The notes below the pieces were generated by a model, which was not told where the DNA came from, did not search any database, and saw nothing but the letters and a program-made list of their open reading frames with translations. Of a stretch of DNA of 64,000 nucleotides, positions 1-64,000 are shown in pieces. Origin of the DNA: Nakamurella leprariae (GTDB lineage Bacteria; Actinomycetota; Actinomycetes; Mycobacteriales; Nakamurellaceae); the NCBI RefSeq assembly GCF_016918035.1, contig NZ_JAERWK010000021.1:124001-188000 (forward strand), in the 5' to 3' direction. Position numbers and translations under genes: made by a program. The first letter of the stretch is position 1; the number at the start of each line of letters is the position of its first letter.

Positions 1-299
1 TCCGGGCGGATGATCTTCGTCCGCAGCACGTTCTCGTTGAGGTTGAGCTGACGGTCCAGCTCGGCGACGACCGCCGACTGACACTTGACGGTGATCACCG
101 CGTAGATGCCCTCGGCGTTCTTCTTGATCTCGAACGCCAGCCGGCGACGACCCCAGACGTCGACGGTGTCGACGGTGCCGCCACCCTGCCGGATGACGTT
201 GAGGAAGGTGTCGATGGACGGAGCGACCGTGCGCTCGTCCAGACTCGGGTCGAGGATGAGCAGCAGCTCATAGGAACGCGGAGCGGTGGAAACGCTCAC
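1..299 (-). CDS. rpsF: 30S ribosomal protein S6, 3' end missing
   Basis: This is the N-terminal ~99 residues of ribosomal protein S6; the reading frame runs off the left edge of the window. Reading the minus strand from a GTG gives [20 protein letters not shown] followed by the S6 core with [21 protein letters not shown]6 binds 16S rRNA with S18 in the small-subunit platform. The start is set by a strong AGGAGG Shine-Dalgarno about 6 nt upstream (near 304-309). In actinobacteria rpsF usually leads an rpsF-ssb-rpsR-rplI operon, which would lie to the left of the window. The GT87 gene found upstream of rpsF in mycobacteria is also here, but a VOC/AraC pair lies between them. Confidence 0.95.
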
Positions 300-565
300 A
301 TCGGCCTCCTGTGGTCTCATCGGCCGTGGTCGATCCACGGCAGGAGGATGTCGCCCGCCCACACCCGCGGGAGCGCGTCCGGGAGCGCCTCGGTGGCGCC
401 GGTCCGGACACGATCCACCCGGCCACGACGGCTCGGGGACGACGCGCACGCGCACGACGGATCCCGGGCACGCTGGAGCCGGGCGGATGGCAACCTGACC
501 ATGCTACCAGCGGCGCAGCCGCCGACTCGGACCCCGGTCGGTCCGCACCCGGCGGCCGGCGGCGC

Positions 566-1012
566 TCAGGACCAGTCGGCCCCGCGGTAGGTGCCGAAGC
601 TCCACAGGTTGCCCTCCGGGTCCCGGGCGGTGAACTCGGTGGACCCGTAGTCCCGCTCGACCGGTGCTTCCAGGATCTCCGCCCCGGCCACCGCCGCCCG
701 CCGGTGCAACGCCGGCACGTCGTCGACCACGACGTAGACGGAGCCTGAGCCCGGCGGCACCGGCCAGCGGTCCTCCGGGTCGTCCCGGACGGAGCCGAGC
801 ATGACGCCGCCGCCGGCCGGCCCGGCGAGTTCGGCGTGCTCGACCCGGTCGCCGTCACCGTGCACGGTGACCACGCGGAAGTCGAAGGCCGTGGTCAGGA
901 AGTCGATGAGCCCGCGGGCGTTCCGCGCGCGCAGCGCGGGCCACACCTGTGGGGCGGGCGTGCTGGTCGCCGTCCGCCGGTCGGTCTGGAGGTCGGTCCG
1001 GTTCTCGGTCAT
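566..1012 (-). CDS. VOC (glyoxalase/bleomycin-resistance-like) family protein
   Basis: The 148-residue product has the single vicinal-oxygen-chelate fold: PQVWPALRARNARGLIDFLT opens the first half, and the C-terminal half ends with GSTEFTARDPEGNLWSFGTY, the classic pattern of PhnB/glyoxalase-like proteins. Such proteins bind a metal or a small electrophile; the substrate cannot be read from sequence. The start ATG overlaps the stop of the upstream AraC-type regulator by 4 nt, so the two are translationally coupled and the regulator probably controls this gene. The AraC-VOC pairing suggests a small stress or xenobiotic-response unit. The function beyond the family is unknown. Confidence 0.82.
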   Translation of the reverse strand: MTENRTDLQTDRRTATSTPAPQVWPALRARNARGLIDFLTTAFDFRVVTVHGDGDRVEHAELAGPAGGGVMLGSVRDDPEDRWPVPPGSGSVYVVVDDVPALHRRAAVAGAEILEAPVERDYGSTEFTARDPEGNLWSFGTYRGADWS

Positions 1013-1950
1013 GACACCGACCGTGCCACCTGCGGACGGGCCCGGTCTTGAACGAATCGGTGATCGGCGCGGTGACCGTCGGCGTCCGCCTCGGCCGCGG
1101 CTCCGGTCTCCACGAGCATGCCCGACTCCGCGGCCACCCAGCCCGTCGGCGGCAGCCCGGAGAGCGACCGCCACTCCCGGGTCAGGTGCGCCTGGTCGGC
1201 GTAGCCGCACTCGGCCGCGAGCGTGGCCAGGTCCCAGTCACGACCGGCCGCGACCCGGCCGCCGAGCCGGCGGCGGGCCCGGTCGAACCGGGCCACCCGG
1301 GCGACCGTCTTGGGCGGCAATCCGGTCTCGGCCCGCATCCGTGCGGTCAGTCGCCGCGGCGACCATCCCACCGCCCGGGCGACCGCGTCGATCCGCACCC
1401 GGCCGGCGTCCGCGTGGATCAACCGCCACGCCTCCCGCAGCTCGGCCGGGACCGTCCAGCGGTGGTCACCAGCGGCCAGCCGGGCCAGCAGCGCCGTCTG
1501 CACCACGGCCAACCGGCTCGCCCATCCGGACGCCGCGCGGAAGTCCTCCACCAGTGCGGCCGCTCCGCCACCGAACAGGTCGGCCAGGTCGGCGTCCCAG
1601 CACACGAGCGCGCCGGCCGGACACCCGAGCAGCGCCCGAGACCCCCACGGCGTGAGCGCGACCTGCGCGCCCCACTGCCGCCCCTCGTGCCGGATGAGGG
1701 CCGGGCGGGCGTGCAGGCCGCCGACCATGGCGTCCCACCGGGCGGGCGGCTGCCCGGGATCGGCGTGCGCGGCCAGGTGCAGCGGCTCGTCCACGGTGAG
1801 GATCAGCGTGAGGTACGGCGACGGCAGACCGCGGTGCTGCCCGGGCGGCAGGCCCTCCTGCCGGTACCCGGTGATGGCGGCGACGAACGGCCGCAGCGCC
1901 GGATGGACGGGCCACGGCACCGACTCGGACAGCACAGACGCCGGGTGCAC
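1009..1950 (-). CDS. AraC family transcriptional regulator
   Basis: A 313-residue regulator. The N-terminal ~160 residues resemble the ligand-sensing part of AraC/XylS proteins of the DUF6597 type (begins with PWPVHPALRPFVAAITGYRQ). The C-terminal ~100 residues carry two helix-turn-helix motifs: VRIDAVARAVGWSPRRLTAR and DLATLAAECGYADQAHLTRE, the latter matching the conserved GY.DQ.HL.REW pattern. The GTG start has only a weak ribosome site. The 3' end overlaps the VOC gene by 4 nt. The likely role is sensing a small molecule and controlling the AraC-VOC operon; the ligand is not known. Confidence 0.85.
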   Translation of the reverse strand: MHPASVLSESVPWPVHPALRPFVAAITGYRQEGLPPGQHRGLPSPYLTLILTVDEPLHLAAHADPGQPPARWDAMVGGLHARPALIRHEGRQWGAQVALTPWGSRALLGCPAGALVCWDADLADLFGGGAAALVEDFRAASGWASRLAVVQTALLARLAAGDHRWTVPAELREAWRLIHADAGRVRIDAVARAVGWSPRRLTARMRAETGLPPKTVARVARFDRARRRLGGRVAAGRDWDLATLAAECGYADQAHLTREWRSLSGLPPTGWVAAESGMLVETGAAAEADADGHRADHRFVQDRARPQVARSVS

Positions 1951-1998
1951 CCGACCATGGTGCCGTGCGCGGCCGGGCCCGGCCCGGCCGCGGTCCAG

Positions 1999-2057
1999 GG
2001 TGCCGTGGTCGGAGGTGCCGTGGTCGGAGGTGCCGGGTTCAGGGTGCCGTGGTCACC
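1999..2057. repeat. 15-bp tandem repeat, about four copies
   Basis: The unit GGTGCCGTGGTCGGA occurs twice exactly (1999-2013, 2014-2028), followed by two degenerate copies (2029-2043 and about 2043-2057). The array fills the gap between the GT87 stop codon and the AraC start and touches the GT87 stop. It is too short to judge its role; replication slippage is a simple explanation. Confidence 0.7.
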
Positions 2058-3867
2058 GGTGCGGGCGGCTCGGCCGGGCCGGGCCGGCCGGCTCGCTGGT
2101 CGGGCCCGGCCCCGGGAGGTTCCCGGTCCGGCGGCGCCGCCAGAGCGCGGGCAAGGAGGGGAGCACGACGCGGTCGGCTGCACCGTCCAGCACACCACCG
2201 GACGGGTCGTCGTCACCGGCCATCCGGACCAGGTCACCGGACGGCCGCAGGATGTCCCGCAGCACCAGCACGACGAGCGTCACCAGCAGCACGTCCCGCA
2301 CGATCGCGGCGGCCAGGAACGGATGGATGGGCAGCCCCTTCTCGTCCACTCCGGCGAACGACAGCATCAGCAGGTACCAGACGACGACCTCACTGAGCTG
2401 CCAGAGCAGCACCGGCCGCCAGCGGGGCAGGGCGAGCACCACCAGCGGCAGCAGCCACAGCGAGTACTGCGGTGACCACACCTTGTTGGTGAGCAGGAAC
2501 GCGGCCACCACCAGGAAGGCCAGCTGGGCGAACCGCGGCCGCCGCCGGGCGGACAGCGCCAGCCAGCCGATCGCCGCGCAGGCGACCAGGAACAGGCCCA
2601 GCGACAGCGCGTTCAGCAGTCCCGGCGAGGACTCCCCCGGTGCGGCGTTGAAGACGGTCGACCCGGACAGCGACTGGAAGATGAAGTACCAGGAGTCGTA
2701 CTCGGCCGGTCGCTGCGAGTTGAGCCGGATGAACTCGTACCAGCCCTGCGGGTGGAGCAGCATCACCGGCAGGTTCACCGCCAGCCAGACGACGGCCGCG
2801 GCTCCCGCCGCCCGCGCCCAGCGCGGCAGGTGCCCGCTGCGCAGACAGAGCACCAGCAGCGGTCCGAGCAGCAGCACCGGATAGAGCTTGGCTGCGGTGC
2901 CCAGACCGATCAGCACCCCGGCCAGCACCGCGCGGTCCCGGGACCAGGCCAGCATCGCGGCGGCGGTCAGCGCGATCGCCAGCAGGTCCCAGTTGGTGAA
3001 CGCGTGCACCACCAGCAGCGGGGACGCGCACATGATGGCCGTGTCCCAGATGCGGCGACGGGCGATCCGGGCGGTGCTGGCCACGGCCCACAGGTAGAGG
3101 AGGCCGAGCGCAACGGCGCCGATGGTGAAGTAGGCGGCGACGTCGAGCGGCACGGGCAGGAACCCGGACGACTCCACCACGGCCTGGTAGCCGTGGCTCA
3201 GCTGGGCCATCAGCCACATCCAGTAGCCGGTGACGACCGGGTACTCCATGTACCGGACCTGGCCGTTGTCGATCCACGACGTGGCGTACGGCAGGGAGCC
3301 GACGTCGAGCTGGTGCGACCCGAAGAGCGGGACCACGTCGTTGTAGCAACCGGTGATCCACGGCCGCTGACCGCCCTGGTCCAGGACGAACCCGCCCGCA
3401 CCGTCCGGTCCCTGCTGGATGCAGGGCGACTTCGCCAGCCACCCGGCGATGAGCGCCAGCACGGCCAGCAGCAGGCAGACCCGCAGCGGCGTCAGGAACC
3501 GGTTGCGACCGACGACGGCGTGCCGACCGAGCGGACCGCCGATCGCGTCGCTGGCCCGCCGGACGGTGGGGTCCGTCCAGGACGGGATGACCCGGCGAGC
3601 CGGCGACAGCGACGCCCAGTCCGGCAGCCGAGGCGGCACGGATGAGGGGTCCGTGGCCGCGGCGTCCGGGTCGGCCCGGTCGCCGGGCGCCGTGGACACC
3701 GGCGTGGTGGAGGACCCGGTCCCACTGTGGGCGAACACCGCCCGGGGCTCGCCGTCCGGCGCGGACGCGGCGTCCGGCCGATGCGGAGCACCGGCCGGGG
3801 CGTCCCGTCGCCGGGTGGGTGGCTCGTGGTCGGGCGCCGGTCCGGTCACCGTGGGGATGGTACGCAC
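2053..3867 (-). CDS. GT87 family polyprenol-phosphate mannosyltransferase-like membrane protein
   Basis: A multi-pass membrane protein of about 604 residues with a hydrophilic, proline-rich N-terminal tail of ~100 residues and then around ten membrane segments, starting with RVCLLLAVLALIAGWLA. The fold and motifs (AFTNWDLLAIALTAAAMLAW, GLGTAAKLYPVLLLGPLLVL, LTNKVWSPQYSLWLLPL) match the GT87/DUF2029 family, whose mycobacterial members use polyprenyl-phosphate-mannose to mannosylate envelope glycolipids. The mycobacterial homologue Rv0051 also lies near rpsF. The chosen GTG (VRTIPTVTGP) has GGAGA 6 nt upstream. The frame stays open 50 codons further to 4017, but that extension is arginine/proline-rich and lacks a clear ribosome site. 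The exact substrate is unknown. Confidence 0.82.
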   Translation of the reverse strand: MRTIPTVTGPAPDHEPPTRRRDAPAGAPHRPDAASAPDGEPRAVFAHSGTGSSTTPVSTAPGDRADPDAAATDPSSVPPRLPDWASLSPARRVIPSWTDPTVRRASDAIGGPLGRHAVVGRNRFLTPLRVCLLLAVLALIAGWLAKSPCIQQGPDGAGGFVLDQGGQRPWITGCYNDVVPLFGSHQLDVGSLPYATSWIDNGQVRYMEYPVVTGYWMWLMAQLSHGYQAVVESSGFLPVPLDVAAYFTIGAVALGLLYLWAVASTARIARRRIWDTAIMCASPLLVVHAFTNWDLLAIALTAAAMLAWSRDRAVLAGVLIGLGTAAKLYPVLLLGPLLVLCLRSGHLPRWARAAGAAAVVWLAVNLPVMLLHPQGWYEFIRLNSQRPAEYDSWYFIFQSLSGSTVFNAAPGESSPGLLNALSLGLFLVACAAIGWLALSARRRPRFAQLAFLVVAAFLLTNKVWSPQYSLWLLPLVVLALPRWRPVLLWQLSEVVVWYLLMLSFAGVDEKGLPIHPFLAAAIVRDVLLVTLVVLVLRDILRPSGDLVRMAGDDDPSGGVLDGAADRVVLPSLPALWRRRRTGNLPGPGPTSEPAGPARPSRPHR

Positions 3868-4422
3868 CGCGGGTCTCCGACCGCGGTGCGCCGATGGTCG
3901 GTCTCCGACCGGCAGCTGACGGTCCGTCCCGACCGACCGCTTCGCCCGAGGCGAACCGACCGGCCGCACCCGACCGACGGGCGGTGAATCGTGCGCCGCA
4001 CCACAAATCGTCGACAACTGCCCTGGGTCGGTCAGAAATTCATGTGATCAGGACGTGATCGGCGTGGCCGGGTGCTGGCCACCGTCTTTGCCCGCCCGTC
4101 CGGGCGCGTCACCGCCCCGGGTCGGCGGAGCCGGCAACAACCGATGAGCGTGAAGAACGCGCCGACTGTCCCTGGATCAGGGCACGACCGCGCCACTTGT
4201 CCTCGTCGCCGTGTGCTCGCCCCGGGCCACCCGAGACGTGACCGTTCGTGCTCGACCGTGCAGGCGACGTCGGCGGCTCGGTGCGACCCGGCCGCGCTCG
4301 GACCCCCGTCGCCCGCGTCGCCCGGGTGGGCACTCGCGGATCCAGCCCCGTCCGGCCGCGGGACCACCGGGAACAGGAATGCAACCAATACATCGCAGGA
4401 ATCGGCGCTCGCATTGAGTTCG

Positions 4423-4479
4423 TTCGCCAGGCGAATGTTCAAAGAATGCGGCGCATCGCTCGGACGTCATTGCGCGCAA
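4423..4479. promoter_or_regulatory. Two operator-like palindromes, TTCGCC-A-GGCGAA and TTGCGCGCAA
   Basis: TTCGCCAGGCGAA (4423-4435) is a perfect 6-1-6 palindrome and TTGCGCGCAA (4470-4479) a perfect 10-bp one. Both sit in an AT-richer patch of the gene-free region, compatible with binding sites for a dimeric regulator. No regulator is identified. Confidence 0.35.
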
Positions 4480-4584
4480 CGCGCCGGCCACCTTCACGGA
4501 ACGATCTCCGGCCCGTCACCCGAGTGCCGTCCTCGATCGGTCCTGGTCACCTCCGCGCGATCGGGGACCGCCCCGACGGTGATA

Positions 4585-4602
4585 CGACCGACCAGTCGGT
4601 CG
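4585..4602. promoter_or_regulatory. TetR-like operator palindrome 1
   Basis: CGACCGAC-CA-GTCGGTCG is a palindrome with perfect 8-bp arms and a 2-nt centre. ACCGAC..GTCGGT cores are typical of TetR-family operators. It shares the arm pattern CGAC-NN-GTCG with the palindrome at 4782. No TetR gene is present in this window. Confidence 0.45.
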
Positions 4603-4781
4603 GGGGGTTGCTGACCACCCCGGTCACGCCTCGGCCGATCACCGGGAGCCCACTCGCGGCAGCACTGCGTCACGCCGTGTCACCCTCTCTGACCGCCGCC
4701 TGATCCACGCTGTGGGGGGCTCCGCAGCGGCGTCAGGTCGGGACCGGTCAACACCCGCGGACCGTCGTGGGCGGCCGATCG

Positions 4782-4795
4782 AACGACTGGTCGTT
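4782..4795. promoter_or_regulatory. TetR-like operator palindrome 2
   Basis: AACGAC-TG-GTCGTT is a perfect palindrome with 6-bp arms. It is related to the palindrome at 4585-4602 and lies about 350 bp before the first permease gene. Confidence 0.45.
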
Positions 4796-4953
4796 TCCGC
4801 GATGCTGCGGGCAGTGGTCGCCGGGTGGCGAACACGCCGGGCGGCACCGTGGCCGGCCACCGCTCGCGCCGACCCCGGCCGCTCGGGTCGGGCCCGACGG
4901 CTGCGGGTCGAGCGGCCCGAGGAAAGGCCGCCGAGATCGCCGACAAAGGCTGC

Positions 4954-4971
4954 CGTTATCTGATCGTTATC
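4954..4971 (+). promoter_or_regulatory. Phased direct repeat CGTTATC
   Basis: CGTTATC occurs at 4954-4960 and again at 4965-4971, offset by 11 bp, one helical turn. Such phased AT-containing repeats are often sites for an activator or dimeric regulator. It lies about 170 bp upstream of the importer operon start. Confidence 0.35.
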
Positions 4972-5139
4972 CGCCGGCGCACCCCCCGCATTGCGACCGA
5001 CCACCGTGACCGCTTACCGTCCAACAACCGCAGACGGAACGACCACTCCGCACACCACCCCGTCGAACAATCGGACCACGTCGTCCGAGGTCGCCGCACG
5101 TCCGCACATGAAGACTTCAACGAGGAAGTGACCGCATTC

Positions 5140-6084
5140 GTGCTGAAGTTCATCCTCTACCGCATCCTGAGCACGATCCCGGTGCTGATCCTGGTGACCT
5201 TCGCCGTGTTCAGCCTGGTGCTGCTCATCCCCGGCGATCCGGCGGTGACCATCGCCGGGCCGGATGCCACCGTCGAGCAGGTCGCCCAAGTGCGAGAACG
5301 GCTGGGACTCAACCGACCCATCATCGTCCAGTACTGGGACTGGATCACCGGCGCGCTCCAGGGTGACCTGGGCACGTCGCTGTTCACCAGCCGCCCGGTC
5401 TCCACCTCGATCGCCGACGGCCTGCCCGTGACCCTGTCCCTGGCGGTCATGGCGCTGCTCATCTCGCTGCTGATCGCCCTGCCGACCGCCGTCATCTCGG
5501 CCGTCAAGCGCGGCACCTGGATCGACCGGGTCGCCACCGTGGGGTCGTCCCTGGGCATCGCGCTGCCGTCGTTCTGGCTGGGCCTGGTCTTCGTGCTGAT
5601 CTTCAGCCTCGGCCTCGGCTGGCTGCCGGCGACCGGCTACGTGCCGATCACGGAGAGCCCCGGTCAGTGGCTGGAGCACATCATCCTGCCTGCGCTGACC
5701 CTCGGCATCGCCGGCGCCGCGGAGAGCACCAGACAGCTCCGTGGCTCCATCATCGGCGTGTCCCAGCAGGAGTTCATCCGCACGGCCCGCTCCAAGGGCC
5801 TGCGCGAGGGCAAGGTCATCGGCAAGCACATCTTCAAGAACGCCAGCGTCCCGCTGGTCACCGTGCTGGGCCTGCAGATCACCGCCCTGCTCGGCGGCGC
5901 CGTCCTGGTGGAGCAGATCTTCGGCGTCCCCGGCCTCGGTCAGATCGCCATCCAGGCCGTGACCACCCGCGACATCCCGGTCATCCAGGGCATCGTGCTG
6001 ATCTCGGTGCTGGTCGCCATGATCTCGAACCTGCTGGTCGACCTCACGTACGGCTACTTGAACCCGAAGGTGCGTCCGCGATGA
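5140..6084 (+). CDS. Peptide/nickel-type ABC transporter permease (DppB-like)
   Basis: A 314-residue integral membrane subunit with six predicted membrane segments. The N terminus VLKFILYRILSTIPVLILVT is the usual first helix of DppB/OppB. The cytoplasmic EAA loop is present as QEFIRTARSKGLREGKVIGKH. With the next gene it forms the membrane channel of a dipeptide, oligopeptide or nickel importer. The frame is open far upstream, but the GTG at 5140 follows GAGGAAG by about 11 nt and gives the family's normal length and N terminus; GTG 5128 lies too close to that site. The gene overlaps the next permease by 4 nt (ATGA) and opens a coupled five-gene run. Confidence 0.9.
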   Translation: MLKFILYRILSTIPVLILVTFAVFSLVLLIPGDPAVTIAGPDATVEQVAQVRERLGLNRPIIVQYWDWITGALQGDLGTSLFTSRPVSTSIADGLPVTLSLAVMALLISLLIALPTAVISAVKRGTWIDRVATVGSSLGIALPSFWLGLVFVLIFSLGLGWLPATGYVPITESPGQWLEHIILPALTLGIAGAAESTRQLRGSIIGVSQQEFIRTARSKGLREGKVIGKHIFKNASVPLVTVLGLQITALLGGAVLVEQIFGVPGLGQIAIQAVTTRDIPVIQGIVLISVLVAMISNLLVDLTYGYLNPKVRPR

Positions 6085-7106
6085 CCGACACCCAGAAGAG
6101 CCATCCCTCCGGCGAGGACCGGATGGCCACGGAGCACCTCCGGTCCTCCACCTCGAACGAGATCATCGACCAGGAGTTCATGGGCCCGGACGCTCCGCAG
6201 GCGTCCGGCCTGCCCGGCGGGACGACCGCCGAGGAGGTCACGGCCGCGGTCGTGCACGGCGGCGGCGTCTGGAAGGACTTCCGCCGACGGGTCGGCAGCA
6301 ACAAGGCCGCCGTCGTCGCCCTGTGCGTGATCGGCTTCCTCATCCTGGTCGCGATCATCGGGCCGTTCATCACCCCGGACGACCCGAACCAGCAGAACCT
6401 GCGGGCGGTGCTGCTGGACCCGTTCACCAACGGTCACATCCTGGGCACCGACCAGCTGGGCCGGGACATCCTGAGCCGACTCATCGTCGGGACCCGGGTG
6501 TCGCTGATCGCCATCGCGATCGCCATCGGTGTGTCGATGGTGATCGGCGTGCCGATCGGCTTCGTCTCGGGCTTCCTCGGCGGACGGTTCGACGCCGTCG
6601 TCATGCGCGTCAACGACGCCCTGATGAGCTTCCCGCCCCTGCTGCTGGCCATCGCCCTGGTCGCCGTGCTCGGGCCGAGCCTGGTCAACGCGATGATGGT
6701 CGTCGGCCTGCTGATGTCGCCCCGCTTCGTCCGTCTGGTCCGCGGCGTGGTCATCGGCCTCAAGGAGGAGACCTACGTCGAGGCGTCCCGCAGCATCGGC
6801 ACCTCGACCGGCTCGATCATCGTCAAGCACATCCTCCCGAACACGCTGTCCCCGTTGACCGTCGCGGTCGCCGTGACCGCCGGGTACGCGATGCTCACCG
6901 AGGCCGGCCTGAGCTTCCTGGGTCTGGGCGTGCAGCCGCCGGACGCCAGCTGGGGATCGATGATCCGTGAAGGCTTCCTGTACTACGGCCGTTCGCCGTG
7001 GCTGGGCATCTTCCCCGGGATCATGATCGCCATCACGGTGTTCACCTTCGTCACCCTGGGCGACGGTCTGCGCGACGCCCTCGGCCGCGAAGAGCGGAAG
7101 GAGTAG
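6081..7106 (+). CDS. Peptide/nickel-type ABC transporter permease (DppC-like)
   Basis: A 341-residue second permease. The N-terminal ~65 residues are hydrophilic, followed by the OppC_N segment (SNKAAVVALCVIGFLILVAI), the LGTDQLGRDILSRLI motif typical of DppC/OppC, and the EAA loop EETYVEASRSIGTSTGSIIV. It ends with ALGREERKE, close to the family consensus D.LRDALDPR. It pairs with the upstream permease, with start and stop codons sharing ATGA. A 61-nt gap precedes the first ATPase gene. The substrate cannot be fixed by sequence; peptides are the most likely class. Confidence 0.9.
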   Translation: MTDTQKSHPSGEDRMATEHLRSSTSNEIIDQEFMGPDAPQASGLPGGTTAEEVTAAVVHGGGVWKDFRRRVGSNKAAVVALCVIGFLILVAIIGPFITPDDPNQQNLRAVLLDPFTNGHILGTDQLGRDILSRLIVGTRVSLIAIAIAIGVSMVIGVPIGFVSGFLGGRFDAVVMRVNDALMSFPPLLLAIALVAVLGPSLVNAMMVVGLLMSPRFVRLVRGVVIGLKEETYVEASRSIGTSTGSIIVKHILPNTLSPLTVAVAVTAGYAMLTEAGLSFLGLGVQPPDASWGSMIREGFLYYGRSPWLGIFPGIMIAITVFTFVTLGDGLRDALGREERKE

Positions 7107-7167
7107 GGATGTCGCACCGCTGCTGCCACCGCCCGGCTCCTCGAACGGCATCCCGAAAGGCCCTGTC

Positions 7168-8208
7168 ATGACCAAAGCCGTCTCCCAGTCTGCGTCCTCC
7201 GGCGCAGTGCTCTCGGACCGGCCCACCCTCGAGGTGGAGGACCTCTTCGTCGAGGTCCTCACCGAGAAGGGCTGGGCCACCGTGGTCGACGGGGTCAGCT
7301 TCTCCGTGGCCCGGGGCGAGACCCTCGGCATCGTCGGTGAGTCCGGCTCCGGCAAGAGCGTGACCTGTCTGTCGATCACCGGCCTGATGCCGCCGAAGCA
7401 GACGCGGGTCCGGGCCAAGACGATGCGCCTCAAGGAGCACGACCTGCTCTCGCTGAGCCCCCGCCAGATGGCGGACGTGCGCGGGCCGGTCATCTCGATG
7501 ATCTTCCAGGAGCCGATGAGCAGTCTGAACCCGGCGTTCACCGTCGGGGACCAGATCGCCGAGGTGCTGCGCCGGCACGAAGGGCTGTCCCGCAAGGCCG
7601 CCAAGGAACGCGCGATCGGGCTGCTCGCCCGTGTGGGTGTGCCCAACCCGGCCCGGCGCTTCAAGCAGTACCCGTACGAGTTCTCCGGCGGGATGCGGCA
7701 GCGCGTGATGATCGCCATCGCGTTGGCCTGCAACCCGGACATCATCATCGCCGACGAGCCGACCACGGCCCTCGACGTGACCGTCCAGGCCCAGGTGCTC
7801 GAGCTGCTGCGCGACATCCAGCGCGAGCACGGCATGTCGATCATCTTCATCACCCACGACCTCGGCGTCGTCGCCGACATCTGCGACCGGGTGGTCGTCA
7901 TGTACGCCGGCCAGATCGTCGAGGGCGCGCAGCTGGACACGCTCTTCGAGCAGCCGGAGCACCCGTACATGGAGGGTCTGCTGGCCGCCATGCCCCGGAT
8001 GGACAACTCGCTGGCCGAGCTGGTCAGCATCCCCGGCAATCCGCCGCGGGTCGGCGCCTTCCCCGAGGGTTGCCGGTTCAACCCGCGCTGCAAGTACGCG
8101 GACGACCGCTGCCGGACCGGGGAGTCGCCGGTGCTCGAACTGGCCGCCCCGAACCACACCACCCGCTGCCTGCGTCACGACGAGATCACCTTGACGGGAA
8201 CGACATGA
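7168..8208 (+). CDS. Peptide ABC transporter ATP-binding protein (DppD/OppD-like)
   Basis: A 346-residue ATPase. It shows Walker A GESGSGKS (residues ~57-64), the Q-loop MIFQEPMSSLNP, the ABC signature FSGGMRQR, Walker B IIIADEPT followed by the D-loop ALDV, and the switch His in FITHDLGVV. The C-terminal oligopeptide-transporter extension has the cysteine-bearing segment GCRFNPRCKYADDRC, a hallmark of this subfamily. It energises import through the two permeases as a heterodimer with the next gene. The start and stop codons of the pair share ATGA at 8205-8208. Confidence 0.93.
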   Translation: MTKAVSQSASSGAVLSDRPTLEVEDLFVEVLTEKGWATVVDGVSFSVARGETLGIVGESGSGKSVTCLSITGLMPPKQTRVRAKTMRLKEHDLLSLSPRQMADVRGPVISMIFQEPMSSLNPAFTVGDQIAEVLRRHEGLSRKAAKERAIGLLARVGVPNPARRFKQYPYEFSGGMRQRVMIAIALACNPDIIIADEPTTALDVTVQAQVLELLRDIQREHGMSIIFITHDLGVVADICDRVVVMYAGQIVEGAQLDTLFEQPEHPYMEGLLAAMPRMDNSLAELVSIPGNPPRVGAFPEGCRFNPRCKYADDRCRTGESPVLELAAPNHTTRCLRHDEITLTGTT

Positions 8209-9383
8209 GCCACCCCGCCTCCGAAGCCTCGCCCGCCCCGGACGCCTCGACTTCCCCCGTCGGCGCCGAGGGCTCCGTGCCCGCGACCGCGCAGGACGCC
8301 GGACCAGTTGCGCAGCCGGAGCCGTCCGGCCCGGCGTTGCTGGAGGTCAAGGACCTCCTGGTCACCTTCGGCCGGAAGAAGGCGTTCCGACCGCTGGTCG
8401 AGACCCGTGCCGTCGACGGCATCAGCTTCAACCTCTACCAGGGCGAGACCCTGGGCCTGGTGGGAGAATCCGGCTGCGGCAAGTCGACCACCGCGCGCGG
8501 CGTCATGCGCCTGGTCGAGCCCAAGTCCGGCTCCGTCAAGCTGAACGGCAAGGAGCTGCTCGGGCTGCCGATCAAGGAGCTGCGGCCGGCCCGCAAGGAC
8601 ATCCAGATGGTGTTCCAGGACCCGTACTCGTCCCTGGACCCGTCGATGCTGGTGCGGGAGTCCATCGGCGAGCCGTTGGACGTCCACATGAAGATGAACC
8701 GGCAGCAGAAGACCGAGCGGGTGGCCGAACTGCTCCGTCTGGTCGGCCTGCCGCCGGACTACATGGTCCGGTACCCGCACGAGTTCTCCGGCGGTCAGCG
8801 GCAGCGGCTGACCATCGCCCGCGCCATCGCGGCCGATCCGAAGATCCTGGTCCTGGACGAGGCGGTCAGTGCTCTGGACGTCTCCACCCAGAACCAGGTC
8901 ATCGACCTGCTGGAGGAGTTGTCCCAGAAGATCGGCCTGACCTACCTGTTCATCGCCCACGACCTGTCGGTGGTGCGGCACATCTCGGACCGGGTCGCCG
9001 TCATGTACCTGGGCCAGATCGTCGAGCACGGCCCGACCAAGGCCGTCTTCGACGAACCGGCCCACCCGTACACCGAGGCATTGCTGTCCGCGGTGCCGAT
9101 CCCGTCGCCGAAGACCCAGCGCAGCCGCGAGCGGATCGTGCTCGCCGGTGACCCGCCGGATCCGTCCCGTGTGCCCCCGGGCTGCCGGTTCCACACCCGG
9201 TGCGCGTACGCGATGGACATCTGCCGCACCGTGATGCCGCAGCCGACCCCGAAGGTGGGTGGCGGCGAGGTGGCCTGCCACCTGCACACCTCCGGCCCGA
9301 TGCTGCAGGGCCGATCCCTGCGCATCATCAGCACCGGCAGCACGCGGACGATCGAGAACGACGCGGCGCAGGTCGTGGCGTGA
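8205..9383 (+). CDS. Peptide ABC transporter ATP-binding protein (DppF/OppF-like)
   Basis: A 392-residue ATPase. An unusually long, Ala/Pro-rich N-terminal tail (~45 residues) precedes the ABC domain. Walker A is GESGCGKS, the Q-loop MVFQDPYSSLDPS, the signature FSGGQRQRL, Walker B ILVLDEAVSALDVS and the switch His in FIAHDLSVV. The C-terminal extension contains PGCRFHTRCAYAMDIC. The frame is open upstream, but the ATG at 8205 overlaps the stop of the previous ATPase and is the natural start. Its own stop overlaps the GTG of the quinone-oxidoreductase-like gene, so translation of all five genes is likely coupled. Confidence 0.93.
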   Translation: MSHPASEASPAPDASTSPVGAEGSVPATAQDAGPVAQPEPSGPALLEVKDLLVTFGRKKAFRPLVETRAVDGISFNLYQGETLGLVGESGCGKSTTARGVMRLVEPKSGSVKLNGKELLGLPIKELRPARKDIQMVFQDPYSSLDPSMLVRESIGEPLDVHMKMNRQQKTERVAELLRLVGLPPDYMVRYPHEFSGGQRQRLTIARAIAADPKILVLDEAVSALDVSTQNQVIDLLEELSQKIGLTYLFIAHDLSVVRHISDRVAVMYLGQIVEHGPTKAVFDEPAHPYTEALLSAVPIPSPKTQRSRERIVLAGDPPDPSRVPPGCRFHTRCAYAMDICRTVMPQPTPKVGGGEVACHLHTSGPMLQGRSLRIISTGSTRTIENDAAQVVA

Positions 9384-10339
9384 GCCGGACGATGCGCGCC
9401 GTCGGAGTCCCGGAACCCGGCGGCCCTGACGTCCTGCGCATCGTCGAACTGCCGGTCCCCGAGCCGGGCGTCGACGAGGTCCGGATCCAGGTGGCGGCCG
9501 CGGCGGTGAACCCGACCGACACCGCGTTCCGGCAGACCGGTCCGCCGGCGGACGCCGAGCTGCCGCCACCGTGGATCCCGGGCATGGAGTTCGCCGGCCG
9601 GATCGACGAGGTCGGCAGTGCGGTGACCAGCCGGTTCGCGGTCGGCCAGCGGGTCATGGCCATCGTCCATCCACGTCGGCCGCTCGGCGGGAGCTACGCG
9701 CAGTACGTCGTGGTTCCCGCCGACGCGGTCGCCCCGGTCCCGGAGGGGATCTCGGACGCGGAGGCCTCCACCCTGCCGATGAACGGGCTGACCGTCCTCT
9801 CGGCGTTGCAGCACCTGGACCTGTCCCCCGGCCAGACGCTCGGCGTCACCGGGGCGGCCGGCGCCGTCGGCGGCTACGCGGTCCAGCTCGGCAAGCACGC
9901 CGGGCTCCGGGTGATCGCCGACGCGTCCGAACGGGACGAGGAGCTGGTCCGCTCGTTCGGTCCCGATGTCGTCGTCCGCAGCTCCCGCGATCCCCAGCAG
10001 GAGACGGCAGCGTTCCGGGCGGTCGCCCCCGACGGCGTCGACGGGCTGCTGGACGCGGCCGTGCTGGACGCCGGCGCCCTGCCGATCGTCAAGGACGGCG
10101 GTGCCCTGGTCACGGTCCGCTTCTGGGAGGGACCGAGCGAGCGTGGCATCCGGATCCACGCCGTGAAGGTGCGCGACCACCTGCGCGACGGCGCGTCGAT
10201 CGCGGACCTGGCCGAACTGGTCACCGCGAACGTGCTGACCCTCCGGGTGGCGCAGACCTATCCGGCGGAGGAAGCCGCCGCGGCCCACGAGCGGCTGCAG
10301 GCCGGCGGGACGCGCGGCCGGCTGGTGCTGACCTTCTGA
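9380..10339 (+). CDS. Zinc-independent quinone oxidoreductase-like protein (medium-chain reductase family)
   Basis: A 319-residue MDR-family protein. The N-terminal GroES-like part includes AAAAVNPTDTAFRQTG and VVGQ-type segments. The Rossmann domain carries LGVTGAAGAVGGYAVQLGKH, an NADPH-binding AxxGxVG pattern. The zinc-ligand residues of alcohol dehydrogenases are absent, as in quinone oxidoreductase/crotonyl-CoA reductase relatives. The first GTG (9380) overlaps the ATPase stop (GTGA), and a later ATG at 9392 is possible. Its place inside a transporter operon is odd: it may modify the imported compound or simply be co-transcribed. The substrate is unknown. Confidence 0.85.
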   Translation: MSRTMRAVGVPEPGGPDVLRIVELPVPEPGVDEVRIQVAAAAVNPTDTAFRQTGPPADAELPPPWIPGMEFAGRIDEVGSAVTSRFAVGQRVMAIVHPRRPLGGSYAQYVVVPADAVAPVPEGISDAEASTLPMNGLTVLSALQHLDLSPGQTLGVTGAAGAVGGYAVQLGKHAGLRVIADASERDEELVRSFGPDVVVRSSRDPQQETAAFRAVAPDGVDGLLDAAVLDAGALPIVKDGGALVTVRFWEGPSERGIRIHAVKVRDHLRDGASIADLAELVTANVLTLRVAQTYPAEEAAAAHERLQAGGTRGRLVLTF

Positions 10340-10355
10340 CGCACCACATCGAGTT

Positions 10356-10381
10356 CCCCGACGCTGTCCATGGTGTCGGGG
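10356..10381 (+). terminator. Hairpin between the oxidoreductase and first binding-protein gene
   Basis: CCCCGAC (10356-10362) pairs perfectly with GTCGGGG (10375-10381) around a 12-nt loop. No U tract follows. It could be a partial terminator, a processing site or an mRNA stabiliser that allows different expression of the binding-protein gene. Confidence 0.4.
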
Positions 10382-10441
10382 TCGCACCAACGCATGATCG
10401 CTCCACCAGTTCCACACACCCGTGTCCAGGAGGACATCGAA

Positions 10442-12082
10442 ATGAGCACAGCAATGAGGCTGCGATCTCGACGATCACGGATGTTGGTCGGATTCGTCGC
10501 CGCCGCCGCCCTGACCCTGTCCGCCTGTGGCGGGGGTTCCGACGGTGACTCCGGGGGCGGTGACGGGAGCACGTCCGGCGCAGCCGGCGGCACCGTCTCC
10601 CAGGGCCTGGACGCCATCGGCGCGAACTACGACCAGCGGGACCCGAACGGGACCTTCCGCTACGTGTTCGTGCAGAACCCGTCGACCTTCGACCCGCACC
10701 GATCCGCCAATCCGTGGGACATGATCTTCTTCCGGCTGGTCTACGACCAGCTGGTGCGCGAGAACGAGGAGGGCGAGCTGGTTCCCCAGCTGGCCACCGA
10801 GTGGGAGTTCAACGCGGACCAGACCGCGCTCACCATGAAGCTGCGGGACGACGTCGACTTCATCGACGGCACCCACTTCAACGCCGAGGCGGTCAAGGCC
10901 AACATCGAGCGGGCCAAGACCCTCGAGACCAGCACCCTCAAGGGCGCGCTCGCCCGAGTCGGTGACGTGCAGGTGGTCGACGAGTACACGGTGCAGATCA
11001 ACCTGACCGGCCCCGGCGGCAACCTGCCGGCGCTGTTCAGCGGTACCGCCGGCTCGATGATCAGCCCGGCCGCGTTCAGCAACCCCGACCTGGACCAGAA
11101 GCCGGTCGGCTCCGGCTTCGCCACGCTGGCCGAGTACGTGCCCGGCCAGGTGTCCAAGTACGACCGCAACGAGGACTACTGGGAGCCCGAGGCTGCCGGT
11201 GCCGCGCACTACGAGATCTACGCCCAGACCTCGGCTCCCACCCGGCTGAACATGCTGCAGACCGGCCAGGCCGAGCTCACCTACCTGGACCCCTCGCAGA
11301 ACGAGCAGGCTGCCCAGGTCGGGCTGAACGTCGCCCCGTCCAAGAGCCTGTCGATCATGTCGATGTACATGAACACCGGCAAGCCGCCGTTCAACGACTA
11401 CCGGGTGCGTGAGGCGTTCGAGCACGCGGTGGACAAGCAGGGCCTCGTCGACGGCGTGTTCTTCGGGCTGGATCTGCCCGTCGCGCAGTACATGCCGCCG
11501 GACTACTGGGCCTACGACCCGAACGTCGCGGCCGACGACCCGCGCTGGAACTACGACGTGGAGAAGGCCAAGGCGCTGCTGGCCGAGGCCGGCTACCCGG
11601 ACGGGGTCGACTTCGAGATGCTGGTGCCGGGTCTGGACGACCACCGCGCCATCGCCGAGGCACTGCAGCCGATGCTGGCCGAGGCCGGCCTGCGGGCGAA
11701 CCTGCGCGTGGTCGAGTCCCCGACCACCGGTGTGACCTTCTACGGCCGCCAGGAGGGCAACGCCTTCCCGGGCATGGGGTCCCCGTTCCAGGACATCTCG
11801 TCGGTCTACCAGGCGAGCCTGCCCGACCAGTACGCCAACCCGTGGAACACCACCACGCCGGAGTTCCAGCAGGCGTGGCTGGAGTCGCTGCAGGGCGCGA
11901 CCCAGGAGGAGCGGCTCCCCGCCATCCACAGGATGGTCGAGGAGGAGAAGAACATCCGGAAGAGCTTCGCCATGCTGGCGCACTACCCGCCGAGCGCGTG
12001 GACCGACAAGGCCGCGTTCCCGGAGGGCTACCGCCCGGCCTACGCCCCCGACCTGCGCTACGTGGGTGTGACCGCAGGCTGA
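10442..12082 (+). CDS. ABC transporter substrate-binding lipoprotein, SBP family 5 (copy 1)
   Basis: A 546-residue family-5 (DppA/OppA/NikA-like) binding protein. A lipoprotein signal peptide is visible: basic residues (MRLRSRRSRM), a hydrophobic core and the lipobox LSAC, followed by a Gly/Ser-rich linker. The family signature region is present (LATEWEFNADQTALTMKLRD and DGTHFNAEAVKANIERAK). It captures the solute outside the membrane for the upstream permeases. AGGAGG at ~10430 lies 7-8 nt before the ATG, so the in-frame extension upstream is not used. The next gene encodes a very similar protein, an apparent tandem duplication. Confidence 0.93.
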   Translation: MSTAMRLRSRRSRMLVGFVAAAALTLSACGGGSDGDSGGGDGSTSGAAGGTVSQGLDAIGANYDQRDPNGTFRYVFVQNPSTFDPHRSANPWDMIFFRLVYDQLVRENEEGELVPQLATEWEFNADQTALTMKLRDDVDFIDGTHFNAEAVKANIERAKTLETSTLKGALARVGDVQVVDEYTVQINLTGPGGNLPALFSGTAGSMISPAAFSNPDLDQKPVGSGFATLAEYVPGQVSKYDRNEDYWEPEAAGAAHYEIYAQTSAPTRLNMLQTGQAELTYLDPSQNEQAAQVGLNVAPSKSLSIMSMYMNTGKPPFNDYRVREAFEHAVDKQGLVDGVFFGLDLPVAQYMPPDYWAYDPNVAADDPRWNYDVEKAKALLAEAGYPDGVDFEMLVPGLDDHRAIAEALQPMLAEAGLRANLRVVESPTTGVTFYGRQEGNAFPGMGSPFQDISSVYQASLPDQYANPWNTTTPEFQQAWLESLQGATQEERLPAIHRMVEEEKNIRKSFAMLAHYPPSAWTDKAAFPEGYRPAYAPDLRYVGVTAG

Positions 12083-12113
12083 TCGCCGTCCCACCCGCGA
12101 TCACATGATGTCC

Positions 12114-12155
12114 AGAACGCCCGGGCTGTCGACGATGTCGACGCCCGGGCGTTCT
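12114..12155 (+). terminator. Strong hairpin after binding-protein copy 1
   Basis: A perfect 13-bp stem, AGAACGCCCGGGC (12114-12126) with its complement at 12143-12155. Inside it, two GTCGAC halves (12128-12133, 12137-12142) can pair around a 3-nt loop. No U tract follows, as is usual for actinobacterial terminator-like hairpins. It separates the two duplicated binding-protein genes, implying separate transcription or graded expression. Confidence 0.75.
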
Positions 12156-12372
12156 GTGTCGCCCCAGAATGCTTCGCAGTGCAAAGGTCTCGGTTCGAGA
12201 ACAGTCCGCGGCGCGTCCACCGGACCGTGGTCCTGCGTCGCGGAACGTGCGAGAGTGACGGTCCCCGCCGGTGTGCCACCGGCGGCAGACGTTCCGGATG
12301 GGGACGGCACGATCGAGCCGGTGCGCTGTCATCGGCCCTGGTCATGACCACGACGACGCGAGGAAGGAACAC

Positions 12373-13992
12373 ATGAGCGCATCAGCGAAGCTGCGGCAGC
12401 GGCGCACCCGGTGGCTGGTCGGTGCCGTCACCGTCGCTGCCCTGGCCCTGTCGGGGTGCGGCGGCGGATCCGACGGGAACTCCGGCGGAGGCGGCGAGGG
12501 TTCGGCAGTGGAGACCGGTGTCGAGGACATCGGCCAGAACGCCGACCAACTCGACCCGAACGGCACGTTCCGGTACGTGTTCGTGCAGAACCCGTCGACC
12601 TTCGACCCGCACCGCTCGGGCAACCCGTGGGACCTGATCTTCTTCCGGCTGGTCTACGACCAGCTGCTGATGGAGGACCAGGCCGGTGAGCTGATCCCCG
12701 GACTGGCCACCGAGTGGGAGTTCAACGCCGACCAGACGGCCCTGACCATGAAGCTGCGGGACGACGTCGACTTCATCGACGGCACCCACTTCGACGCCGA
12801 GGCGGTCAAGGCCAACATCGAGCGGATGAAGAACCTGCCGGAGAGCACCCAGAAGGGCAATCTGGCCCGGGTCGGCGACGTGCAGGTCATCGACGAGACC
12901 ACCGTCCAGATCAACCTGACCGGCCCCGGCGGCGATCTGCCGGCGCTGTTCGCCGGCCCGTCCGGATCGATGGTCAGCCCCGCCGCCTTCAGCAATCCGG
13001 ACCTGGACCAGAAGCCGGTCGGCTCCGGCTTCGCCAAGCTGACCGAGTACGTCCCCGGTCAGGTCTCCAAGTACGACCGCAACGAGGACTACTGGGATCC
13101 GGAGGCGGCCAAGGCGGCCAAGTACGAGATCTACGTGCAGACCGCGGCGCCCACCCGGCTGAACATGCTGCAGACCGGCCAGGCCGAGCTGACCTACCTG
13201 GACCCCTCGCAGTCGGAGCAGGCCGCGGCGGCCGGGCTGAACACCGCGCCGTCCAAGAGTCAGACCATCGTGTCGTTCAACATGAACCCCGGGAAGCCGC
13301 CGTTCGACGACTTCCGGGTCCGGCAGGCCACCGAGCACGCCATCGACCGGCAGGCCATCGTCGACGGGGTGTTCTTCGGCATGGGCAACCCGGTGGCGCA
13401 GTACGAGACGCCGGACAGCTGGGCCTACGACCCGGACGTCACGCCGGACAACCCGGAGTACGGCTACGACCCGGAGAAGGCCAAGGCACTGCTGGCCGAG
13501 GCCGGCTACGCGGACGGCGTCGACATCGAGCTGCTGGTGCCAAGTCTGGACGACCACCGGGCCACCGCGGACGCCATCGTGCCGATGCTGGCCGAGGTCG
13601 GGATCCGGGCCACCACCCGGGTCATCGAGTCGCCGACCACGCCGGTCACGTTCTTCAGCCGCCAGGAGGGCAACGCCTACGCCGGCTTCGGTGCGCCGTT
13701 CGCCGATCCGACGACGCCGTACCTGGTCAGCCTGCCCGGGCAGTTCCGCAACCCGTGGAACCTCTCGACGCCCGAGTTCCAGGCGGCCTGGCTGGAGGCC
13801 CTCGAGGGCGCCACGCGCGAGGAGCGGCTCCCCGGGATCCACAAGATGATCGAGGAGGAGAAGAAGATCCTGAAGAACTTCCCGCTCCACCAGCACATCC
13901 CGCCGAGCGCGTGGACCGACAAGGCCGTCTTCCCCGAGGGCTACCAGGTCGCGTATGCGCCGAACCTGCGCGGGGTGGGTGTCACCGCGTGA
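12373..13992 (+). CDS. ABC transporter substrate-binding lipoprotein, SBP family 5 (copy 2)
   Basis: A 539-residue paralogue of the preceding binding protein, with very high similarity throughout (shared blocks such as GTFRYVFVQNPSTFDPHRS, PVGSGFA.LTEYVPGQVSKY and YLDPSQ.EQAA). The signal peptide ends in the lipobox LSGC. GAGGAAGG lies just upstream of the ATG. Differences cluster in the middle and C-terminal lobes (for example DLPVAQYMPPDYWAYDP versus GNPVAQYETPDSWAYDP), where substrate residues usually lie, so specificity may have diverged. It is preceded by a strong hairpin and ~215 nt that may contain its own promoter. Confidence 0.93.
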   Translation: MSASAKLRQRRTRWLVGAVTVAALALSGCGGGSDGNSGGGGEGSAVETGVEDIGQNADQLDPNGTFRYVFVQNPSTFDPHRSGNPWDLIFFRLVYDQLLMEDQAGELIPGLATEWEFNADQTALTMKLRDDVDFIDGTHFDAEAVKANIERMKNLPESTQKGNLARVGDVQVIDETTVQINLTGPGGDLPALFAGPSGSMVSPAAFSNPDLDQKPVGSGFAKLTEYVPGQVSKYDRNEDYWDPEAAKAAKYEIYVQTAAPTRLNMLQTGQAELTYLDPSQSEQAAAAGLNTAPSKSQTIVSFNMNPGKPPFDDFRVRQATEHAIDRQAIVDGVFFGMGNPVAQYETPDSWAYDPDVTPDNPEYGYDPEKAKALLAEAGYADGVDIELLVPSLDDHRATADAIVPMLAEVGIRATTRVIESPTTPVTFFSRQEGNAYAGFGAPFADPTTPYLVSLPGQFRNPWNLSTPEFQAAWLEALEGATREERLPGIHKMIEEEKKILKNFPLHQHIPPSAWTDKAVFPEGYQVAYAPNLRGVGVTA

Positions 13993-14013
13993 TCTGACCC
14001 CGGGTCGGCTGGT

Positions 14014-14019
14014 TACCGT
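14014..14019 (+). promoter_or_regulatory. Leaderless -10 element for the MFS gene
   Basis: TACCGT ends 6 nt before the GTG at 14026 and there is no ribosome-binding site. This spacing puts transcription start at or next to the start codon. Confidence 0.5.
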
Positions 14020-14025
14020 GCTCCG

Positions 14026-15192
14026 GTGACCAGCCGGCTCCCAGCGACGACGACAGGACCGGTGCCGGTGGCGCCGGTCCTGTCGTTGTTGTTCGCCACC
14101 GGGTGGGCGGCCAACCACTTCGTGGCGCTCCTGCCGGTGCTCCGCGAGCAGGAACACCTGTCCGCCGGCCTGCTCGCCGGGGTCTTCGGCCTGTACGCGG
14201 TGGGCCTGCTGCCGGGACTGCTGCTCGGCGGGTCACTGTCCGACCGGATCGGTCGCCGACGGCTGGCCCTGCCCGGGGCGGCGGTCGCCCTGGCCGGCAC
14301 CGTGTCGCTGCTCGCCTGGCACGACCCGGCCGGACTGGTGGTCGGCCGGCTGCTGGTCGGGTTGGGCGCCGGGGCCACGATCAGCGCCGGGACGGCCTGG
14401 GCGACCGACCGACGCGGCGCCGCCGGTTCCGTCCGCGCCGGGGTGGCGCTCACCGCGGGCTTCGCCGCCGGCCCGGTGGTCTCCGGCGTCCTGGCCCAGT
14501 GGCTGCCGGCCCCGCTGGTCGTCGCGTTCGCGCTGAGCGCGGCCCTGTCCGTCGGCGCCATCCTGGCCGCCGCCCGGGTGGACGCACTCCCGCCGCCGGA
14601 CGGTCCCGTCCCCACCGATCCGGTCCCCGTCCGCCCCCGATCGGCCCACACGGCGCTGGGCTGGGCGCTGCCCGTCGCGCCGTTCGTGTTCACCAGCACC
14701 GCCGTCGGGATCGTGACGCTGCCGTCCCGGCTCGAGGGCTCGGTCGGCGGTCCGCTGCCGGCCGGGCTGGGCGCGGGACTGGTCATGGGCACCGGTGTCG
14801 TCGCCCAGATGGTGGCGCGCCGGCTGCACGCCGGAGCCTCCGTGGGCGTCGTCGGTGCCACCGCGTCCGCGGCCGGGCTGGCCCTGGTCGCCGCCGTGGT
14901 CGCCGACCCGCCGTTGGGCATGTTCCTGCTCGCCGGAACGCTGCTCGGCGTCGGGTACGGCCTGTGCCTGCGTGGCGGGCTGCTCGACCTGGCCACCTGG
15001 GCGCCACCGGCTCGGCGCGGCTCGCTCACCGGCGTGTTCTACGTCTGCGCCTATCTCGGGTTCGGGGTGCCCGTCCTGGTGGAGGCCCTGCGGCCGGCGT
15101 GGGGCGACCGGCTGCCGCTGCTGGTGCTGGCCGGGGCCGCCGCCGTGGCGGCCGCACACCGCGGGTGGCGGCTGCGTCGGCATCACCACTGA
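14026..15192 (+). CDS. MFS transporter
   Basis: A 388-residue major facilitator with about 12 membrane segments. The first segment runs from VAPVLSLLFATGWAANHFVA, and motif A is seen as GGSLSDRIGRRR (residues ~66-77). The length and the pattern of short loops suit small drug/sugar-type exporters of the DHA1 or YcaD type. The GTG start follows a TACCGT -10 hexamer by 6 nt, which implies a leaderless mRNA. It has its own promoter despite lying only 33 nt after the binding-protein gene. The substrate is unknown. Confidence 0.85.
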   Translation: MTSRLPATTTGPVPVAPVLSLLFATGWAANHFVALLPVLREQEHLSAGLLAGVFGLYAVGLLPGLLLGGSLSDRIGRRRLALPGAAVALAGTVSLLAWHDPAGLVVGRLLVGLGAGATISAGTAWATDRRGAAGSVRAGVALTAGFAAGPVVSGVLAQWLPAPLVVAFALSAALSVGAILAAARVDALPPPDGPVPTDPVPVRPRSAHTALGWALPVAPFVFTSTAVGIVTLPSRLEGSVGGPLPAGLGAGLVMGTGVVAQMVARRLHAGASVGVVGATASAAGLALVAAVVADPPLGMFLLAGTLLGVGYGLCLRGGLLDLATWAPPARRGSLTGVFYVCAYLGFGVPVLVEALRPAWGDRLPLLVLAGAAAVAAAHRGWRLRRHHH

Positions 15193-15193
15193 C

Positions 15194-15225
15194 GCCGTCA
15201 CTGACGACGGCACCGGTGACGGTGC
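15194..15225 (+). terminator. Tandem short hairpins after the MFS gene
   Basis: GCCGTC/GACGGC (15194-15199 with 15206-15211) and GCACCG/CGGTGC (15210-15215 with 15220-15225) form two consecutive 6-bp stems right after the stop codon. No U tract follows. Confidence 0.45.
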
Positions 15226-15302
15226 GTCCCGTGGTCGGTTCACGCCTCGGTGCGCCGGGTACCGCACCGGCATCAGCGTCCTCGCTCCTCCCGGAGGTTC
15301 CC

Positions 15303-16109
15303 GTGAGTCCAGCACCCACCGCCGGTCGCTCCTTCGCCGTCGTGACCGGGTCCTCGTCCGGTATCGGTCTGGAGCTGGCCCGCCAGTTCGCCGGCCACCA
15401 TTTCGACGTGCTGCTGTGCGCCGAGGACGACGGGCTGGAGACCGCGGCCGCCGGGGTGCGGTCCGAGCACCACGACGCCACGATCACCACGCTGCGGGCC
15501 GACCTGGCCAGCGACGACGGCCCGGCGGCGCTGGTCCGGCACGTCGAGGCGACGGGCCGGCCGGTCGACGCGCTCGCGCTGAACGCCGGGGTCGGCAACG
15601 CCGGGCGGTTCCTGGACACCGGGCTCTCCGGCGACCTGACCCTCATCCGGGTCAACATCGTCGCCGTGGTGCAGCTGGCCAAGCAGCTGCTGCCGGCCAT
15701 GGTGGCCCGCGGCTCCGGGCGGCTGCTCATCACCGGGTCGGTGGCCGGCACGATGCCGGGCCCGTTCTACGCCACCTACGCCGCGTCGAAGGCCTTCCTG
15801 AACTCGTTCGCCGAGGCCGTCCGGTACGAGCTCACGGACACCGGCGTCACCGTCACCGTGCTCATGCCCGGGCCGACCGACACCGGGTTCTTCGACCGGG
15901 CCGGGATGCAGGGGACGCCGGCCGCCGAAGGACCGAAGGACGATCCGGCCCAGGTGGCCGCGGCCGGGTTCGAGGCGTTGATGGCCGGCAAGGACTCGGT
16001 CGCGGCCAGCACGCTCAAGGACAAGGCGATGGCCGTCGGGGCCAAGCTGCTGCCCGACCGCGCCGCGGCGGCCCTGCAGGCGAAGCTGACCGAACCGAAG
16101 GACGGCTGA
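15303..16109 (+). CDS. Short-chain dehydrogenase/reductase
   Basis: A 268-residue classical SDR. It has the nucleotide-binding motif VTGSSSGIGLELA near the N terminus, LNAGVG (the NNAG position), the catalytic Ser in LLITGSVAGTMPG, the catalytic YxxxK as YAASKAFLNSF, and MPGPTDTGFF after the active site. It uses NAD(P)H to reduce or oxidise a carbonyl/alcohol; the substrate is unknown. The GTG start is supported by GGAGG about 8 nt upstream. It faces the DUF5318 gene with only 10 nt between stops. Confidence 0.88.
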   Translation: MSPAPTAGRSFAVVTGSSSGIGLELARQFAGHHFDVLLCAEDDGLETAAAGVRSEHHDATITTLRADLASDDGPAALVRHVEATGRPVDALALNAGVGNAGRFLDTGLSGDLTLIRVNIVAVVQLAKQLLPAMVARGSGRLLITGSVAGTMPGPFYATYAASKAFLNSFAEAVRYELTDTGVTVTVLMPGPTDTGFFDRAGMQGTPAAEGPKDDPAQVAAAGFEALMAGKDSVAASTLKDKAMAVGAKLLPDRAAAALQAKLTEPKDG

Positions 16110-16119
16110 AGCGGGCGGT

Positions 16120-16524
16120 TCAACCCCGCCGGGACTGGCGGCGCGGCTGGCGCGGCTGCTCGCCGTCCTTGCCCATCACGAACGACGCCACCAGGTGGTT
16201 CCAGGAGCAGGTCCGGCACACCTCGACCTGGTAGACGGAGAACTCGCCGAACGTGCCGGCCATCCGTTCCAGCTCCGCCGGGGTCCTCGCGGAGCCGGCC
16301 AGGTGCTTCAACTGGTCGCCGTAGACCCAGTAGACGTGGGTGAGCGGCTCCTTGCGGCACACCGGGCACGGCGTCTCGGTCGGGGTGCCGTGGAACTTGG
16401 CCGCCCGGATCAGGTACGGGGACGCGTCGCAGACCTCGGTGACGCCCGTCCGCCCGCGAGTGACCTCCGCGAGGACGGCGCGGCGCTGCAGCGCGTAGTC
16501 CACGAGGGCTCGCTGCGTGCGCAT
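16120..16524 (-). CDS. DUF5318 family protein (Rv0049-like)
   Basis: A 134-residue actinobacterial protein of unknown function. It starts MRTQRALVDYALQRRAVLAE and carries two CxxC pairs, CPVC (~residues 53-56) and CRTC (~103-106), which suggest a zinc ribbon. The middle contains VYWVYGDQLKHLAG and the C terminus is basic. In mycobacteria the homologue (Rv0049) lies beside ponA1 and near the PadR and ino1 genes; the PadR and ino1 neighbours are kept here, ponA is not. A TACCCT hexamer ends 7 nt before the ATG, so the mRNA may be leaderless. Its function is not known. Confidence 0.85.
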   Translation of the reverse strand: MRTQRALVDYALQRRAVLAEVTRGRTGVTEVCDASPYLIRAAKFHGTPTETPCPVCRKEPLTHVYWVYGDQLKHLAGSARTPAELERMAGTFGEFSVYQVEVCRTCSWNHLVASFVMGKDGEQPRQPRRQSRRG

Positions 16525-16682
16525 CCTCAGGAGGGTACGCCCGGGGTCTGCGGCCCGGCCGGGTGGCTGACCGACGGGATGCACCGCCTCCGGCCTGCGC
16601 ATCTGCCGTCGCGTCGCCCTGGTTCCACCGGCGACCGACCACCACCGGAGCACGGACGGACCGGCACCGGCGTGGTCGCCGG

Positions 16683-16699
16683 ATGTATCGGAGCGACAT
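16683..16699. promoter_or_regulatory. Candidate PadR operator (ATGT-N9-ACAT)
   Basis: ATGT (16683-16686) and ACAT (16696-16699) form an inverted repeat. PadR-family regulators bind ATGT-N8..10-ACAT sites. It lies 60-76 nt before the PadR gene start in the divergent DUF5318/PadR promoter region, so autoregulation is likely. Confidence 0.55.
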
Positions 16700-16758
16700 A
16701 TCATGGGCGCCACTCGACCGGGTCCGTCCGGCCGGGCAGCCGCTCGGGAGGAGGTCCG

Positions 16759-17364
16759 GTGGTCCGTGCGACGTCGTCCATCTACGAGCTGGCCGTGCTG
16801 GCCGCCCTGGCCGAGAGCCCAGCCCACGGCTACCAGTTGCGCATCCGGCTGCGGGACGACCTGGGCCTGGTCCGGTCGATCTCGTTCGGCTCGCTCTACC
16901 CGTTGTTGCACCGGCTGCAACAGGCCGGGCTGGTGGCCAGCGCCTCCGGTCCGGCCGAACCGGACCCGGCGGCGGACAGCGCCCGACTCACCCGGGCCGA
17001 TCGCCGCTCCCGGGTGACCTACCGGATCACCGGCGACGGTGAGGCACAGTTGGCCGGCCTGCTCGCCGACGCCGGCCCGCACGCGTTCTCCGACGACGAG
17101 TTCGGCATCCGGCTGGCCCTGTTCGGCCGGTTGACGCCGGAGGCCCGGATGCGGGTCCTGGAGGGACGCCGCCGCCGCGTCCAGGCCGAGCGCGACGGTC
17201 GTCGCACCGCGGCCAGCCGGGCCGCGGAACGGCTCGACGGCACCGGCCTCGGCGCCGCCGCGGAGTTCCTCCGCCTGGGCCTGGAGGCCAGCGACCGCGA
17301 GGTCCGCTGGCTCGACGAGCTCATCGCCCGGGAGCGCACCAGCGCTGCCGGCAGCCCCGGCTGA
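16759..17364 (+). CDS. PadR family transcriptional regulator
   Basis: A 201-residue regulator with the N-terminal PadR winged helix (YELAVLAALAESPAHGYQLR, FGSLYPLLHRLQQAGLV) and a C-terminal helical Vir-like domain for dimerisation. The GTG start at 16759 follows GGGAGGAGG; the frame is open far upstream but that part is not PadR-like. In mycobacteria a PadR gene (Rv0047c) sits beside ino1, as here, so it may control inositol-phosphate synthesis as well as itself. The wing is enlarged by an Ala/Pro/Asp-rich insert (SGPAEPDPAADSARLTRADR). The ligand is unknown. Confidence 0.88.
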   Translation: MVRATSSIYELAVLAALAESPAHGYQLRIRLRDDLGLVRSISFGSLYPLLHRLQQAGLVASASGPAEPDPAADSARLTRADRRSRVTYRITGDGEAQLAGLLADAGPHAFSDDEFGIRLALFGRLTPEARMRVLEGRRRRVQAERDGRRTAASRAAERLDGTGLGAAAEFLRLGLEASDREVRWLDELIARERTSAAGSPG

Positions 17365-17463
17365 GGCGTCGCCGACCGGTCGGCGGTCTCACCTCGATGC
17401 CGGGATCCCGCCCCTCAGCCCTCACACTCGACAGCAGTACCCGGAAGCAGAAGGAGATCCTTG

Positions 17464-18570
17464 GTGTCATCCACCGCTACCCGACGATCCGATCGGGCCA
17501 TTCGCGTCGCCATCGTCGGGGTCGGGAACTGCGCGTCGTCCCTGGTCCAGGGCGTGCAGTACTACAAGGACGCTGATCCGGCGAGCACCGTCCCCGGCCT
17601 CATGCACGTCCAGTTCGGCGACTACCACGTCAGCGACCTGGAGTTCGTCGCCGCGTTCGACGTCGACGCCAAGAAGGTCGGGTTCGACCTGGCCGAGGCG
17701 ATCAACGCCAGCGAGAACAACACCATCACCATCGCCGAGGTGCCGCCGACCGGCGTGACCGTGCAGCGCGGTGCGACGCTGGACGGGCTCGGCAAGTACT
17801 ACCAGCAGACGATCGCCGAGGCCGACGCCGAGCCGGTGGACGTGGCCGCCGCGCTGCGCGCCGCCGAGGTCGACGTCGTCGTCTGCTACCTGCCGGTGGG
17901 GTCCGAGGACGCCGCCAGGTACTACGCGCAGGCGGCCATCGACGCCGGGTGCGCCTTCGTGAACGCGCTGCCCGTGTTCATCGCCGGCACCCCGGAGTGG
18001 GCCGAGAAGTTCCGCGCCGCCGGCCTGCCCATCGTCGGTGACGACATCAAGTCGCAGGTCGGCGCGACCATCACCCACCGGGTGCTGGCCAAGCTGTTCG
18101 AGGACCGGGGCGTCGTCCTGGACCGCACCATGCAGCTGAACGTCGGCGGCAACATGGACTTCATGAACATGCTCGAGCGTGAGCGGCTCGAGTCCAAGAA
18201 GATCTCCAAGACGCAGGCCGTCACCTCTCAGGTGCGGCACGACCTCGGCAAGGACAACGTCCACATCGGTCCGAGCGACTACGTGGCCTGGCTGGACGAC
18301 CGCAAGTGGGCGTACGTCCGCCTGGAGGGCCGCGCCTTCGGTGACGTGCCGCTGAACCTGGAGTACAAGCTCGAGGTGTGGGACTCGCCGAACTCTGCCG
18401 GCGTCATCATCGACGCGGTGCGCGCGGCGAAGATCGCCAAGGACCGCGGGCTGGGCGGCCCGCTGCTGTCGGCGTCGTCGTACTTCATGAAGTCGCCGCC
18501 GGTGCAGTACTCCGACGAGGAGGCGCGGGTCAACGTCGAGCGCTTCATCGCGGGCGAGCTGAACGACTGA
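17464..18570 (+). CDS. ino1: Inositol-1-phosphate (myo-inositol-3-phosphate) synthase
   Basis: A 368-residue NAD-dependent enzyme that converts glucose-6-phosphate to inositol 1-phosphate, the first step to phosphatidylinositol, mannosides and mycothiol in actinobacteria. The N terminus has [16 protein letters not shown] (dinucleotide binding). Further family blocks are [40 protein letters not shown] with [10 protein letters not shown], and the C-terminal [20 protein letters not shown]. The length fits the short bacterial form. AGGAGATCC lies 8 nt before GTG 17464, and an in-frame TTG lies one codon earlier. It follows the PadR gene by ~100 nt. Confidence 0.96.
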
Positions 18571-19779
18571 ATGGGGATGACCGGGGCTGACGTCCGGATC
18601 GACGCCCCGGGCGCCCTGGACCCGGCGGACGTCGGGACCCGCGTCGAGGCGGCGGTGCGGGCCGTCTCGACCGACCTCACCATGCTGGCCACAGCGCTGG
18701 CGGCCGACCCGGAGCTCGCGTTCGACGAGCACCGGGCGGCCGCCGCGGCGACCGCCCTGCTGGAGCACGCCGGGTTCACGGTGGACCGGGGCGTCGGGGG
18801 CCTGGCCACGGCGTTCCGGGCCACCGCCGGCAGCGGGTCGCTCGTCGTCGCGTTCTGCGCCGAGTACGACGCCCTGCCCGAGATCGGGCACGGCTGTGGG
18901 CACCCGCTCATCGCCGGATCCTCGCTCGGGGCGGCGATCGGACTGGCCGCGGTGGCCGGCCAGCTCGACGTGACCGTGCAGGTCATCGGCTGCCCGGCCG
19001 AGGAGCACGGCGGCGGCAAGGCGGTGCTGCTGGAGCGGGGTGTCTTCGACGGCGTGCACGCCGCGCTGATGGTGCATCCGGCGCCGGAGGAGTTCTCGGC
19101 CAATCCGGTGGGCACCACCTCGCAAGCGGCCGGGCGGTTCCGGGCCGTGTTCACCGGACAGGCGGCGCACGCGGCCGCCGCCCCGCACCTGGGCCGCAAC
19201 GCCATGGACGCGGCGACGCTGGCCGGGGTGGCCATCGGGCTGCTCCGGCAGCAGCTGGCGGACGGGCTGCGGGTGTCCGCGTACGTGGTCTCCGGCGGTG
19301 CGGCGACGAACATCATCTCGGACCGGGCCGTGGTCGACTTCGAGTGCCGCGCCCTGCTGCTCGAGGACTACCTGGAGCTGGAGCGCCGGGTCCGGTTGTG
19401 CTTCGACGCGGCCGCGCTGGCCACCGAGACGACGGTCGCGATCACCGAGACCGAACCCCGGTACGAGCCGCTGCGCCAGCACGAGGGGCTCGGCGCGCTG
19501 TGGTCGTCGGCGATCGGCGAGCTCGGTCACCCGGTGCACCGGGCGCCGCTGCCCGGGCTGGCGTCCACCGACATGGGCAACGTCTCGCAGCGCATCCCCA
19601 GCCTGCACCCGTGGCTGCCGCTGCCCGGGGTGCAGGCGGTCATCCACTCCCGGGACTTCGCCGCGCAGGCCGCGACCCCGTCGGCCCATCGGGCCATGCT
19701 GGACGCGGCGGTGGCGCTGGCCCGGACGGCGGCGGGCGCCGCAGCCGACCCGCAGCTGCGGGTCGAACTGCAGGGCTGA
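18571..19779 (+). CDS. M20 family amidohydrolase (AbgB-like)
   Basis: A 402-residue M20D-type metallohydrolase. Metal-site residues are seen in GHGCGHPLIAG (~residues 108-118), the catalytic glutamates in CPAEEHGGGK, and ligand histidines in VHPAPEEF and near the C terminus. The dimerisation lid contains GQAAHAAAAPHLGRNAMDAA. Relatives cleave p-aminobenzoyl-glutamate, indole-acetyl amino acids or other N-acyl amino acids; the substrate is not fixed. It begins at once after the ino1 stop codon, so it is probably co-transcribed. It converges on the response regulator, and a bulged hairpin (19776-19793) spans both stops. Confidence 0.85.
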   Translation: MGMTGADVRIDAPGALDPADVGTRVEAAVRAVSTDLTMLATALAADPELAFDEHRAAAAATALLEHAGFTVDRGVGGLATAFRATAGSGSLVVAFCAEYDALPEIGHGCGHPLIAGSSLGAAIGLAAVAGQLDVTVQVIGCPAEEHGGGKAVLLERGVFDGVHAALMVHPAPEEFSANPVGTTSQAAGRFRAVFTGQAAHAAAAPHLGRNAMDAATLAGVAIGLLRQQLADGLRVSAYVVSGGAATNIISDRAVVDFECRALLLEDYLELERRVRLCFDAAALATETTVAITETEPRYEPLRQHEGLGALWSSAIGELGHPVHRAPLPGLASTDMGNVSQRIPSLHPWLPLPGVQAVIHSRDFAAQAATPSAHRAMLDAAVALARTAAGAAADPQLRVELQG

Positions 19780-19789
19780 CCGGCCCGGT

Positions 19790-20494
19790 TCAGTCGGTGC
19801 CGGCCAGCCCGGTCTCGTAGGCGAGCACGACCAGCCCGACCCGGTCGCGCACGTCCAGCTTGGCCAGCAGCCGGCCCACGTGCGTCTTCACCGTCGCCTC
19901 GGCCAGCACCAGCCGGTCGGCGATCTCGGTGTTGGACGCGCCGGTGGCGATCAGCGCCAGCACCTCCCGTTCCCGGGCGGTGAGCACGTCGAGGCGCTGG
20001 TCGGGGACCGGGCCTGACGCGGTCGGGCTGGGCAGGGTGTGGCTGAACTGCTCGATCAGCCGGCGGGTCGCGCTCGGGGCGACCACCGCGTCGCCGGCGG
20101 CGACCGAGCGGATCGCGCCGAGCAGCTCGTCCGGCCGGGCGTCCTTCAGCAGGAAGCCACTGGCCCCGGCCCGCAGCGCCGCCCACACGTACTCGTCCAG
20201 GTCGAACGTGGTCAGCATCAGCACCCTCGGCGCGACCGGCCGGGCCAGCACCTGCGCGCAGGCCTGCACCCCGTCCATCCCCGGCATCCGCACGTCCATC
20301 AGCACCACGTCGACCCCGGGATCACCCCCGTCGGCCAGCCGTCCGGTGAGGGCGACGGCCTCGATGCCGGTCCCGGCCTCCCCCACCACGACCATGTCCG
20401 GCTGTGCGTCGATGAGCATGCGGAAGCCCGAGCGGACCAGGTGCTGGTCGTCGATCAGGGCGACCCGGATCCCCACCGCACCCGAGGCGGTCAC
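19790..20494 (-). CDS. LuxR/NarL-type response regulator
   Basis: A 234-residue two-component regulator. The receiver domain begins VALIDDQHLVRSGFRMLID, with the phospho-acceptor Asp in VDVVLMDVRMPGMDG and the conserved Lys in FLLKDARPDELL. The C-terminal LuxR helix-turn-helix is LTAREREVLALIATGASNTE with ATVKTHVGRLLAKLDV. The GTG start overlaps the stop of the histidine kinase gene (GTGA), so the pair is coupled. The divergent ABC transporter is the probable target, which is common for such pairs in actinobacteria. Confidence 0.93.
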   Translation of the reverse strand: MTASGAVGIRVALIDDQHLVRSGFRMLIDAQPDMVVVGEAGTGIEAVALTGRLADGGDPGVDVVLMDVRMPGMDGVQACAQVLARPVAPRVLMLTTFDLDEYVWAALRAGASGFLLKDARPDELLGAIRSVAAGDAVVAPSATRRLIEQFSHTLPSPTASGPVPDQRLDVLTAREREVLALIATGASNTEIADRLVLAEATVKTHVGRLLAKLDVRDRVGLVVLAYETGLAGTD

Positions 20495-21759
20495 CGGCGA
20501 CCCGCCCCGACCGGCCCGACCGACGTCGGGACCGGCAGTTCGGCCACCACCTGGAACCCGCCGCCGACCCGCGGCGCCGCCTGCACCGTCCCGCCCTGCA
20601 GCACCACCCGCTCCCGCATGCCGGTCAGGCCGTGCCCGCCCTGGTCGAGCGGCTGCCCGGCCCCCCAGGCCGCCGCGCCACGCCCGTCGTCGGTGACCAC
20701 CACCAGCAGCCGGGACGGGGTGGCCGCGACCCGGACGTCCACCGACGGGTCCGGACCGGCGTGCTTGAGCACGTTGGTGAGCGACTCCTGGACCACCCGG
20801 TAGACGGTCAGGCCCAGACCGGCCGGCACCTCGGGCACCGGATCCGGCAACGTGAGGGTGACGTCCAGACCGGTCCGGCGCACCTGGGCGACCAGGTCGG
20901 GGATGTCGGTCAGCTGCGGCATCGGTGCGAACCCCGCGTCCGCCGGCCCGCTGCCGCGACCGTCCCGCTCGGCGGCGCCGTCCGGATCCAGGTCCCCGCC
21001 GGTGCGCAGGACCCCGATCATCCGCCGCATCTCGGCCAGCGCCTCGCGGCCGGTGTCGGCGATGGTGGCCAGCGCGGCCGGGGCCACCGACGGGTCCACC
21101 TCCGACGCCGCCGCGGCCCCGTCCGCCTGCACGATCACCACGGACAGGGAGTGGGCCACGATGTCGTGCAGCTCCCGGGCGATGCGGGCGCGCTCGGCGG
21201 CCGCGCTGACCTGCAGTCGCTGCTGGTGCTCGCGTTCCAGCAGCACCGTCCGCTCCCGCGCCGCGGCCAGCTGGTCGGCCGTGCGCTCGCGTCGTTCCCG
21301 TTGCCAGCGCCCCAGCACCAGGGCGGCAGTCACCGCGATCACGCCCACGGCGATGCCCAGCACCAGCACGGACGGGTCGTTCCGACCGAACCAGCGCAGC
21401 CCGGCCAGCACCGACCCGACGACGGCGGTGGCGGCGGTGGCCAGGCCCCAGCGCCGGTCGGCGATGTGAGCGGCCGCGGTGTGCACCGCCACCAGCACGA
21501 CCAGGTCGGCCATCAGCGGTCGGGACAGCAACAACACCTGGAGCAGGCAGATCGCCGCGGTCACCCCGACCATGGCCTCGGGCGCGGCCCGCCGGAACAG
21601 CAGCGGCAGCAGCAGCGCCACGGTCATCAGCAGCTCGACGGCGGTCGGCTCCCCGGACTGTCCCAGCGTGGGCGCCGACAGCACGAACAGTGCGAGCGCA
21701 AGCAGGGCGTCCGGCAGGGTGCGGTGCTCGCCGAACCACCGGGACCACCGCTCGACCAT
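20491..21759 (-). CDS. Sensor histidine kinase (HisKA_3 type)
   Basis: A 422-residue membrane kinase. Four to six membrane segments fill the first ~150 residues, followed by a short coiled coil (WQRERRERTADQLAAARERT) and the HisKA_3 phosphorylation box RIARELHDIVAHSLSVVIV, whose His is the site. The ATPase domain contains YRVVQESLTNVLKHAG and TDDGRGAAAWG. There is no extracellular sensing domain, so the signal is probably perceived within or at the membrane. The frame remains open upstream to 21870, but the ATG at 21759 gives a natural N terminus (MVERWSRWFGEHRTLPDALL). Confidence 0.9.
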   Translation of the reverse strand: MVERWSRWFGEHRTLPDALLALALFVLSAPTLGQSGEPTAVELLMTVALLLPLLFRRAAPEAMVGVTAAICLLQVLLLSRPLMADLVVLVAVHTAAAHIADRRWGLATAATAVVGSVLAGLRWFGRNDPSVLVLGIAVGVIAVTAALVLGRWQRERRERTADQLAAARERTVLLEREHQQRLQVSAAAERARIARELHDIVAHSLSVVIVQADGAAAASEVDPSVAPAALATIADTGREALAEMRRMIGVLRTGGDLDPDGAAERDGRGSGPADAGFAPMPQLTDIPDLVAQVRRTGLDVTLTLPDPVPEVPAGLGLTVYRVVQESLTNVLKHAGPDPSVDVRVAATPSRLLVVVTDDGRGAAAWGAGQPLDQGGHGLTGMRERVVLQGGTVQAAPRVGGGFQVVAELPVPTSVGPVGAGRR

Positions 21760-21822
21760 CCCCGCAGGGTAGGTCTCCGGGACGGTCCCGGGCACGGCCC
21801 GGCGCTCCGCGGAGCACAAGTC

Positions 21823-21870
21823 CCGACCCCGGTCGGACTCCGCCCGCCGCAGGTGCGACCCCGGTCGCAC
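21823..21870. promoter_or_regulatory. Duplicated palindrome CGACCCCGGTCG between kinase and ABC transporter
   Basis: The 12-nt palindrome CGACCCCGGTCG occurs at 21824-21835 (as CCGACC-CC-GGTCGG) and at 21856-21867 (extended to GTGCGAC-CCCG-GTCGCAC, 21853-21870). The start-to-start distance is 32 bp, close to three helical turns. A third small inverted repeat, GGACC-TCC-GGTCC, follows at 21876-21888. These are good candidates for binding sites of the adjacent response regulator. Confidence 0.5.
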
Positions 21871-22001
21871 GCCGCGGACCTCCGGTCCACCCGCAGCGGG
21901 ACCGTCCGGCCGGCGAAGACCCGACCGGCATCCGATGTCCCGATCGCGTCCGGTCCATAGCGTCGACGCCGGTCCTGATCACCGATCCCGAGGAGCCGTC
22001 C

Positions 22002-22819
<818 letters not shown>

Positions 22820-22823
<4 letters not shown>

Positions 22824-25354
22824 GCGGCCGGTCCACCGGGACGGCCACCGGCCGGGCGCTGGCGCAGCTGCGGGCCACCCCGTCACGGTTCGTCGCGGTG
22901 ACGCTGGCCGTGCTGCTCGGCGTCGGCTTCGTCGCCACCATCGTGGTGTTCACCGGCACCTTCTCCGCCGGACTCCGCGCCTCGGTCGGCGCCGAGTACG
23001 CCCGCGGCGATGTCGTGGTGTCCGACGACACCGGCGCCGCCGACGACGCGGAGCGGCTGGCCACGGTGACCGCCACCCCCGGCGTCGCGGCGGCCGCACT
23101 GCTGGACCGGGTGTACGCCGAGTTCCGCGCCCCGGCCGCGCAGGGCTTCCTGCGGGTCAACGGGTTCATCGAGGACGACCGGCTGAGCTGGCTGGACCTG
23201 CAGGACGGACGCGCCCCGGTCGGACCCGGCGAGGTGCTGGTCGACCGGGTCACCGCGGACCGGACCTCGCTGACCGTCGGCGACGTCGTCGCGCTGACCG
23301 TTCCGGGCCACGACGACGGGACCGAGGTGATCGAGGACCGGACGGCCGATGCCACCGTGGTCGGCATCGCCGACAGCTCGGCCTCCGCGCTGGCCGGCGC
23401 CTCGCTGCAGGCGTGGGGTGGCCCAGCGCTGTCCGACGCGCTCGAGCCCGACAGGACCGGGTCGCGGATCGTGGTGGCCGCCGTCCCCGGCACCGACGTC
23501 GGGTCGCTCATCGCCACCCTGCAGCAGGAGCTGGGCCCGGACGCGATGGTCCGGACCAGCGCCGAGGAGGGCGATGCCGCCGTCGCGTCGATGAGCAGCG
23601 ACGCAGACGCCATCACCACCGTGCTGCTCGGTTTCGCCGCGGTGGCGGCGGTGGCGGCGGCGATCGTCATCGCCAACACCTTCACCATCCTGGTCACCCA
23701 GCGGGCCCGGGCGGTGGCGCTGCTGCGCTGCGTCGGGGCCACCACCACGCAGGTGCGCCGGCAGGTGCTCGCCGAGGCCGCGGTGCTCGGGGTGATCGGC
23801 TCGCTGGCCGGCGTCGCGGTCGGCATCGGACTCGGCGCGCTGGCCGCCCGGCTGTTCGACCTGGACGCCGGCGGACTGGCGGCGGATCCGGTGGCGCTGG
23901 CCGCGGCGTTCGGCGGCGGCGTGATGCTGACCATCGTGGCGGCCGCGGTGCCGGCCGGCCGCGCGGCCCGGATCGCCCCGCTGGCCGCGCTGCGCACCGT
24001 CCCGGACGGGGCCGACCAGCGGCCGCGCCGGATCCGGTCGGTGCTGGCCGGGCTGCTGACCCTGGGCGGCGCCGCGCTCCTCGGACTGGGGGTGGCCACC
24101 CCGTCGCTGCTCGTCGCCCTGCCCGGGGGGATGGCCGCCGCGATCGGGCTGCTGCTGTTCACCCCGTGGTTCCTGCCGCCGCTGCTGCGGCTGCTCGGCG
24201 GCGTCGGCCGGCTCGTCGGCACCCCGGGCTCGCTCGCCGTGGCCAACAGCACCCGGCACCCGCGCCGGGCCGCGGCCGCCGCCGTCGGCCTCATGCTCGG
24301 CGTCGGGCTGATCGTCACGTTGCAGGTCGGCGCGGAGACCGCCCGCGCCTCGATGGACCGGTCGCTGGCCGACCGCTACCCGGTCGACGCGACGCTCACC
24401 GCGCTGGATCCCGCCGACCCCGACCTGCCGGCCGACCTGGCCGCGCGGGTGGCGGCCGTCCCGGGTGTCACGGACGTCGTCGCCCTGCCGGGCACCGTCG
24501 GCGCCCTGGCCGAACTCCCGGACCAGGGCGAGGTCACCGTTCTGGGCGCCGACCCGGCCGCGGTGCCGTCCCCGCTGGCCACCGACGACGGCACCCTGCT
24601 GGTCCCGGACTGGCTCGTCGATCCCTTGTACGGCCAGCTCAGTGCCGGACAGACGGTGACGCTGCAGACCCCGGACGGATCCCGCTCGTTCACGGTGGCC
24701 GCCGCTCCCGTCGACGCGCTCGGCGCCACGTCCATCACGTTCGTGACCACCGCGGCCGCGGTCACCGCGCTGACCGGCGCCGCCGGCGCCGACGCGGCGA
24801 TGGCGGTGTGGGCGTCGATCCCGGAGCTGGACGATCTGGACCGGGCGACCGCGGCCCTCCAGGAGCTGTCGGTCGGCGAGGCCGGGGCCGGACTGCTGCT
24901 GGGCGGAGGGGCGCCGGAGCGGGCGGCGCTGCACGAGGCGCTCGGACAGATGCTGCTGCTGGCCACCGGTCTGCTGGCGGTGGCGGTGATCATCGCGCTG
25001 GTCGGGATCGGCAACACGCTGAGCCTGTCGGTGCTGGAGCGCACCCGCGAGTCGGCGCTGCTGCGGGCGCTGGGCCTGCGGCGCGGGCAGCTGGCCCTGA
25101 TGCTGCTCATCGAGGCGGTGTTGCTGGCCGTGGCCGGGACCGTGGTGGGCGTGCTGGCCGGCGTCGGCTTCGGCTGGGCCGGGGTGGCGGCCAGCCTCGG
25201 GGAGACCGGCGGGGAGCTGGTGCTGTCGATGCCGTGGGGTCAGCTGGCCGGGGTGCTCGGTCTGGCCGTGCTGGCCGGGATCCTGGCCGCGGTGCTGCCC
25301 GCGCGCCGGGCCACCCGGACCGCTCCGGTGACCGCGCTGGCCGACCTGGGCTGA
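22820..25354 (+). CDS. FtsX/MacB-fold ABC transporter permease
   Basis: An 844-residue permease with two FtsX repeats. The first membrane helix is near residue 25 (FVAVTLAVLLGVGFVATIVV), followed by an extracellular domain of ~220 residues. A three-helix block (from LGFAAVAAVAAAIVIANTF, with RAVALLRCVGATTTQVRRQV) comes next, then a second half with its own extracellular domain, and a final block with RTRESALLRALGLRRGQLAL. This is the usual layout of actinobacterial two-domain FtsX exporters that extrude peptides, lipids or drugs or detach lipoproteins. It works with the upstream ATPase. It is followed by a bidirectional hairpin. Confidence 0.92.
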
Positions 25355-25369
25355 GCGACCTGGACCGAC

Positions 25370-25403
25370 CCGGGTCAGCGACGCGACGGCGGCGCTGACC
25401 CGG
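25370..25403. terminator. Bidirectional hairpin between the FtsX permease and DksA-like genes
   Basis: CCGGGTCAGCG (25370-25380) pairs perfectly over 11 bp with CGCTGACCCGG (25393-25403) around a 12-nt loop. It lies between two convergent genes and can serve both. Confidence 0.75.
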
Positions 25404-25417
25404 CTGACCGGTTCAGC

Positions 25418-25777
25418 TCACCGCTTCCCGGCGCACCGCACGCAGTGGGTGGCCGTCGGCAACGCCTCGAGCCGGCCTGACGCGATGGCGCTGCCACAGC
25501 GTTCGCAGACCCCGTACCGGCCGGCGTCCAGCCGGGTCAGCGCGGCCTCGACGTCACGCACCCGGTGCTGCGCAGCCCGGTGCCGACCGTCCAGCCGGGA
25601 CCATTCGGCCGACAGCGGCGAGCCTTCGGGATCGTGCTCGTCGTCGTCGGACCGATCGAGGCGCAGTCGCCGGATCTCCTGCAGGGCTCGCTGCGTGTCC
25701 TGCAGCTCGACGGTCAGCTGGTCCCGCAGGCGCAGCAGCGTGTCTCGCGGGTCGGTCCCTGGATCCGGTGCCTGCAC
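25418..25777 (-). CDS. TraR/DksA family zinc-finger protein
   Basis: A 119-residue protein with an N-terminal coiled-coil region (LLRLRDQLTVELQDTQRALQ) and a C-terminal four-cysteine zinc finger, CERC (~91-94) and CVRC (~112-115), in the pattern YGVCERCGSAIASGRLEALP. DksA-family proteins enter the RNA polymerase secondary channel to adjust initiation; the short actinobacterial members of this type are little studied. The GTG start has GGGAG ~9 nt upstream. It is divergent from the secreted septum-formation-like gene, with 72 nt between starts. Confidence 0.85.
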   Translation of the reverse strand: MQAPDPGTDPRDTLLRLRDQLTVELQDTQRALQEIRRLRLDRSDDDEHDPEGSPLSAEWSRLDGRHRAAQHRVRDVEAALTRLDAGRYGVCERCGSAIASGRLEALPTATHCVRCAGKR

Positions 25778-25849
25778 CGTGGTGCTCCCGTTCGTGGCGC
25801 GGTGGCTCGATCGGTCGGCGACAGGCCTGTCCGCTCGGCCACCTCGAGC

Positions 25850-26812
25850 ATGCAGGACGATCCCGGGCGGCGGCGGGCGTGGTCGAGTCGTCGCGCAGAG
25901 GCTCCGGCCGTGGATCGACCTCGGCCTTCGGTGCTCGTGGCGCTCGTCGCGGTGATCGGCCTCGTCCTGGTCGCCGTCACGGTGCTGGAGCCGCGCGAGG
26001 ACGCGGTGGTGGAGGGACGAGCGGTCGCCGAGGTGATCGCCGCACCGCCCCGCGTCGGTGACTGCGTGATGGGCGATGTCGCTGCCAGTGCCCAGGGGTT
26101 GCGCTCCCGTGCGTTGCCGGAACTGCCGGTCGAACCGTGCACCGGGCCCCGCGACGGCGAGGTGGTCGCCGTCACCGACGACTACCCGGCACCCATCCCG
26201 TCTCCCGACGGACCGCCGATGCCAGGGGTCGAGGAGTGTCACGTCGAGGCATCGGCGTACCTCGGCTTCGACCGTGCTGACGCGGCGCCCTCCGACTGGG
26301 CGGAGTGGGCCGTGTTCGGGACCGAGCTGATCGGACCGGACGACCGGCAGGCGGCGACCGGACAGACGTGGGCCGCCTGCGTCGTCTTCGACATCACCTC
26401 GGAGGGGTACCCATCCGCGCTGTCCGGTTCCGTGCGCGACGTGATCCGTCGGCTCACCCCGGACACGGTGCGGTTCGCGGCGTGCCTCGACCGGTCCGGC
26501 GGCGCTCCGGTGAGCTGCACACGTCCCCACCGCGTCGAGATCTTCCGGACGGCCACGGTCCCCGCCGAGCCCGGCGCTGCCGCCCTCGACCGGGCGTGCC
26601 GCGACCTGGTCGCCGCAGCGACCTCGATGCCGGATCCGACTGCGGGAGGAGCGTTGACCATCGCGGCCGGCTCCGATGACCGTTCCGTCGTCAGCATCGA
26701 GGTCGGCGAGCTGGTGCGCTCCACCGACTGCTCGGTGACCGTCACCGATCCGGACCGGTTCCTGACCACCACGCTCCGTCACCGCGGAACGGCACCGCTG
26801 CCGCTGAGCTGA
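25850..26812 (+). CDS. Septum-formation-like secreted/membrane-anchored protein
   Basis: A 320-residue protein with one N-terminal membrane helix (PSVLVALVAVIGLVLVAVTV) and an extracellular domain containing VGDCVMGDV, VEPCTGPRDGEVVAV, WAACVVFD, VSCTRPHRVEIF and STDCSVTV. Paired cysteines and the C..PH..E pattern resemble the actinobacterial septum-formation (PF13845-like) domain; I see two such repeats. The function is not known beyond envelope location. Start choice is uncertain: ATG 25850 lacks a clear ribosome site, while in-frame GTG 25910 (VDRPRPSVLV) has GAGG 8 nt upstream. Confidence 0.65.
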   Translation: MQDDPGRRRAWSSRRAEAPAVDRPRPSVLVALVAVIGLVLVAVTVLEPREDAVVEGRAVAEVIAAPPRVGDCVMGDVAASAQGLRSRALPELPVEPCTGPRDGEVVAVTDDYPAPIPSPDGPPMPGVEECHVEASAYLGFDRADAAPSDWAEWAVFGTELIGPDDRQAATGQTWAACVVFDITSEGYPSALSGSVRDVIRRLTPDTVRFAACLDRSGGAPVSCTRPHRVEIFRTATVPAEPGAAALDRACRDLVAAATSMPDPTAGGALTIAAGSDDRSVVSIEVGELVRSTDCSVTVTDPDRFLTTTLRHRGTAPLPLS

Positions 26813-26826
26813 CCACGGCCGGCCGC

Positions 26827-26855
26827 GGACCCGGTGGCGGATCCGAGTCGGGTCC
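26827..26855. terminator. Hairpin between convergent genes
   Basis: GGACCCG (26827-26833) and CGGGTCC (26849-26855) form a 7-bp stem around a 15-nt loop, between the septum-formation-like gene and the SRPBCC gene, which converge here. Confidence 0.5.
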
Positions 26856-26859
26856 ACCG

Positions 26860-27291
26860 TCAGGCCCGTTCCTCGGCCACCCGCTTGATCACCTCGAGCA
26901 TGGTCGACCACTGCTGCGCCGAGTGTTCGGCCTCCTCGGCGGAGGCGTTGTTGTCCTGCTCGAGGGTGAGGTGGGTGCCGCCGCCCCGTTCGGCCAGTTG
27001 GTAGACCAGCGTGTGGTGGTTCGACGGTTCGTCGGCGGTCCCCGACATCGGGCTCCAGTGCGTCATCGACAACCGGCGGTGCGGCTCGACGGCCAGGATC
27101 TGCCCCTTGTCCTGGAACGGCCGGCCCTGGAACTCCCCCGTCCAGGTGATCGGGCTGCCGGGCGTCCAGTCGGTGTCCACCTCGGCCCCGAACATGGCCT
27201 GCTTCACCGCCTCCGGCTCGGTGAGCGCCGCCCAGACCGCACTCGGCGGCGCCTGGATGTCGATCTCGGCGGTGGCGACGTGACCGGTCAT
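26860..27291 (-). CDS. SRPBCC/AHSA1-domain protein
   Basis: A 143-residue START-like protein of the AHSA1 type. It opens with VATAEIDIQAPPSAVWAALT (first strand plus the P..VW.ALT helix) and then has WTPGSPITWTGEFQGRPFQD and a C-terminal helix ending WSTMLEVIKRVAEE. Such domains bind hydrophobic ligands in a deep pocket or, in Aha1, regulate chaperones; the role here is unknown. A good GGAGGT ribosome site precedes the ATG. The stop faces the septum-formation-like gene. Confidence 0.85.
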   Translation of the reverse strand: MTGHVATAEIDIQAPPSAVWAALTEPEAVKQAMFGAEVDTDWTPGSPITWTGEFQGRPFQDKGQILAVEPHRRLSMTHWSPMSGTADEPSNHHTLVYQLAERGGGTHLTLEQDNNASAEEAEHSAQQWSTMLEVIKRVAEERA

Positions 27292-27406
27292 GGTGACCTC
27301 CGGCGGTCTGGGGAGCATCGGGACGGTGCCGGAGCCCATGGTGCGCCGGAGACGATCGGTCGGCCAGCGGTGGCCGGAGCGACCTGGTCGGCTCACCCGG
27401 AGGGGC

Positions 27407-27457
27407 GGGTCTGACCCCGGGGATGTCGGGTCTGACCCCTGACGTGCGAGGTCAGAC
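27407..27457. repeat. Repeated GGGTCTGACCCC element with hairpin
   Basis: GGGTCTGACCCC occurs at 27407-27418 and 27428-27439, a 21-bp period (two helical turns). A third, inverted partial copy, GAGGTCAGAC, lies at 27448-27457. GTCTGACC (27430-27437) and GGTCAGAC (27450-27457) can form an 8-bp stem with a 12-nt loop. The element lies downstream of the minus-strand gene at 27522, so it may act as its terminator, and upstream of the SRPBCC gene, where it could be an operator. Confidence 0.5.
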
Positions 27458-27521
27458 ACACCATTGCGGGGTCCGAGCTGATGCCCCGGGATCAGGCTGT
27501 TGCCGGGTCCGGAGTTGACCG

Positions 27522-27965
27522 TCACGACCGGTGCATCCGGGCCCAGAGCTCGTCCAGCCCCTCCAGGACCGCGATGACGACGCATCCCCCGATCACGGCG
27601 CCCAGGGCGATGAGCGCCGAACCGAAGCTCCAGTGCAGGCCGACCGTGAACGTCGCCGCCTCGTGGATCGACACCGCGATGGTGATGGTGGCGGCGATGA
27701 GGCCGAGGGCCAGGTAGGGCGGCATCCACCACCACCCGACGACCAGCAGCCCGAGCAGGACGGCCGCGGTCCCCAGCACCCGCGTCTCGGTGGGCTGCAC
27801 CGGGAGGAACGCCCACCAGGTCACCAGGACGGCCACCACCAGCAGCGCGGACTCGATCGACCAGGAGACCGCGCGAGGGCGGGCACGGACCGGGCTCGTC
27901 CGGTTGAACAGCGGACCGGACATCCGATGGGAATGCGTGACCATTCCGGAACGGTGCCGCATCAC
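27522..27965 (-). CDS. Hypothetical small membrane protein
   Basis: A 147-residue protein I do not recognise. It has a basic N terminus and four predicted membrane segments (SALLVVAVLVTWWAFLP, VLGTAAVLLGLLVVGWWW, ALGLIAATITIAVSIHEAAT, ALIALGAVIGGCVVIAVL) and a charged C-terminal tail (LDELWARMHRS). The start is uncertain: GTG 27965, ATG 27962 or the ATG of MVTHSHRMSG at 27944, with no clear ribosome site. It is divergent from the six-gene membrane cluster and may share its control region, where GATCACCGG is repeated at 27968 and 27985. Confidence 0.6.
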   Translation of the reverse strand: MMRHRSGMVTHSHRMSGPLFNRTSPVRARPRAVSWSIESALLVVAVLVTWWAFLPVQPTETRVLGTAAVLLGLLVVGWWWMPPYLALGLIAATITIAVSIHEAATFTVGLHWSFGSALIALGAVIGGCVVIAVLEGLDELWARMHRS

Positions 27966-28254
27966 CTGATCACCGGCAACCGGAGATCACCGGCGTGTCC
28001 ATCGCGATCAGGTCACGTTCTCGGCGCATTCCATGGGCCGCATCGCGAATTCCCCCGATCGGCCGACGGTCTGCACCGGACCGTGATTCTCGTCGTTCTG
28101 TTCGAGGATCGGCGCACGAGGCGCTGGACTCCGGAAGCTGATTCGTCCGGACGGGGCAGGCGAGGATCGTCGCACTTCGGGTCGCGAATCGTCCGCGCAC
28201 CGCATTCCTTCACCGTCGTTGCCGCTGATCAGCCGGGACGGCAGGGTGGTGATC

Positions 28255-28566
28255 ATGGACGGACGGAGAACACACCGCCCATGGTGGGTGGCGGCTGATT
28301 CCTTGCCCGACGCCAGGACATCGATCATCGCGCCGGCGGTCGGCGTCGCCGCCTTCACCGTCATCGTGGTCGGTGGTGATCGATCTGTCGTCGCGGTGAC
28401 GTTCCTGGTGCTGCTGAGCGCATTCCTGGTCTCCGCGGTGGCCACGGTCGTGCTGTACCGACGGCACCCCGAACTGGAGCGACTCGGGTCACCGTCCAGC
28501 ACCCGGATGGTCACCGGGCGGGCCGGTCGGCGCGCTCGCCGCCGCTCGGAGGAGGCCGGCCGATGA
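28255..28566 (+). CDS. Small membrane protein, paralogous family type A (A1)
   Basis: A 103-residue protein that opens the six-gene cluster. The pattern is HRPWWVAADSLPDARTSIIA, one membrane helix, a short GDRSVV loop, a second helix, then YRRHPELERLGSP and a basic tail. I recognise no known domain. Its closest visible relative is A3 (29952), which shares RPWW, DAR.S, GDRS and LYRR.PEL. The in-frame start at 28219 is also possible, but the ATG at 28255 gives the family-like N terminus. The stop overlaps the next ATG (ATGA). The role is unknown; the coupling implies a complex with its neighbours. Confidence 0.65.
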   Translation: MDGRRTHRPWWVAADSLPDARTSIIAPAVGVAAFTVIVVGGDRSVVAVTFLVLLSAFLVSAVATVVLYRRHPELERLGSPSSTRMVTGRAGRRARRRSEEAGR

Positions 28567-29054
28567 CGCCCGCACCGTGGTGGTTGCTGACCACGTCGCG
28601 CGCACAGGCCTGCGCGAGCACCGGGGCCGGCGTCCTGTGGCTCGCCATTCCGGCGCTGATGGTCCTCGACCCTGATTGGTCGTTCGAGCTCGTCGTCTGC
28701 ACGGTCATGGGCGTCGCAGTGATCGGTCTGTCGGTCGCGACGCTCGTCAGCCTCCGACGCCGGCCGGAGGTGCGGCGCACGCCCCTCGTGTCCATACCGA
28801 TCAGCCGGCGGGGATCCGACGCCTGGGTGGTGATCAGGATCGCCGGGTGGGCGCTGGTCGCTGCGTCGGTCGTGGTGTTCGCCGTCACCCTGCGGGGCGA
28901 GGGTGACCCGTCCTGGGTGTCCGTGCCGGCGGCAGTCGTGCTGCTGACGGTGCTGAACGCCGGCGCGCAGCTCCGCCGGCCGATCGTGGACGGCGCCCTC
29001 GAGGCGACCAGGGCACCGGTGTCCGGTCACGAGTGCCCCGGGCCGACCCGATGA
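28563..29054 (+). CDS. Small membrane protein, paralogous family type B (B1)
   Basis: A 163-residue protein with the type-B signature: MTPAPWWLLTT at the N terminus, two membrane helices, LRRRPEVRRTP followed by SIPISRRGSDAWVVIRI, and two more helices with a hydrophilic C-terminal tail (ending SGHECPGPTR). The RRPE block after the second helix is shared with type A. Start and stop codons overlap those of its neighbours by 4 nt on both sides. Compared with B2 and B3 it lacks the RRW after MTPAPWWLLTT. No known family is recognised. Confidence 0.68.
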   Translation: MTPAPWWLLTTSRAQACASTGAGVLWLAIPALMVLDPDWSFELVVCTVMGVAVIGLSVATLVSLRRRPEVRRTPLVSIPISRRGSDAWVVIRIAGWALVAASVVVFAVTLRGEGDPSWVSVPAAVVLLTVLNAGAQLRRPIVDGALEATRAPVSGHECPGPTR

Positions 29055-29482
29055 CCAGCATGGAACTGGCTCGCCGGCCGCGATGGGTCGCCGCCGAGAC
29101 GACCAAGGACGCATGGCGGACCGCGCTCGCTCCGAGCTTCCTGCTGATCAGTGCGATCATCCAGCTCAGCAGTCGCGGTCCCTCGGCCTGGACGATCGGC
29201 TTCCTCATCCTCGTCGCGCTCATGTTGCTGCACGCCCTGGCCACCGTGATGTTCTTCCACCGACATCCGGAGCTGCAGCGGACCGGGCCACCGCCGACAC
29301 CCACCCGGCGCAGCGTGGCGCTCTGGCTGGCCCTGGCAGGTGCCGTCTTCGTCGCCGGTGTCGTTCTTCTCGCGATCGGGGTCGTCAAGGTCGGCGCCGT
29401 GGTCCTGATCGTGGGCGTCGCGCTGTCGGCGCCGGCCGTCGTGACCGCGTTCCGACTGGTCGACGCGGGCGGCCGCCGATGA
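29051..29482 (+). CDS. Small membrane protein, paralogous family type A, four-helix form (A2)
   Basis: A 143-residue protein. The first half follows type A: RRPRWVAAETTKDAWRTALA, two helices, FFHRHPELQRTGPPPTPTRR. Unlike A1 and A3 it continues with two more helices (VALWLALAGAVFVAGVVLLA and a further one), so it is intermediate between types A and B. This supports a common origin of the two types. ATGA overlaps occur at both ends. The function is unknown. Confidence 0.66.
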   Translation: MTSMELARRPRWVAAETTKDAWRTALAPSFLLISAIIQLSSRGPSAWTIGFLILVALMLLHALATVMFFHRHPELQRTGPPPTPTRRSVALWLALAGAVFVAGVVLLAIGVVKVGAVVLIVGVALSAPAVVTAFRLVDAGGRR

Positions 29483-29955
29483 CCCCGGCCCCGTGGTGGC
29501 TGCTCACCACCGTCCGACGCTGGGCCGGGTTGGCCGTGGCGGGTGGCGCGGCCGGCGTGGTGTTCGCGCCGTCGAACATCTTCGGCGGGGAACGACCCTG
29601 GACCAGGTGGGGTCCGATGGCTGTCCTCGGAGTGCTGGTGGTCGTCGCCGGAGCGGCCTCACTGATCACCCTCATCCGTCGACCGGAACTCCGCCGCTTC
29701 CGGTTCACGGACCTGCCGATCAGCCGCCGCGGCGCCCGCACCTGGCTCATCCGGATCGTGGCGCTCGTCGTGATGCTCGGAATGTTCGTCCTGGCCGCGG
29801 TGGACCCGGGGAACGCCGGCATCCCCTGGCTGTCGGTGGCGACCCTGTTCGGGATCCTGGTCGGCTGGGCGGTCCACCCGCAGCGGCGTCGGCCGGTCGT
29901 CGAGCCGGCCCGTCCCGCACCGGCGCCCAGCCCTCACGGGGACGTGGTGTCATGA
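29479..29955 (+). CDS. Small membrane protein, paralogous family type B (B2)
   Basis: A 158-residue protein very like B3. It has MTPAPWWLLTTVRRWAGLAV, two helices, IRRPELRRFRFTDLPISRRG, ARTWLIRI, then two more helices and HPQRRRPVVEPARP with a proline-rich tail. The loop contains ERPWTRW, comparable to DRSW in B3 and type A. Start and stop overlap the flanking genes by 4 nt. Function is unknown. Confidence 0.68.
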   Translation: MTPAPWWLLTTVRRWAGLAVAGGAAGVVFAPSNIFGGERPWTRWGPMAVLGVLVVVAGAASLITLIRRPELRRFRFTDLPISRRGARTWLIRIVALVVMLGMFVLAAVDPGNAGIPWLSVATLFGILVGWAVHPQRRRPVVEPARPAPAPSPHGDVVS

Positions 29956-30308
29956 GGAGCACCGTTGCCGTTGCTCCTGGATCCGAGGTGGTCACCGTGG
30001 ACCGACCGATGTCGCGCCGGCCGTGGTGGACGACCGGCGCCACCGCGGCGGACGCCCGGCGATCGCTCATCCTGCCGGCGCTGGGCGTCGTCACCTTCGC
30101 CGCGATCGTGCTGATGGGCGACCGCTCGTGGATCGCCATCGCCTTCCTGGCCCTGGCGGCGGCGTTCCTGCTGGCCGCGATGGCCACCGTCCGCCTGTAC
30201 CGGCGCCGCCCGGAGCTGCAGCGCCCGGGCGCACCGGCACCGACCCGGCACGCGGCATTGCAGCGCGCTGTGCGGCCGGAACGGCGGCAGCGCGACGAGG
30301 GGCCGTGA
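29952..30308 (+). CDS. Small membrane protein, paralogous family type A (A3)
   Basis: A 118-residue two-helix protein. An N-terminal lead of ~20 residues precedes RRPWWTTGATAADARRSLIL. Then come helix one, MGDRSWIAIAF, helix two and LYRRRPELQRPGAPAPTRH, with a basic tail. It resembles A1 along its whole length. The ATG overlaps the B2 stop, and its stop TGA shares its last A with the B3 ATG (TGATG). Function is unknown. Confidence 0.65.
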   Translation: MRSTVAVAPGSEVVTVDRPMSRRPWWTTGATAADARRSLILPALGVVTFAAIVLMGDRSWIAIAFLALAAAFLLAAMATVRLYRRRPELQRPGAPAPTRHAALQRAVRPERRQRDEGP

Positions 30309-30781
30309 TGACGCCCGCGCCGTGGTGGTTGTTGACCACGTTCCGGCGCTGGGCCGGGATCGTCGCCGGCATCGGCGCGGCAGCACTCATCGGCCTGGTC
30401 TGGGTACTGCTGGCGCGCGACCGTTCCTGGTCTCCGGCACTGCCGATGATGATCATCAGCGCGATGGTGCTGGTCGTCGGCGCAACCTCATTGGCCACGC
30501 TCGCCCGGCGACCGGAGTTGAGGGGGTACCGGTTCCAGGACCTCCCGATCACTCGACGCGGCGCCCGTGCCTGGCGGGTCATCTGGATCCTCGGCCTTGT
30601 CGTGGTGATCGGCCTGATCATCCTCGGCGTCGTCGAGCTGCGCTCCGACGACAGGGTCGGCTGGCTCCCGGTGGGAACCTTGCTCAGCTGCCTCCTGAGC
30701 CCGACCGTGCACGCGCAGCGCCGGCGTCCTGTCACGGACGACCGGGCCGGCGCGGCAGCGAGCCTCGTGTACCGCCCCTGA
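30308..30781 (+). CDS. Small membrane protein, paralogous family type B (B3)
   Basis: A 157-residue protein closing the cluster. It has MTPAPWWLLTTFRRWAGIVA, two helices flanking ARDRSWSP, LARRPELRGYRFQDLPITRR, ARAWRVIWILGLVVVIGLII, a fourth hydrophobic stretch and AQRRRPVTDDRAG. It is most similar to B2. The stop converges on leuS with 2 nt between the genes; a small hairpin covers both stops. Function is unknown. Confidence 0.68.
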   Translation: MTPAPWWLLTTFRRWAGIVAGIGAAALIGLVWVLLARDRSWSPALPMMIISAMVLVVGATSLATLARRPELRGYRFQDLPITRRGARAWRVIWILGLVVVIGLIILGVVELRSDDRVGWLPVGTLLSCLLSPTVHAQRRRPVTDDRAGAAASLVYRP

Positions 30782-30790
30782 CCTCAGGGG
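30775..30790. terminator. Compact hairpin spanning the B3 and leuS stop codons
   Basis: CCCCTGA (30775-30781) and TCAGGGG (30784-30790) are complementary; six pairs form around a 4-nt loop. It contains both convergent stop codons, so a bidirectional terminator overlapping coding DNA is likely. Confidence 0.5.
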
Positions 30791-33669
30791 ACGATCGACA
30801 CCATCTTCCCCGGCACCACCACGACCTTGCGCGGCGCGGCCCCGGCCAGCAGCTCGACGATCTTCTCGTCGGCCAGCGCGGCCGCCTCGATGTCCGCCGC
30901 GGCGGCGTCGGCCGCGACCTGGATGCGGGACCGCACCTTGCCCTTGACCTGGATGGGCAGCTCGACGAGATCCTCGACCAGCAGGGCCGGATCGGCCTGC
31001 GGGAACGGTCCGTGGGCCAGCGAGGCGTCGTGCCCCAGCCGCTGCCACAGCTCCTCGGCGATGTGCGGGGCCAGCGGCGCCGTCATCAGCACCAGCGCCT
31101 CGGCCACCTCCCGCGACACCGGCACGTTCGCCTTGGTCAGGTGGTTCACCATGACGTTCAGCTTGGCGATCGCGGTGTTGTAGAGCATGCCCTCGTAGTC
31201 GGCGCGCACCCCGTCGATGGTGCGGTGCAACAGCTTCGCCGTCTCCGCGTCCGGTCCGTCGTCCACCACGGTCAGCTCGCCGGTCTCCTCGGAGACGACC
31301 GACCGCCAGAGCCGCTGCAGGTACCGCTGCGAGCCGACCGCGTCGCGCGTCGACCAGGGCCGGGACGTGTCCAAGGGTCCCATGTTCATCTCGTACATCC
31401 GGAACGTGTCCGCGCCGAACTGCTCGCACATCTCGTCCGGCGTCACCACGTTGTTCAGCGACTTGCCCATCTTGCCGTACTCCCGGCCGACCGGCTTGCC
31501 CTCGAAACCGAAGACGCCGGGCGAGGTCTCGACGACCTCGGACGCCGGCACGTACACCCCACGCTCGTCGGTGTACGCGTACGCCTGGATGTAGCCCTGG
31601 TTGAACAGCCGGCGGAACGGCTCCTCGCTGGTCACGTGCCCCAGGTCGAACAGCACCTTGTGCCAGAACCGCGAGTACAGCAGGTGCAGCACGGCGTGCT
31701 CCACCCCACCGACGTACAGGTCGACACCGCCCGGGTCTCCGGCGATCCCGTCCCGCTTGCCCATCCAGTACTGCTCGACCGCCGGGGCGCAGAAGGTCTG
31801 GTCGTTGGTCGGGTCCAGGTAGCGCAGCTCGTACCAGCACGACCCGGCCCATTGCGGCATCACGTTCAGCTCACGACGGTAGGTCTGCAGCCCGTCGCCG
31901 AGATCCAGCTCCACCGTGGCCCAGTCGGTGGCGCGGGCCAGCGGCGGGACCGGCTCGGACTCGGCGTCCAGCGGATCCAGTTGCTGCGGCGCGTAGTCGG
32001 TGACCTCCGGCAGCTGCAGCGGCAGCAGTGCGTCGGGCAGTGCGTGCGCGATCCCGGCCCGGTCGTAGACGATCGGGAACGGCTCGCCCCAGTAGCGCTG
32101 CCGGCTGAACAGCCAGTCCCGCAGCTTGTACTGCTTGCGGGCGAAGCCGAAGCCCTTGTCCTGCAACCACTGAGTGATCCGCGCCTTGGCCTCGACGACC
32201 TCCAGGCCGTCCAGCGACACCTCGTCGTTGGCGCTGTTGATCGCGGCACCGGCGCCGGTGTACGCCTCGTCGGCCGGGTGGTCCGACGGTGCCTGCACGG
32301 TGGCCACGATGGGCAGGCCGAAGACCGTCGCGAACTCGTGGTCGCGCACGTCGTGCGCGGGAACGGCCATGATGGCGCCCGTGCCGTAGCCCATCAGCAC
32401 GTAGTCGGCCACGAAGATCGGCACCCGGGCACCGTTCACCGGGTTGACGCCGGAGGCGCCGGTGAAGACGCCGGTCTTCTCCTTGTTCTCCTGCCGATCC
32501 AGCTCGGACTTCTGCGACGCGGCCAGCCGGTAGGCGGCGACGGCCTCGGCCGGGGTGGCCGCCCCGCCGGTCCAGCGCGGGTCCGTGCCGTCCGGCCAGG
32601 CCGCGGCGGTGATCGCCGGCACCAGCGGGTGTTCCGGCGCCACCACCATGTAGGTCGCGCCGAACAGCGTGTCCGGGCGGGTGGTGTAGACCTCCAGGGC
32701 AGCGTCCGGGTCGGCGTCGGCGATCGGGAAGCGCACCTGCGCCCCGGTCGACCGGCCGATCCAGTTGCGCTGCATCGACTTCACCGAGTCGGGCCAGTCG
32801 AGCCGGTCCAGGTCGTCCAGCAGCCGGTCGGCGTACGCGGTGATCCGCATCATCCACTGCCGCAGGTTCCGCCGGAACACCGGGAAGTTGCCGATCTCCG
32901 ACTTGCCGTCGGCGGTGATCTCCTCGTTGGACAGCACGGTGCCCAGGCCCGGGCACCAGTTCACCGGCGCCTCGTCGACGTAGGCGAGCCGGTGACCGGT
33001 GAGCACCGCGTCCCGCTCGGCGGCCGACAGGTCCGTCCACGCCCGTCCGTCCGGGGTGGGTCGGGTGCCGGCCTGGAACTCCGCGACCAGCTCCGCGATG
33101 GGACGGGCGCGGTGGGCGTCCTCGTCGTACCAGGCGTCGAACAGCTGCAGGAAGATCCACTGCGTCCAGCGGAAGAACTTCGGATCGGTGGTGGCCACGC
33201 TGCGCCGCTGGTCGTGCCCGAAGCCCAACCGGCGCAGCTGCGCGCGGTAGCGGGCGATGTTCTCCTCGGTGGTCACCCGCGGATGGGTGCCGGTGCGCAC
33301 CGCATACTGCTCGGCCGGCAGCCCGAAGGCGTCGTAGCCGATGGTGTGCAGCACGTTACGACCGGTCATCCGGGCGAACCGGCCCAGCACGTCGGTCCCG
33401 ATGTAGCCCAACGGGTGCCCGACGTGCAGTCCCTTGCCCGACGGGTACGGGAACATGTCGAGCAGGTACAGCTTGTCGGCCGGCACCGCACCGTCCGCCG
33501 GAGCCAGCGCACCGACCGGGTTGGGCGCCTCGAAGGTGCCGTGCAGCTCCCAGAAGTCCTGCCACTTGGCCTCGATCGACCCGGCCAGGGCCGCGGTGTA
33601 GCGGAACCGGGGGGCGTCCCCCGGCGCATCACCGTGGCCGGCGGCGGTGGTGGTGCTGGTGGCGGTCAT
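30784..33669 (-). CDS. leuS: Leucyl-tRNA synthetase
   Basis: A 961-residue class I synthetase charging tRNA-Leu. The HIGH motif is HVGH (residues ~82-85, in [15 protein letters not shown]) and the KMSKS loop reads KMGKS (~residue 731, in [10 protein letters not shown]). The CP1 editing domain includes [20 protein letters not shown]. The length is normal for bacteria. The start ATG ([14 protein letters not shown]) has GGAG ~8 nt upstream; an extension to 33735 is open but overlaps the leader terminator region. The 165 nt before the gene hold a leader peptide, an intermediate hairpin and a U-tailed terminator, suggesting leucine-responsive attenuation. Confidence 0.97.
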
Positions 33670-33735
33670 GGCGATCTCCTCGACTCCGGTGGTCACCGGC
33701 GGCCCTGCCTCGAGCGCACTGCCCGCTGCGGGCAC

Positions 33736-33764
33736 AAAAAATCCCTCCTGATCTCAGGAGGGAT
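33736..33764 (-). terminator. Intrinsic terminator in the leuS leader (attenuator)
   Basis: Read on the minus strand, ATCCCTCCTG pairs with CAGGAGGGAT over 10 bp around the 4-nt loop AGAT and is followed by a run of five more T (six counting the last stem T, 33741-33736). This is a true U-tailed terminator, rare in this GC-rich window, and it lies about 70 nt before leuS. Confidence 0.85.
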
Positions 33765-33765
33765 C

Positions 33766-33809
33766 GCCGCGCTCCGACGGTCGGGGATCGACCCGCCGAT
33801 CAGCGCGGC
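33766..33809 (-). promoter_or_regulatory. Leader hairpin upstream of the leuS terminator
   Basis: GCCGCGCT and AGCGCGGC (minus-strand 33809-33802 with 33773-33766) form an 8-bp stem enclosing GGTCG/CGACC. The left arm overlaps the last codons and stop of the leader ORF, so a ribosome finishing or stalling on the ORF would change folding, as expected for attenuation. Confidence 0.6.
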
Positions 33810-33835
33810 TGCACGAGCAGCGGAACCGTGACCAC
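33800..33835 (-). CDS. leuS leader peptide (MVTVPLLVQPR)
   Basis: A 12-codon ORF starting with GTG and ending TGA encodes MVTVPLLVQPR with adjacent Leu codons (CTG CTC), followed directly by the leader hairpin and the terminator. There is no ribosome site, but a TAGACT hexamer ends 7 nt before the GTG, so the transcript probably starts on this codon. The arrangement fits a ribosome-mediated leucine attenuator. It is inferred from sequence only; the two Leu codons are few compared with enteric leader peptides. Confidence 0.6.
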   Translation of the reverse strand: MVTVPLLVQPR

Positions 33836-33842
33836 GCAGGTC

Positions 33843-33848
33843 AGTCTA
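33843..33848 (-). promoter_or_regulatory. Leaderless -10 element for the leuS leader
   Basis: TAGACT (minus strand) ends 7 nt before the leader GTG at 33835. No convincing -35 is seen in the GC-rich upstream DNA. Confidence 0.55.
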
Positions 33849-33966
33849 CCCGCCGGGGCCCCGCCGACCGTCCCGCCCCGTGACCACCGCTCTCCCCGCC
33901 CGGCCCCGCCCTGCGCACCGTCACACGCGCCCGGACCGCTGCGGCAGCACGACTACGATCGCCGTC

Positions 33967-34440
33967 GTGCCCACCGCTCCCCTGGCCCTCACGCTGATCT
34001 GCGCCGCCCTGTTCCTGGTCCTCGCGGCGGCGTCCGGCCTGACGGCCTGGGCCAGCTTCGTGGGTCGGCTTCACCGCACCGGCAAGCTGGGCGTGCACTC
34101 GCCCGCCGCCGTGCAGACCGACCGGCACTTCGCCCTGGCCAACCGGGTGGCCGCCCCGGTGGTCAGCGGGGCCGCGGGCGTCGCCGCGGTCTTCGCCCTG
34201 ATCATGCTGTTCGCCCCGATCAACACCCTGGCCACCGTGGTGCTGGCCGTGGTGGGCCTGGTCGGCACCGCCGCGCTGCTGGTGGTGGGCGGTTCGCTCG
34301 GCGAGCGGGCGGCCCAGGCACTGCCGCGGCCGGCCCGCAAGCCCACCGGCGGCGGGTGCGACGGCTGCGCCTGCGGCACCGCCGAGCAGAGCGGCTGCGC
34401 GGTCGCCGCGCTCAAGTCGGGGTCCCATCACCAGCACTGA
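33967..34440 (+). CDS. SdpI-like small membrane protein with Cys-rich tail
   Basis: A 157-residue protein with three membrane helices (LALTLICAALFLVLAAASGL; around VVSGAAGVAAVFALIMLFAP; TVVLAVVGLVGTAALLVVGG). The segment GVHSPAAVQTDRHFALANRV matches the conserved R/H-S-P...F..ANR core of the SdpI family, small proteins named after a Bacillus toxin-immunity protein. The C terminus is unusual, with four cysteines in GCDGCACG...GC and a His-rich end, a possible metal site. The GTG start follows TACGAT by 7 nt, so it is probably leaderless. It is divergent from leuS, with 131 nt between the starts. Confidence 0.72.
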   Translation: MPTAPLALTLICAALFLVLAAASGLTAWASFVGRLHRTGKLGVHSPAAVQTDRHFALANRVAAPVVSGAAGVAAVFALIMLFAPINTLATVVLAVVGLVGTAALLVVGGSLGERAAQALPRPARKPTGGGCDGCACGTAEQSGCAVAALKSGSHHQH

Positions 34441-34471
34441 CGCACCAGCACTGACGTACCAGCACTGACCG
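34430..34471. repeat. 14-bp tandem repeat, three copies
   Basis: ACCAGCACTGACGC is repeated at 34430, 34444 and 34458 with changes only in the last two bases. The first copy contains the SdpI-like stop codon, so repeat growth has lengthened the 3' untranslated part. Confidence 0.75.
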
Positions 34472-34475
34472 ACGG

Positions 34476-34498
34476 ACACCGACGCCCGCCGTCGGTGT
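34476..34498. terminator. Hairpin between convergent SdpI-like and YqgE genes
   Basis: ACACCGACG (34476-34484) pairs over 9 bp with CGTCGGTGT (34490-34498) around a 5-nt loop, just before the YqgE stop codon on the minus strand. It is suitable as a bidirectional terminator. Confidence 0.7.
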
Positions 34499-34500
34499 GA

Positions 34501-35091
34501 TCAGTTCCGCTCGAGATCACCCGGGTGGTACGCGGCCAGCCGGTCGGGCCAGGGCTGCCGGCGCAGCACCTCGAACCACAGGTCGGTCTTCGCGCCGGCC
34601 AGCACGTCCCCGTCCCGGCCCGGCACCACCCGCCACGCGCCGTCGTCCACCTCGGAGCGGAGCTGGTCGGCCGTCCATCCCGCCCGGCCGGCGAACAGCC
34701 GGATGCCGGACAGGTAGCCGCGCATCTCCTCCGGATCGGTGTCCAGGCTGACCAGCACCACCGAGCCGGTCACCGGGACCGTGCCCGGCACCTCCCGCGG
34801 GTCCACCCCCGGCCGGCAGACGCCCAGGCACATGGCCGACGACGGCTGCACCGGTCCGCCCACGTACATGGCCTGCGGCCGGGCGGTCAGGCCGGCCCAG
34901 GCCGGCAGCACGTTCTGCACGGCCGTCTCGCTCATCCGGTTCAGCACGACACCGACCGTGCCGTCCTCACCGTGCGCGACCAGGTAGATCACCGTGCGGC
35001 GGAAGTTGGGGTCGAGCAGCTCCGGCACCGAGACCAGGAGCGAGCCGGTCTTCAGCACCGTGGGCTCCGGGTGCGCGCTCATCCCGGCCAT
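34501..35091 (-). CDS. YqgE/AlgH family protein
   Basis: A 196-residue UPF0301/DUF179 protein of unknown function. It shows the family blocks TGSLLVSVPELLDPNFRRTV, GTVGVVLNRMSE, YVGGPVQ and FAGRAGWTADQLRSE, followed by WFEVLRRQPWPDRLAAYHPG. The mycobacterial homologue (Rv0038) is also close to leuS. ATG 35091 (MAGMSAHPEP) and 35082 (MSAHPEP) are both possible. The gene is divergent from the MFS gene and converges on the SdpI-like gene. Confidence 0.92.
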   Translation of the reverse strand: MAGMSAHPEPTVLKTGSLLVSVPELLDPNFRRTVIYLVAHGEDGTVGVVLNRMSETAVQNVLPAWAGLTARPQAMYVGGPVQPSSAMCLGVCRPGVDPREVPGTVPVTGSVVLVSLDTDPEEMRGYLSGIRLFAGRAGWTADQLRSEVDDGAWRVVPGRDGDVLAGAKTDLWFEVLRRQPWPDRLAAYHPGDLERN

Positions 35092-35284
35092 TGTCGCCCC
35101 GACACCGGGCCGGCGATGCGGTGACCCGGCCCGAGTCGCGATCCGCGGGGTGCCCGCCCGGAGGGGCGGGTCCGCCCGACCGGGCGGCCGGGCCGGACGG
35201 TCGATCACCGTGCGTCACACCGGGGCGGCCGGGCGGCCGGACCGCACCCTGTGCTGTCGGCCGGTTCCGACGTACCGTTCTCTG

Positions 35285-36697
35285 GTGCGCGCCGAACCCA
35301 CCCCGACCGCCGTCTCGGCGTACGGATCAGGGCTGGGTCCCCGCCCGCCGCACCCGCCCGGCGCCGACGAGTCGATCTCCCCCGGCACCCGCCGGCCCTC
35401 GGTCCGCGGCCTGGTCTCCCTGCTCACGCTGCCCGCCCTGCGCCGCCTCGTCGGGGTCCGGGCGCTCAGTTCGTTCGGCGACGGCGCCTTCCAGGGTGCC
35501 CTGGCCGGCGCGGTGCTGTTCAGCCCGGAGCGGGCGACCGAGCCGGCCGCCATCGCCGCCGGGTTCGCCATCCTGCTGCTGCCCTACTCGATCGTCGGGC
35601 CGTTCGCCGGGGCCCTGCTGGATCGGTGGGACCGCCGCCGGGTCATCGTCTGGGCGAACGTGATCCGGTCACTGCTCGTGGTGGTGGTGGCGGCCCAGGT
35701 CGCACTCGACCTGCCGTGGGCGGCCCTGTTCGGCACCGCCCTGCTCATCATGGGCGTCGGCCGCTTCGTCGGCTCCGGCCTCTCGGCCGCGGTGCCGCAC
35801 ACGGTCGCGGACGACTCCCTGGTCGGCGCCAACGCCCTGGCCACCACCAGCGGCGCCATCGCCACCGCGGTCGGCGGCGGCTACGCCATCGCCATGCGGT
35901 CGGTGATCGGCGAGACGCCCCTGCCGATGGCCGTGGTGACGGCCAGCGTGATGCTCTTCTACCTGGCCTCGGCCGCGCTGGCCGCCCGCTACCGGCCGCG
36001 GGCGCTGGGTCCGGACCACACCGACGAACCGGCCCAGACGGTCCGGGCGGTGCTCGACGGCTTCCACAGCGCGCTCAAGCACGTGCTGCAACGACCGACG
36101 GTGGGCACCAACATCCTGCTCATCGTGCTGGTCCGGTTCTGCTTCGGCCTCTGCACGCTGGTGGTGCTGCTGCTGTTCCAGCACACCTTCACCACCAACT
36201 CGGGCATCTTCCGCAGCGGCCTGGCCGGCATCGCCGAGGTGCTCGCGGTGGGCGCGGTCGGGCTGTTCCTGGGCGCCGTGGTCACCGCGCCGACGGTGCG
36301 GCTGGTGGGACGGACCCGGTACCTGGTCTTCCTGCTGACGATCACGGCCGTGCTGGTCGTCATCTGCGGCAGTCAGTTCACCCAGCTGACCACGATGATC
36401 GCCACGCTGGTGGTGTCGTTCTGCTACCAGTCGAGCAAGGTGTGCGCCGACACGGTGGTGCAGGCCGACTCCGACGACGCCTTCGTCGGTCGGGTGTTCG
36501 CCCTCTACGACACGGCCAACAACCTGTTCTACGTGCTGGCCTTCTCACTCGGCGTGCTGATCGTCCCGCACGACGGGCAGGGCATCGCCGCGGTCGTCCT
36601 GGTCGGCGCCGTGCTGCTGCTCTGCGCCGTCGGTTACGGGCTGGCTGCCCGGCGCACCGACTCCGCCGCCGACCCGCAGCCGGTCGCCACGGTCTGA
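35285..36697 (+). CDS. MFS transporter (Rv0037-like)
   Basis: A 470-residue transporter with a ~50-residue hydrophilic N terminus and about 12 membrane helices. Motif A-like PFAGALLDRWDRRRVIVWAN follows the second helix. The C-terminal half contains FQHTFTTNSGIFRSGLAG and the charged FVGRVFALYDTANNLFYVLA. The homologue in mycobacteria lies next to the YqgE gene, as here. The GTG start follows TACCGT by 6 nt and has no ribosome site, so leaderless translation is likely. The substrate is unknown. It converges on pcnA with 8 nt between stops. Confidence 0.86.
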   Translation: MRAEPTPTAVSAYGSGLGPRPPHPPGADESISPGTRRPSVRGLVSLLTLPALRRLVGVRALSSFGDGAFQGALAGAVLFSPERATEPAAIAAGFAILLLPYSIVGPFAGALLDRWDRRRVIVWANVIRSLLVVVVAAQVALDLPWAALFGTALLIMGVGRFVGSGLSAAVPHTVADDSLVGANALATTSGAIATAVGGGYAIAMRSVIGETPLPMAVVTASVMLFYLASAALAARYRPRALGPDHTDEPAQTVRAVLDGFHSALKHVLQRPTVGTNILLIVLVRFCFGLCTLVVLLLFQHTFTTNSGIFRSGLAGIAEVLAVGAVGLFLGAVVTAPTVRLVGRTRYLVFLLTITAVLVVICGSQFTQLTTMIATLVVSFCYQSSKVCADTVVQADSDDAFVGRVFALYDTANNLFYVLAFSLGVLIVPHDGQGIAAVVLVGAVLLLCAVGYGLAARRTDSAADPQPVATV

Positions 36698-36705
36698 CGC
36701 ACCGG

Positions 36706-38223
36706 TCAGCCGGTCAGGCCCTGCTCACGCGCCCAGGCCAGCAGGGCGGCCTCGGCCTCGTCCCGCGGCAGCGGACCGCGGTCCAGCTTCAGCTCCTTGA
36801 GGAACTTCCAGGCGCGGCCGACCACCGGCCCGGCGGGCACGCCGAGCAGTTCCATGATCGCGTTGCCGTCCAGGTCGGGCCGGACGCGGGCCAGGTCCTC
36901 GGCCGCCGACAGCTCCGCGATGCGCCGTTCCAGGTCGTCGTAGGACCGCTGCAACGCCCGCCGCCGCTTCGGATTGCGGGTGGTGCAGTCGGCCCGGACC
37001 AGCTTGTGCAGCCGGGGCAGCAGCGGACCGGCGTCGGTGACGTAGCGGCGGACGGCGGAGTCCGTCCACGCCCCGGTGCCGTAGCCGTGGAACCGCAGGT
37101 GCAGGAAGGTCAGCTCGGCGACGTCCTCGGTGAGCGCCTTGGGCATCCGCAGCGCGCGCAGCCGCTTGCGGACCAGCTTGCGACCCTCCACCTCGTGGTG
37201 GTGGAAGCTCACGCCGCCGCCCGGCTCGAACCGACGGGTGGCCGGCTTGCCGATGTCGTGCAGCAGGGCGGCCAGCCGCAACGTCAGGTCCGGGCCGTCC
37301 TCCTCCTGGGCGATGGCCTGGTCCAGCACGGTCAGCGAGTGCTGGTAGACGTCCTTGTGCTGGTGGTGCTCGTCCCGCTCCAGCCGCAGCGCCGGCAGCT
37401 CGGGCAGCACGTGATCGGCCAGTCCGGTCTCCACCAGCAACGACAGCCCGCCGCGCGGGTCGCGTCCGAGGACCAGCTTCTCCAGCTCGGTGGCCACCCG
37501 TTCCGCGGTGATCCGGGCGATCTGCGGCGCCATGTCCGTCATCGCGGTGACCACTCGGGGGGCGGCCGTGAACGCCAACTGGGAGACGAACCGCGCCGCC
37601 CGCAGCATCCGCAGCGGGTCGTCCGAGAACGACTGCTCCGCCGCCGCCGGGGTGTCCAGCAGGCCCTGGGCCAGGTGGGTCAGGCCGCCGAACGGGTCGG
37701 TGAACCGCAGGTGGTCCGGCTCCCCCGGCCGCAGCGCGACCGCCATGGCGTTCACCGTGAAGTCGCGTCGCCGCAGGTCACCGGCCAGGGTGTCGCCGAA
37801 GACGACCGCCGGGTTGCGGGACTGCCCGTCGTAGGAGTCGGCCCGGAACGTGGTGATCTCCAGCCGGCGACCCGACTTGGCCACGCCGACGGTGCCGAAC
37901 GCGATGCCGGTGTCCCAGGTCGTCTCGGCCCAGCCCTCGACGAACCGCTCGATCTCCTGCGGGCGGGCGTCCGTGGTCAGGTCGAGGTCCTCGCTGGGCC
38001 GGGCCAGCAGCGCGTCCCGGACCGAGCCGCCGACCAGGTGCAGCTCGCGGCCGCCGGCGGCGAACCGACCGGCCAGCGCGTCCAGGACCTTGGCGTGCCC
38101 GACGTGCCAGTCGCGGATGCGCCCGGCCTGCTCGGCGGTCGGCGCGGACGCGTCCGCCGGACCGGCCGGCTCCAGCTGGGGGGCCGACGACCCGGGACCG
38201 GACTCGGGCACGGGAGACGACAC
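36706..38223 (-). CDS. pcnA: CCA tRNA nucleotidyltransferase
   Basis: A 505-residue enzyme that adds or repairs the 3'-CCA of tRNAs. The nucleotidyltransferase head has [20 protein letters not shown] with the catalytic carboxylates in [16 protein letters not shown] follows, and [12 protein letters not shown] gives the nucleotide-recognition R/D region. An HD domain is visible ([29 protein letters not shown]). The GTG start ([10 protein letters not shown]) is preceded by TAGAGT 8 nt upstream; the frame is open to 38328, but the added residues are arginine-rich and likely non-coding. It is divergent from the Nudix gene, as in mycobacteria (Rv3907c/Rv3908). Confidence 0.93.
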
Positions 38224-38395
38224 GGCAGTCGACTCTAGTCGCGTCTGCGCCCGTCCCGACCCCGCCAGAACCCGCGGACGGGCCCTTCCCGTCCTGGTCC
38301 GTGCCGGTGCCCGGGCGGTCCGGCCCACCCCCGGCGGGACCGGACGACGGGTCGGTGCCGGGATCGAGGGCCGGACCCGCCCAGGACGCGCGGAT

Positions 38396-38401
38396 TACCA
38401 T
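38396..38401 (+). promoter_or_regulatory. Leaderless -10 element for the Nudix gene
   Basis: TACCAT ends 6 nt before the ATG at 38408 with no ribosome site, matching the other leaderless starts in this window. Confidence 0.5.
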
Positions 38402-38407
38402 CGCGGC

Positions 38408-38944
38408 ATGTCAGCGTCCGGTCCGGCCCGAGCCTCCGCCGCCCGGTCCACCTCCGACCGGCGCCGCTCCCGCCTCGACGAGTCCCCGGCCGCGGGCCGG
38501 TCCCGGCCGCGCCGGACCACCGAGGAGACCTCGGCCGGCGGGTTGGTGGTGCGCCGGGAGAACGGCACCGACGCCGGTGCGTTGATCGGCCGGCTGGACC
38601 GCCGGGGCCGGCTGCGCTGGTCCCTGCCCAAGGGCCACATCGAGTCCGGCGAGACCACCGAGGAGGCCGCGATCCGAGAGGTCGCGGAGGAGACCGGGAT
38701 CAGCGGCCGCATCACCGCGACGCTGGGCAGCGTCGAGTTCACCTTCGTGGCGGGCGGACGGCGGGTGCACAAGCGGGTGCACCACTTCCTCATGGAGGCG
38801 GTCGGCGGCGAACTGTCCGACGCCGACATCGAGGTCACCGAGGTCGCCTGGGTGCCGCTGTCCGAGGTGAACGAACGCCTGGCCTACGCCGGGGAACGAC
38901 GCCTGGTCTCCCGGGCCATCGAACTGCTGGGCCGGTCGGCGTGA
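38408..38944 (+). CDS. Nudix hydrolase (MutT4-like)
   Basis: A 178-residue hydrolase of nucleoside-diphosphate-linked compounds. The Nudix box runs from [13 protein letters not shown] into REVAEETGI (Gx5Ex7REUxEExGU intact). An Arg/Ser-rich tail of ~45 residues precedes the domain, which starts near [13 protein letters not shown]. The neighbours match mycobacterial mutT4 (Rv3908), which lies between pcnA and the DUF6049 gene. It has a likely leaderless start. It is followed directly by DUF6049 (one base between stop and GTG). Confidence 0.9.
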
Positions 38945-38945
38945 G

Positions 38946-41651
38946 GTGCGCCCCGTGGGCCGGGCCCGCCGAGTGACGGCTGCGCCCGCGACCACCCCGC
39001 CGGCGTCCACCCGGGCGCCGCGCCCGAGGCCCGCGGTGCGGCTGCTGCTCGCCCTGGTGGCGGCGTGCGTGGCGGCGCTGGTGACGGTCGTCCCGGCCGT
39101 CGGGCCTGCCGTCGCCGCGGTGCCGGGGCCCGGGACTGCCGCGGTCGGGGCCCGAGCGGCCGCGATCCCCGAGGGCTACGCCGGGACGGTCACCTTCGAC
39201 GTGACCTCGATCGACCCCACCGTGGTGACGGGTCCCGGTCCGGCCGTGCTGACCGTCACCGGCACCATGACCAACACCGGTGAGCTGCCGATCGACGGGC
39301 TGGTGTCGCGGTTCCAGCGCGGTCCGGCCGTCGACGCCGACGCGCTGATCGAGCGGCTGGACGACCCGCTGGTGCCGTCCGACGTGGTGGCCGGCACCTT
39401 CACCGACCTGGTCGAGCGGCTGGAGCCGGGGGCCACCAGCCCGTTCACCGTCTCTGTGCCGCTCACCGAGACCGCACCCGGCGGTGACCGCGGCAGCCTG
39501 GAGCTGACGGATGCCGGTGTCTACCCGGTGATGCTGAACGTCAACGGCACACTGGTCAGCCCGGACGGCGACGTCCCGGCCCGGGTCGGCGAACTGCACC
39601 TGTGGCTGACCGTCGCCGCACCGCCGAGCGCGGGCGAGCCGCCGGCCGGACCCGGCGGCGGCACCAACACCACGAGCGGTTCCGCTGACGCACAGCCCGT
39701 GGCCGTGCTGTGGCCGCTGGCCGACCGGCCGCACCTGGGGACCGCCGGTGTCTTCGCCGACGACGACCTGCTGGACGAGATCCGCCCGGGCGGGCGGCTG
39801 GATGCGGCGCTGACCGCACTGCTGCCGGCGGGTGGGGACGCCACCCTGCCGGCTGACCTGGTCACCGTGCTGCTGGACCCGATGCTGGTGGACGAGCTGG
39901 ACCGGATGAGCCGTGGCTACCGGGTACTCGTCCCTGGTGCCGGGCAACCGGCGGTGGACCCGGTGGCGGCCGCGGCGCGGGAACCGGAGGCCACCACGAC
40001 GGACCAGGTGCCCGGCACCTCGCCGGGCGCCCCGTCCGGCACCGCCCCGGCCGATCCGGAGCTGCCGGACGGTGCCCCCGACCTGGCGCAGGACCTGGAC
40101 GACACCGACCTCGAGGCCGCGGTGGCCGCGCAGCTGGCCGGGACGACCACGCCCGGCGCCGGTCAGGCGGTGGCCACCCAGTTCCTGGACCGGCTGCGCC
40201 GGGTGGTCGCGCAACGACCGACCGTGCTGCTGCCGTACGGCGACCCGGACGTGGTCGGGCTGGTCGGCGTGGGCGCCACGGCGGTGCTGGACGACGCCGT
40301 CGAGCGGGGCCGCCGGGTCACCGACCGCGTCCTCGGACCGCTCAGGGGTGCGGCCGGCGCGCCGACGGTGCCCGGCCCGGACGGACCCGGGCCGGCGGTC
40401 GACGGCATCGCCGTCCCACCGGACGGGCGGCTCGACGCCGCGGCCGCCACCGCCCTGGTCGGCGTCGGCACGCGAGCCGTCGTGCTGGACCCGGACGCCG
40501 TGCCCGAGCCACGCGGCACCGACGGGCTGGTGCTGGACGTCGCGGGGACCGACGGCGAGACCGTCCGGGTCCCCGCGCTGCTCACCGATCCCGGGCTGTT
40601 GCCGTCCACCGATCGGCTCCGCGCGGCCGGCCGACCGGCCGGCTTCGCCGCCCGCACCAACACCACGGCCGCGCTGCTGGCCGAGCCCGGCACCGGATCC
40701 GGGGGGGCGGTCGCCGTGCTGGCACCCACCGCGCAGGGCTGGGACGCCACCCCGGCCGAGCTCACCGGCTTCGCCCGGACCCTGGCCGCCCTGGCGGCGG
40801 CCGACCTCGTCACCGGGGTCGACCTGCCCACCGCGCTCGACCTGGCCACCGGCGAACCGGACGCACCCACAGCAGGACTGCCCGGCCAGGTGCCGGCAGT
40901 GCTGCCCGCCGACCTGCTCGAGCGGGTGACGGCGGCGCACGACGCGATCGGCCTGCTGCGTTCGGTGCTGCTGGCCCCGGTCGAGCCCGGCGAGTCGGAC
41001 CCGGCGCCACTGCTGGACGTGTTGGACGACGCCGTGACCTCCGCCGCCTCCAGCGCGCTGGCGGCCGACCCCGAGCCGGGCCGGGAGCTGCTCGACACCG
41101 TCGCCGCCACCACCGACGGGGTGCAGGCCGCGGTGACCATCCCGTCCGCCGGCTCGTACACGCTGGCCTCGGCCAGTTCCCCTCTGCTGCTGACGGTGCG
41201 CAACGCCCTGCCGTACCGGGTGCAACTGTCGGTGGCCATCCGCGGTGGCGCGTTCGCCGGCCTGACGGTCACCGACCCCGGCGTGCAGACCATGCTGGCC
41301 GGCCGGTCGCTGCAGATCTCGATCCCGGCCGAGGTGGCCCGGTCGGGCACCTTCCCGGTGACGGCGGCGCTGGTCAGTCCGAGCGGGCAGGCCTGGGGAG
41401 CCGGGGAGCCGTTGTCCGTCACGTCCCGGGCCTATGGCGCGTTCACTCTGATCGTGGTGGGCGTGGCCGGTAGCGTGCTGCTGCTGATGGTGATCTGGCG
41501 GATCCGGCAGCGCTGGCAGGCCCGGCGGCTGCGGACCGCCGGTGGTGAGTCCGCCGATCCCGGGCCTGGCTTGCCGCCGGGGGACGGACCCGGGTCCCAG
41601 CCCGACCAGCGGGAGCCTGCCGAGCTCCCGACGGCCTCGACGGAGCGTTGA
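38946..41651 (+). CDS. DUF6049 family secreted/membrane-anchored protein
   Basis: A 901-residue protein of unknown function, the counterpart of mycobacterial Rv3909. It has an N-terminal signal-type helix (VRLLLALVAACVAALVTVVP), a large Ala/Pro/Asp-rich extracellular region, and a C-terminal membrane helix (GAFTLIVVGVAGSVLLLMVI) with a basic cytoplasmic tail, so it is a type I-like envelope protein. Near the C terminus, SSPLLLTVRNALPYRVQLSV resembles a beta-sandwich. GTG 38946 is the first in-frame start after the Nudix stop. The stop shares a base with the murJ ATG (TGATG), consistent with a joint role in peptidoglycan export. Confidence 0.85.
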   Translation: MRPVGRARRVTAAPATTPPASTRAPRPRPAVRLLLALVAACVAALVTVVPAVGPAVAAVPGPGTAAVGARAAAIPEGYAGTVTFDVTSIDPTVVTGPGPAVLTVTGTMTNTGELPIDGLVSRFQRGPAVDADALIERLDDPLVPSDVVAGTFTDLVERLEPGATSPFTVSVPLTETAPGGDRGSLELTDAGVYPVMLNVNGTLVSPDGDVPARVGELHLWLTVAAPPSAGEPPAGPGGGTNTTSGSADAQPVAVLWPLADRPHLGTAGVFADDDLLDEIRPGGRLDAALTALLPAGGDATLPADLVTVLLDPMLVDELDRMSRGYRVLVPGAGQPAVDPVAAAAREPEATTTDQVPGTSPGAPSGTAPADPELPDGAPDLAQDLDDTDLEAAVAAQLAGTTTPGAGQAVATQFLDRLRRVVAQRPTVLLPYGDPDVVGLVGVGATAVLDDAVERGRRVTDRVLGPLRGAAGAPTVPGPDGPGPAVDGIAVPPDGRLDAAAATALVGVGTRAVVLDPDAVPEPRGTDGLVLDVAGTDGETVRVPALLTDPGLLPSTDRLRAAGRPAGFAARTNTTAALLAEPGTGSGGAVAVLAPTAQGWDATPAELTGFARTLAALAAADLVTGVDLPTALDLATGEPDAPTAGLPGQVPAVLPADLLERVTAAHDAIGLLRSVLLAPVEPGESDPAPLLDVLDDAVTSAASSALAADPEPGRELLDTVAATTDGVQAAVTIPSAGSYTLASASSPLLLTVRNALPYRVQLSVAIRGGAFAGLTVTDPGVQTMLAGRSLQISIPAEVARSGTFPVTAALVSPSGQAWGAGEPLSVTSRAYGAFTLIVVGVAGSVLLLMVIWRIRQRWQARRLRTAGGESADPGPGLPPGDGPGSQPDQREPAELPTASTER

Positions 41652-44600
41652 TGACCTCGTCCGACTCGATGCAGTCGGTGCCCGACCCCACCACCGACCC
41701 GCCCCCCACCGCCGACCCGCCCCCAACCGCCGACCGGAGCCTGGCCGACCGGACCCACGACGACGTCGCGGCCATGAAGACCTCCCGCACCGGCGGGGTG
41801 GTCCGGGCCGGCGCGGTCATGGCGGTGGCCACCCTGGTGAGCCGGCTGACCGGGTTCCTGGCCAAGGTGGTGCTGCTCGCGGCGCTCGGCGCCGGGGTGG
41901 TCAGCGACGCGTTCAACCTGGCCAACACCCTGCCGAACATCGTGTTCGAGCTGCTCATCGGCGGCGTGCTGACCTCGGTGGCGATCCCGCTGCTCTCCCG
42001 GGCCCGATCGGATCCGGACGGCGGCCAGGAGTACACCCAGCGGCTCACCACGATGGCCGTGGTCGGACTGCTCGGCGCCACGGCGCTGGCCGTCGCGGCC
42101 GCCCCGTTGCTCACCCGCCTCTACCTGTCGGCCGACGCGGGCGGCGACACCCGGGGGCTGGCCAACGCGCTGGCCTACCTGCTGCTGCCGCAGATCTTCT
42201 GCTACGGCATGGCCGCGCTGTTCGGCGCGGTACTGAACACCAACGAGCGGTTCGGCGTGCCGGCCTGGGCACCGGTGGTCAACAACCTGGTCCAGATCGC
42301 GGTCGGCATCGTGCTGTTCGTCTCCGTCAGTGACGCCGACGGGGCGCTCACCAACCTGTCGACCGGGCAGTTCCTGCTGCTCGGCCTGGGCACCACCGCC
42401 GGCATCGCGCTGCAGGCCCTGGTGATGCTGCCGGCGCTGCGGCGGACCGGCTTCCGGTTCCGCTGGCGATGGGGTGGCGACCCGCGTCTGGCCGAGGCCG
42501 GTGGGCTGCTGCTCTGGGCCACCGCGTACGTGCTGGTCTCGCAGGTCGGCTACGTCGTGCTCACCCAGGTCGCCTCCAACGACAACCCGGGTGGCTACAC
42601 CCTCTTCACCTTCGCCTCGCTGCTGTTCCAGCTGCCGTACGGCATCCTCGGCGTCTCGGTGCTGACCGCGATCATGCCGCGGATGAGCCGGCACGCCGCG
42701 GCCGGCGACCTGGAGGCGGTCAAGCAGGACGCCTCGCTGGCCAACCGGCTGTCCATCCTCGCACTGACCCCGATCGCGGCCGGGTTCGTCGTGCTGGCCG
42801 GCGCGATCGCGGTGCTCACCGCGCTGTACGGCCAGGTCACCCAGGGCGACACCGTCGAGCTCGGCGGAGCCCTGGCCGTGCTCGCCGTCGGCCTGGTGCC
42901 GCTGGCCGTCAGCCTGGTCCAGATGCGCGTGTTCTACGCGATGAAGGACGCCCGCACGCCGACGCTGATCAACGCGGTCATGGTGGTCGTCCGGGTCCCG
43001 CTGATGATCCTGTGCCTGCGGCTGGACGACGAGCTGGTCATCGTCGGGCTCGCCGCCGCCACCACGCTGTCGTACGTGGTCGGCGCGGTGGTCGGCGAGG
43101 TCTGGCTGCGCATCCGGTACGGCCCGATGCACACCCGTCGCACGCTGGTCACCTTCGGCAAGATGCTGGTCGCCGGCGGCGCCGGCGCGGGCGCGGCCCT
43201 CGGCGTGGAGGCACTGTTCGGTCTGGAGGCCGACGACCTCGTCGGTGCCCTCGGCCACCTCGTCGTCCTCGGGCTGGTCGGCCTGGTGGTGATCGTGCTG
43301 GTCGCTTGGGCGCTGCGCACCGAGGAACTCCAGCCCATCCTGGCCCGAGCGCTCCGGGTCGTCCGGCGCACGCCCGTCGACCGCCCTGGAGGCACCGCCG
43401 GACCCGGGGCGATCACGGTCAGCGACACCGCGCCGATGCCCGGGCACCGGCCCGGGCCTGGGACCATGGCGTCCGGACCCGACGAGCAGGAGCACTCCGT
43501 GGTGAGCGAGCAGGACGGTACTTCCCGGCGCGCCGGCGACGACCCGTGGGTCGAGGACGCCGACGAGGCCGAGGCGCTCGCGGCCGTGCCCCGGGTGGAT
43601 CCGGCGTCGCCGCCGGCCCCGGAGCCCGACTCCACCCCCGCGCGGCGGCCGGGACCCCGGCACGCGACGACCGGCCCCGACGGGCCGGGTGACGGGTCCG
43701 ATCCGGCCGACCCGATGACGTCCTTCACCCCGGGCGCCACCGTCGGCGGCCGCTACCGGCTCACCACGCTCATCTCCACCGACACCCAGGGCAACCGGTT
43801 CTGGCGGGCGCAGGACACAGTGCTGCCGCGCGACATGGCGGTCACACTGCTGCCCGAGGGCCCGGCCACCGCCGGCACGGTGAACCGGACCCTGCGGGCA
43901 GGCCGGCTCAACCACATCGGGCTGCCGCAGACCCTGGACATCGGCACGGACCGCGGCGTCAGCTTCGTGGTCGGCCAGTGGGTGGACGGGGCCACCCTCA
44001 CCGACCTGCTCACCGCGGGTCCGCTGGAGCCCTCGGTCGCCGTGTCGGTGACCGGGAAGGTCGCCGACGCCGTCGCCGAGGCCCACCGCACCGGCATCGC
44101 CCTCGGCGGGCTCAACCCGGACCTGGTCCGGGTCAACTTCGACGGCCAGGTCCGCCTCTCGCACGTGGTGGCGCACAGCTCGGCCACCGCCGAGCAGGAC
44201 ATCCGGGCCGTCGGCGCACTGCTGTACCTGATGCTCACCGGGACCTGGCCCCTGCCGACCACCGAGGCGGCCGACGCCGGTCCCCGCGGCGTCCCCGGGC
44301 CAGTGCTGGCCGGCCTGTCCCCGGCGCCCACCCGGCGCGGCCGCGAGGTGCCGGCCGACGAGATCGTCGCCGAAGTGCCGACCGCACTGGCCCACCTGGC
44401 CGAACGGGCCCTGCACCCGGAGGAGCCGGACGGCATCCACGCCGTCGGGGCCATCGCCGCCCTGCTGACCGGACCCGAGCACCTGCCGCCGACGCCGCGT
44501 CCCGCCGCGGTGATGGAGCCGGAGCCGGTGCTGGTGGAGGCCGAGCGGCGACTGGTCCGGGAACGTCGGGTCAAGCTGGGACTCGGCCTGGCCGTGCTGG

Positions 44601-45226
44601 CCGTGTTCGGCGCGCTGATCGTCATCGTGGCCGCGAGCCTGGGCAAGCAGGTCCTGGCCGCGGTGGAGCCGGCGCCCGCCGAGGTCGAGGTGCTGGACGC
44701 GCCGACCAGCAGCGCGGTCGCGCCGTCCGAGCCCTCGGCCGCGCCCAGCAGCGCCGCCCCGACCAGCGCCGCCTCCGCGCCACGACCGGTGGCGATCATC
44801 GGCGGCACGGTGTACGACCCGGAGGGCTCCGGTCAGCCGGACTACACCGCGTACATCGACCGCGCCTTCGACGGTGACCCGACCACCAACTGGCTGACCT
44901 ACGTCTACTTCCAGCAGTTCCCCACCCTCAAGCCCGGCGTCGGCCTGGCCCTGGAGCTGGAGCGACCGGTGTCGCCGGCCTCGGTGACGGTGACCAGCCC
45001 GTCCCCGGGCACGGTGTTCGAGGTGCGCTCGGCCACCGCCCCGGACGTGCCGCTGGCGCAGACCCAGGTGCTGGGCACCGGCACCGTCACCGGCCCGGAA
45101 CCGGTGACCGTTCCCCTCACCGGAGCGCCGACCTCGCAGTACCTCATCGTCTTCGTCACCCAGCTCGAGGGCTCGGGCCGTCAGTGGCAGTCGCGGATCA
45201 GCGAGATCAGCGTCACCGCGGCCTGA
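41651..45226 (+). CDS. murJ: MurJ lipid II flippase fused to pseudokinase and extracellular domains
   Basis: A 1191-residue three-part protein like mycobacterial MviN (Rv3910). Residues ~50-560 are the MurJ/MviN flippase with about 14 helices ([31 protein letters not shown]). A charged linker follows. Residues ~695-930 form a protein-kinase-like fold without catalytic residues: the VAIK Lys is replaced (DMAVTLLP), HRD is GGLNP and DFG is absent, so it is a pseudokinase, which in mycobacteria binds the FHA protein FhaA when phosphorylated. A single helix near ~975 leads to a discoidin-like extracellular domain ([20 protein letters not shown]). The start ATG overlaps the DUF6049 stop. Confidence 0.94.
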
Positions 45227-45423
45227 CCACCGTGATCTCCTGCGCGGCCCGGACGGGGCACCGGACGGGGAATGACCGTCGGTACGGTGACGTTGACCGG
45301 GGCGGACGACCGGACACCGATCGGACCTCCGGCCCAGCGGCCGGAGTGACCAATCCGGTCGCACGGTGTCAGCGTCCGCCCGGACCTCCGATCGGCCAGT
45401 ACCCGACCAGCATCCAGGGAGCA

Positions 45424-46548
45424 GCAGTGAGCGACCAGGCCGCCACCGATTACACCGGGTACGGCGCCCACGTCCCGACGTCGCCCGAGGGCGACGTGCC
45501 GACCGTCGACCCGCACGCCCCGGACGAGGTCGTGCACGACGTCATCGTCGTCGGGTCCGGCCCGGCCGGCTACACCGCCGCGATCTACCTGGCCCGGGCC
45601 GAGCTCAAGCCGCTGGTGTTCGAGGGCTACCAGTACGGCGGCGCCCTGATGACCACCACCGAGGTGGAGAACTTCCCTGGCTTCCCGGAGGGCATCCAGG
45701 GCCCTGAACTCATGGCGAAGATGCGCGAGCAGGCCGAGCGGTTCGGCGCCCAGCTCGAGGCCGTGGACGTGGACTCCGTCGACCTGTCCGGCGAGATCAA
45801 GACGGTGACCGTGGACGGGACCGTGCACAAGGCCCGCGCAGTCGTGCTGGCCACCGGCTCGGCCGCCCGCTACCTGGGGCTGCCCGACGAGCAGCGGCTC
45901 ATCGGCCGCGGCGTGTCGGCCTGTGCCACGTGTGACGGCTTCTTCTTCCGCGACAAGGACATCGCGGTGGTCGGCGGGGGCGACTCCGCGATGGAGGAAG
46001 CCACCTTCCTCACCCGGTTCGCCAACTCGGTGTCGATCGTGCACCGCCGCGAGGAGTTCCGGGCCAGCGCGATCATGCTGGACCGGGCCCGCGCCGACGC
46101 CAAGATCCGCTGGGTGACCAACGCCCAGGTCGAGGCGCTGCACGGCGAGTCCGCGCTGGAGGGCGTCACCCTGCGCGACACCCGAACCGGCGAGACCTCG
46201 CAGCTGGACGTGTCCGGATTCTTCCTGGCCATCGGCCACGATCCGCGGTCCGAGCTGGTCCGCGGCCAGGTCGAGCTGGACGACGAGGGCTACGTCCTCA
46301 CCGGGCACCGGGCCGGCGCGGACGCAGGCACCGGCACCAACCTGCCGGGCGTCTTCGCCTGCGGTGACCTGGTCGACCACACCTACCGCCAGGCGATCAC
46401 CGCGGCCGGCAGCGGCTGCGCCGCGGCGCTTGACGCCCAGCACTGGCTGGCCGCCCACCCGCGCCAGCAGGTGAACGGCAGCACGGTCGCCGGCTCCTTC
46501 GCCTCCAGCCCGGTCGACGAGCGCGCCGCCGCGCCCGCCGGCGTCTGA
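45424..46548 (+). CDS. trxB: Thioredoxin reductase
   Basis: A 374-residue FAD/NADPH enzyme that reduces thioredoxin. FAD-binding [20 protein letters not shown], redox-active CATCDG (the CxxC), NADPH-binding [15 protein letters not shown] and the C-terminal FAD block [20 protein letters not shown] are all present. An extra N-terminal ~38 residues ([20 protein letters not shown]...) precede the usual first strand. The GTG has AGGGAG just upstream with a short gap. It normally follows sigM in relatives, but no sigma factor lies in the 197-nt gap after murJ. trxA follows 56 nt later. Confidence 0.96.
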
Positions 46549-46604
46549 TCCACACCGTTCGACCCGCGCCCAGCCATCCGCCAGCCACCCAGGAAGAGGA
46601 GCCC

Positions 46605-46928
46605 ATGGCCACCAAGAAGGTCACCGACGCCACCTTCGTCGAGGACGTCCTGCAGTCCGACAAGCCCGTGATCGTCGACTTCTGGGCGGACTGGTGCGGC
46701 CCGTGCCGGATGGTCGCGCCGGTGTTGGAGGAGATCGCCGAGAAGCACGGTGACAAGGTCGTCGTGGCCAAGGTCGACGTGGATGCCAACCCGGAGACGG
46801 CGCAGCAATACCAGATTCTGTCGATCCCGACCATGCTCGTCTTCCAGGGCGGCAAGCCGGTCAAGCAGATCGTCGGCGCCAAGCCGAAGAACGCGCTGCT
46901 GGCCGAGTTCGCCGACGTCATCGGCTGA
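46605..46928 (+). CDS. trxA: Thioredoxin
   Basis: A 107-residue classic thioredoxin with the active site WCGPC (in VDFWADWCGPCRMVAPVLEE) and the cis-proline loop SIPTMLVF. It transfers electrons from TrxB to protein disulfides. GAGGAG at ~46595 precedes the ATG. It is the last gene of the trxB-trxA pair and is followed by a strong hairpin. Confidence 0.97.
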   Translation: MATKKVTDATFVEDVLQSDKPVIVDFWADWCGPCRMVAPVLEEIAEKHGDKVVVAKVDVDANPETAQQYQILSIPTMLVFQGGKPVKQIVGAKPKNALLAEFADVIG

Positions 46929-46965
46929 GAGGTCGCACGACCACGGACGGCCGTCCGACGAGCGC

Positions 46966-46997
46966 CGGGTCCCGATCGGGGATCCGGCGCTCCGTCG
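46966..46997 (+). terminator. Terminator hairpin after trxA
   Basis: CGACG-AGCGCCGG (46966-46978) pairs with CCGGCGCTCCGTCG (46984-46997), leaving one bulged base; a nearby GGACGGCCGTCC palindrome (46955-46966) adds structure. No U tract is present. Confidence 0.7.
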
Positions 46998-47724
46998 TTC
47001 CGGACGGTGACCGAAGTGTCCGGATCCGGGTGATCGTCCGCAGGATCCGCCCGACCGGTCGCCCCGACCATGCGGATGCCCGGACACCGGCACCCGCACC
47101 GCCCGATGGGTGACCGCCGGTGATCACCCGGTCCCGGACGGGGTGCGGTGCGGCGAGCGTGCCCGCCGCCCGGGACAGGCGTCCGTCGCGCTGGGTGGCC
47201 GTCCGGGCGGACGATGCATCGATCAGCGCTGTCGCGACCCGCCGGCGTCGTCGGTCCGGTGGTGACCAGGGACCCTCAGGCATATGGTGACCGCGCCGCG
47301 GGGTGACGGAGCGCATCCGGCGGATGGTCCGGACGACGTCCCGACCGGCTGTGGGAGAGCCCACCCGTGCCCGGACGGGGGATGGACCGGCGCGCCGATC
47401 AACCAGATCGCCGGTGGGGCGTCTGCGCTCCGGCGGGACCGACGTCCGTCTCGGGGGAAGGAGCAGTCCGGTGATCGGTGGTCCGATGGATCGGCTGCCC
47501 GGAGCCGCTCCGGCGCCGGCCGGCCGCCGCCGGCCGACATGCCCCGCAGCTCCCCGGACCGCGACCGGCCGGCGGGTACGCTCATCAGCCGCACGGCCTG
47601 CGGACCGTCGTCCCGTCGGAAGGTCGACGGGATGACTGTGCCGGTCCCCGGACGGCCGAGCACGCGGATCGAGCGCGACGACACTGCGAACGACGACATT
47701 GGGAACGACGACACTGGGAGAGCG
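46998..47724. other. Intergenic region upstream of cwlM
   Basis: Apart from a possible 5' extension of cwlM (from 47632), I see no protein-like frame, RNA gene or known motif in this ~730 bp. It must hold the cwlM promoter. Confidence 0.5.
47676..47720. repeat. 15-bp tandem repeat, three copies
   Basis: CGACGACACTGCGAA (47676), CGACGACATTGGGAA (47691) and CGACGACACTGGGAG (47706) are three adjacent 15-bp units. In the cwlM frame they would read DDTAN-DDIGN-DDTGR, so they could be coding if translation starts at 47632, or part of the leader if it starts at 47725. Confidence 0.75.
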
Positions 47725-48888
47725 ATGCTGCTGCGCCGCGGAGATCATGGGCCGGCGGTCTCGGCCCTGCGAGCGGCCTTGGCGTCCCTCGAGTTGTTGC
47801 CCCCGCCCCGGACGGACGAGTCGATCCAGAACGGGACGGCTGACCGGTTCGACGACGCGGTGGACCGCGCCGTCCGCGCGTTCCAGCAGCGACGGGGGCT
47901 GATCGTCGACGGCATCGTCGGCCCGGTCACCTCCCGCTGCCTGGACGAGGCCCGCTGGGATCTCGGCGACCGGGTGCTGTCCCTGGTGTTCTCCGCCCCG
48001 ATGTCCGGCGACGACGTCACGGCGCTGCAGGTCCGGCTGGCCGAGCTCGGCTACGACGTGGGTCGGTCCGACGGCATCTTCGGCCCGCTCACCGAAGCCA
48101 GCGTCCAGGACTTCCAGCGGCACCGCGGCCTGGTCGCGGACGGCGTCTTCGGCGAGCAGACCAACCGCGAGCTGGAGCGCATCGGCCGCAAGGTCACCGG
48201 TGGCCGTCCGCAGTACCTGCGTGACCGGCACCTGCTGCAGCAGGCCGGGCCGCAGCTGCGCGGCAAGCGCGTCGTGATCGACCCGGCGCACGGCGGCGAC
48301 GACCGCGGGTGCACGGTCGACGGCGTCGCGGCCGCGGACATCACCTACGACCTGGCCAAGCGTCTTGAGGCGCAGGTGGTCCGGGCCGGCATGACCGCCT
48401 GGGTGACCCGCGGCCCGCACGACAACCCCACCGCCGAGGAACGGGCGCAGCGGGCCAACGAGGTCAAGGCCGACCTGCTGCTGAGCCTGCACATCGACTC
48501 GTCGAGCTCGCCGCTGGCCAACGGCATCGCGACCTTCCACTTCGGCACCGACGCGGGCGCCACCTCATCGGTCGGCGAGACGCTGGCCCAGCTGGTCCAG
48601 CGCGAGCTGGTGGCCCGGACGCAGTTCACCGACTGCCGGGTGCACCACAAGCCGTGGGAACTGCTGCGGCTGACCCGGATGGCCGCCATCCAGGTGGAGC
48701 TCGGGTACCTGACCAACGACCGGGAGCGGGCCCGCCTGCTGGACGCCGACTTCCGGGACACCGTCACCGACGGTCTGCTGGTGGCGGTCAAGCGGCTGTA
48801 CCTGGACGGGCACGACGACCCGCACACCGGCACGTTCACCTTCTCCGACCTGCTCGCCCACGAGCGGATGGTGCGCAACTCGGCCTGA
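47725..48888 (+). CDS. cwlM: CwlM-like peptidoglycan regulator (amidase_3 fold)
   Basis: A 387-residue protein with two N-terminal peptidoglycan-binding repeats (LLRRGDHGPAVSALRAALAS; DVTALQVRLAELGYDVGRSD) and a C-terminal N-acetylmuramoyl-L-alanine amidase fold (VVIDPAHGGDDRGC; LLLSLHIDSSSS; IQVELGYLTNDRER). There is no signal peptide. In mycobacteria CwlM is cytoplasmic and activates MurA after phosphorylation rather than cutting peptidoglycan. The first zinc-ligand Glu expected after the HGG motif appears replaced (VAAADITYDL), in line with a regulatory role. ATG 47725 has GGGAG 5 nt upstream; ATG 47632 (MTVPVPGRPS, GGAAGG 8-9 nt upstream) is an alternative giving 418 residues. Confidence 0.88.
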   Translation: MLLRRGDHGPAVSALRAALASLELLPPPRTDESIQNGTADRFDDAVDRAVRAFQQRRGLIVDGIVGPVTSRCLDEARWDLGDRVLSLVFSAPMSGDDVTALQVRLAELGYDVGRSDGIFGPLTEASVQDFQRHRGLVADGVFGEQTNRELERIGRKVTGGRPQYLRDRHLLQQAGPQLRGKRVVIDPAHGGDDRGCTVDGVAAADITYDLAKRLEAQVVRAGMTAWVTRGPHDNPTAEERAQRANEVKADLLLSLHIDSSSSPLANGIATFHFGTDAGATSSVGETLAQLVQRELVARTQFTDCRVHHKPWELLRLTRMAAIQVELGYLTNDRERARLLDADFRDTVTDGLLVAVKRLYLDGHDDPHTGTFTFSDLLAHERMVRNSA

Positions 48889-48915
48889 TCGGGACCCGCC
48901 AGGCCGGGGCGTGCG

Positions 48916-49665
48916 TCAGTCCCGCTGGCCGTGCCGATGGTGGACCGTCTGCCCGACCAGCTGTCGCGCCGGCTCGTCGACCGGCCGGACCGGCACCGAC
49001 AGCGACACGACCAGCCGCTCCAGCGCCGCCTCCACGTCGGCCTTCCAGCCACTGCCCTGGGCCAGTTCGTACCGCAACCGCGGGTACCGGTGGTGCGGCG
49101 CCACTTCCTGGAAGCCCACGGCCAGCGCGAACGAGGCCGGGACCAGGCAGCGCGGGATGCGCAGCGCGTCCGGGTCGGCCGCCTCCAGCTCCCCCTGCAG
49201 CTCCGCGTCCCCCGGCTCCTCCGGGTCACCGTGGCGGCCGAAGAGCTCGATGGCCCGGACGCCGCGACGGGTCAGGTCGCCGATCACCCCGGTGAGCAGG
49301 AAGCGGGCCAGGCCCTGCCCGGCGTACTGCGGCAGGATGTGCGCAGTGGTGAGCAGCACCGCGTCCGGCGACACCGGCGAGGTGGGGAACGCGGCGGCGC
49401 CGGGGACGGCGGTCGGCGGCGCGTAGAGCGCGAAGCCGGCCGGCTCGTCGTCGACCAGCACGATCTGCCCGGCCGTCCCCCAGGTGAGCATCACCCCGGA
49501 CAGCCAGACCTCCTTCTCGAACTCCCCGTCGAAGACGCCGACGACGTCGGTCTCCCGGTCGGGGTCACGCACCGACCGCGGCACCTCCCAGCGGACGCAC
49601 CGCCGGCACGGTTCGGGCAGTGAGCCGATGGTCGACATCGACACCGGGACCAGTTCCCGACCCAC
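48916..49665 (-). CDS. GNAT family N-acetyltransferase (Rv3916c-like position)
   Basis: A 249-residue protein with an N-terminal CRRCVRW segment and a GNAT-like core (LTTAHILPQYAGQGLARFLL for acetyl-CoA pyrophosphate binding, then VIGDLTRRGVRAIELFGRHG). The position between cwlM and the segregation genes matches mycobacterial Rv3916c. The acceptor is unknown. The GTG start at 49665 has GGGGAG ~10 nt upstream; ATG 49638 (MSTIGSLPEP) is an alternative. It converges with cwlM. Confidence 0.8.
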   Translation of the reverse strand: MGRELVPVSMSTIGSLPEPCRRCVRWEVPRSVRDPDRETDVVGVFDGEFEKEVWLSGVMLTWGTAGQIVLVDDEPAGFALYAPPTAVPGAAAFPTSPVSPDAVLLTTAHILPQYAGQGLARFLLTGVIGDLTRRGVRAIELFGRHGDPEEPGDAELQGELEAADPDALRIPRCLVPASFALAVGFQEVAPHHRYPRLRYELAQGSGWKADVEAALERLVVSLSVPVRPVDEPARQLVGQTVHHRHGQRD

Positions 49666-50037
49666 CTGATCTGGCTCCCCGCTCCCGTTCGGACGACGTC
49701 ACACCGCTCCGGTGTGTCACCCGGCCGGTCCGACGTCCGTGTTGCCCCGGTCGAGGATAGGCGCCCCGGGCGTCACCCACCGCAGCGCGCAGGCGTCCCG
49801 GGTCCGTGATCGACGTCTTGCCGGTCACGGATCGGTGGTGTCCGTGATCCGTCGAGCGAACGGTCCACCACTGCGTCACCGGACCGGGGGTGATCAGGGG
49901 CAGCCGGGCGGGACCGCGGTAGCATCGATCCGACCGTCTCGCGAACTGTCAGTGACGGCCGTGCCGAAGTTCGTCGCTGTCCGTGAGTGCGCCGTGTCGC
50001 CACGGATGCGCATCCGTCGCCGCGCGAGAGGGCCACC
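49666..50037. other. Divergent intergenic region, GNAT / aminotransferase
   Basis: This 372-nt stretch has no gene. It holds a palindrome at 49700, the GTCCGTGATC repeat (forward at ~49802 and ~49840, inverted between them), and a TAGCAT hexamer at 49920-49925 that may be the -10 element for the aminotransferase, giving a ~105-nt leader. Confidence 0.5.
49700..49716. promoter_or_regulatory. Operator-like palindrome CACACCG-CTC-CGGTGTG
   Basis: A perfect 7-3-7 inverted repeat 35-51 nt upstream of the GNAT start codon, in the position of a promoter operator. Confidence 0.4.
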
Positions 50038-51327
50038 ATGCCGGGCACCAGCCTCGACCAGCACCGTGACCGGTACGCCCAACGCACCGAGGGCATGCGC
50101 GCCTCGGCCATCCGCGCCCTGTTCGCCGTGGCCAACCGACCCGAGGTGGTCTCCCTCGCCGGCGGCATGCCCTACCTGCAGTCGCTACCGCTGGACGGAC
50201 TGGCCGAGGAGTTCGGCCAGCTGGTGGCCAAGGACGGCTTGGTCGCGTTGCAGTACGGCTCCGGTCAGGGCATCCCGGAGTTGCGCGAGCAGATCTGCCA
50301 GGTGATGGCCCTCGAGGGCATCAAGGCGCATCCGGACGACGTCGTGGTGACCGTCGGCTCCCAGATGGCGCTCGACCTGACCACCCGCATCTTCTGCGAT
50401 CCGGGCGACGTCATCCTGGCCGAGGCCCCGTCCTACGTCGGGGCGCTGGGCACCTTCAGCGCCTACCAGGCACAGGTCGTGCACGTGGCCATGGACGACG
50501 ACGGTCTGATCCCGGAGGCGCTGGTCGCCGCGATCGAGCAGTGTCGCGCCGCGGGCCGCCGGGTGAAACTGCTGTACACCATCCCCAACTTCCAGAACCC
50601 GGCCGGCGTCACGCTGTCCGAGGCGCGCCGGCCGGTGATCGCCGAGATCTGCCGCAGTGCCGGTGTCACCGTGCTCGAGGACAACCCGTACGGCCTGCTC
50701 GGGTTCGACAGCACCATGCGTCGGGCGATCCGGGCCGACGACCCGGACAACGTCATCTACCTGGGCTCGTTCTCCAAGACCTTCGCCCCGGGACTCCGGG
50801 TGGGCTGGGCGCTGGCCCCGCACGCGGTGCGGGAGAAGCTGGTGCTGGCCAACGAGTCCACCACGCTGAACCCACCGGTGTTCAACCAGATGGCCATCTC
50901 CCGGTACCTGGCCACCTTCGACTGGCAGAGCCAGATCAAGGCGTACCGGCAGACCTACCTGGAGCGGCGCGACGCGATGCTGGGCGCGCTCGCCGCGCAC
51001 ATGCCCGAGGGCACCACCTGGACGGTCCCGGACGGCGGCTTCTACGTCTGGGTCACCCTGCCCGAGGGGTTCGACAGCGCCGCCATGCTGCCCCGCGCGG
51101 TCAGTGCCCGGGTCGCCTACGTGCCGGGTACCGCCTTCTACGCCGACCAGCTGGGATCGCGTCAGCTCCGGCTGTCCTACTGCTTCCCCACTCCGGAACG
51201 CATCGTCGAGGGCGTCCGCCGGCTGGCCGGCGTGCTCGACGGCGAACTGGAGGTGATGCGCACGTTCGGCACCGGAGCCACCCGTGCGGTCCGCGGCCCG
51301 CAGTCGCCGTCGCCGGACACCGCGTGA
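50038..51327 (+). CDS. PLP-dependent aminotransferase, class I/II (2-aminoadipate/MocR type)
   Basis: A 429-residue aminotransferase. It shows VSLAGGMPYLQSLPLDGLAE at the N terminus, LQYGSGQGIPELREQICQVM (the YG...G.P.LR motif), the PLP Lys in YLGSFSKTFAPGLRVGW, and TIPNFQNPAGVTLS before it. This subgroup includes 2-aminoadipate and valine-pyruvate aminotransferases; the substrate is not fixed. GAGAGGG 7 nt before the ATG supports the start. It is co-oriented with the D-Ala-D-Ala-ligase-like gene, and together they suggest amino-acid or D-amino-acid metabolism near the cell-wall cluster. Confidence 0.87.
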   Translation: MPGTSLDQHRDRYAQRTEGMRASAIRALFAVANRPEVVSLAGGMPYLQSLPLDGLAEEFGQLVAKDGLVALQYGSGQGIPELREQICQVMALEGIKAHPDDVVVTVGSQMALDLTTRIFCDPGDVILAEAPSYVGALGTFSAYQAQVVHVAMDDDGLIPEALVAAIEQCRAAGRRVKLLYTIPNFQNPAGVTLSEARRPVIAEICRSAGVTVLEDNPYGLLGFDSTMRRAIRADDPDNVIYLGSFSKTFAPGLRVGWALAPHAVREKLVLANESTTLNPPVFNQMAISRYLATFDWQSQIKAYRQTYLERRDAMLGALAAHMPEGTTWTVPDGGFYVWVTLPEGFDSAAMLPRAVSARVAYVPGTAFYADQLGSRQLRLSYCFPTPERIVEGVRRLAGVLDGELEVMRTFGTGATRAVRGPQSPSPDTA

Positions 51328-51427
51328 CCGTCGACCGCGCAGCGGCCGTCCCGATCCGGCCCGACCTCCGTCGGGATCCGTCCCCGGTGCCCCGCGGCGC
51401 CCGCCCGAGTGCAGGAGTGTGCATCCC

Positions 51428-52384
51428 ATGACGTCCGAAGCCCGGCACGTGCTGGTCCTGGCCGGCGGCCTCACGCACGAGCGTGAGGTGTCGCTGCGGT
51501 CCGGGTCCCGGATCACCGAGGCGCTCCGGTCGGAGGGACTGGAGGTCTCGCTGCGGGACGCGGATGCGGCACTGCTGCCGTGGATCGCCGAGCACCGGCC
51601 GGACGCTGCGGTGATCGCCCTGCACGGCGGCCGCGGCGAGAACGGTGCTGTACAGGCAGTTCTCGAGATGACCGGGATCCCGTACGTCGGGACGGACTCG
51701 TGGAACTGCCGGCTGGCCTGGAACAAGCCGACGGCCAAACAGCTGCTGCAGCGCCAGGGTCTGGCCACCGCCACCTGGTACACGTTGGCGCACGACACGT
51801 TCCGCGACCTGGGGGCCAACGCGCTGGTCGACGCGCTGGCCGGCTCGCTCGGGCTGCCGCTCATGGTCAAGCCGATCAACGGTGGTTCCGCGCTGGGTTC
51901 GTCCGCGGTGCACGAGACGGCCGACATGCCCAGCGCGCTGGTCGGGGCGTTCGCCTACGGCGACGTCGTGCTGGTCGAGCGCTTCATCACCGGCACCGAG
52001 GTGTCGGTGACGGTGCTGGAGGGTCCGGACGGCCCGCGCGCGCTGCCGGCCGTCGAGGTGGTCCCGGCCAGCGGGGTGTTCGACTACGAGGCCCGGTACA
52101 CCGCCGGCTCCACCACGTACCACACGCCCGCCCGACTGGACGAGCAGGCGACCGGGAACGCGGCCGACCTCGCCCTGGCCGCCCACCGCATCCTCGGGCT
52201 GCGCGACATCTCCCGGACGGACGCGATCGTCGACGAGCACGGGGTGGCGCAGTTCCTCGAGGTCGCCGTCTCCCCCGGACTGACCGAGACCTCCATGCTG
52301 CCGATGGCCGTCGGGGCGTCCGGTCTGCACCTGGGTCGGGTCTACGCCGATCTCATCGAGCAGGCCATCGCCCGAGGGCGCTGA
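51428..52384 (+). CDS. D-alanine-D-alanine ligase-like ATP-grasp protein
   Basis: A 318-residue ATP-grasp enzyme. The Ddl N-terminal domain is seen in LAGGLTHEREVSLRSG and ALHGGRGENGAVQAVLEMTG, and the ATP-grasp part in LPLMVKPINGGSALGSS, VLVERFITGTEVSVTVL and ASGVFDYEARYTAGSTTYH. In the metal site, SRTD and the Glu of FLEVAVSPGLTETS are kept, but the Asn of the usual LEVNT motif is Ala. This Asn binds Mg2+ in Ddl, so the protein may not be a normal D-Ala-D-Ala ligase. AGGAG lies ~10 nt before the ATG. A bidirectional hairpin separates it from parB. Confidence 0.85.
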   Translation: MTSEARHVLVLAGGLTHEREVSLRSGSRITEALRSEGLEVSLRDADAALLPWIAEHRPDAAVIALHGGRGENGAVQAVLEMTGIPYVGTDSWNCRLAWNKPTAKQLLQRQGLATATWYTLAHDTFRDLGANALVDALAGSLGLPLMVKPINGGSALGSSAVHETADMPSALVGAFAYGDVVLVERFITGTEVSVTVLEGPDGPRALPAVEVVPASGVFDYEARYTAGSTTYHTPARLDEQATGNAADLALAAHRILGLRDISRTDAIVDEHGVAQFLEVAVSPGLTETSMLPMAVGASGLHLGRVYADLIEQAIARGR

Positions 52385-52407
52385 GATCGCCGCAGCGGCT
52401 GCAGGAC

Positions 52408-52444
52408 CGTGAGGCCCGAGTGGATCGATCACCCGGGCCTCACG
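52408..52444. terminator. Bidirectional hairpin between the Ddl-like gene and parB
   Basis: CGTGAGGCCCG (52408-52418) pairs over 11 bp with CGGGCCTCACG (52434-52444); the inner GTG...CAC extends it past one mismatch. It lies between convergent stop codons. Confidence 0.8.
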
Positions 52445-52456
52445 ACCGCACTGGGG

Positions 52457-53662
52457 TCAGGCCTGTGCGGTCAGCCGCTGCCCGGCCGGCACGGTCGGCG
52501 CCATCAGCGTCAGGATGCGCTGCAGGTCGTCGCCGGTGGCGAACTCGACGACGATGCGGCCCTTGGACCGGCCCATCTCCACTTTGACCCGGGTGTCGAA
52601 CGCGTCGGACAGATCGGTGGCCAGGTCGGCCAGGCCGGGTACGGTGCGCTTGGCCGGGCTGGTCCGGCGTCGCACGGCACTCCGCCCGTTCAGCAGCGTC
52701 ACCGCCTCCTCCGTGGCTCGGACGGACAGACCCTCGGCGACGATGCGGGCGGCCAGCTCCTCCTGCTCGTCCGGATCGCTCAGCCCGAGCAGCGCCCGGG
52801 CGTGCCCGGCGCTCAGCACGCCGGCGGCCACCCGGCGCTGCACGGCCACCGGCAGGTTCAGCAGGCGGATCGTGTTGCTGATCACGGGCCGTGACCGACC
52901 CAGCCGTTGGGCCAGCTCCTCTTGGGTGACGTCGAACTCCTCCAGCAACTGCTGGTAGGCGGCCGCCTCCTCCAACGGGTTCAGGTTCGCCCGATGGATG
53001 TTTTCCAGCAGGGCGTCGCGCAGCAGATCGGCGTCCTGGGTCTCCCGCACGATGGCCGGGATGGTCTCGAGCTGCGCACGTTGCGCGGCCCGCCACCGGC
53101 GCTCCCCCATCACCAGCTCGTACCGGCCACCGGCGACCGGCCGCACCACCACCGGCTGCAGCAGGCCGAAGGTCCGGATCGAGTGCGCCAGTTCAGCCAG
53201 GGCGTCCTCGTCGAACACGGTGCGCGGGTTGCGCGGATTCGGGTCGATCGAGTCGAGCGGGATCTCGCTGAACCGTGGCCCGTCCGTTCCGTCCGGTTCG
53301 ACGATCGCAGCCTCCGGCTCGGCGACCACCGTCTCCGGCGTGACGGCGGGCACGTCGGCACGGGACGGCTTCGTCGACGTCCGCACGGTCGTCCGGGACG
53401 CCGCCTTGGGCCTGCTGGGCCGGCTGGTGGCGCTGCCGCTGCCGGGCGTGCCGGTACGGGCGGTCCCGGACTTCGCCGGTGCCGCGGTCGACGATGCGGT
53501 CGACGATGCGCTGGACCGCTTGCGCCGCGCCGGCTGCTCCGGCGCCGATGGCTTCGGGTGTGTCGGGCCGTTCATGAAGACGTCCGTGACCGTCGTGGTG
53601 CTCGGTCCGGTCGGGATGAGGGCGGCCAGGCCGCGACCCAGACCACCCCGCGGCTTGCTCAT
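52457..53662 (-). CDS. parB: Chromosome partitioning protein ParB
   Basis: A 401-residue centromere-binding protein and CTP-dependent DNA clamp. Residues 1-20 ([20 protein letters not shown]) are the conserved ParB N terminus that stimulates ParA. A ~110-residue Ser/Thr/Pro/Lys-rich linker follows. The CTP-binding ParB/Srx domain carries [20 protein letters not shown] and [11 protein letters not shown] (~residues 185-195), and [20 protein letters not shown] leads into the HTH ([20 protein letters not shown]). The C-terminal dimer domain has [16 protein letters not shown]. The ATG overlaps the parA stop (ATGA). Its binding sites (parS) lie in and upstream of parA. Confidence 0.97.
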
Positions 53663-54561
53663 ACGATCTCCCTCGTTCCTCGTTCGGCGATCTCCTTCGC
53701 CGCATCCAGATAGCTCATCGCGCCCCGTGAGCCGGGGTCGTAGGTCAAGACCGACTGGCCGAACCCGGGTGCCTCGGAGACCTTGACCGACCGCGGGATC
53801 GTCGCGCGCAGCACCTTGTCGCCGAAGTGGCTGCGGACCTCGTGCGCGACCTGGTCGGCCAGCTTGGTCCGGGCGTCGTACATGGTGAGCAGGATGGTGC
53901 TGACGTTCAGCGTGGGATTGAGGTGCTGCTGGACCAGACCGATGTTGGTGAGCAGCTGGCCCAGGCCCTCCAGGGCGTAGTACTCGCACTGGATCGGGAT
54001 GAGCACCTCGTCCGTGGCCGTCATCGCGTTCACCGTCAGCAGCCCGAGGGACGGCGGGCAGTCGATGAGGACGTAGTCGTACTCGGCTGGGATGGCGTCG
54101 ATGGCCTGCCGGAGCCGCGTCTCGCGCTCCTCCATGCCGACCAGCTCGATCTCCGCGCCCGCCAGGTCGATGGTGGCCGGGATGCAGCCCAGGCGCGGTG
54201 CATCGGGGCACGTCTGGATGGCCTCGGCCGCCGACAGCTCGCCGATCAGGACGTCGTAGCTGGACGGCGTGCCGGACGTCCGGTCGATGCCGAGCGCCGT
54301 GCTGGCGTTGCCCTGCGGGTCCAGATCGATGACCAGGACGTTCAGACCGGACAGTGCCAGGGCGACGCCGATGTTCACCGTCGTGGTCGTCTTGCCGACG
54401 CCACCCTTCTGGTTCGCCACGGCGAACACCCGCCGCTGGCGCGGTCGCGGCAGCTCCACCTGTCCGCTGCGCATCTGGACCGCGCGCTGGGCTGCTGCGG
54501 CCAGCGGACTCTCGTCGTCGTCCAGCGATGTTCCACGTGGAACGTCGAGCTCGGTGCTCAC
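53659..54561 (-). CDS. parA: Chromosome partitioning ATPase ParA
   Basis: A 300-residue ParA/Soj ATPase that moves origins along the nucleoid. The deviant Walker A KGGVGKTT is in [20 protein letters not shown], with switch [18 protein letters not shown] and Walker [18 protein letters not shown] ~35-residue N-terminal tail precedes the ATPase domain; a parS site lies inside the tail's coding DNA and is read as DVPRGTS. The GTG start at 54561 has AGAGGTGA ~8 nt upstream. It forms an operon with parB, but unlike many relatives it is separated from rsmG by 2.1 kb. Confidence 0.97.
54529..54544. promoter_or_regulatory. parS site 1 (inside the parA coding region)
   Basis: TGTTCCACGTGGAACG matches the parS consensus GTTYCACGTGRAAC. 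It lies within the first ~12 codons of parA, so ParB binding could also affect parA expression. Confidence 0.92.
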
Positions 54562-54695
54562 CGGCTGCTCACCTCTGCCTTCCTGACGCCGACCACCGGG
54601 CCTCGGCTGATCGACATGAGAAATCTACGGTGACGGTGCGCTCGGATCGGTTCGACACGCACGACGCTTCCCGGGCAATGTGGTGATCACCAGGG

Positions 54696-54711
54696 CGTTC
54701 CACGTGAAACG
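54696..54711. promoter_or_regulatory. parS site 2 (hybrid half-sites)
   Basis: CGTTCCACGTGAAACG combines a TTCCAC left half with a GTGAAAC right half, so the palindrome has one mismatch. It lies ~135 nt upstream of the parA start. Confidence 0.9.
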
Positions 54712-55076
54712 TGGACCGGAGCGGCCTGGGCCATTGTTGAGGCTCCGTCACCGTGACGCATCGCCGGCAGGTGCCTCGGAAGGACTCGCGTGGGCGCTCG
54801 GAGCCTTCGGCTGACCTGGGATCCACTCGCCGATGCGCTCAGAGGTGCTGACGCGTCATTCCTGGACGGGCGAACCAGCGGAGCTTTCGCCCCGATCGAC
54901 TGACACCTGGTCGCACGACTGTCGACACGCCGCAGGATCCGACGGCCACGCACGGCGAACCCATGACACCGGTGCTCCGCCGTCGTCGATGGTGCAGGCG
55001 CGAGAGCCACGACGGGCGCGAGCGACTGGGCGCCGAAGAACTGCACACCGACCCGATGAGCTGATCCGCACGCGCG

Positions 55077-55092
55077 CGTTCCACGTGGAACC
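55077..55092. promoter_or_regulatory. parS site 3
   Basis: CGTTCCACGTGGAACC contains the perfect GTTCCACGTGGAAC core. Confidence 0.92.
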
Positions 55093-55452
55093 AGGCCGCG
55101 GGGCCGGTCACCCGACCGTGCTGCCGATGATGTCGGAACCGAGGCCGCATCAGCTGGACGGCCGGCCCGTCGTTCCCACTTCCCACACACTGTCACCGTG
55201 ACGGAACTGGCGAGGCCCTCCCGGGCTTGGTTCCCGGGCGGAACTGCCGGCGAGACACCGCTCATGGTTCACGGACAGGCGGTACGAGCGCGCAGTGACA
55301 GCCCGATCGGCGCTCGGCCCCGGCACACCGCAGGCCGAGTCGCAGCTGTCGTCACCGGCCGTGCCCGCTTGGAGACGCGGAATCCATCCGCATCACGGCA
55401 CAACGAGAGTCCTGGTCGGTCCTCTCCAAGGGGCGGACGGCCCAGACGCGGA

Positions 55453-55468
55453 TGTTCCACGTGGAACG
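55453..55468. promoter_or_regulatory. parS site 4
   Basis: TGTTCCACGTGGAACG contains the perfect 14-bp parS core. It is paired with site 5, 36 bp away. Confidence 0.93.
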
Positions 55469-55488
55469 CACTGTCGACAGTCGGTCCA

Positions 55489-55504
55489 CGTTCCACGTGG
55501 AACA
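55489..55504. promoter_or_regulatory. parS site 5
   Basis: CGTTCCACGTGGAACA contains the perfect core. The start-to-start distance to site 4 is 36 bp, so two ParB dimers can load side by side. Confidence 0.93.
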
Positions 55505-56699
55505 TCGATCGGATCGAGGCATGGCCGAGACACTCATTCGGTCCGAATCCGATCGATCCGCTGAACGAGTCGGCCGCCGAGTTGTCGCCGCCGGCCAGAC
55601 GTGATCGCCGGGCCTGGTGGAACCACCGATGTTTCGCACCGCTCGCTGCGTGCGGACCGAACCGCGACGACACCGCCCGGAGCGTTCCACCGACTCCGAA
55701 CGCGCGGCGGAAGTGCATCCACGAACGGATGCGTCGACGCCGTTCGCGTTCCTCGCGGCCTCACTGTCGGCCCGGATCACGGGGGACCCAGCCCGCGGGG
55801 CCACGAGCCTGCCCGCGACGAGGTCATCGACCACGTCGATCGGTGGCGCGGTCGTCCAAGTGGAGCGTGCGCCGGGGGAGCGGTCACCTGCTCCGCGGCC
55901 CGGCGTGGTGACCATGACGCCCGGGAGTGGCGGCAGGAGTCTTCGCTCCGGGAACTCGGCCGTCCTTCCACACCGGTCCCGATCGACCTTGACGGCATGA
56001 ACACCAACCGGCGCTCCCGTGGACACCATCGACCGCCGCGGTGACGGCGCCAACGACCGCGCGAGTGCCACCGGCGTCTCCCGGCCGTGACCCGAGCGGC
56101 CCATCGGCATCGGGGACAGCTGGACGACGATCGCGATCCAGCCGGGCCGGCTCGGGCCGTCGCGAAACCGCTCCGCCTCTCACTGCGGCCGATCGAGGCC
56201 GACTCGGTGGACATCGCAGCCAGGGGTCCCGACAGGGCCGAGCAGTCGACAGAACCCCGACCGGGCCCGCTGTGGGTCAGTCGGTCTCAGCCCGTACTCG
56301 ATTCGACGCCCACCTGGTGTCCGGCCTTCCGCCGAACCAGGACGAGATCGCCCGCAAGCACGGTGATCCCGCTGCCCACTCGTCGTGGTGCGGTCTGGCC
56401 CGCCCGTCGGCTGTCAGTCCCGTGCACGCCGCCACCACCTGTCCGACTGCTGATCTCGTCCGGTCGACATCATCACTCCGCCGGACGGCACCCCACGGAC
56501 CGAACGCACCGACCTGACAATCGGTCTCGGCGTCACACCCCGCACCACATCGTCACCGTGACGAATCGACGTCGGGATCGCGGAGACTCCTCCCAGAGCC
56601 GATCCGCCCCTGATGGTCTCGGCGATGCCGGGACGAGTTCTGGTTGGTACCCGGCGGTGTCCCGGCGCGCCACCGCCACCCGGGCGGGGCGCGCGACGC

Positions 56700-57449
56700 T
56701 CAGCGACGTCGGGGCGTCCGTCGGACCGACCGGCGACCGGCGGGGGACCGGCGCGGACCGGCAGGCCGGGCTGGGCCGGCGCGCCGGACGGCCCGGACCA
56801 CCACCGTCGGATCGGTGACCAGGTCGACACCGACCGTCTCCACCCGGACGTCGCCCAGGCCGACGGCAGCCAGCGCATCCGCGTGCTCGATGATCTCCCG
56901 CTCGGCACTCGAGCCCTTCAGCGCGATCATCTCGCCACCCACCCGCACCAGCGGCGCGCACCACAACGCCAACCGCCCGAGCGGCGCGACTGCCCGCGAG
57001 GTCACCACGTCGGCATCGCCGGCCTGGTCCACCACCTCGTCGGCCCGGCCTCGGACGACCCGGCAGTTGTCCAGACCCAGCTCGGCGACCACTTCGCGCA
57101 GGAAGTCGACCCGACGGATCAGCGGCTCCACCAGGACGACGGCACAGTCCGGGCGAGCGATGGCCATCGGAATCCCGGGCAGCCCGGCACCGCTGCCGAC
57201 GTCGACGACTCGGCCGTCGGCCGGCAGGAGCGACGCGGGCAGCGCCGAATTGACCACGTGCCGGCTCCACAGCCGACTCCGCTCCCGGGGACCGATGAGC
57301 CCGCGGACGATGCCGTCACCGGCCAGCACCGCCACGTACCGTTCGGCCACCGGCAGGCGGTCGCCGAACACCGTGGCCGCGACCTCCGGCCGCGACTCGA
57401 CGTCGGTTCCGCCGTCCACCTCGTCCGGCGCGGCTCCAGGTTCCTGCAT
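56700..57449 (-). CDS. rsmG: 16S rRNA (guanine-N7) methyltransferase RsmG
   Basis: A 249-residue SAM-dependent enzyme that methylates G527 of 16S rRNA; loss gives low-level streptomycin resistance. The SAM-binding motif is RVVDVGSGAGLPGIPMAIAR (~residues 79-98), preceded by LIGPRERSRLWSRHVVNSAL and followed by VTSRAVAPLGRLALWCAPLV. An Arg/Pro-rich C-terminal tail (~25 residues) extends beyond the normal domain end. It lies 20 nt after jag in the rpmH-to-rsmG operon. The next gene downstream, parA, is 2.1 kb away. Confidence 0.95.
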   Translation of the reverse strand: MQEPGAAPDEVDGGTDVESRPEVAATVFGDRLPVAERYVAVLAGDGIVRGLIGPRERSRLWSRHVVNSALPASLLPADGRVVDVGSGAGLPGIPMAIARPDCAVVLVEPLIRRVDFLREVVAELGLDNCRVVRGRADEVVDQAGDADVVTSRAVAPLGRLALWCAPLVRVGGEMIALKGSSAEREIIEHADALAAVGLGDVRVETVGVDLVTDPTVVVRAVRRAGPARPAGPRRSPAGRRSVRRTPRRR

Positions 57450-57469
57450 CGGCGCGCTGTCGCCGCGAC

Positions 57470-58060
57470 TCAGGACGCGGCCGGACTGACCACGACGCGG
57501 CGACGCGGCTCCTCGCCCTCGCTGGACGATTCGGCCCCGCTCACAGCGGCCACCGCGTCGTGCACGATCTTGCGCTCGAACGGGTTCATCGGGCTGAGCC
57601 GCACGGCCTCACCGGTCTGCACCACCTCGTTCGCGGTGCGGGTGCCCAGGTCGCCCAGCTCGGTGCGCCGCCGCGCCCGGTACCCGGCGATGTCCAGCAT
57701 CAGCCGGGAGCGGTGCCCGGTCTCGGCCATCGCGGCCAGCCGGGTGAGCTCCTGCAGCGCGTCGAGGACCTCGCCGCGCTCACCGATCAGCTTGTGGATG
57801 TCGCCCTCGCCGATGATCGACACGACCGCACGCGAGCCGTCGACGTCGAGGTCGATGTCGCCGTCGTAGTCGAGGATGTCGAGCAGCCGCTCCAGGTAGT
57901 CGCCGGCCGCGTCGCCCTCGGCGACCAGCACGTCCCCGGAGTCCTCCCGGCCCGGGCGATCGGTCGACCCGCCCTCGTCGCCGCCGGTGCGCTCGGCGCC
58001 CGCGACGACGTCGGTGTCGTCCTCGGTGCCGACCAGGTCGGTCGATGCGTTCTCGCTCAT
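57470..58060 (-). CDS. jag: Jag/KhpB-like RNA-binding protein (KH-R3H)
   Basis: A 196-residue protein with an acidic N-terminal tail (~50 residues, Asp/Glu/Gly-rich), a KH-type domain (VVSIIGEGDIHKLIGERGEV, then LDALQELTRLAAM) and an R3H domain (LSPMNPFERKIVHDAV). Homologues bind RNA and are linked to cell division and envelope control, and are almost always next to yidC. The Jag_N domain of firmicutes is absent, as in other actinobacteria. The ATG has AAGGAACGAG upstream. It lies 147 nt after yidC and 20 nt before rsmG. Confidence 0.93.
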   Translation of the reverse strand: MSENASTDLVGTEDDTDVVAGAERTGGDEGGSTDRPGREDSGDVLVAEGDAAGDYLERLLDILDYDGDIDLDVDGSRAVVSIIGEGDIHKLIGERGEVLDALQELTRLAAMAETGHRSRLMLDIAGYRARRRTELGDLGTRTANEVVQTGEAVRLSPMNPFERKIVHDAVAAVSGAESSSEGEEPRRRVVVSPAAS

Positions 58061-58207
58061 CTCGTTCCTTCTCTCACGGTGACCTCCGTCGGACCGGGCA
58101 GGACGCCGGCACGGGTCGGAGGTGGGTCTGGTGCACACCGGTGGCGCGACCGCCGTCCGGCGCGACGCGCCGACGGGCGTCGGGTCGCGCGGACGCGGTC
58201 GGACGGC

Positions 58208-59362
58208 CTACCGGCGTCCGGACTTGCGCCGGTTGCCCGACGGCGGTCGCCCGCCGCGCCCACCGCGGGTGTTCTGCGGCCGGGCTCCGGGACGGGGCTT
58301 GGTCCGGTCGCCGACCGGGCGCTCACCGGGTGTGTCGGCGGATCCGGTGGCTCCCGCATCGGCGGCGTCGCCGGTCGGAATCGCACCGGCCGTCGGGGCG
58401 GTGTCGCGGGGACCCGCGGTGATCTCCGTCGTCGGCGTGACCGGACGCGCGGTCTTGGGCTTGGCCCCGGGCTTGGGCTTGGAGAACGCCTGCGCCGTCT
58501 TGGCCTCCTCGACCACCTGCGCCTCGGTCGCTTTGCGCTTGTCCTGGATCCGGTGCGCCACCCACAGCTGTCCGAAGGTCCACGAGTTGTTGGCCAGCCA
58601 GTAGAAGAGGATGGCCAGCGGGAAGAACGGACCCGTGGCAATGACGCCCAGCGGGAACAGGTACAGCATGACCTTGTTCATGATCGCCGCCTGCGGCTGG
58701 GCGGCGGCCTCGGGGTTGAGGAACTTCTGCCGGTTCACCGAGCGGCGGCTGGTCAGGTGGGTGGCGATGCCCGCGAGGATGGTCAGCGGGATGCCCCAGA
58801 TGATGATCGCCTCGCGCAGCCCGTCCAGGAACGCCAGCTGACCGCTGGCCATGGTCATCGAGCCGACCAGCGGGGCGCCGCCGGGCAGGTGCGCCTGGGA
58901 GAACGACTCGACGTCCGAGGCGCCGAAGAAGTAGACGTTCTGCCGGAGGGTCCAGCCGCCCGAACCGTCCTCGACGGGGGCGAACATCCGCAGCACGTGG
59001 AACAGACCGATGAAGACCGGCGCCTGGATGAGGATGGGCAGACAGGAGGCCAGGGGGTTGACCCCCGCCTCCTTGTTCAGCTTCATCATCTCTTCGGTCA
59101 ACCGCTGCCGGTCGTCCTTGTACTTCTCCCGGAGCTTCTTCATCTCCGGCTGGACCGCCTGCATCTTCAGCTGCGAGTCCATCTGCTTCATGAACGGCTT
59201 GAAGAGGATCGCCCGCAGGGTGAAGACCAGGAAGACGACGGACAGCACCCAGGCCAGGACGTTGCTCTCACCGAGGAACGAGCCGAAGACCTTGTGCCAG
59301 ACCCACATGATCCCGGAGACCGGGTAGTAGATGTAGTCCAAGGACCAGAAGTTGAAGTTCAC
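58208..59362 (-). CDS. yidC: Membrane protein insertase YidC
   Basis: A 384-residue Oxa1/YidC-type insertase without the large periplasmic domain of proteobacteria. Five membrane helices are visible: [40 protein letters not shown] with [20 protein letters not shown] after it, a central hairpin ([20 protein letters not shown]), [11 protein letters not shown] and the last two around [20 protein letters not shown]. The C terminus is a long basic, Pro-rich tail (~100 residues ending RKSGRR) that probably contacts ribosomes. The GTG start has GGGAGA 8 nt upstream and overlaps the yidD stop (GTGA). Confidence 0.95.
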
Positions 59363-59916
59363 GCGAGGGTTCTCCCGGCATCGACGACGAGCCTGTCCGA
59401 CCTGGGGCGGCCGGTCGGGGCAGGGCTGGATTCGGAGTGCTCCGGCTCGGTGTCGCCGGTGAGCCAACTCCCGTGGGGGTCAGCGGGTTCCCGGCCGGCG
59501 CGGTCGGGACGGTGGTCCCGGTCCTGCTGCTCGGCGGCACCCGGCCACACCTCGGGATCGGGACGCTGGTCCTGCGACCGGCGCCATCGGTTCTGCTCAC
59601 GGCGGCTCATCCCGGCCGGGGGGACGTGGTCGACTCCGCCGGTGCTCCACGGGTTGCAGCGGCCGAGCCGTCGGGCGGTGAGCCACAGACCGCGCAGCGC
59701 ACCGTGCCGGTGCAGGGCGGTGATCGCGTAGCTGCTGCAGCACGGGTAGTACCGGCAGCTCGGCGGGGTGTAGGCGGAGATGAAGCGCTGGTAGCCCCGC
59801 ACCGGGAGGATGAGCAGCGCGGCCAGCGGTGAACGCGCGCGGACCGGAACGCCGACGGGGTCGGTCACTCGGTCGGCCACGCGGTCAGTCATGCGATCGT
59901 TCCCGGCATCGGTCAT
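59359..59916 (-). CDS. yidD: Membrane protein insertion efficiency factor YidD
   Basis: A 185-residue protein; the conserved YidD domain ([40 protein letters not shown], then [16 protein letters not shown]) covers residues ~35-105. YidD aids YidC-dependent membrane insertion. The three conserved cysteines are present. A hydrophilic C-terminal tail of ~75 residues is longer than usual. The start ATG overlaps the rnpA stop (ATGA) and the stop overlaps yidC; ATG 59892 is another in-frame start. Confidence 0.93.
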
Positions 59917-60302
59917 GACGGGACCCCGGGCGTCTCGGCCGCGGGGGCTCCGAGCCGGATCCCGGCCCGGCGGGCGGCGACCCCCACCCCGGCATCCAGG
60001 TCGGCCTCGAGCTCCGGGGAACTCGCGGTCGACGCCGGCGCCAGGGCTCGCACCACCAGGTCGGTGCCGTCCGGCAGCAACGGCAGGCGCTGCCACACCA
60101 GCGGCCGCAGCCGCCGGGTGATCCGGTGCCGGACGACCGAGTTGCCGATCTTCCCGGACACCACGAACCCGGCCCGGGGAGGCCCGAGCCGGGTCGACGG
60201 CAACAGATGGATCACCATGGTCCGCGTCCCGCCGCGGCGACCCGATCGGAACACCGCGGTGAACTCGTTCGATCGACGCAGACGGTGGACGACAGGGAGC
60301 AC
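59913..60302 (-). CDS. rnpA: Ribonuclease P protein component
   Basis: A 129-residue RNase P protein that helps the catalytic RNA cleave tRNA 5' leaders. It begins [20 protein letters not shown], has the basic RNR motif region [17 protein letters not shown], and ends with a non-conserved tail. The GTG start lies 34 nt after rpmH. The yidD start overlaps its stop. Confidence 0.94.
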
Positions 60303-60336
60303 GGCGGACCCAGCCGGGCCGGGACGGCGACCGCGA

Positions 60337-60474
60337 TCAGGCGGACAGCTCGGCGCGGCCCTTGCGACGCCGGGCCGCGAGGATCGCGCGCCCGGCGCGG
60401 GTCCGCATGCGGAGCCGGAAGCCGTGGGTCTTGGCCCGGCGACGGTTGTTCGGCTGGAAAGTGCGCTTGCTCAC
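60337..60474 (-). CDS. rpmH: 50S ribosomal protein L34
   Basis: The 45-residue product starts [20 protein letters not shown] and has the usual [18 protein letters not shown] terminus. The GTG start has GGAG ~5 nt upstream (near 60480). It leads the rpmH-rnpA-yidD-yidC-jag-rsmG operon, divergent from dnaA. Confidence 0.97.
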
Positions 60475-61072
60475 GGTGACTCCAGAGGTGTTCGTACGGT
60501 GTTCGGCTGCGGGCACTGCGGATCGGGAGCTGTTGCAGGCGGCCGCCACCGGGTCGTCCCCGCCAGCAGCCGAGCCCGATCACGGAACCCGGTCGACCGA
60601 TCCCGGGCTCCCGATGCGCAGACAAGAACAGGCAGCACAACAGGGCCGACAACCAGCCGGACCGTCCAATGGTACGGACGCCGTGGAGGGTGGTCAAAAC
60701 CCGGACCGGGGGACACCGGCTCGAGCCGGAGCGGCCCGCGCATGTCCCCGGTGATGGCGCCGTGGACGGCCGCGGCTGGCGAGGCCGCCTCGCGCCCGCG
60801 ATACCGTTGTCACCAGCACATTTCCGACGTGTGACAGCTTCGGTCCGAGTCGTGACGAAACGGTCTTCTCGGACACTCACCTTGTGGATCGGGCCCCGCT
60901 GTTGTTAGCGTCCCGGCTCGCACGGCATGGAAGTCACGCCGCGGTGTCCATCACCCGCAGGGCTCCCGCTCCCGTTCGCGGACCGTCGCCGTTGAGTTGT
61001 GCACCCGTGTGGACAACTCTGTGGACAGTTCGACGGGTCTGCACATCGTGTGAGGGGGGGTCAGCAGCGCCG
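60475..61072. promoter_or_regulatory. rpmH/dnaA divergent promoter region with DnaA boxes
   Basis: This 598-bp gap has no gene. On the plus strand TTGTGG (60882-60887) and TAGCGT (60906-60911) are 18 bp apart and form a likely dnaA promoter with a ~155-nt leader. Downstream lie two DnaA boxes: TGTGGACAA (61008-61016, perfect) and TGTGGACAG (61020-61028, one mismatch), 12 bp apart, fit for autoregulation. A purine-rich GAGGGGGGG lies 14 nt before the dnaA ATG. Confidence 0.7.
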
Positions 61073-62662
61073 ATGGATCACGCCGGGGCAGCCAACGACT
61101 CCGCCGCGTCGCTGGCCCCGGTCTGGCGGGCCGTGGTCACGGAACTGGCTCCTGAACTCAGCTCGCAGCAGCGCGCCTGGCTCTCGCTGACCCAGCCGAT
61201 CGGACTTCTTGGCACGACCGCCCTGCTCGCGGCGCCGTCGGACTTCGCCAAGGAAGTCATCGAACGCAAGCTGAGCAAGCCGATCACTGCGGCGCTGTCC
61301 ACGCACCTGCAGGCCGAGATCAACCTGGCCGTCACCGTCGCCGCCGCACCGACCGCGGCCGCCGACGATCCACTGGACGGCGACGACCCGGACGCACCCG
61401 GCGACCAGCCGTTCGCCGACCCCGACCTCCACGCCCGCCTGGCCGAACCGTCAGGCGGCGGACCCGACGCGGCCGGCCACGGTCGCGGCCCCGGAGTGCC
61501 CCCGGCCGGGCAGCTGCTCGACGGTGACGACGATGACGTCGACGAGGAAGCCGACGCGTTGGCCACCGTCACCGAGATCTGGCCGACCTATGCCGGCCGC
61601 CGTGGTGAGGCGCCCCGGCACCCGTCGCTGACCAAGCTCAACGGCAAGTACACCTTCGACACGTTCGTCATCGGTGCGTCCAACCGCTTCGCCCACGCCG
61701 CCGCCGTCGCGGTGTCCGAGGCGCCGGCGGTGGCGTACAACCCGCTGTTCATCTGGGGTGACTCGGGGCTGGGCAAGACCCACCTGCTCCACGGCATCGG
61801 CCACTACGCCCAGCGGCTGTTCCCGGGGATGAAGGTGCGGTACGTCTCCAGCGAGGAGTTCACCAACGACTTCATCAACTCGCTGCGCGACGACCGCAAG
61901 GTGGCGTTCCAACGCCGGTACCGCGACGTCGACGTGCTGCTGGTGGACGACATCCAGTTCCTGGAGGGCAAGGAAGGCACCCAGGAGGAGTTCTTCCACA
62001 CCTTCAACACGCTCTACAACGCCAACAAGCAGATCGTGATCTCGTCGGACCGTCCGCCGAAGCGGCTGGAGACCCTCGAGGACCGGATGCGCACCCGGTT
62101 CGAGTGGGGCCTGACCACCGACATCCAGCCGCCCGAACTGGAGACGCGGATCGCGATCCTGCGCAAGAAGGCCGCCCTGGACCGGATGGCCGCGCCCGAC
62201 GACGTGCTGGAGTTCATCGCCAGCCGGATCGAGCGCAACATCCGTGAACTGGAGGGCGCGCTCATCCGGGTCACCGCGTTCGCCTCGTTGAACAAGCAGC
62301 CGGTCGACCTGTCGCTGGCCCAGATCGTGCTCCGCGACCTGCTCCGCGACCCGGTGTCCAACGACATCGACGCCGCCACGATCATGGCCGTCACCGCCGA
62401 GTACTTCGGCGTCACGCTCGACGAGTTGTGCGGGCCACAGAAGACCAAGGCCATCGCCGGCTCCCGGCAGATCGCCATGTACCTGTGCCGCGAGCTCACC
62501 GACCTGACCCTGCCCAAGATCGGGCAGACCTTCGGCGGCCGCGACCACACCACCGTCATGCACGCGGCGAAGAAGATCCGGGCCGAGATGGCCGAACGCC
62601 GGCAGACCTACGACCACGTCCAGGAGCTCACCGCCCGCGTGCGCGAGCGGTCCCGCCACTGA
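61073..62662 (+). CDS. dnaA: Chromosomal replication initiator DnaA
   Basis: A 529-residue initiator. Domain I spans residues ~1-95 ([20 protein letters not shown]). Domain II is a long acidic Gly/Asp/Pro-rich linker (~100-175), typical of actinobacteria. The AAA+ domain has Walker [13 protein letters not shown] (~229) and Walker [13 protein letters not shown]. Domain IV holds the DnaA-box-binding signature [20 protein letters not shown] (~480-500). The ATG at 61073 is preferred; an earlier in-frame region back to 60884 overlaps the promoter and DnaA boxes. Confidence 0.98.
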
Positions 62663-63606
62663 TCCGGCCCTGCGTGGGGGCTGAACCCGCGCTGGACTCG
62701 CTGATTCCCCGCTGAAGCGGCCCGAGCGGCCGGGCCGACGCACGTCGGCGACCTGTCGCACCCGCATCCGGATCCGCACCACTCCCCGCGCGGCCACCGA
62801 CCCGCGGCGCGGATCCCACAACCCGGCGCGTCCGCGGCGTACCTGCCGGACTCGGCGAACGCACCAGACCGTCCGATCCGTCCGGTTCCTGGAGACGCCG
62901 GGGCGGATGCCGCGCGGATCACACCCATCCCGGCACCACACCGGTGTGATTCGACCCCGGTGGGCGAGGACGCGGCCCGCCGGAGCCCGATGACCTGCGG
63001 CAAGTCCGTCGAATGGCCGCGTGATGGTCACGCTGCGTTCAGGTTCGACGGCGGATTGCCTGCGCTGCGTGTCCGACCGGCCGAGTTCTGCACACTGTGT
63101 GGACAACCCTGTGGAGAACCGCGGGGTACGACGGGGACAACTGGGGACACTCGCGAGTCACCCACATCGGGCCGGTCGGGCCGCCCTGCCGTCCCCGAGC
63201 TGTCCACGTCGGCGACACGCGACCGGGCCTGCACGGATCCCGCTCGTTCCACACCGTCCACACTGCTTACTGCTGCTACTGATCTCTCCTTGAGAGGGAG
63301 AACTACAAGCGCAGCCTGTGGGGACAACCGTCGGGCAGCAGCGGCGGACCGGCTCGCGCCCCGACTGGCACGGCCTGCCACGAAGCGCCGGGAACCCCCG
63401 CGCGGGTGGACCCCGATGCTGCGCACCCCCGTCCGGGGCCGTACCGTTGACGGCCCCGGACCCGACGCGTGGGGCTGGTCGGCCGCCGTGCCAGGAGATC
63501 CGGACGAGTCCCGGCGTCCTCCGGGTCCCCGGTGGCCCACCGCGCCGTCGCGATCCTGGTCGTTCCGTTCGCAGAAGCAGTTCCTTGAGGTGCTGGAGGC
63601 CGGCTC
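62663..63606. other. oriC: Replication origin (oriC), dnaA-dnaN intergenic region
   Basis: This 944-bp gene-free region holds a DnaA-box cluster at 63098-63327: TGTGGACAA (63098-63106, perfect), TGTGGAGAA (63110-63118), CGGGGACAA (63132-63140), TGGGGACAC (63142-63150), CTGTCCACG (63200-63208), CCGTCCACA (63254-63262) and TGGGGACAA (63319-63327). The least GC-rich patch, around 63260-63310 (with CTGCTTACTGCTGCTACTGA), is the best candidate unwinding element, but it is only weakly AT-rich. A CACACCGGTGTG palindrome lies at 62937-62948. The first ~270 bp (62663-62930) hold nothing I recognise. Confidence 0.85.
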
Positions 63607-64000
63607 ATGAAGTTCCGCGTCGCCCGTGACGATCTGGCCGACGCCGTCGCGTGGGTGGCCAAGTCGCTGCCCAGCCGGCCGCCGGTGCCCGTCCTGGGCG
63701 GGATCCTGCTCGAGGTGCAGGACTCGACCCTGACCGTCTCCGGGTTCGACTACGAGGTCTCCACCCGGGCCGAGGTCGCCGTCGACAGCACCAGCGACGC
63801 CGACCACGACCGCGTGCTGGTCTCGGGTCGCCTGCTGGCCGAGATCACCCGGGCCCTCCCGGCCAAGCCGGTCGACTTCTCGGTGGACGGCCCCAAGGTC
63901 ACCATCGTCGGCGGGTCGGCCCGGTTCACCCTGCCGACCATGCCGGTCGAGGACTACCCGCCGCTGCCGGCATTGCCCGAGGTGGCCGGCACCGTCGACG
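63607..64000 (+). CDS. dnaN: DNA polymerase III beta subunit (sliding clamp), 3' end missing
   Basis: The first ~131 residues of the clamp, cut by the right edge. It begins [20 protein letters not shown] and continues [20 protein letters not shown] and [19 protein letters not shown], diagnostic of DnaN domain 1. The clamp tethers polymerase III to DNA. GAGG lies near 63597, ahead of the ATG. Confidence 0.97.

Follow-up and report, generated by a model that had tools for sequence, protein, structure and literature searches.

The leucyl-tRNA synthetase gene of Nakamurella leprariae is preceded by a short open reading frame with two adjacent leucine codons and by a U-tailed hairpin, which raises the question of whether leuS is controlled by a leader that reads leucine supply and, if so, by what form of antitermination. 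An initial annotation of the window (the whole stretch of 64,000 nucleotides analysed) had taken these elements for a leaderless leucine attenuator. The features concerned, in window coordinates, are:

33843 to 33848, minus strand: TAGACT, probable -10 box, from the sequence and the position of the TANNNT box in relatives
33800 to 33835, minus strand: leader open reading frame MVTVPLLVQPR and stop, with a GTG start, probably leaderless, from the sequence and conserved reading frames in relatives
33815 to 33820, minus strand: adjacent control codons CTG CTC (Leu Leu), from the 5-nt spacer kept in relatives
33766 to 33809, minus strand: hairpin A, GC-rich, proposed antiterminator, from the fold, covariation and a search for arm complements
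33740 to 33765, minus strand: intrinsic terminator hairpin of 11 pairs, from the fold and a terminator scan
33736 to 33741, minus strand: U tail of six T's, the first two within the stem, from the sequence
30784 to 33669, minus strand: leuS, leucyl-tRNA synthetase, from Pfam PF13603, PF00133 and PF08264

Read along the minus strand, TAGACT (33848-33843) is separated by 7 nt from the GTG at 33835, which opens a frame of 11 codons (M V T V P L L V Q P R, stop) whose last Leu codon, CTC, ends 5 nt upstream of hairpin A and whose stop, TGA (33802-33800), overlaps hairpin A, within its 5' arm; box, spacing, start codon, 11-residue Leu-Leu frame and a stop inside a hairpin were all found as first described. 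The 5' arm of hairpin A is GCCGCGCT (33809-33802) and the 3' arm is AGCGCGGC (33773-33766), with an inner stem between the two, and the terminator adjoins it with a gap of 0 nt. This terminator had been claimed with a stem of 10 bp; the U-tailed hairpin is present, and its arms (GATCCCTCCTG and CAGGAGGGATT) form 11 pairs including a G-U and an A-U at the base. From the end of its tail (33736) it is 66 nt to the ATG of leuS at 33669, which has GAGGAG 6 nt upstream, the gene being recognised by the editing domain of leucyl-tRNA synthetase and by class I synthetase domains. Two of the features that define a ribosome-mediated attenuator are present at this locus: a short open reading frame whose codons call for the amino acid handled by the gene downstream and, as judged by sequence and fold, a terminator before that gene. 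In the alignment, the stretch after the U tract (window 33736-33722) reads UGUCCGG, UGCCCGG, UUUCCGG or similar and recurs in several families.

None of 200 dinucleotide shuffles folded as well as the leader with both hairpins (z -4.8), and z reached -6.2 against such shuffles when the 5' part of the reading frame was removed and both hairpins were kept. The terminator part alone gave z -2.2 (6 of 200 shuffles as good), and the reading frame with hairpin A but without the terminator showed a slight excess only (z -1.2, equalled by 28 of 200 shuffles). Scans of all of the window but its last base placed the hairpin at 33765-33740 by far ahead of any other terminator-like site, the 11 others being weak, with stems of 5-7 bp and broken T tails, so that the claim of a single clear U-tailed terminator in the window held. 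Counts of these other sites were near the shuffle level, except in 19900-24100, where 2 were found against 0.2 expected, both weak.

Conservation was assessed in 110 leuS loci, comprising 80 contigs, which are biased to close LeuS because they were the best 80 of 121 relatives, and 30 genomes, the window's own included, from a second set of 41 (the other 11 did not give loci with leaders read); the two sets may share species. A pattern consisting of TANNNT, 4-9 nt, ATG or GTG and a reading frame with two adjacent Leu codons found a leader in 88 of the 110 loci, and three more (L001, L006 and L028) were found by R1, a covariance model built from the leaders of 34 relatives with the window left out, giving 91/110, or 90/109 without the window copy; these leaders share ancestry, so the counts are not counts of independent events. 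The 19 loci without a leader belonged to Pseudonocardia (5), Amycolatopsis (1), Acidimicrobiales MAGs (7), the genus itself (2) and other genomes of the order (4, among them L108, which at E 0.05 was excluded from the R1 matches). Relatives lacking the reading frame or the terminator had been named at the outset as evidence against an attenuator, and such relatives do exist (2 of 17 genus members, G015 and G011 by both pattern and model, and 19 of 110 loci), with the leader present in the rest, including 15 of the 17 genomes of the genus; we read the absences as losses or limits of range. By eye, genus locus L091 keeps the terminator but shows GTG TAG at the expected beginning of the peptide, and genus locus L094 has neither leader peptide nor terminator.

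R1 scored the window copy at 66.1 bits (E 6.4e-14), the next best place in the window reaching E 0.25. At E 1e-4, at least 211 of 298 genomes of the order, in at least 49 of 66 genera, carried a match, and under stricter filters 27 of the 396 genomes of a phylum sample did so; with only this many matching, the element is far from universal. In family f7 of the same order, none of the 14 genomes listed in the phylum sample matched R1. Hairpin A showed covariation (90% of cells paired, and in 8 of 12 pairs a change at both positions), and the covariation values of the two helices together were reached in 0 of 500 shuffles; slid versions of the helices dropped the paired cells from 89% to 42-50%. 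Comparison of the leaders as sequences bears out the reading frame, its control codons and spacing, hairpin A, the terminator and the linkage to leuS.

These data bear on two quite different explanations of the locus. The terminator is strong in itself and could simply end an upstream transcript, with the leuS promoter downstream of it and the reading frame incidental; however, the Leu-rich frame, the CTT codon, the spacing and the covarying hairpin co-occur across genera, and all 29 R1 matches of the phylum sample precede branched-chain amino-acid genes, namely leuS (23, the window's own included), leuA (3) or ilvB (3), yet the model was trained on leuS leaders only. A plain terminator is very improbable on this evidence. 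Aminoacyl-tRNA synthetase genes often carry T-boxes, and a T-box, another riboswitch or a protein-binding leader might be expected here on that ground. The available part of PMC1262725 also mentions unusual T-boxes before ileS. In the leuS leaders, however, the loop enclosed by the arms of hairpin A varies freely in length and sequence, and we give a leader of this kind hardly any credence. No Rfam family matched the window copy at gathering score; three matches appeared at E up to 10, all far below their own gathering scores.

The start of the leader was compared across the 88 leaders found by pattern. TANNNT lay 6-7 nt before the start codon in 82 of them (4-9 nt being allowed by the pattern), and the start codon was ATG in 70 and GTG in 18. 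A distance of 6-7 nt between box and start is that expected for leaderless transcripts in actinobacteria. The transcript therefore probably begins at the start codon, as suggested by this distance together with a report from Streptomyces lividans (the available part of PMC8079986). The Leu-codon frame, the box spacing, the covarying hairpins, the U-tailed terminator and the R1 matches before branched-chain genes together make it very probable that the leader is a leaderless leucine attenuator acting by ribosome-mediated transcription attenuation (we put this at about 0.85), and the core of the initial annotation is supported to that extent.

The control codon has a strong identity and a fixed position. 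The last Leu codon was CTT in 82 of the 88 leaders, and within these leuS genes, from the MFPYPSG-type motif onward, CTT accounted for 0.45% of 6057 Leu codons; the window leader, with two Leu codons only and CTC last, is among the six exceptions. Exactly 5 nt separated the last Leu codon from the 5' arm of hairpin A in 84 of 87 leaders (L016, the remaining leader of the 88, had no recognised arm), and by eye L016 and L093 also gave 5 nt if measured from their CTT. Relative to the start of the arm, the stop codon stood at +7 (63 leaders), -2 (22), +12 (1) or -3 (1). As far as these sequences tell, the conserved quantity is the spacing to the codon, not the position of the stop. When the control codon occupies the A site, the start of the arm is at +12 on a count from the first P-site base, approximately at the mRNA entry of the ribosome. 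In both main stop classes the arm would lie under a ribosome that has reached the stop. With a stem 5 nt past the control codon and a stop in or at the arm, the geometry would fit a different action of stalled and terminating ribosomes on the hairpin. No statement of the 5-nt rule was found in the literature on actinobacterial leaders, in a search for which the rule itself was not a query and subscription papers were mostly outside the scope.

In the mechanism that we propose, the transcript start, the translation of the leader, the response to leucine and both the direction and the means of the effect of hairpin A are predicted. Transcription would start at or beside the GTG at 33835, and a 70S ribosome would begin translating the 11 codons in the absence of a Shine-Dalgarno site. 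Under a shortage of charged Leu-tRNA it would wait with a Leu codon in the A site, and hairpin A, whose stem starts 5 nt beyond the stalled codon and so just outside the ribosome, could form; with its base against the base of the terminator, it may hinder closure of the terminator, and leuS would be transcribed. When Leu-tRNA is ample, the ribosome would reach the stop within the 5' arm of hairpin A and cover the arm, the terminator would form and transcription would end upstream of leuS. The competition would be one of position: to close, the terminator must zip as far as the RNA-DNA hybrid, for which a stable stem immediately upstream would leave little room.

The position of hairpin A against the terminator was recounted by a free search, because the gaps first counted had been limited to -3 to +6 in the leuS set and to -3 to +5 in a set of 52 leaders described below, and were thus biased by construction. 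In 150 nt, the best complement of the 5' arm ended no more than 5 nt from the start of the terminator in 81 of 86 leaders (of the 88), and the five outside this limit proved by eye to be miscalled terminators. A 7-nt complement as good as that observed arose in 359 of 4300 shuffles, so a stem like this is by itself no rarity in such DNA. The two hairpins shared 0 bases in the window fold and, in the count of relatives, in 57 of 87 leaders, with 1-3 bases shared in 30; given this abutting position and the 57 that share no base, hairpin A does not in general exclude the terminator by pairing. Folding the leaders of relatives together had been suggested as a way to an antiterminator, and it did yield the conserved hairpin; neither the window fold nor the 87 leaders showed a classical antiterminator, one whose pairing would exclude the terminator. 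Hairpin A and the terminator coexist in the same minimum-energy structure of the window leader as naked RNA and hairpin A with the reading frame alone reached only the z given above, so folding lends the antitermination step no thermodynamic support. That hairpin A is an antiterminator through abutment is, on balance, a little short of an even chance.

Compatibility with the terminator in the fold would equally suit a hairpin A that, within the same attenuator logic, acts as a pause or coupling hairpin letting the ribosome catch up, with termination set otherwise by ribosome position. A paused polymerase could sit at a UG 10-11 nt past the base of a hairpin, and UG is frequent at that distance from hairpin A in the alignment. 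The fixed 5-nt distance to the codon, with two main stop places, fits a ribosome-gated hairpin better, however, and no alternative antiterminator was found, so we regard a pausing role as somewhat unlikely.

For the ilvB-II motif of Corynebacterium, the available part of PMC10272879 proposes that the loop of the first hairpin pairs with the terminator's 3' arm, and the equivalent pairing by the loop of hairpin A was also considered. By eye, GGGATT in the terminator of the window offers a partner for the loop, GATCCCC; across 37 leaders, however, the mean run of complementarity was 5.05 against 5.16 with swapped partners (247 of 300 permutations at least as high), so that the leaders as a group did not exceed swapped pairs. 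Antitermination by this route is improbable. The ilvB-II motif is like the window in having its leader frame in the first hairpin and a U-tailed terminator, and differs in the proposed loop-to-arm pairing and in its target gene.

The LEU element of leuA is an actinobacterial leucine leader with Leu codons like that of the window; according to the accessible part of PMC1262725, it has a base stem between Leu codons and the Shine-Dalgarno box of leuA as well as a pseudoknot. For leuS leaders, pairing between the region of the Leu codons and the sequence past the U tract is not supported. An initial permutation test gave an apparently positive result (1 of 300 as high in 37 leaders, 55 of 1000 in 13 genus members). 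On retesting with dinucleotide shuffles and within-group swaps (42 distinct leaders of 65 caught, out of 88), the mean z was -0.54 in 15 leaders of the genus, -0.01 in 19 of Pseudonocardiaceae and -0.47 in 8 others, and swaps as low occurred in 20, 172 and 111 of 200 in the same three groups, so that the base stem was rejected.

The initial annotation had called leuS with such a peptide an unusual case, and this did not stand up to the literature. Classical leuS attenuators were predicted for Streptomyces coelicolor and S. avermitilis (Seliverstov 2005; PMC1262725, available part), and the accessible text of PMC8079986 (2021) reports leuL2 of S. lividans (MRAVRLLLSEPR, then stop) before leuS, leaderless by RNA-seq and followed by a hairpin and a U stretch. 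These leaders and the window are alike in gene, adjacent Leu codons, hairpin and U-tailed terminator, and the leuL2 peptide ends in PR, as does the window peptide, on a transcript that is leaderless in S. lividans; compared from the accessible text and not pair by pair, the window differs in its peptide (MVTVPLLVQPR), in having fewer Leu codons and in having CTC last. Several R1 matches before leuS carry a peptide identical to leuL2, MRAVRLLLSEPR. A leuS leader is thus already known in kind, and what is less expected is the 5-nt ruler with the abutment. Such leaders need not work classically, since in the parts of PMC1262725 available, altered candidate regulatory codons made no difference before S. 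coelicolor ilvB, and those before leuA did not fit classical attenuation.

For adjacent hairpin bases, the nearest published case is ilvBNC of Corynebacterium glutamicum (PMC11857589, as far as available), where the transcript starts 1 nucleotide from the leader start codon, the control codons are CUU and GUA, the bases of terminator and antiterminator are adjacent with a common boundary trinucleotide, and a third hairpin is proposed; there the hairpins share that trinucleotide, whereas 57 of the 87 leaders here share none and 30 share 1-3 bases, and the target gene differs. An ilvB1 leader is treated in PMC13236596, and leuS was absent from the available text of that paper and of PMC8269248 and PMC4833913. 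Among the literature found, leuS attenuators are described only for Streptomyces, and the present leader comes from another order. An older comparative survey of 2010 by Lopatovskaya and others may already cover more leuS leaders. Mycobacteria reportedly have leaderless polycysteine attenuators, attributed to Canestrari in 2020; these too would use a leaderless short frame to read an amino acid, with cysteine genes as targets there.

Leaders of this kind were also found beyond leuS. In 14 genomes of the order, chosen for having at least 2 R1 matches, the downstream genes of 30 matches at E 1e-3 were leuS (14, one in each of the 14 genomes), ilvB (12), the citramalate synthase gene cimA (3) and an amino-acid dehydrogenase gene (1). 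The cimA leaders (L160, L166 and L170) have Ile codons in the same layout (MTPVTIIARRAD, MQFSIIIV and MDATRTIIIS), and no paper on citramalate synthase leader peptides in Actinobacteria was found in a literature search. Of the 52 leaders evaluated out of 58 loci, several of them from the same genomes as the 87-leader spacer count, 46 have an in-frame Leu, Ile or Val codon whose end lies 5 nt short of the stem (six loci were excluded for want of a reading frame or a stem or for being too short, and the leader of L171, where the locus is truncated, was left out of the reading). By gene, the layout held in 12 of 13 ilvB, 3 of 3 cimA and 1 of 2 leuA leaders, the remaining leaders being before leuS or the dehydrogenase gene. 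Of the six that broke the rule, L124 and L167 did so, by eye, through an extra pair at the base of the stem, and the dehydrogenase leader has no Leu, Ile or Val codon at the 5-nt position.

The layout seen in the window looks like one case of a widely shared one. We tentatively propose, as an idea with appreciably less than even odds, a single leaderless class across the branched-chain pathway (leuS, leuA, ilvB and cimA) in Actinomycetota, where a ruler of exactly 5 nt joins the control codon to a GC-rich hairpin with an abutting terminator. In this class the hairpin would block termination by abutment in the elongating polymerase, without pairing, and be erased once the ribosome passes the codon, the ruler codon (CTT, CTC or ATC) setting the amino acid that is read. 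The layout gives a testable rule, 5 nt from control codon to hairpin and hairpin against terminator, and such leaders could be annotated automatically; the window copy matches no Rfam family at gathering score. If abutment does block termination, overlapping pairing would not be the sole geometry of attenuation.

The dehydrogenase leader of L174 (1500-1640) reads MSLGLIIIDGAG, then stop; the enzyme, which we take to be of the Glu/Leu/Phe/Val type, met no NCBIfam cut-off, and its best model was that of tryptophan dehydrogenase. In the genome of the window itself, a second leader (L140; contig C35, 43258-43383, minus strand) stands before ilvB, with TAGCCT, 7 nt, GTG, the peptide MRSLLVII and a hairpin adjoining a U-tailed terminator, as a weaker R1 match (E 0.0035).
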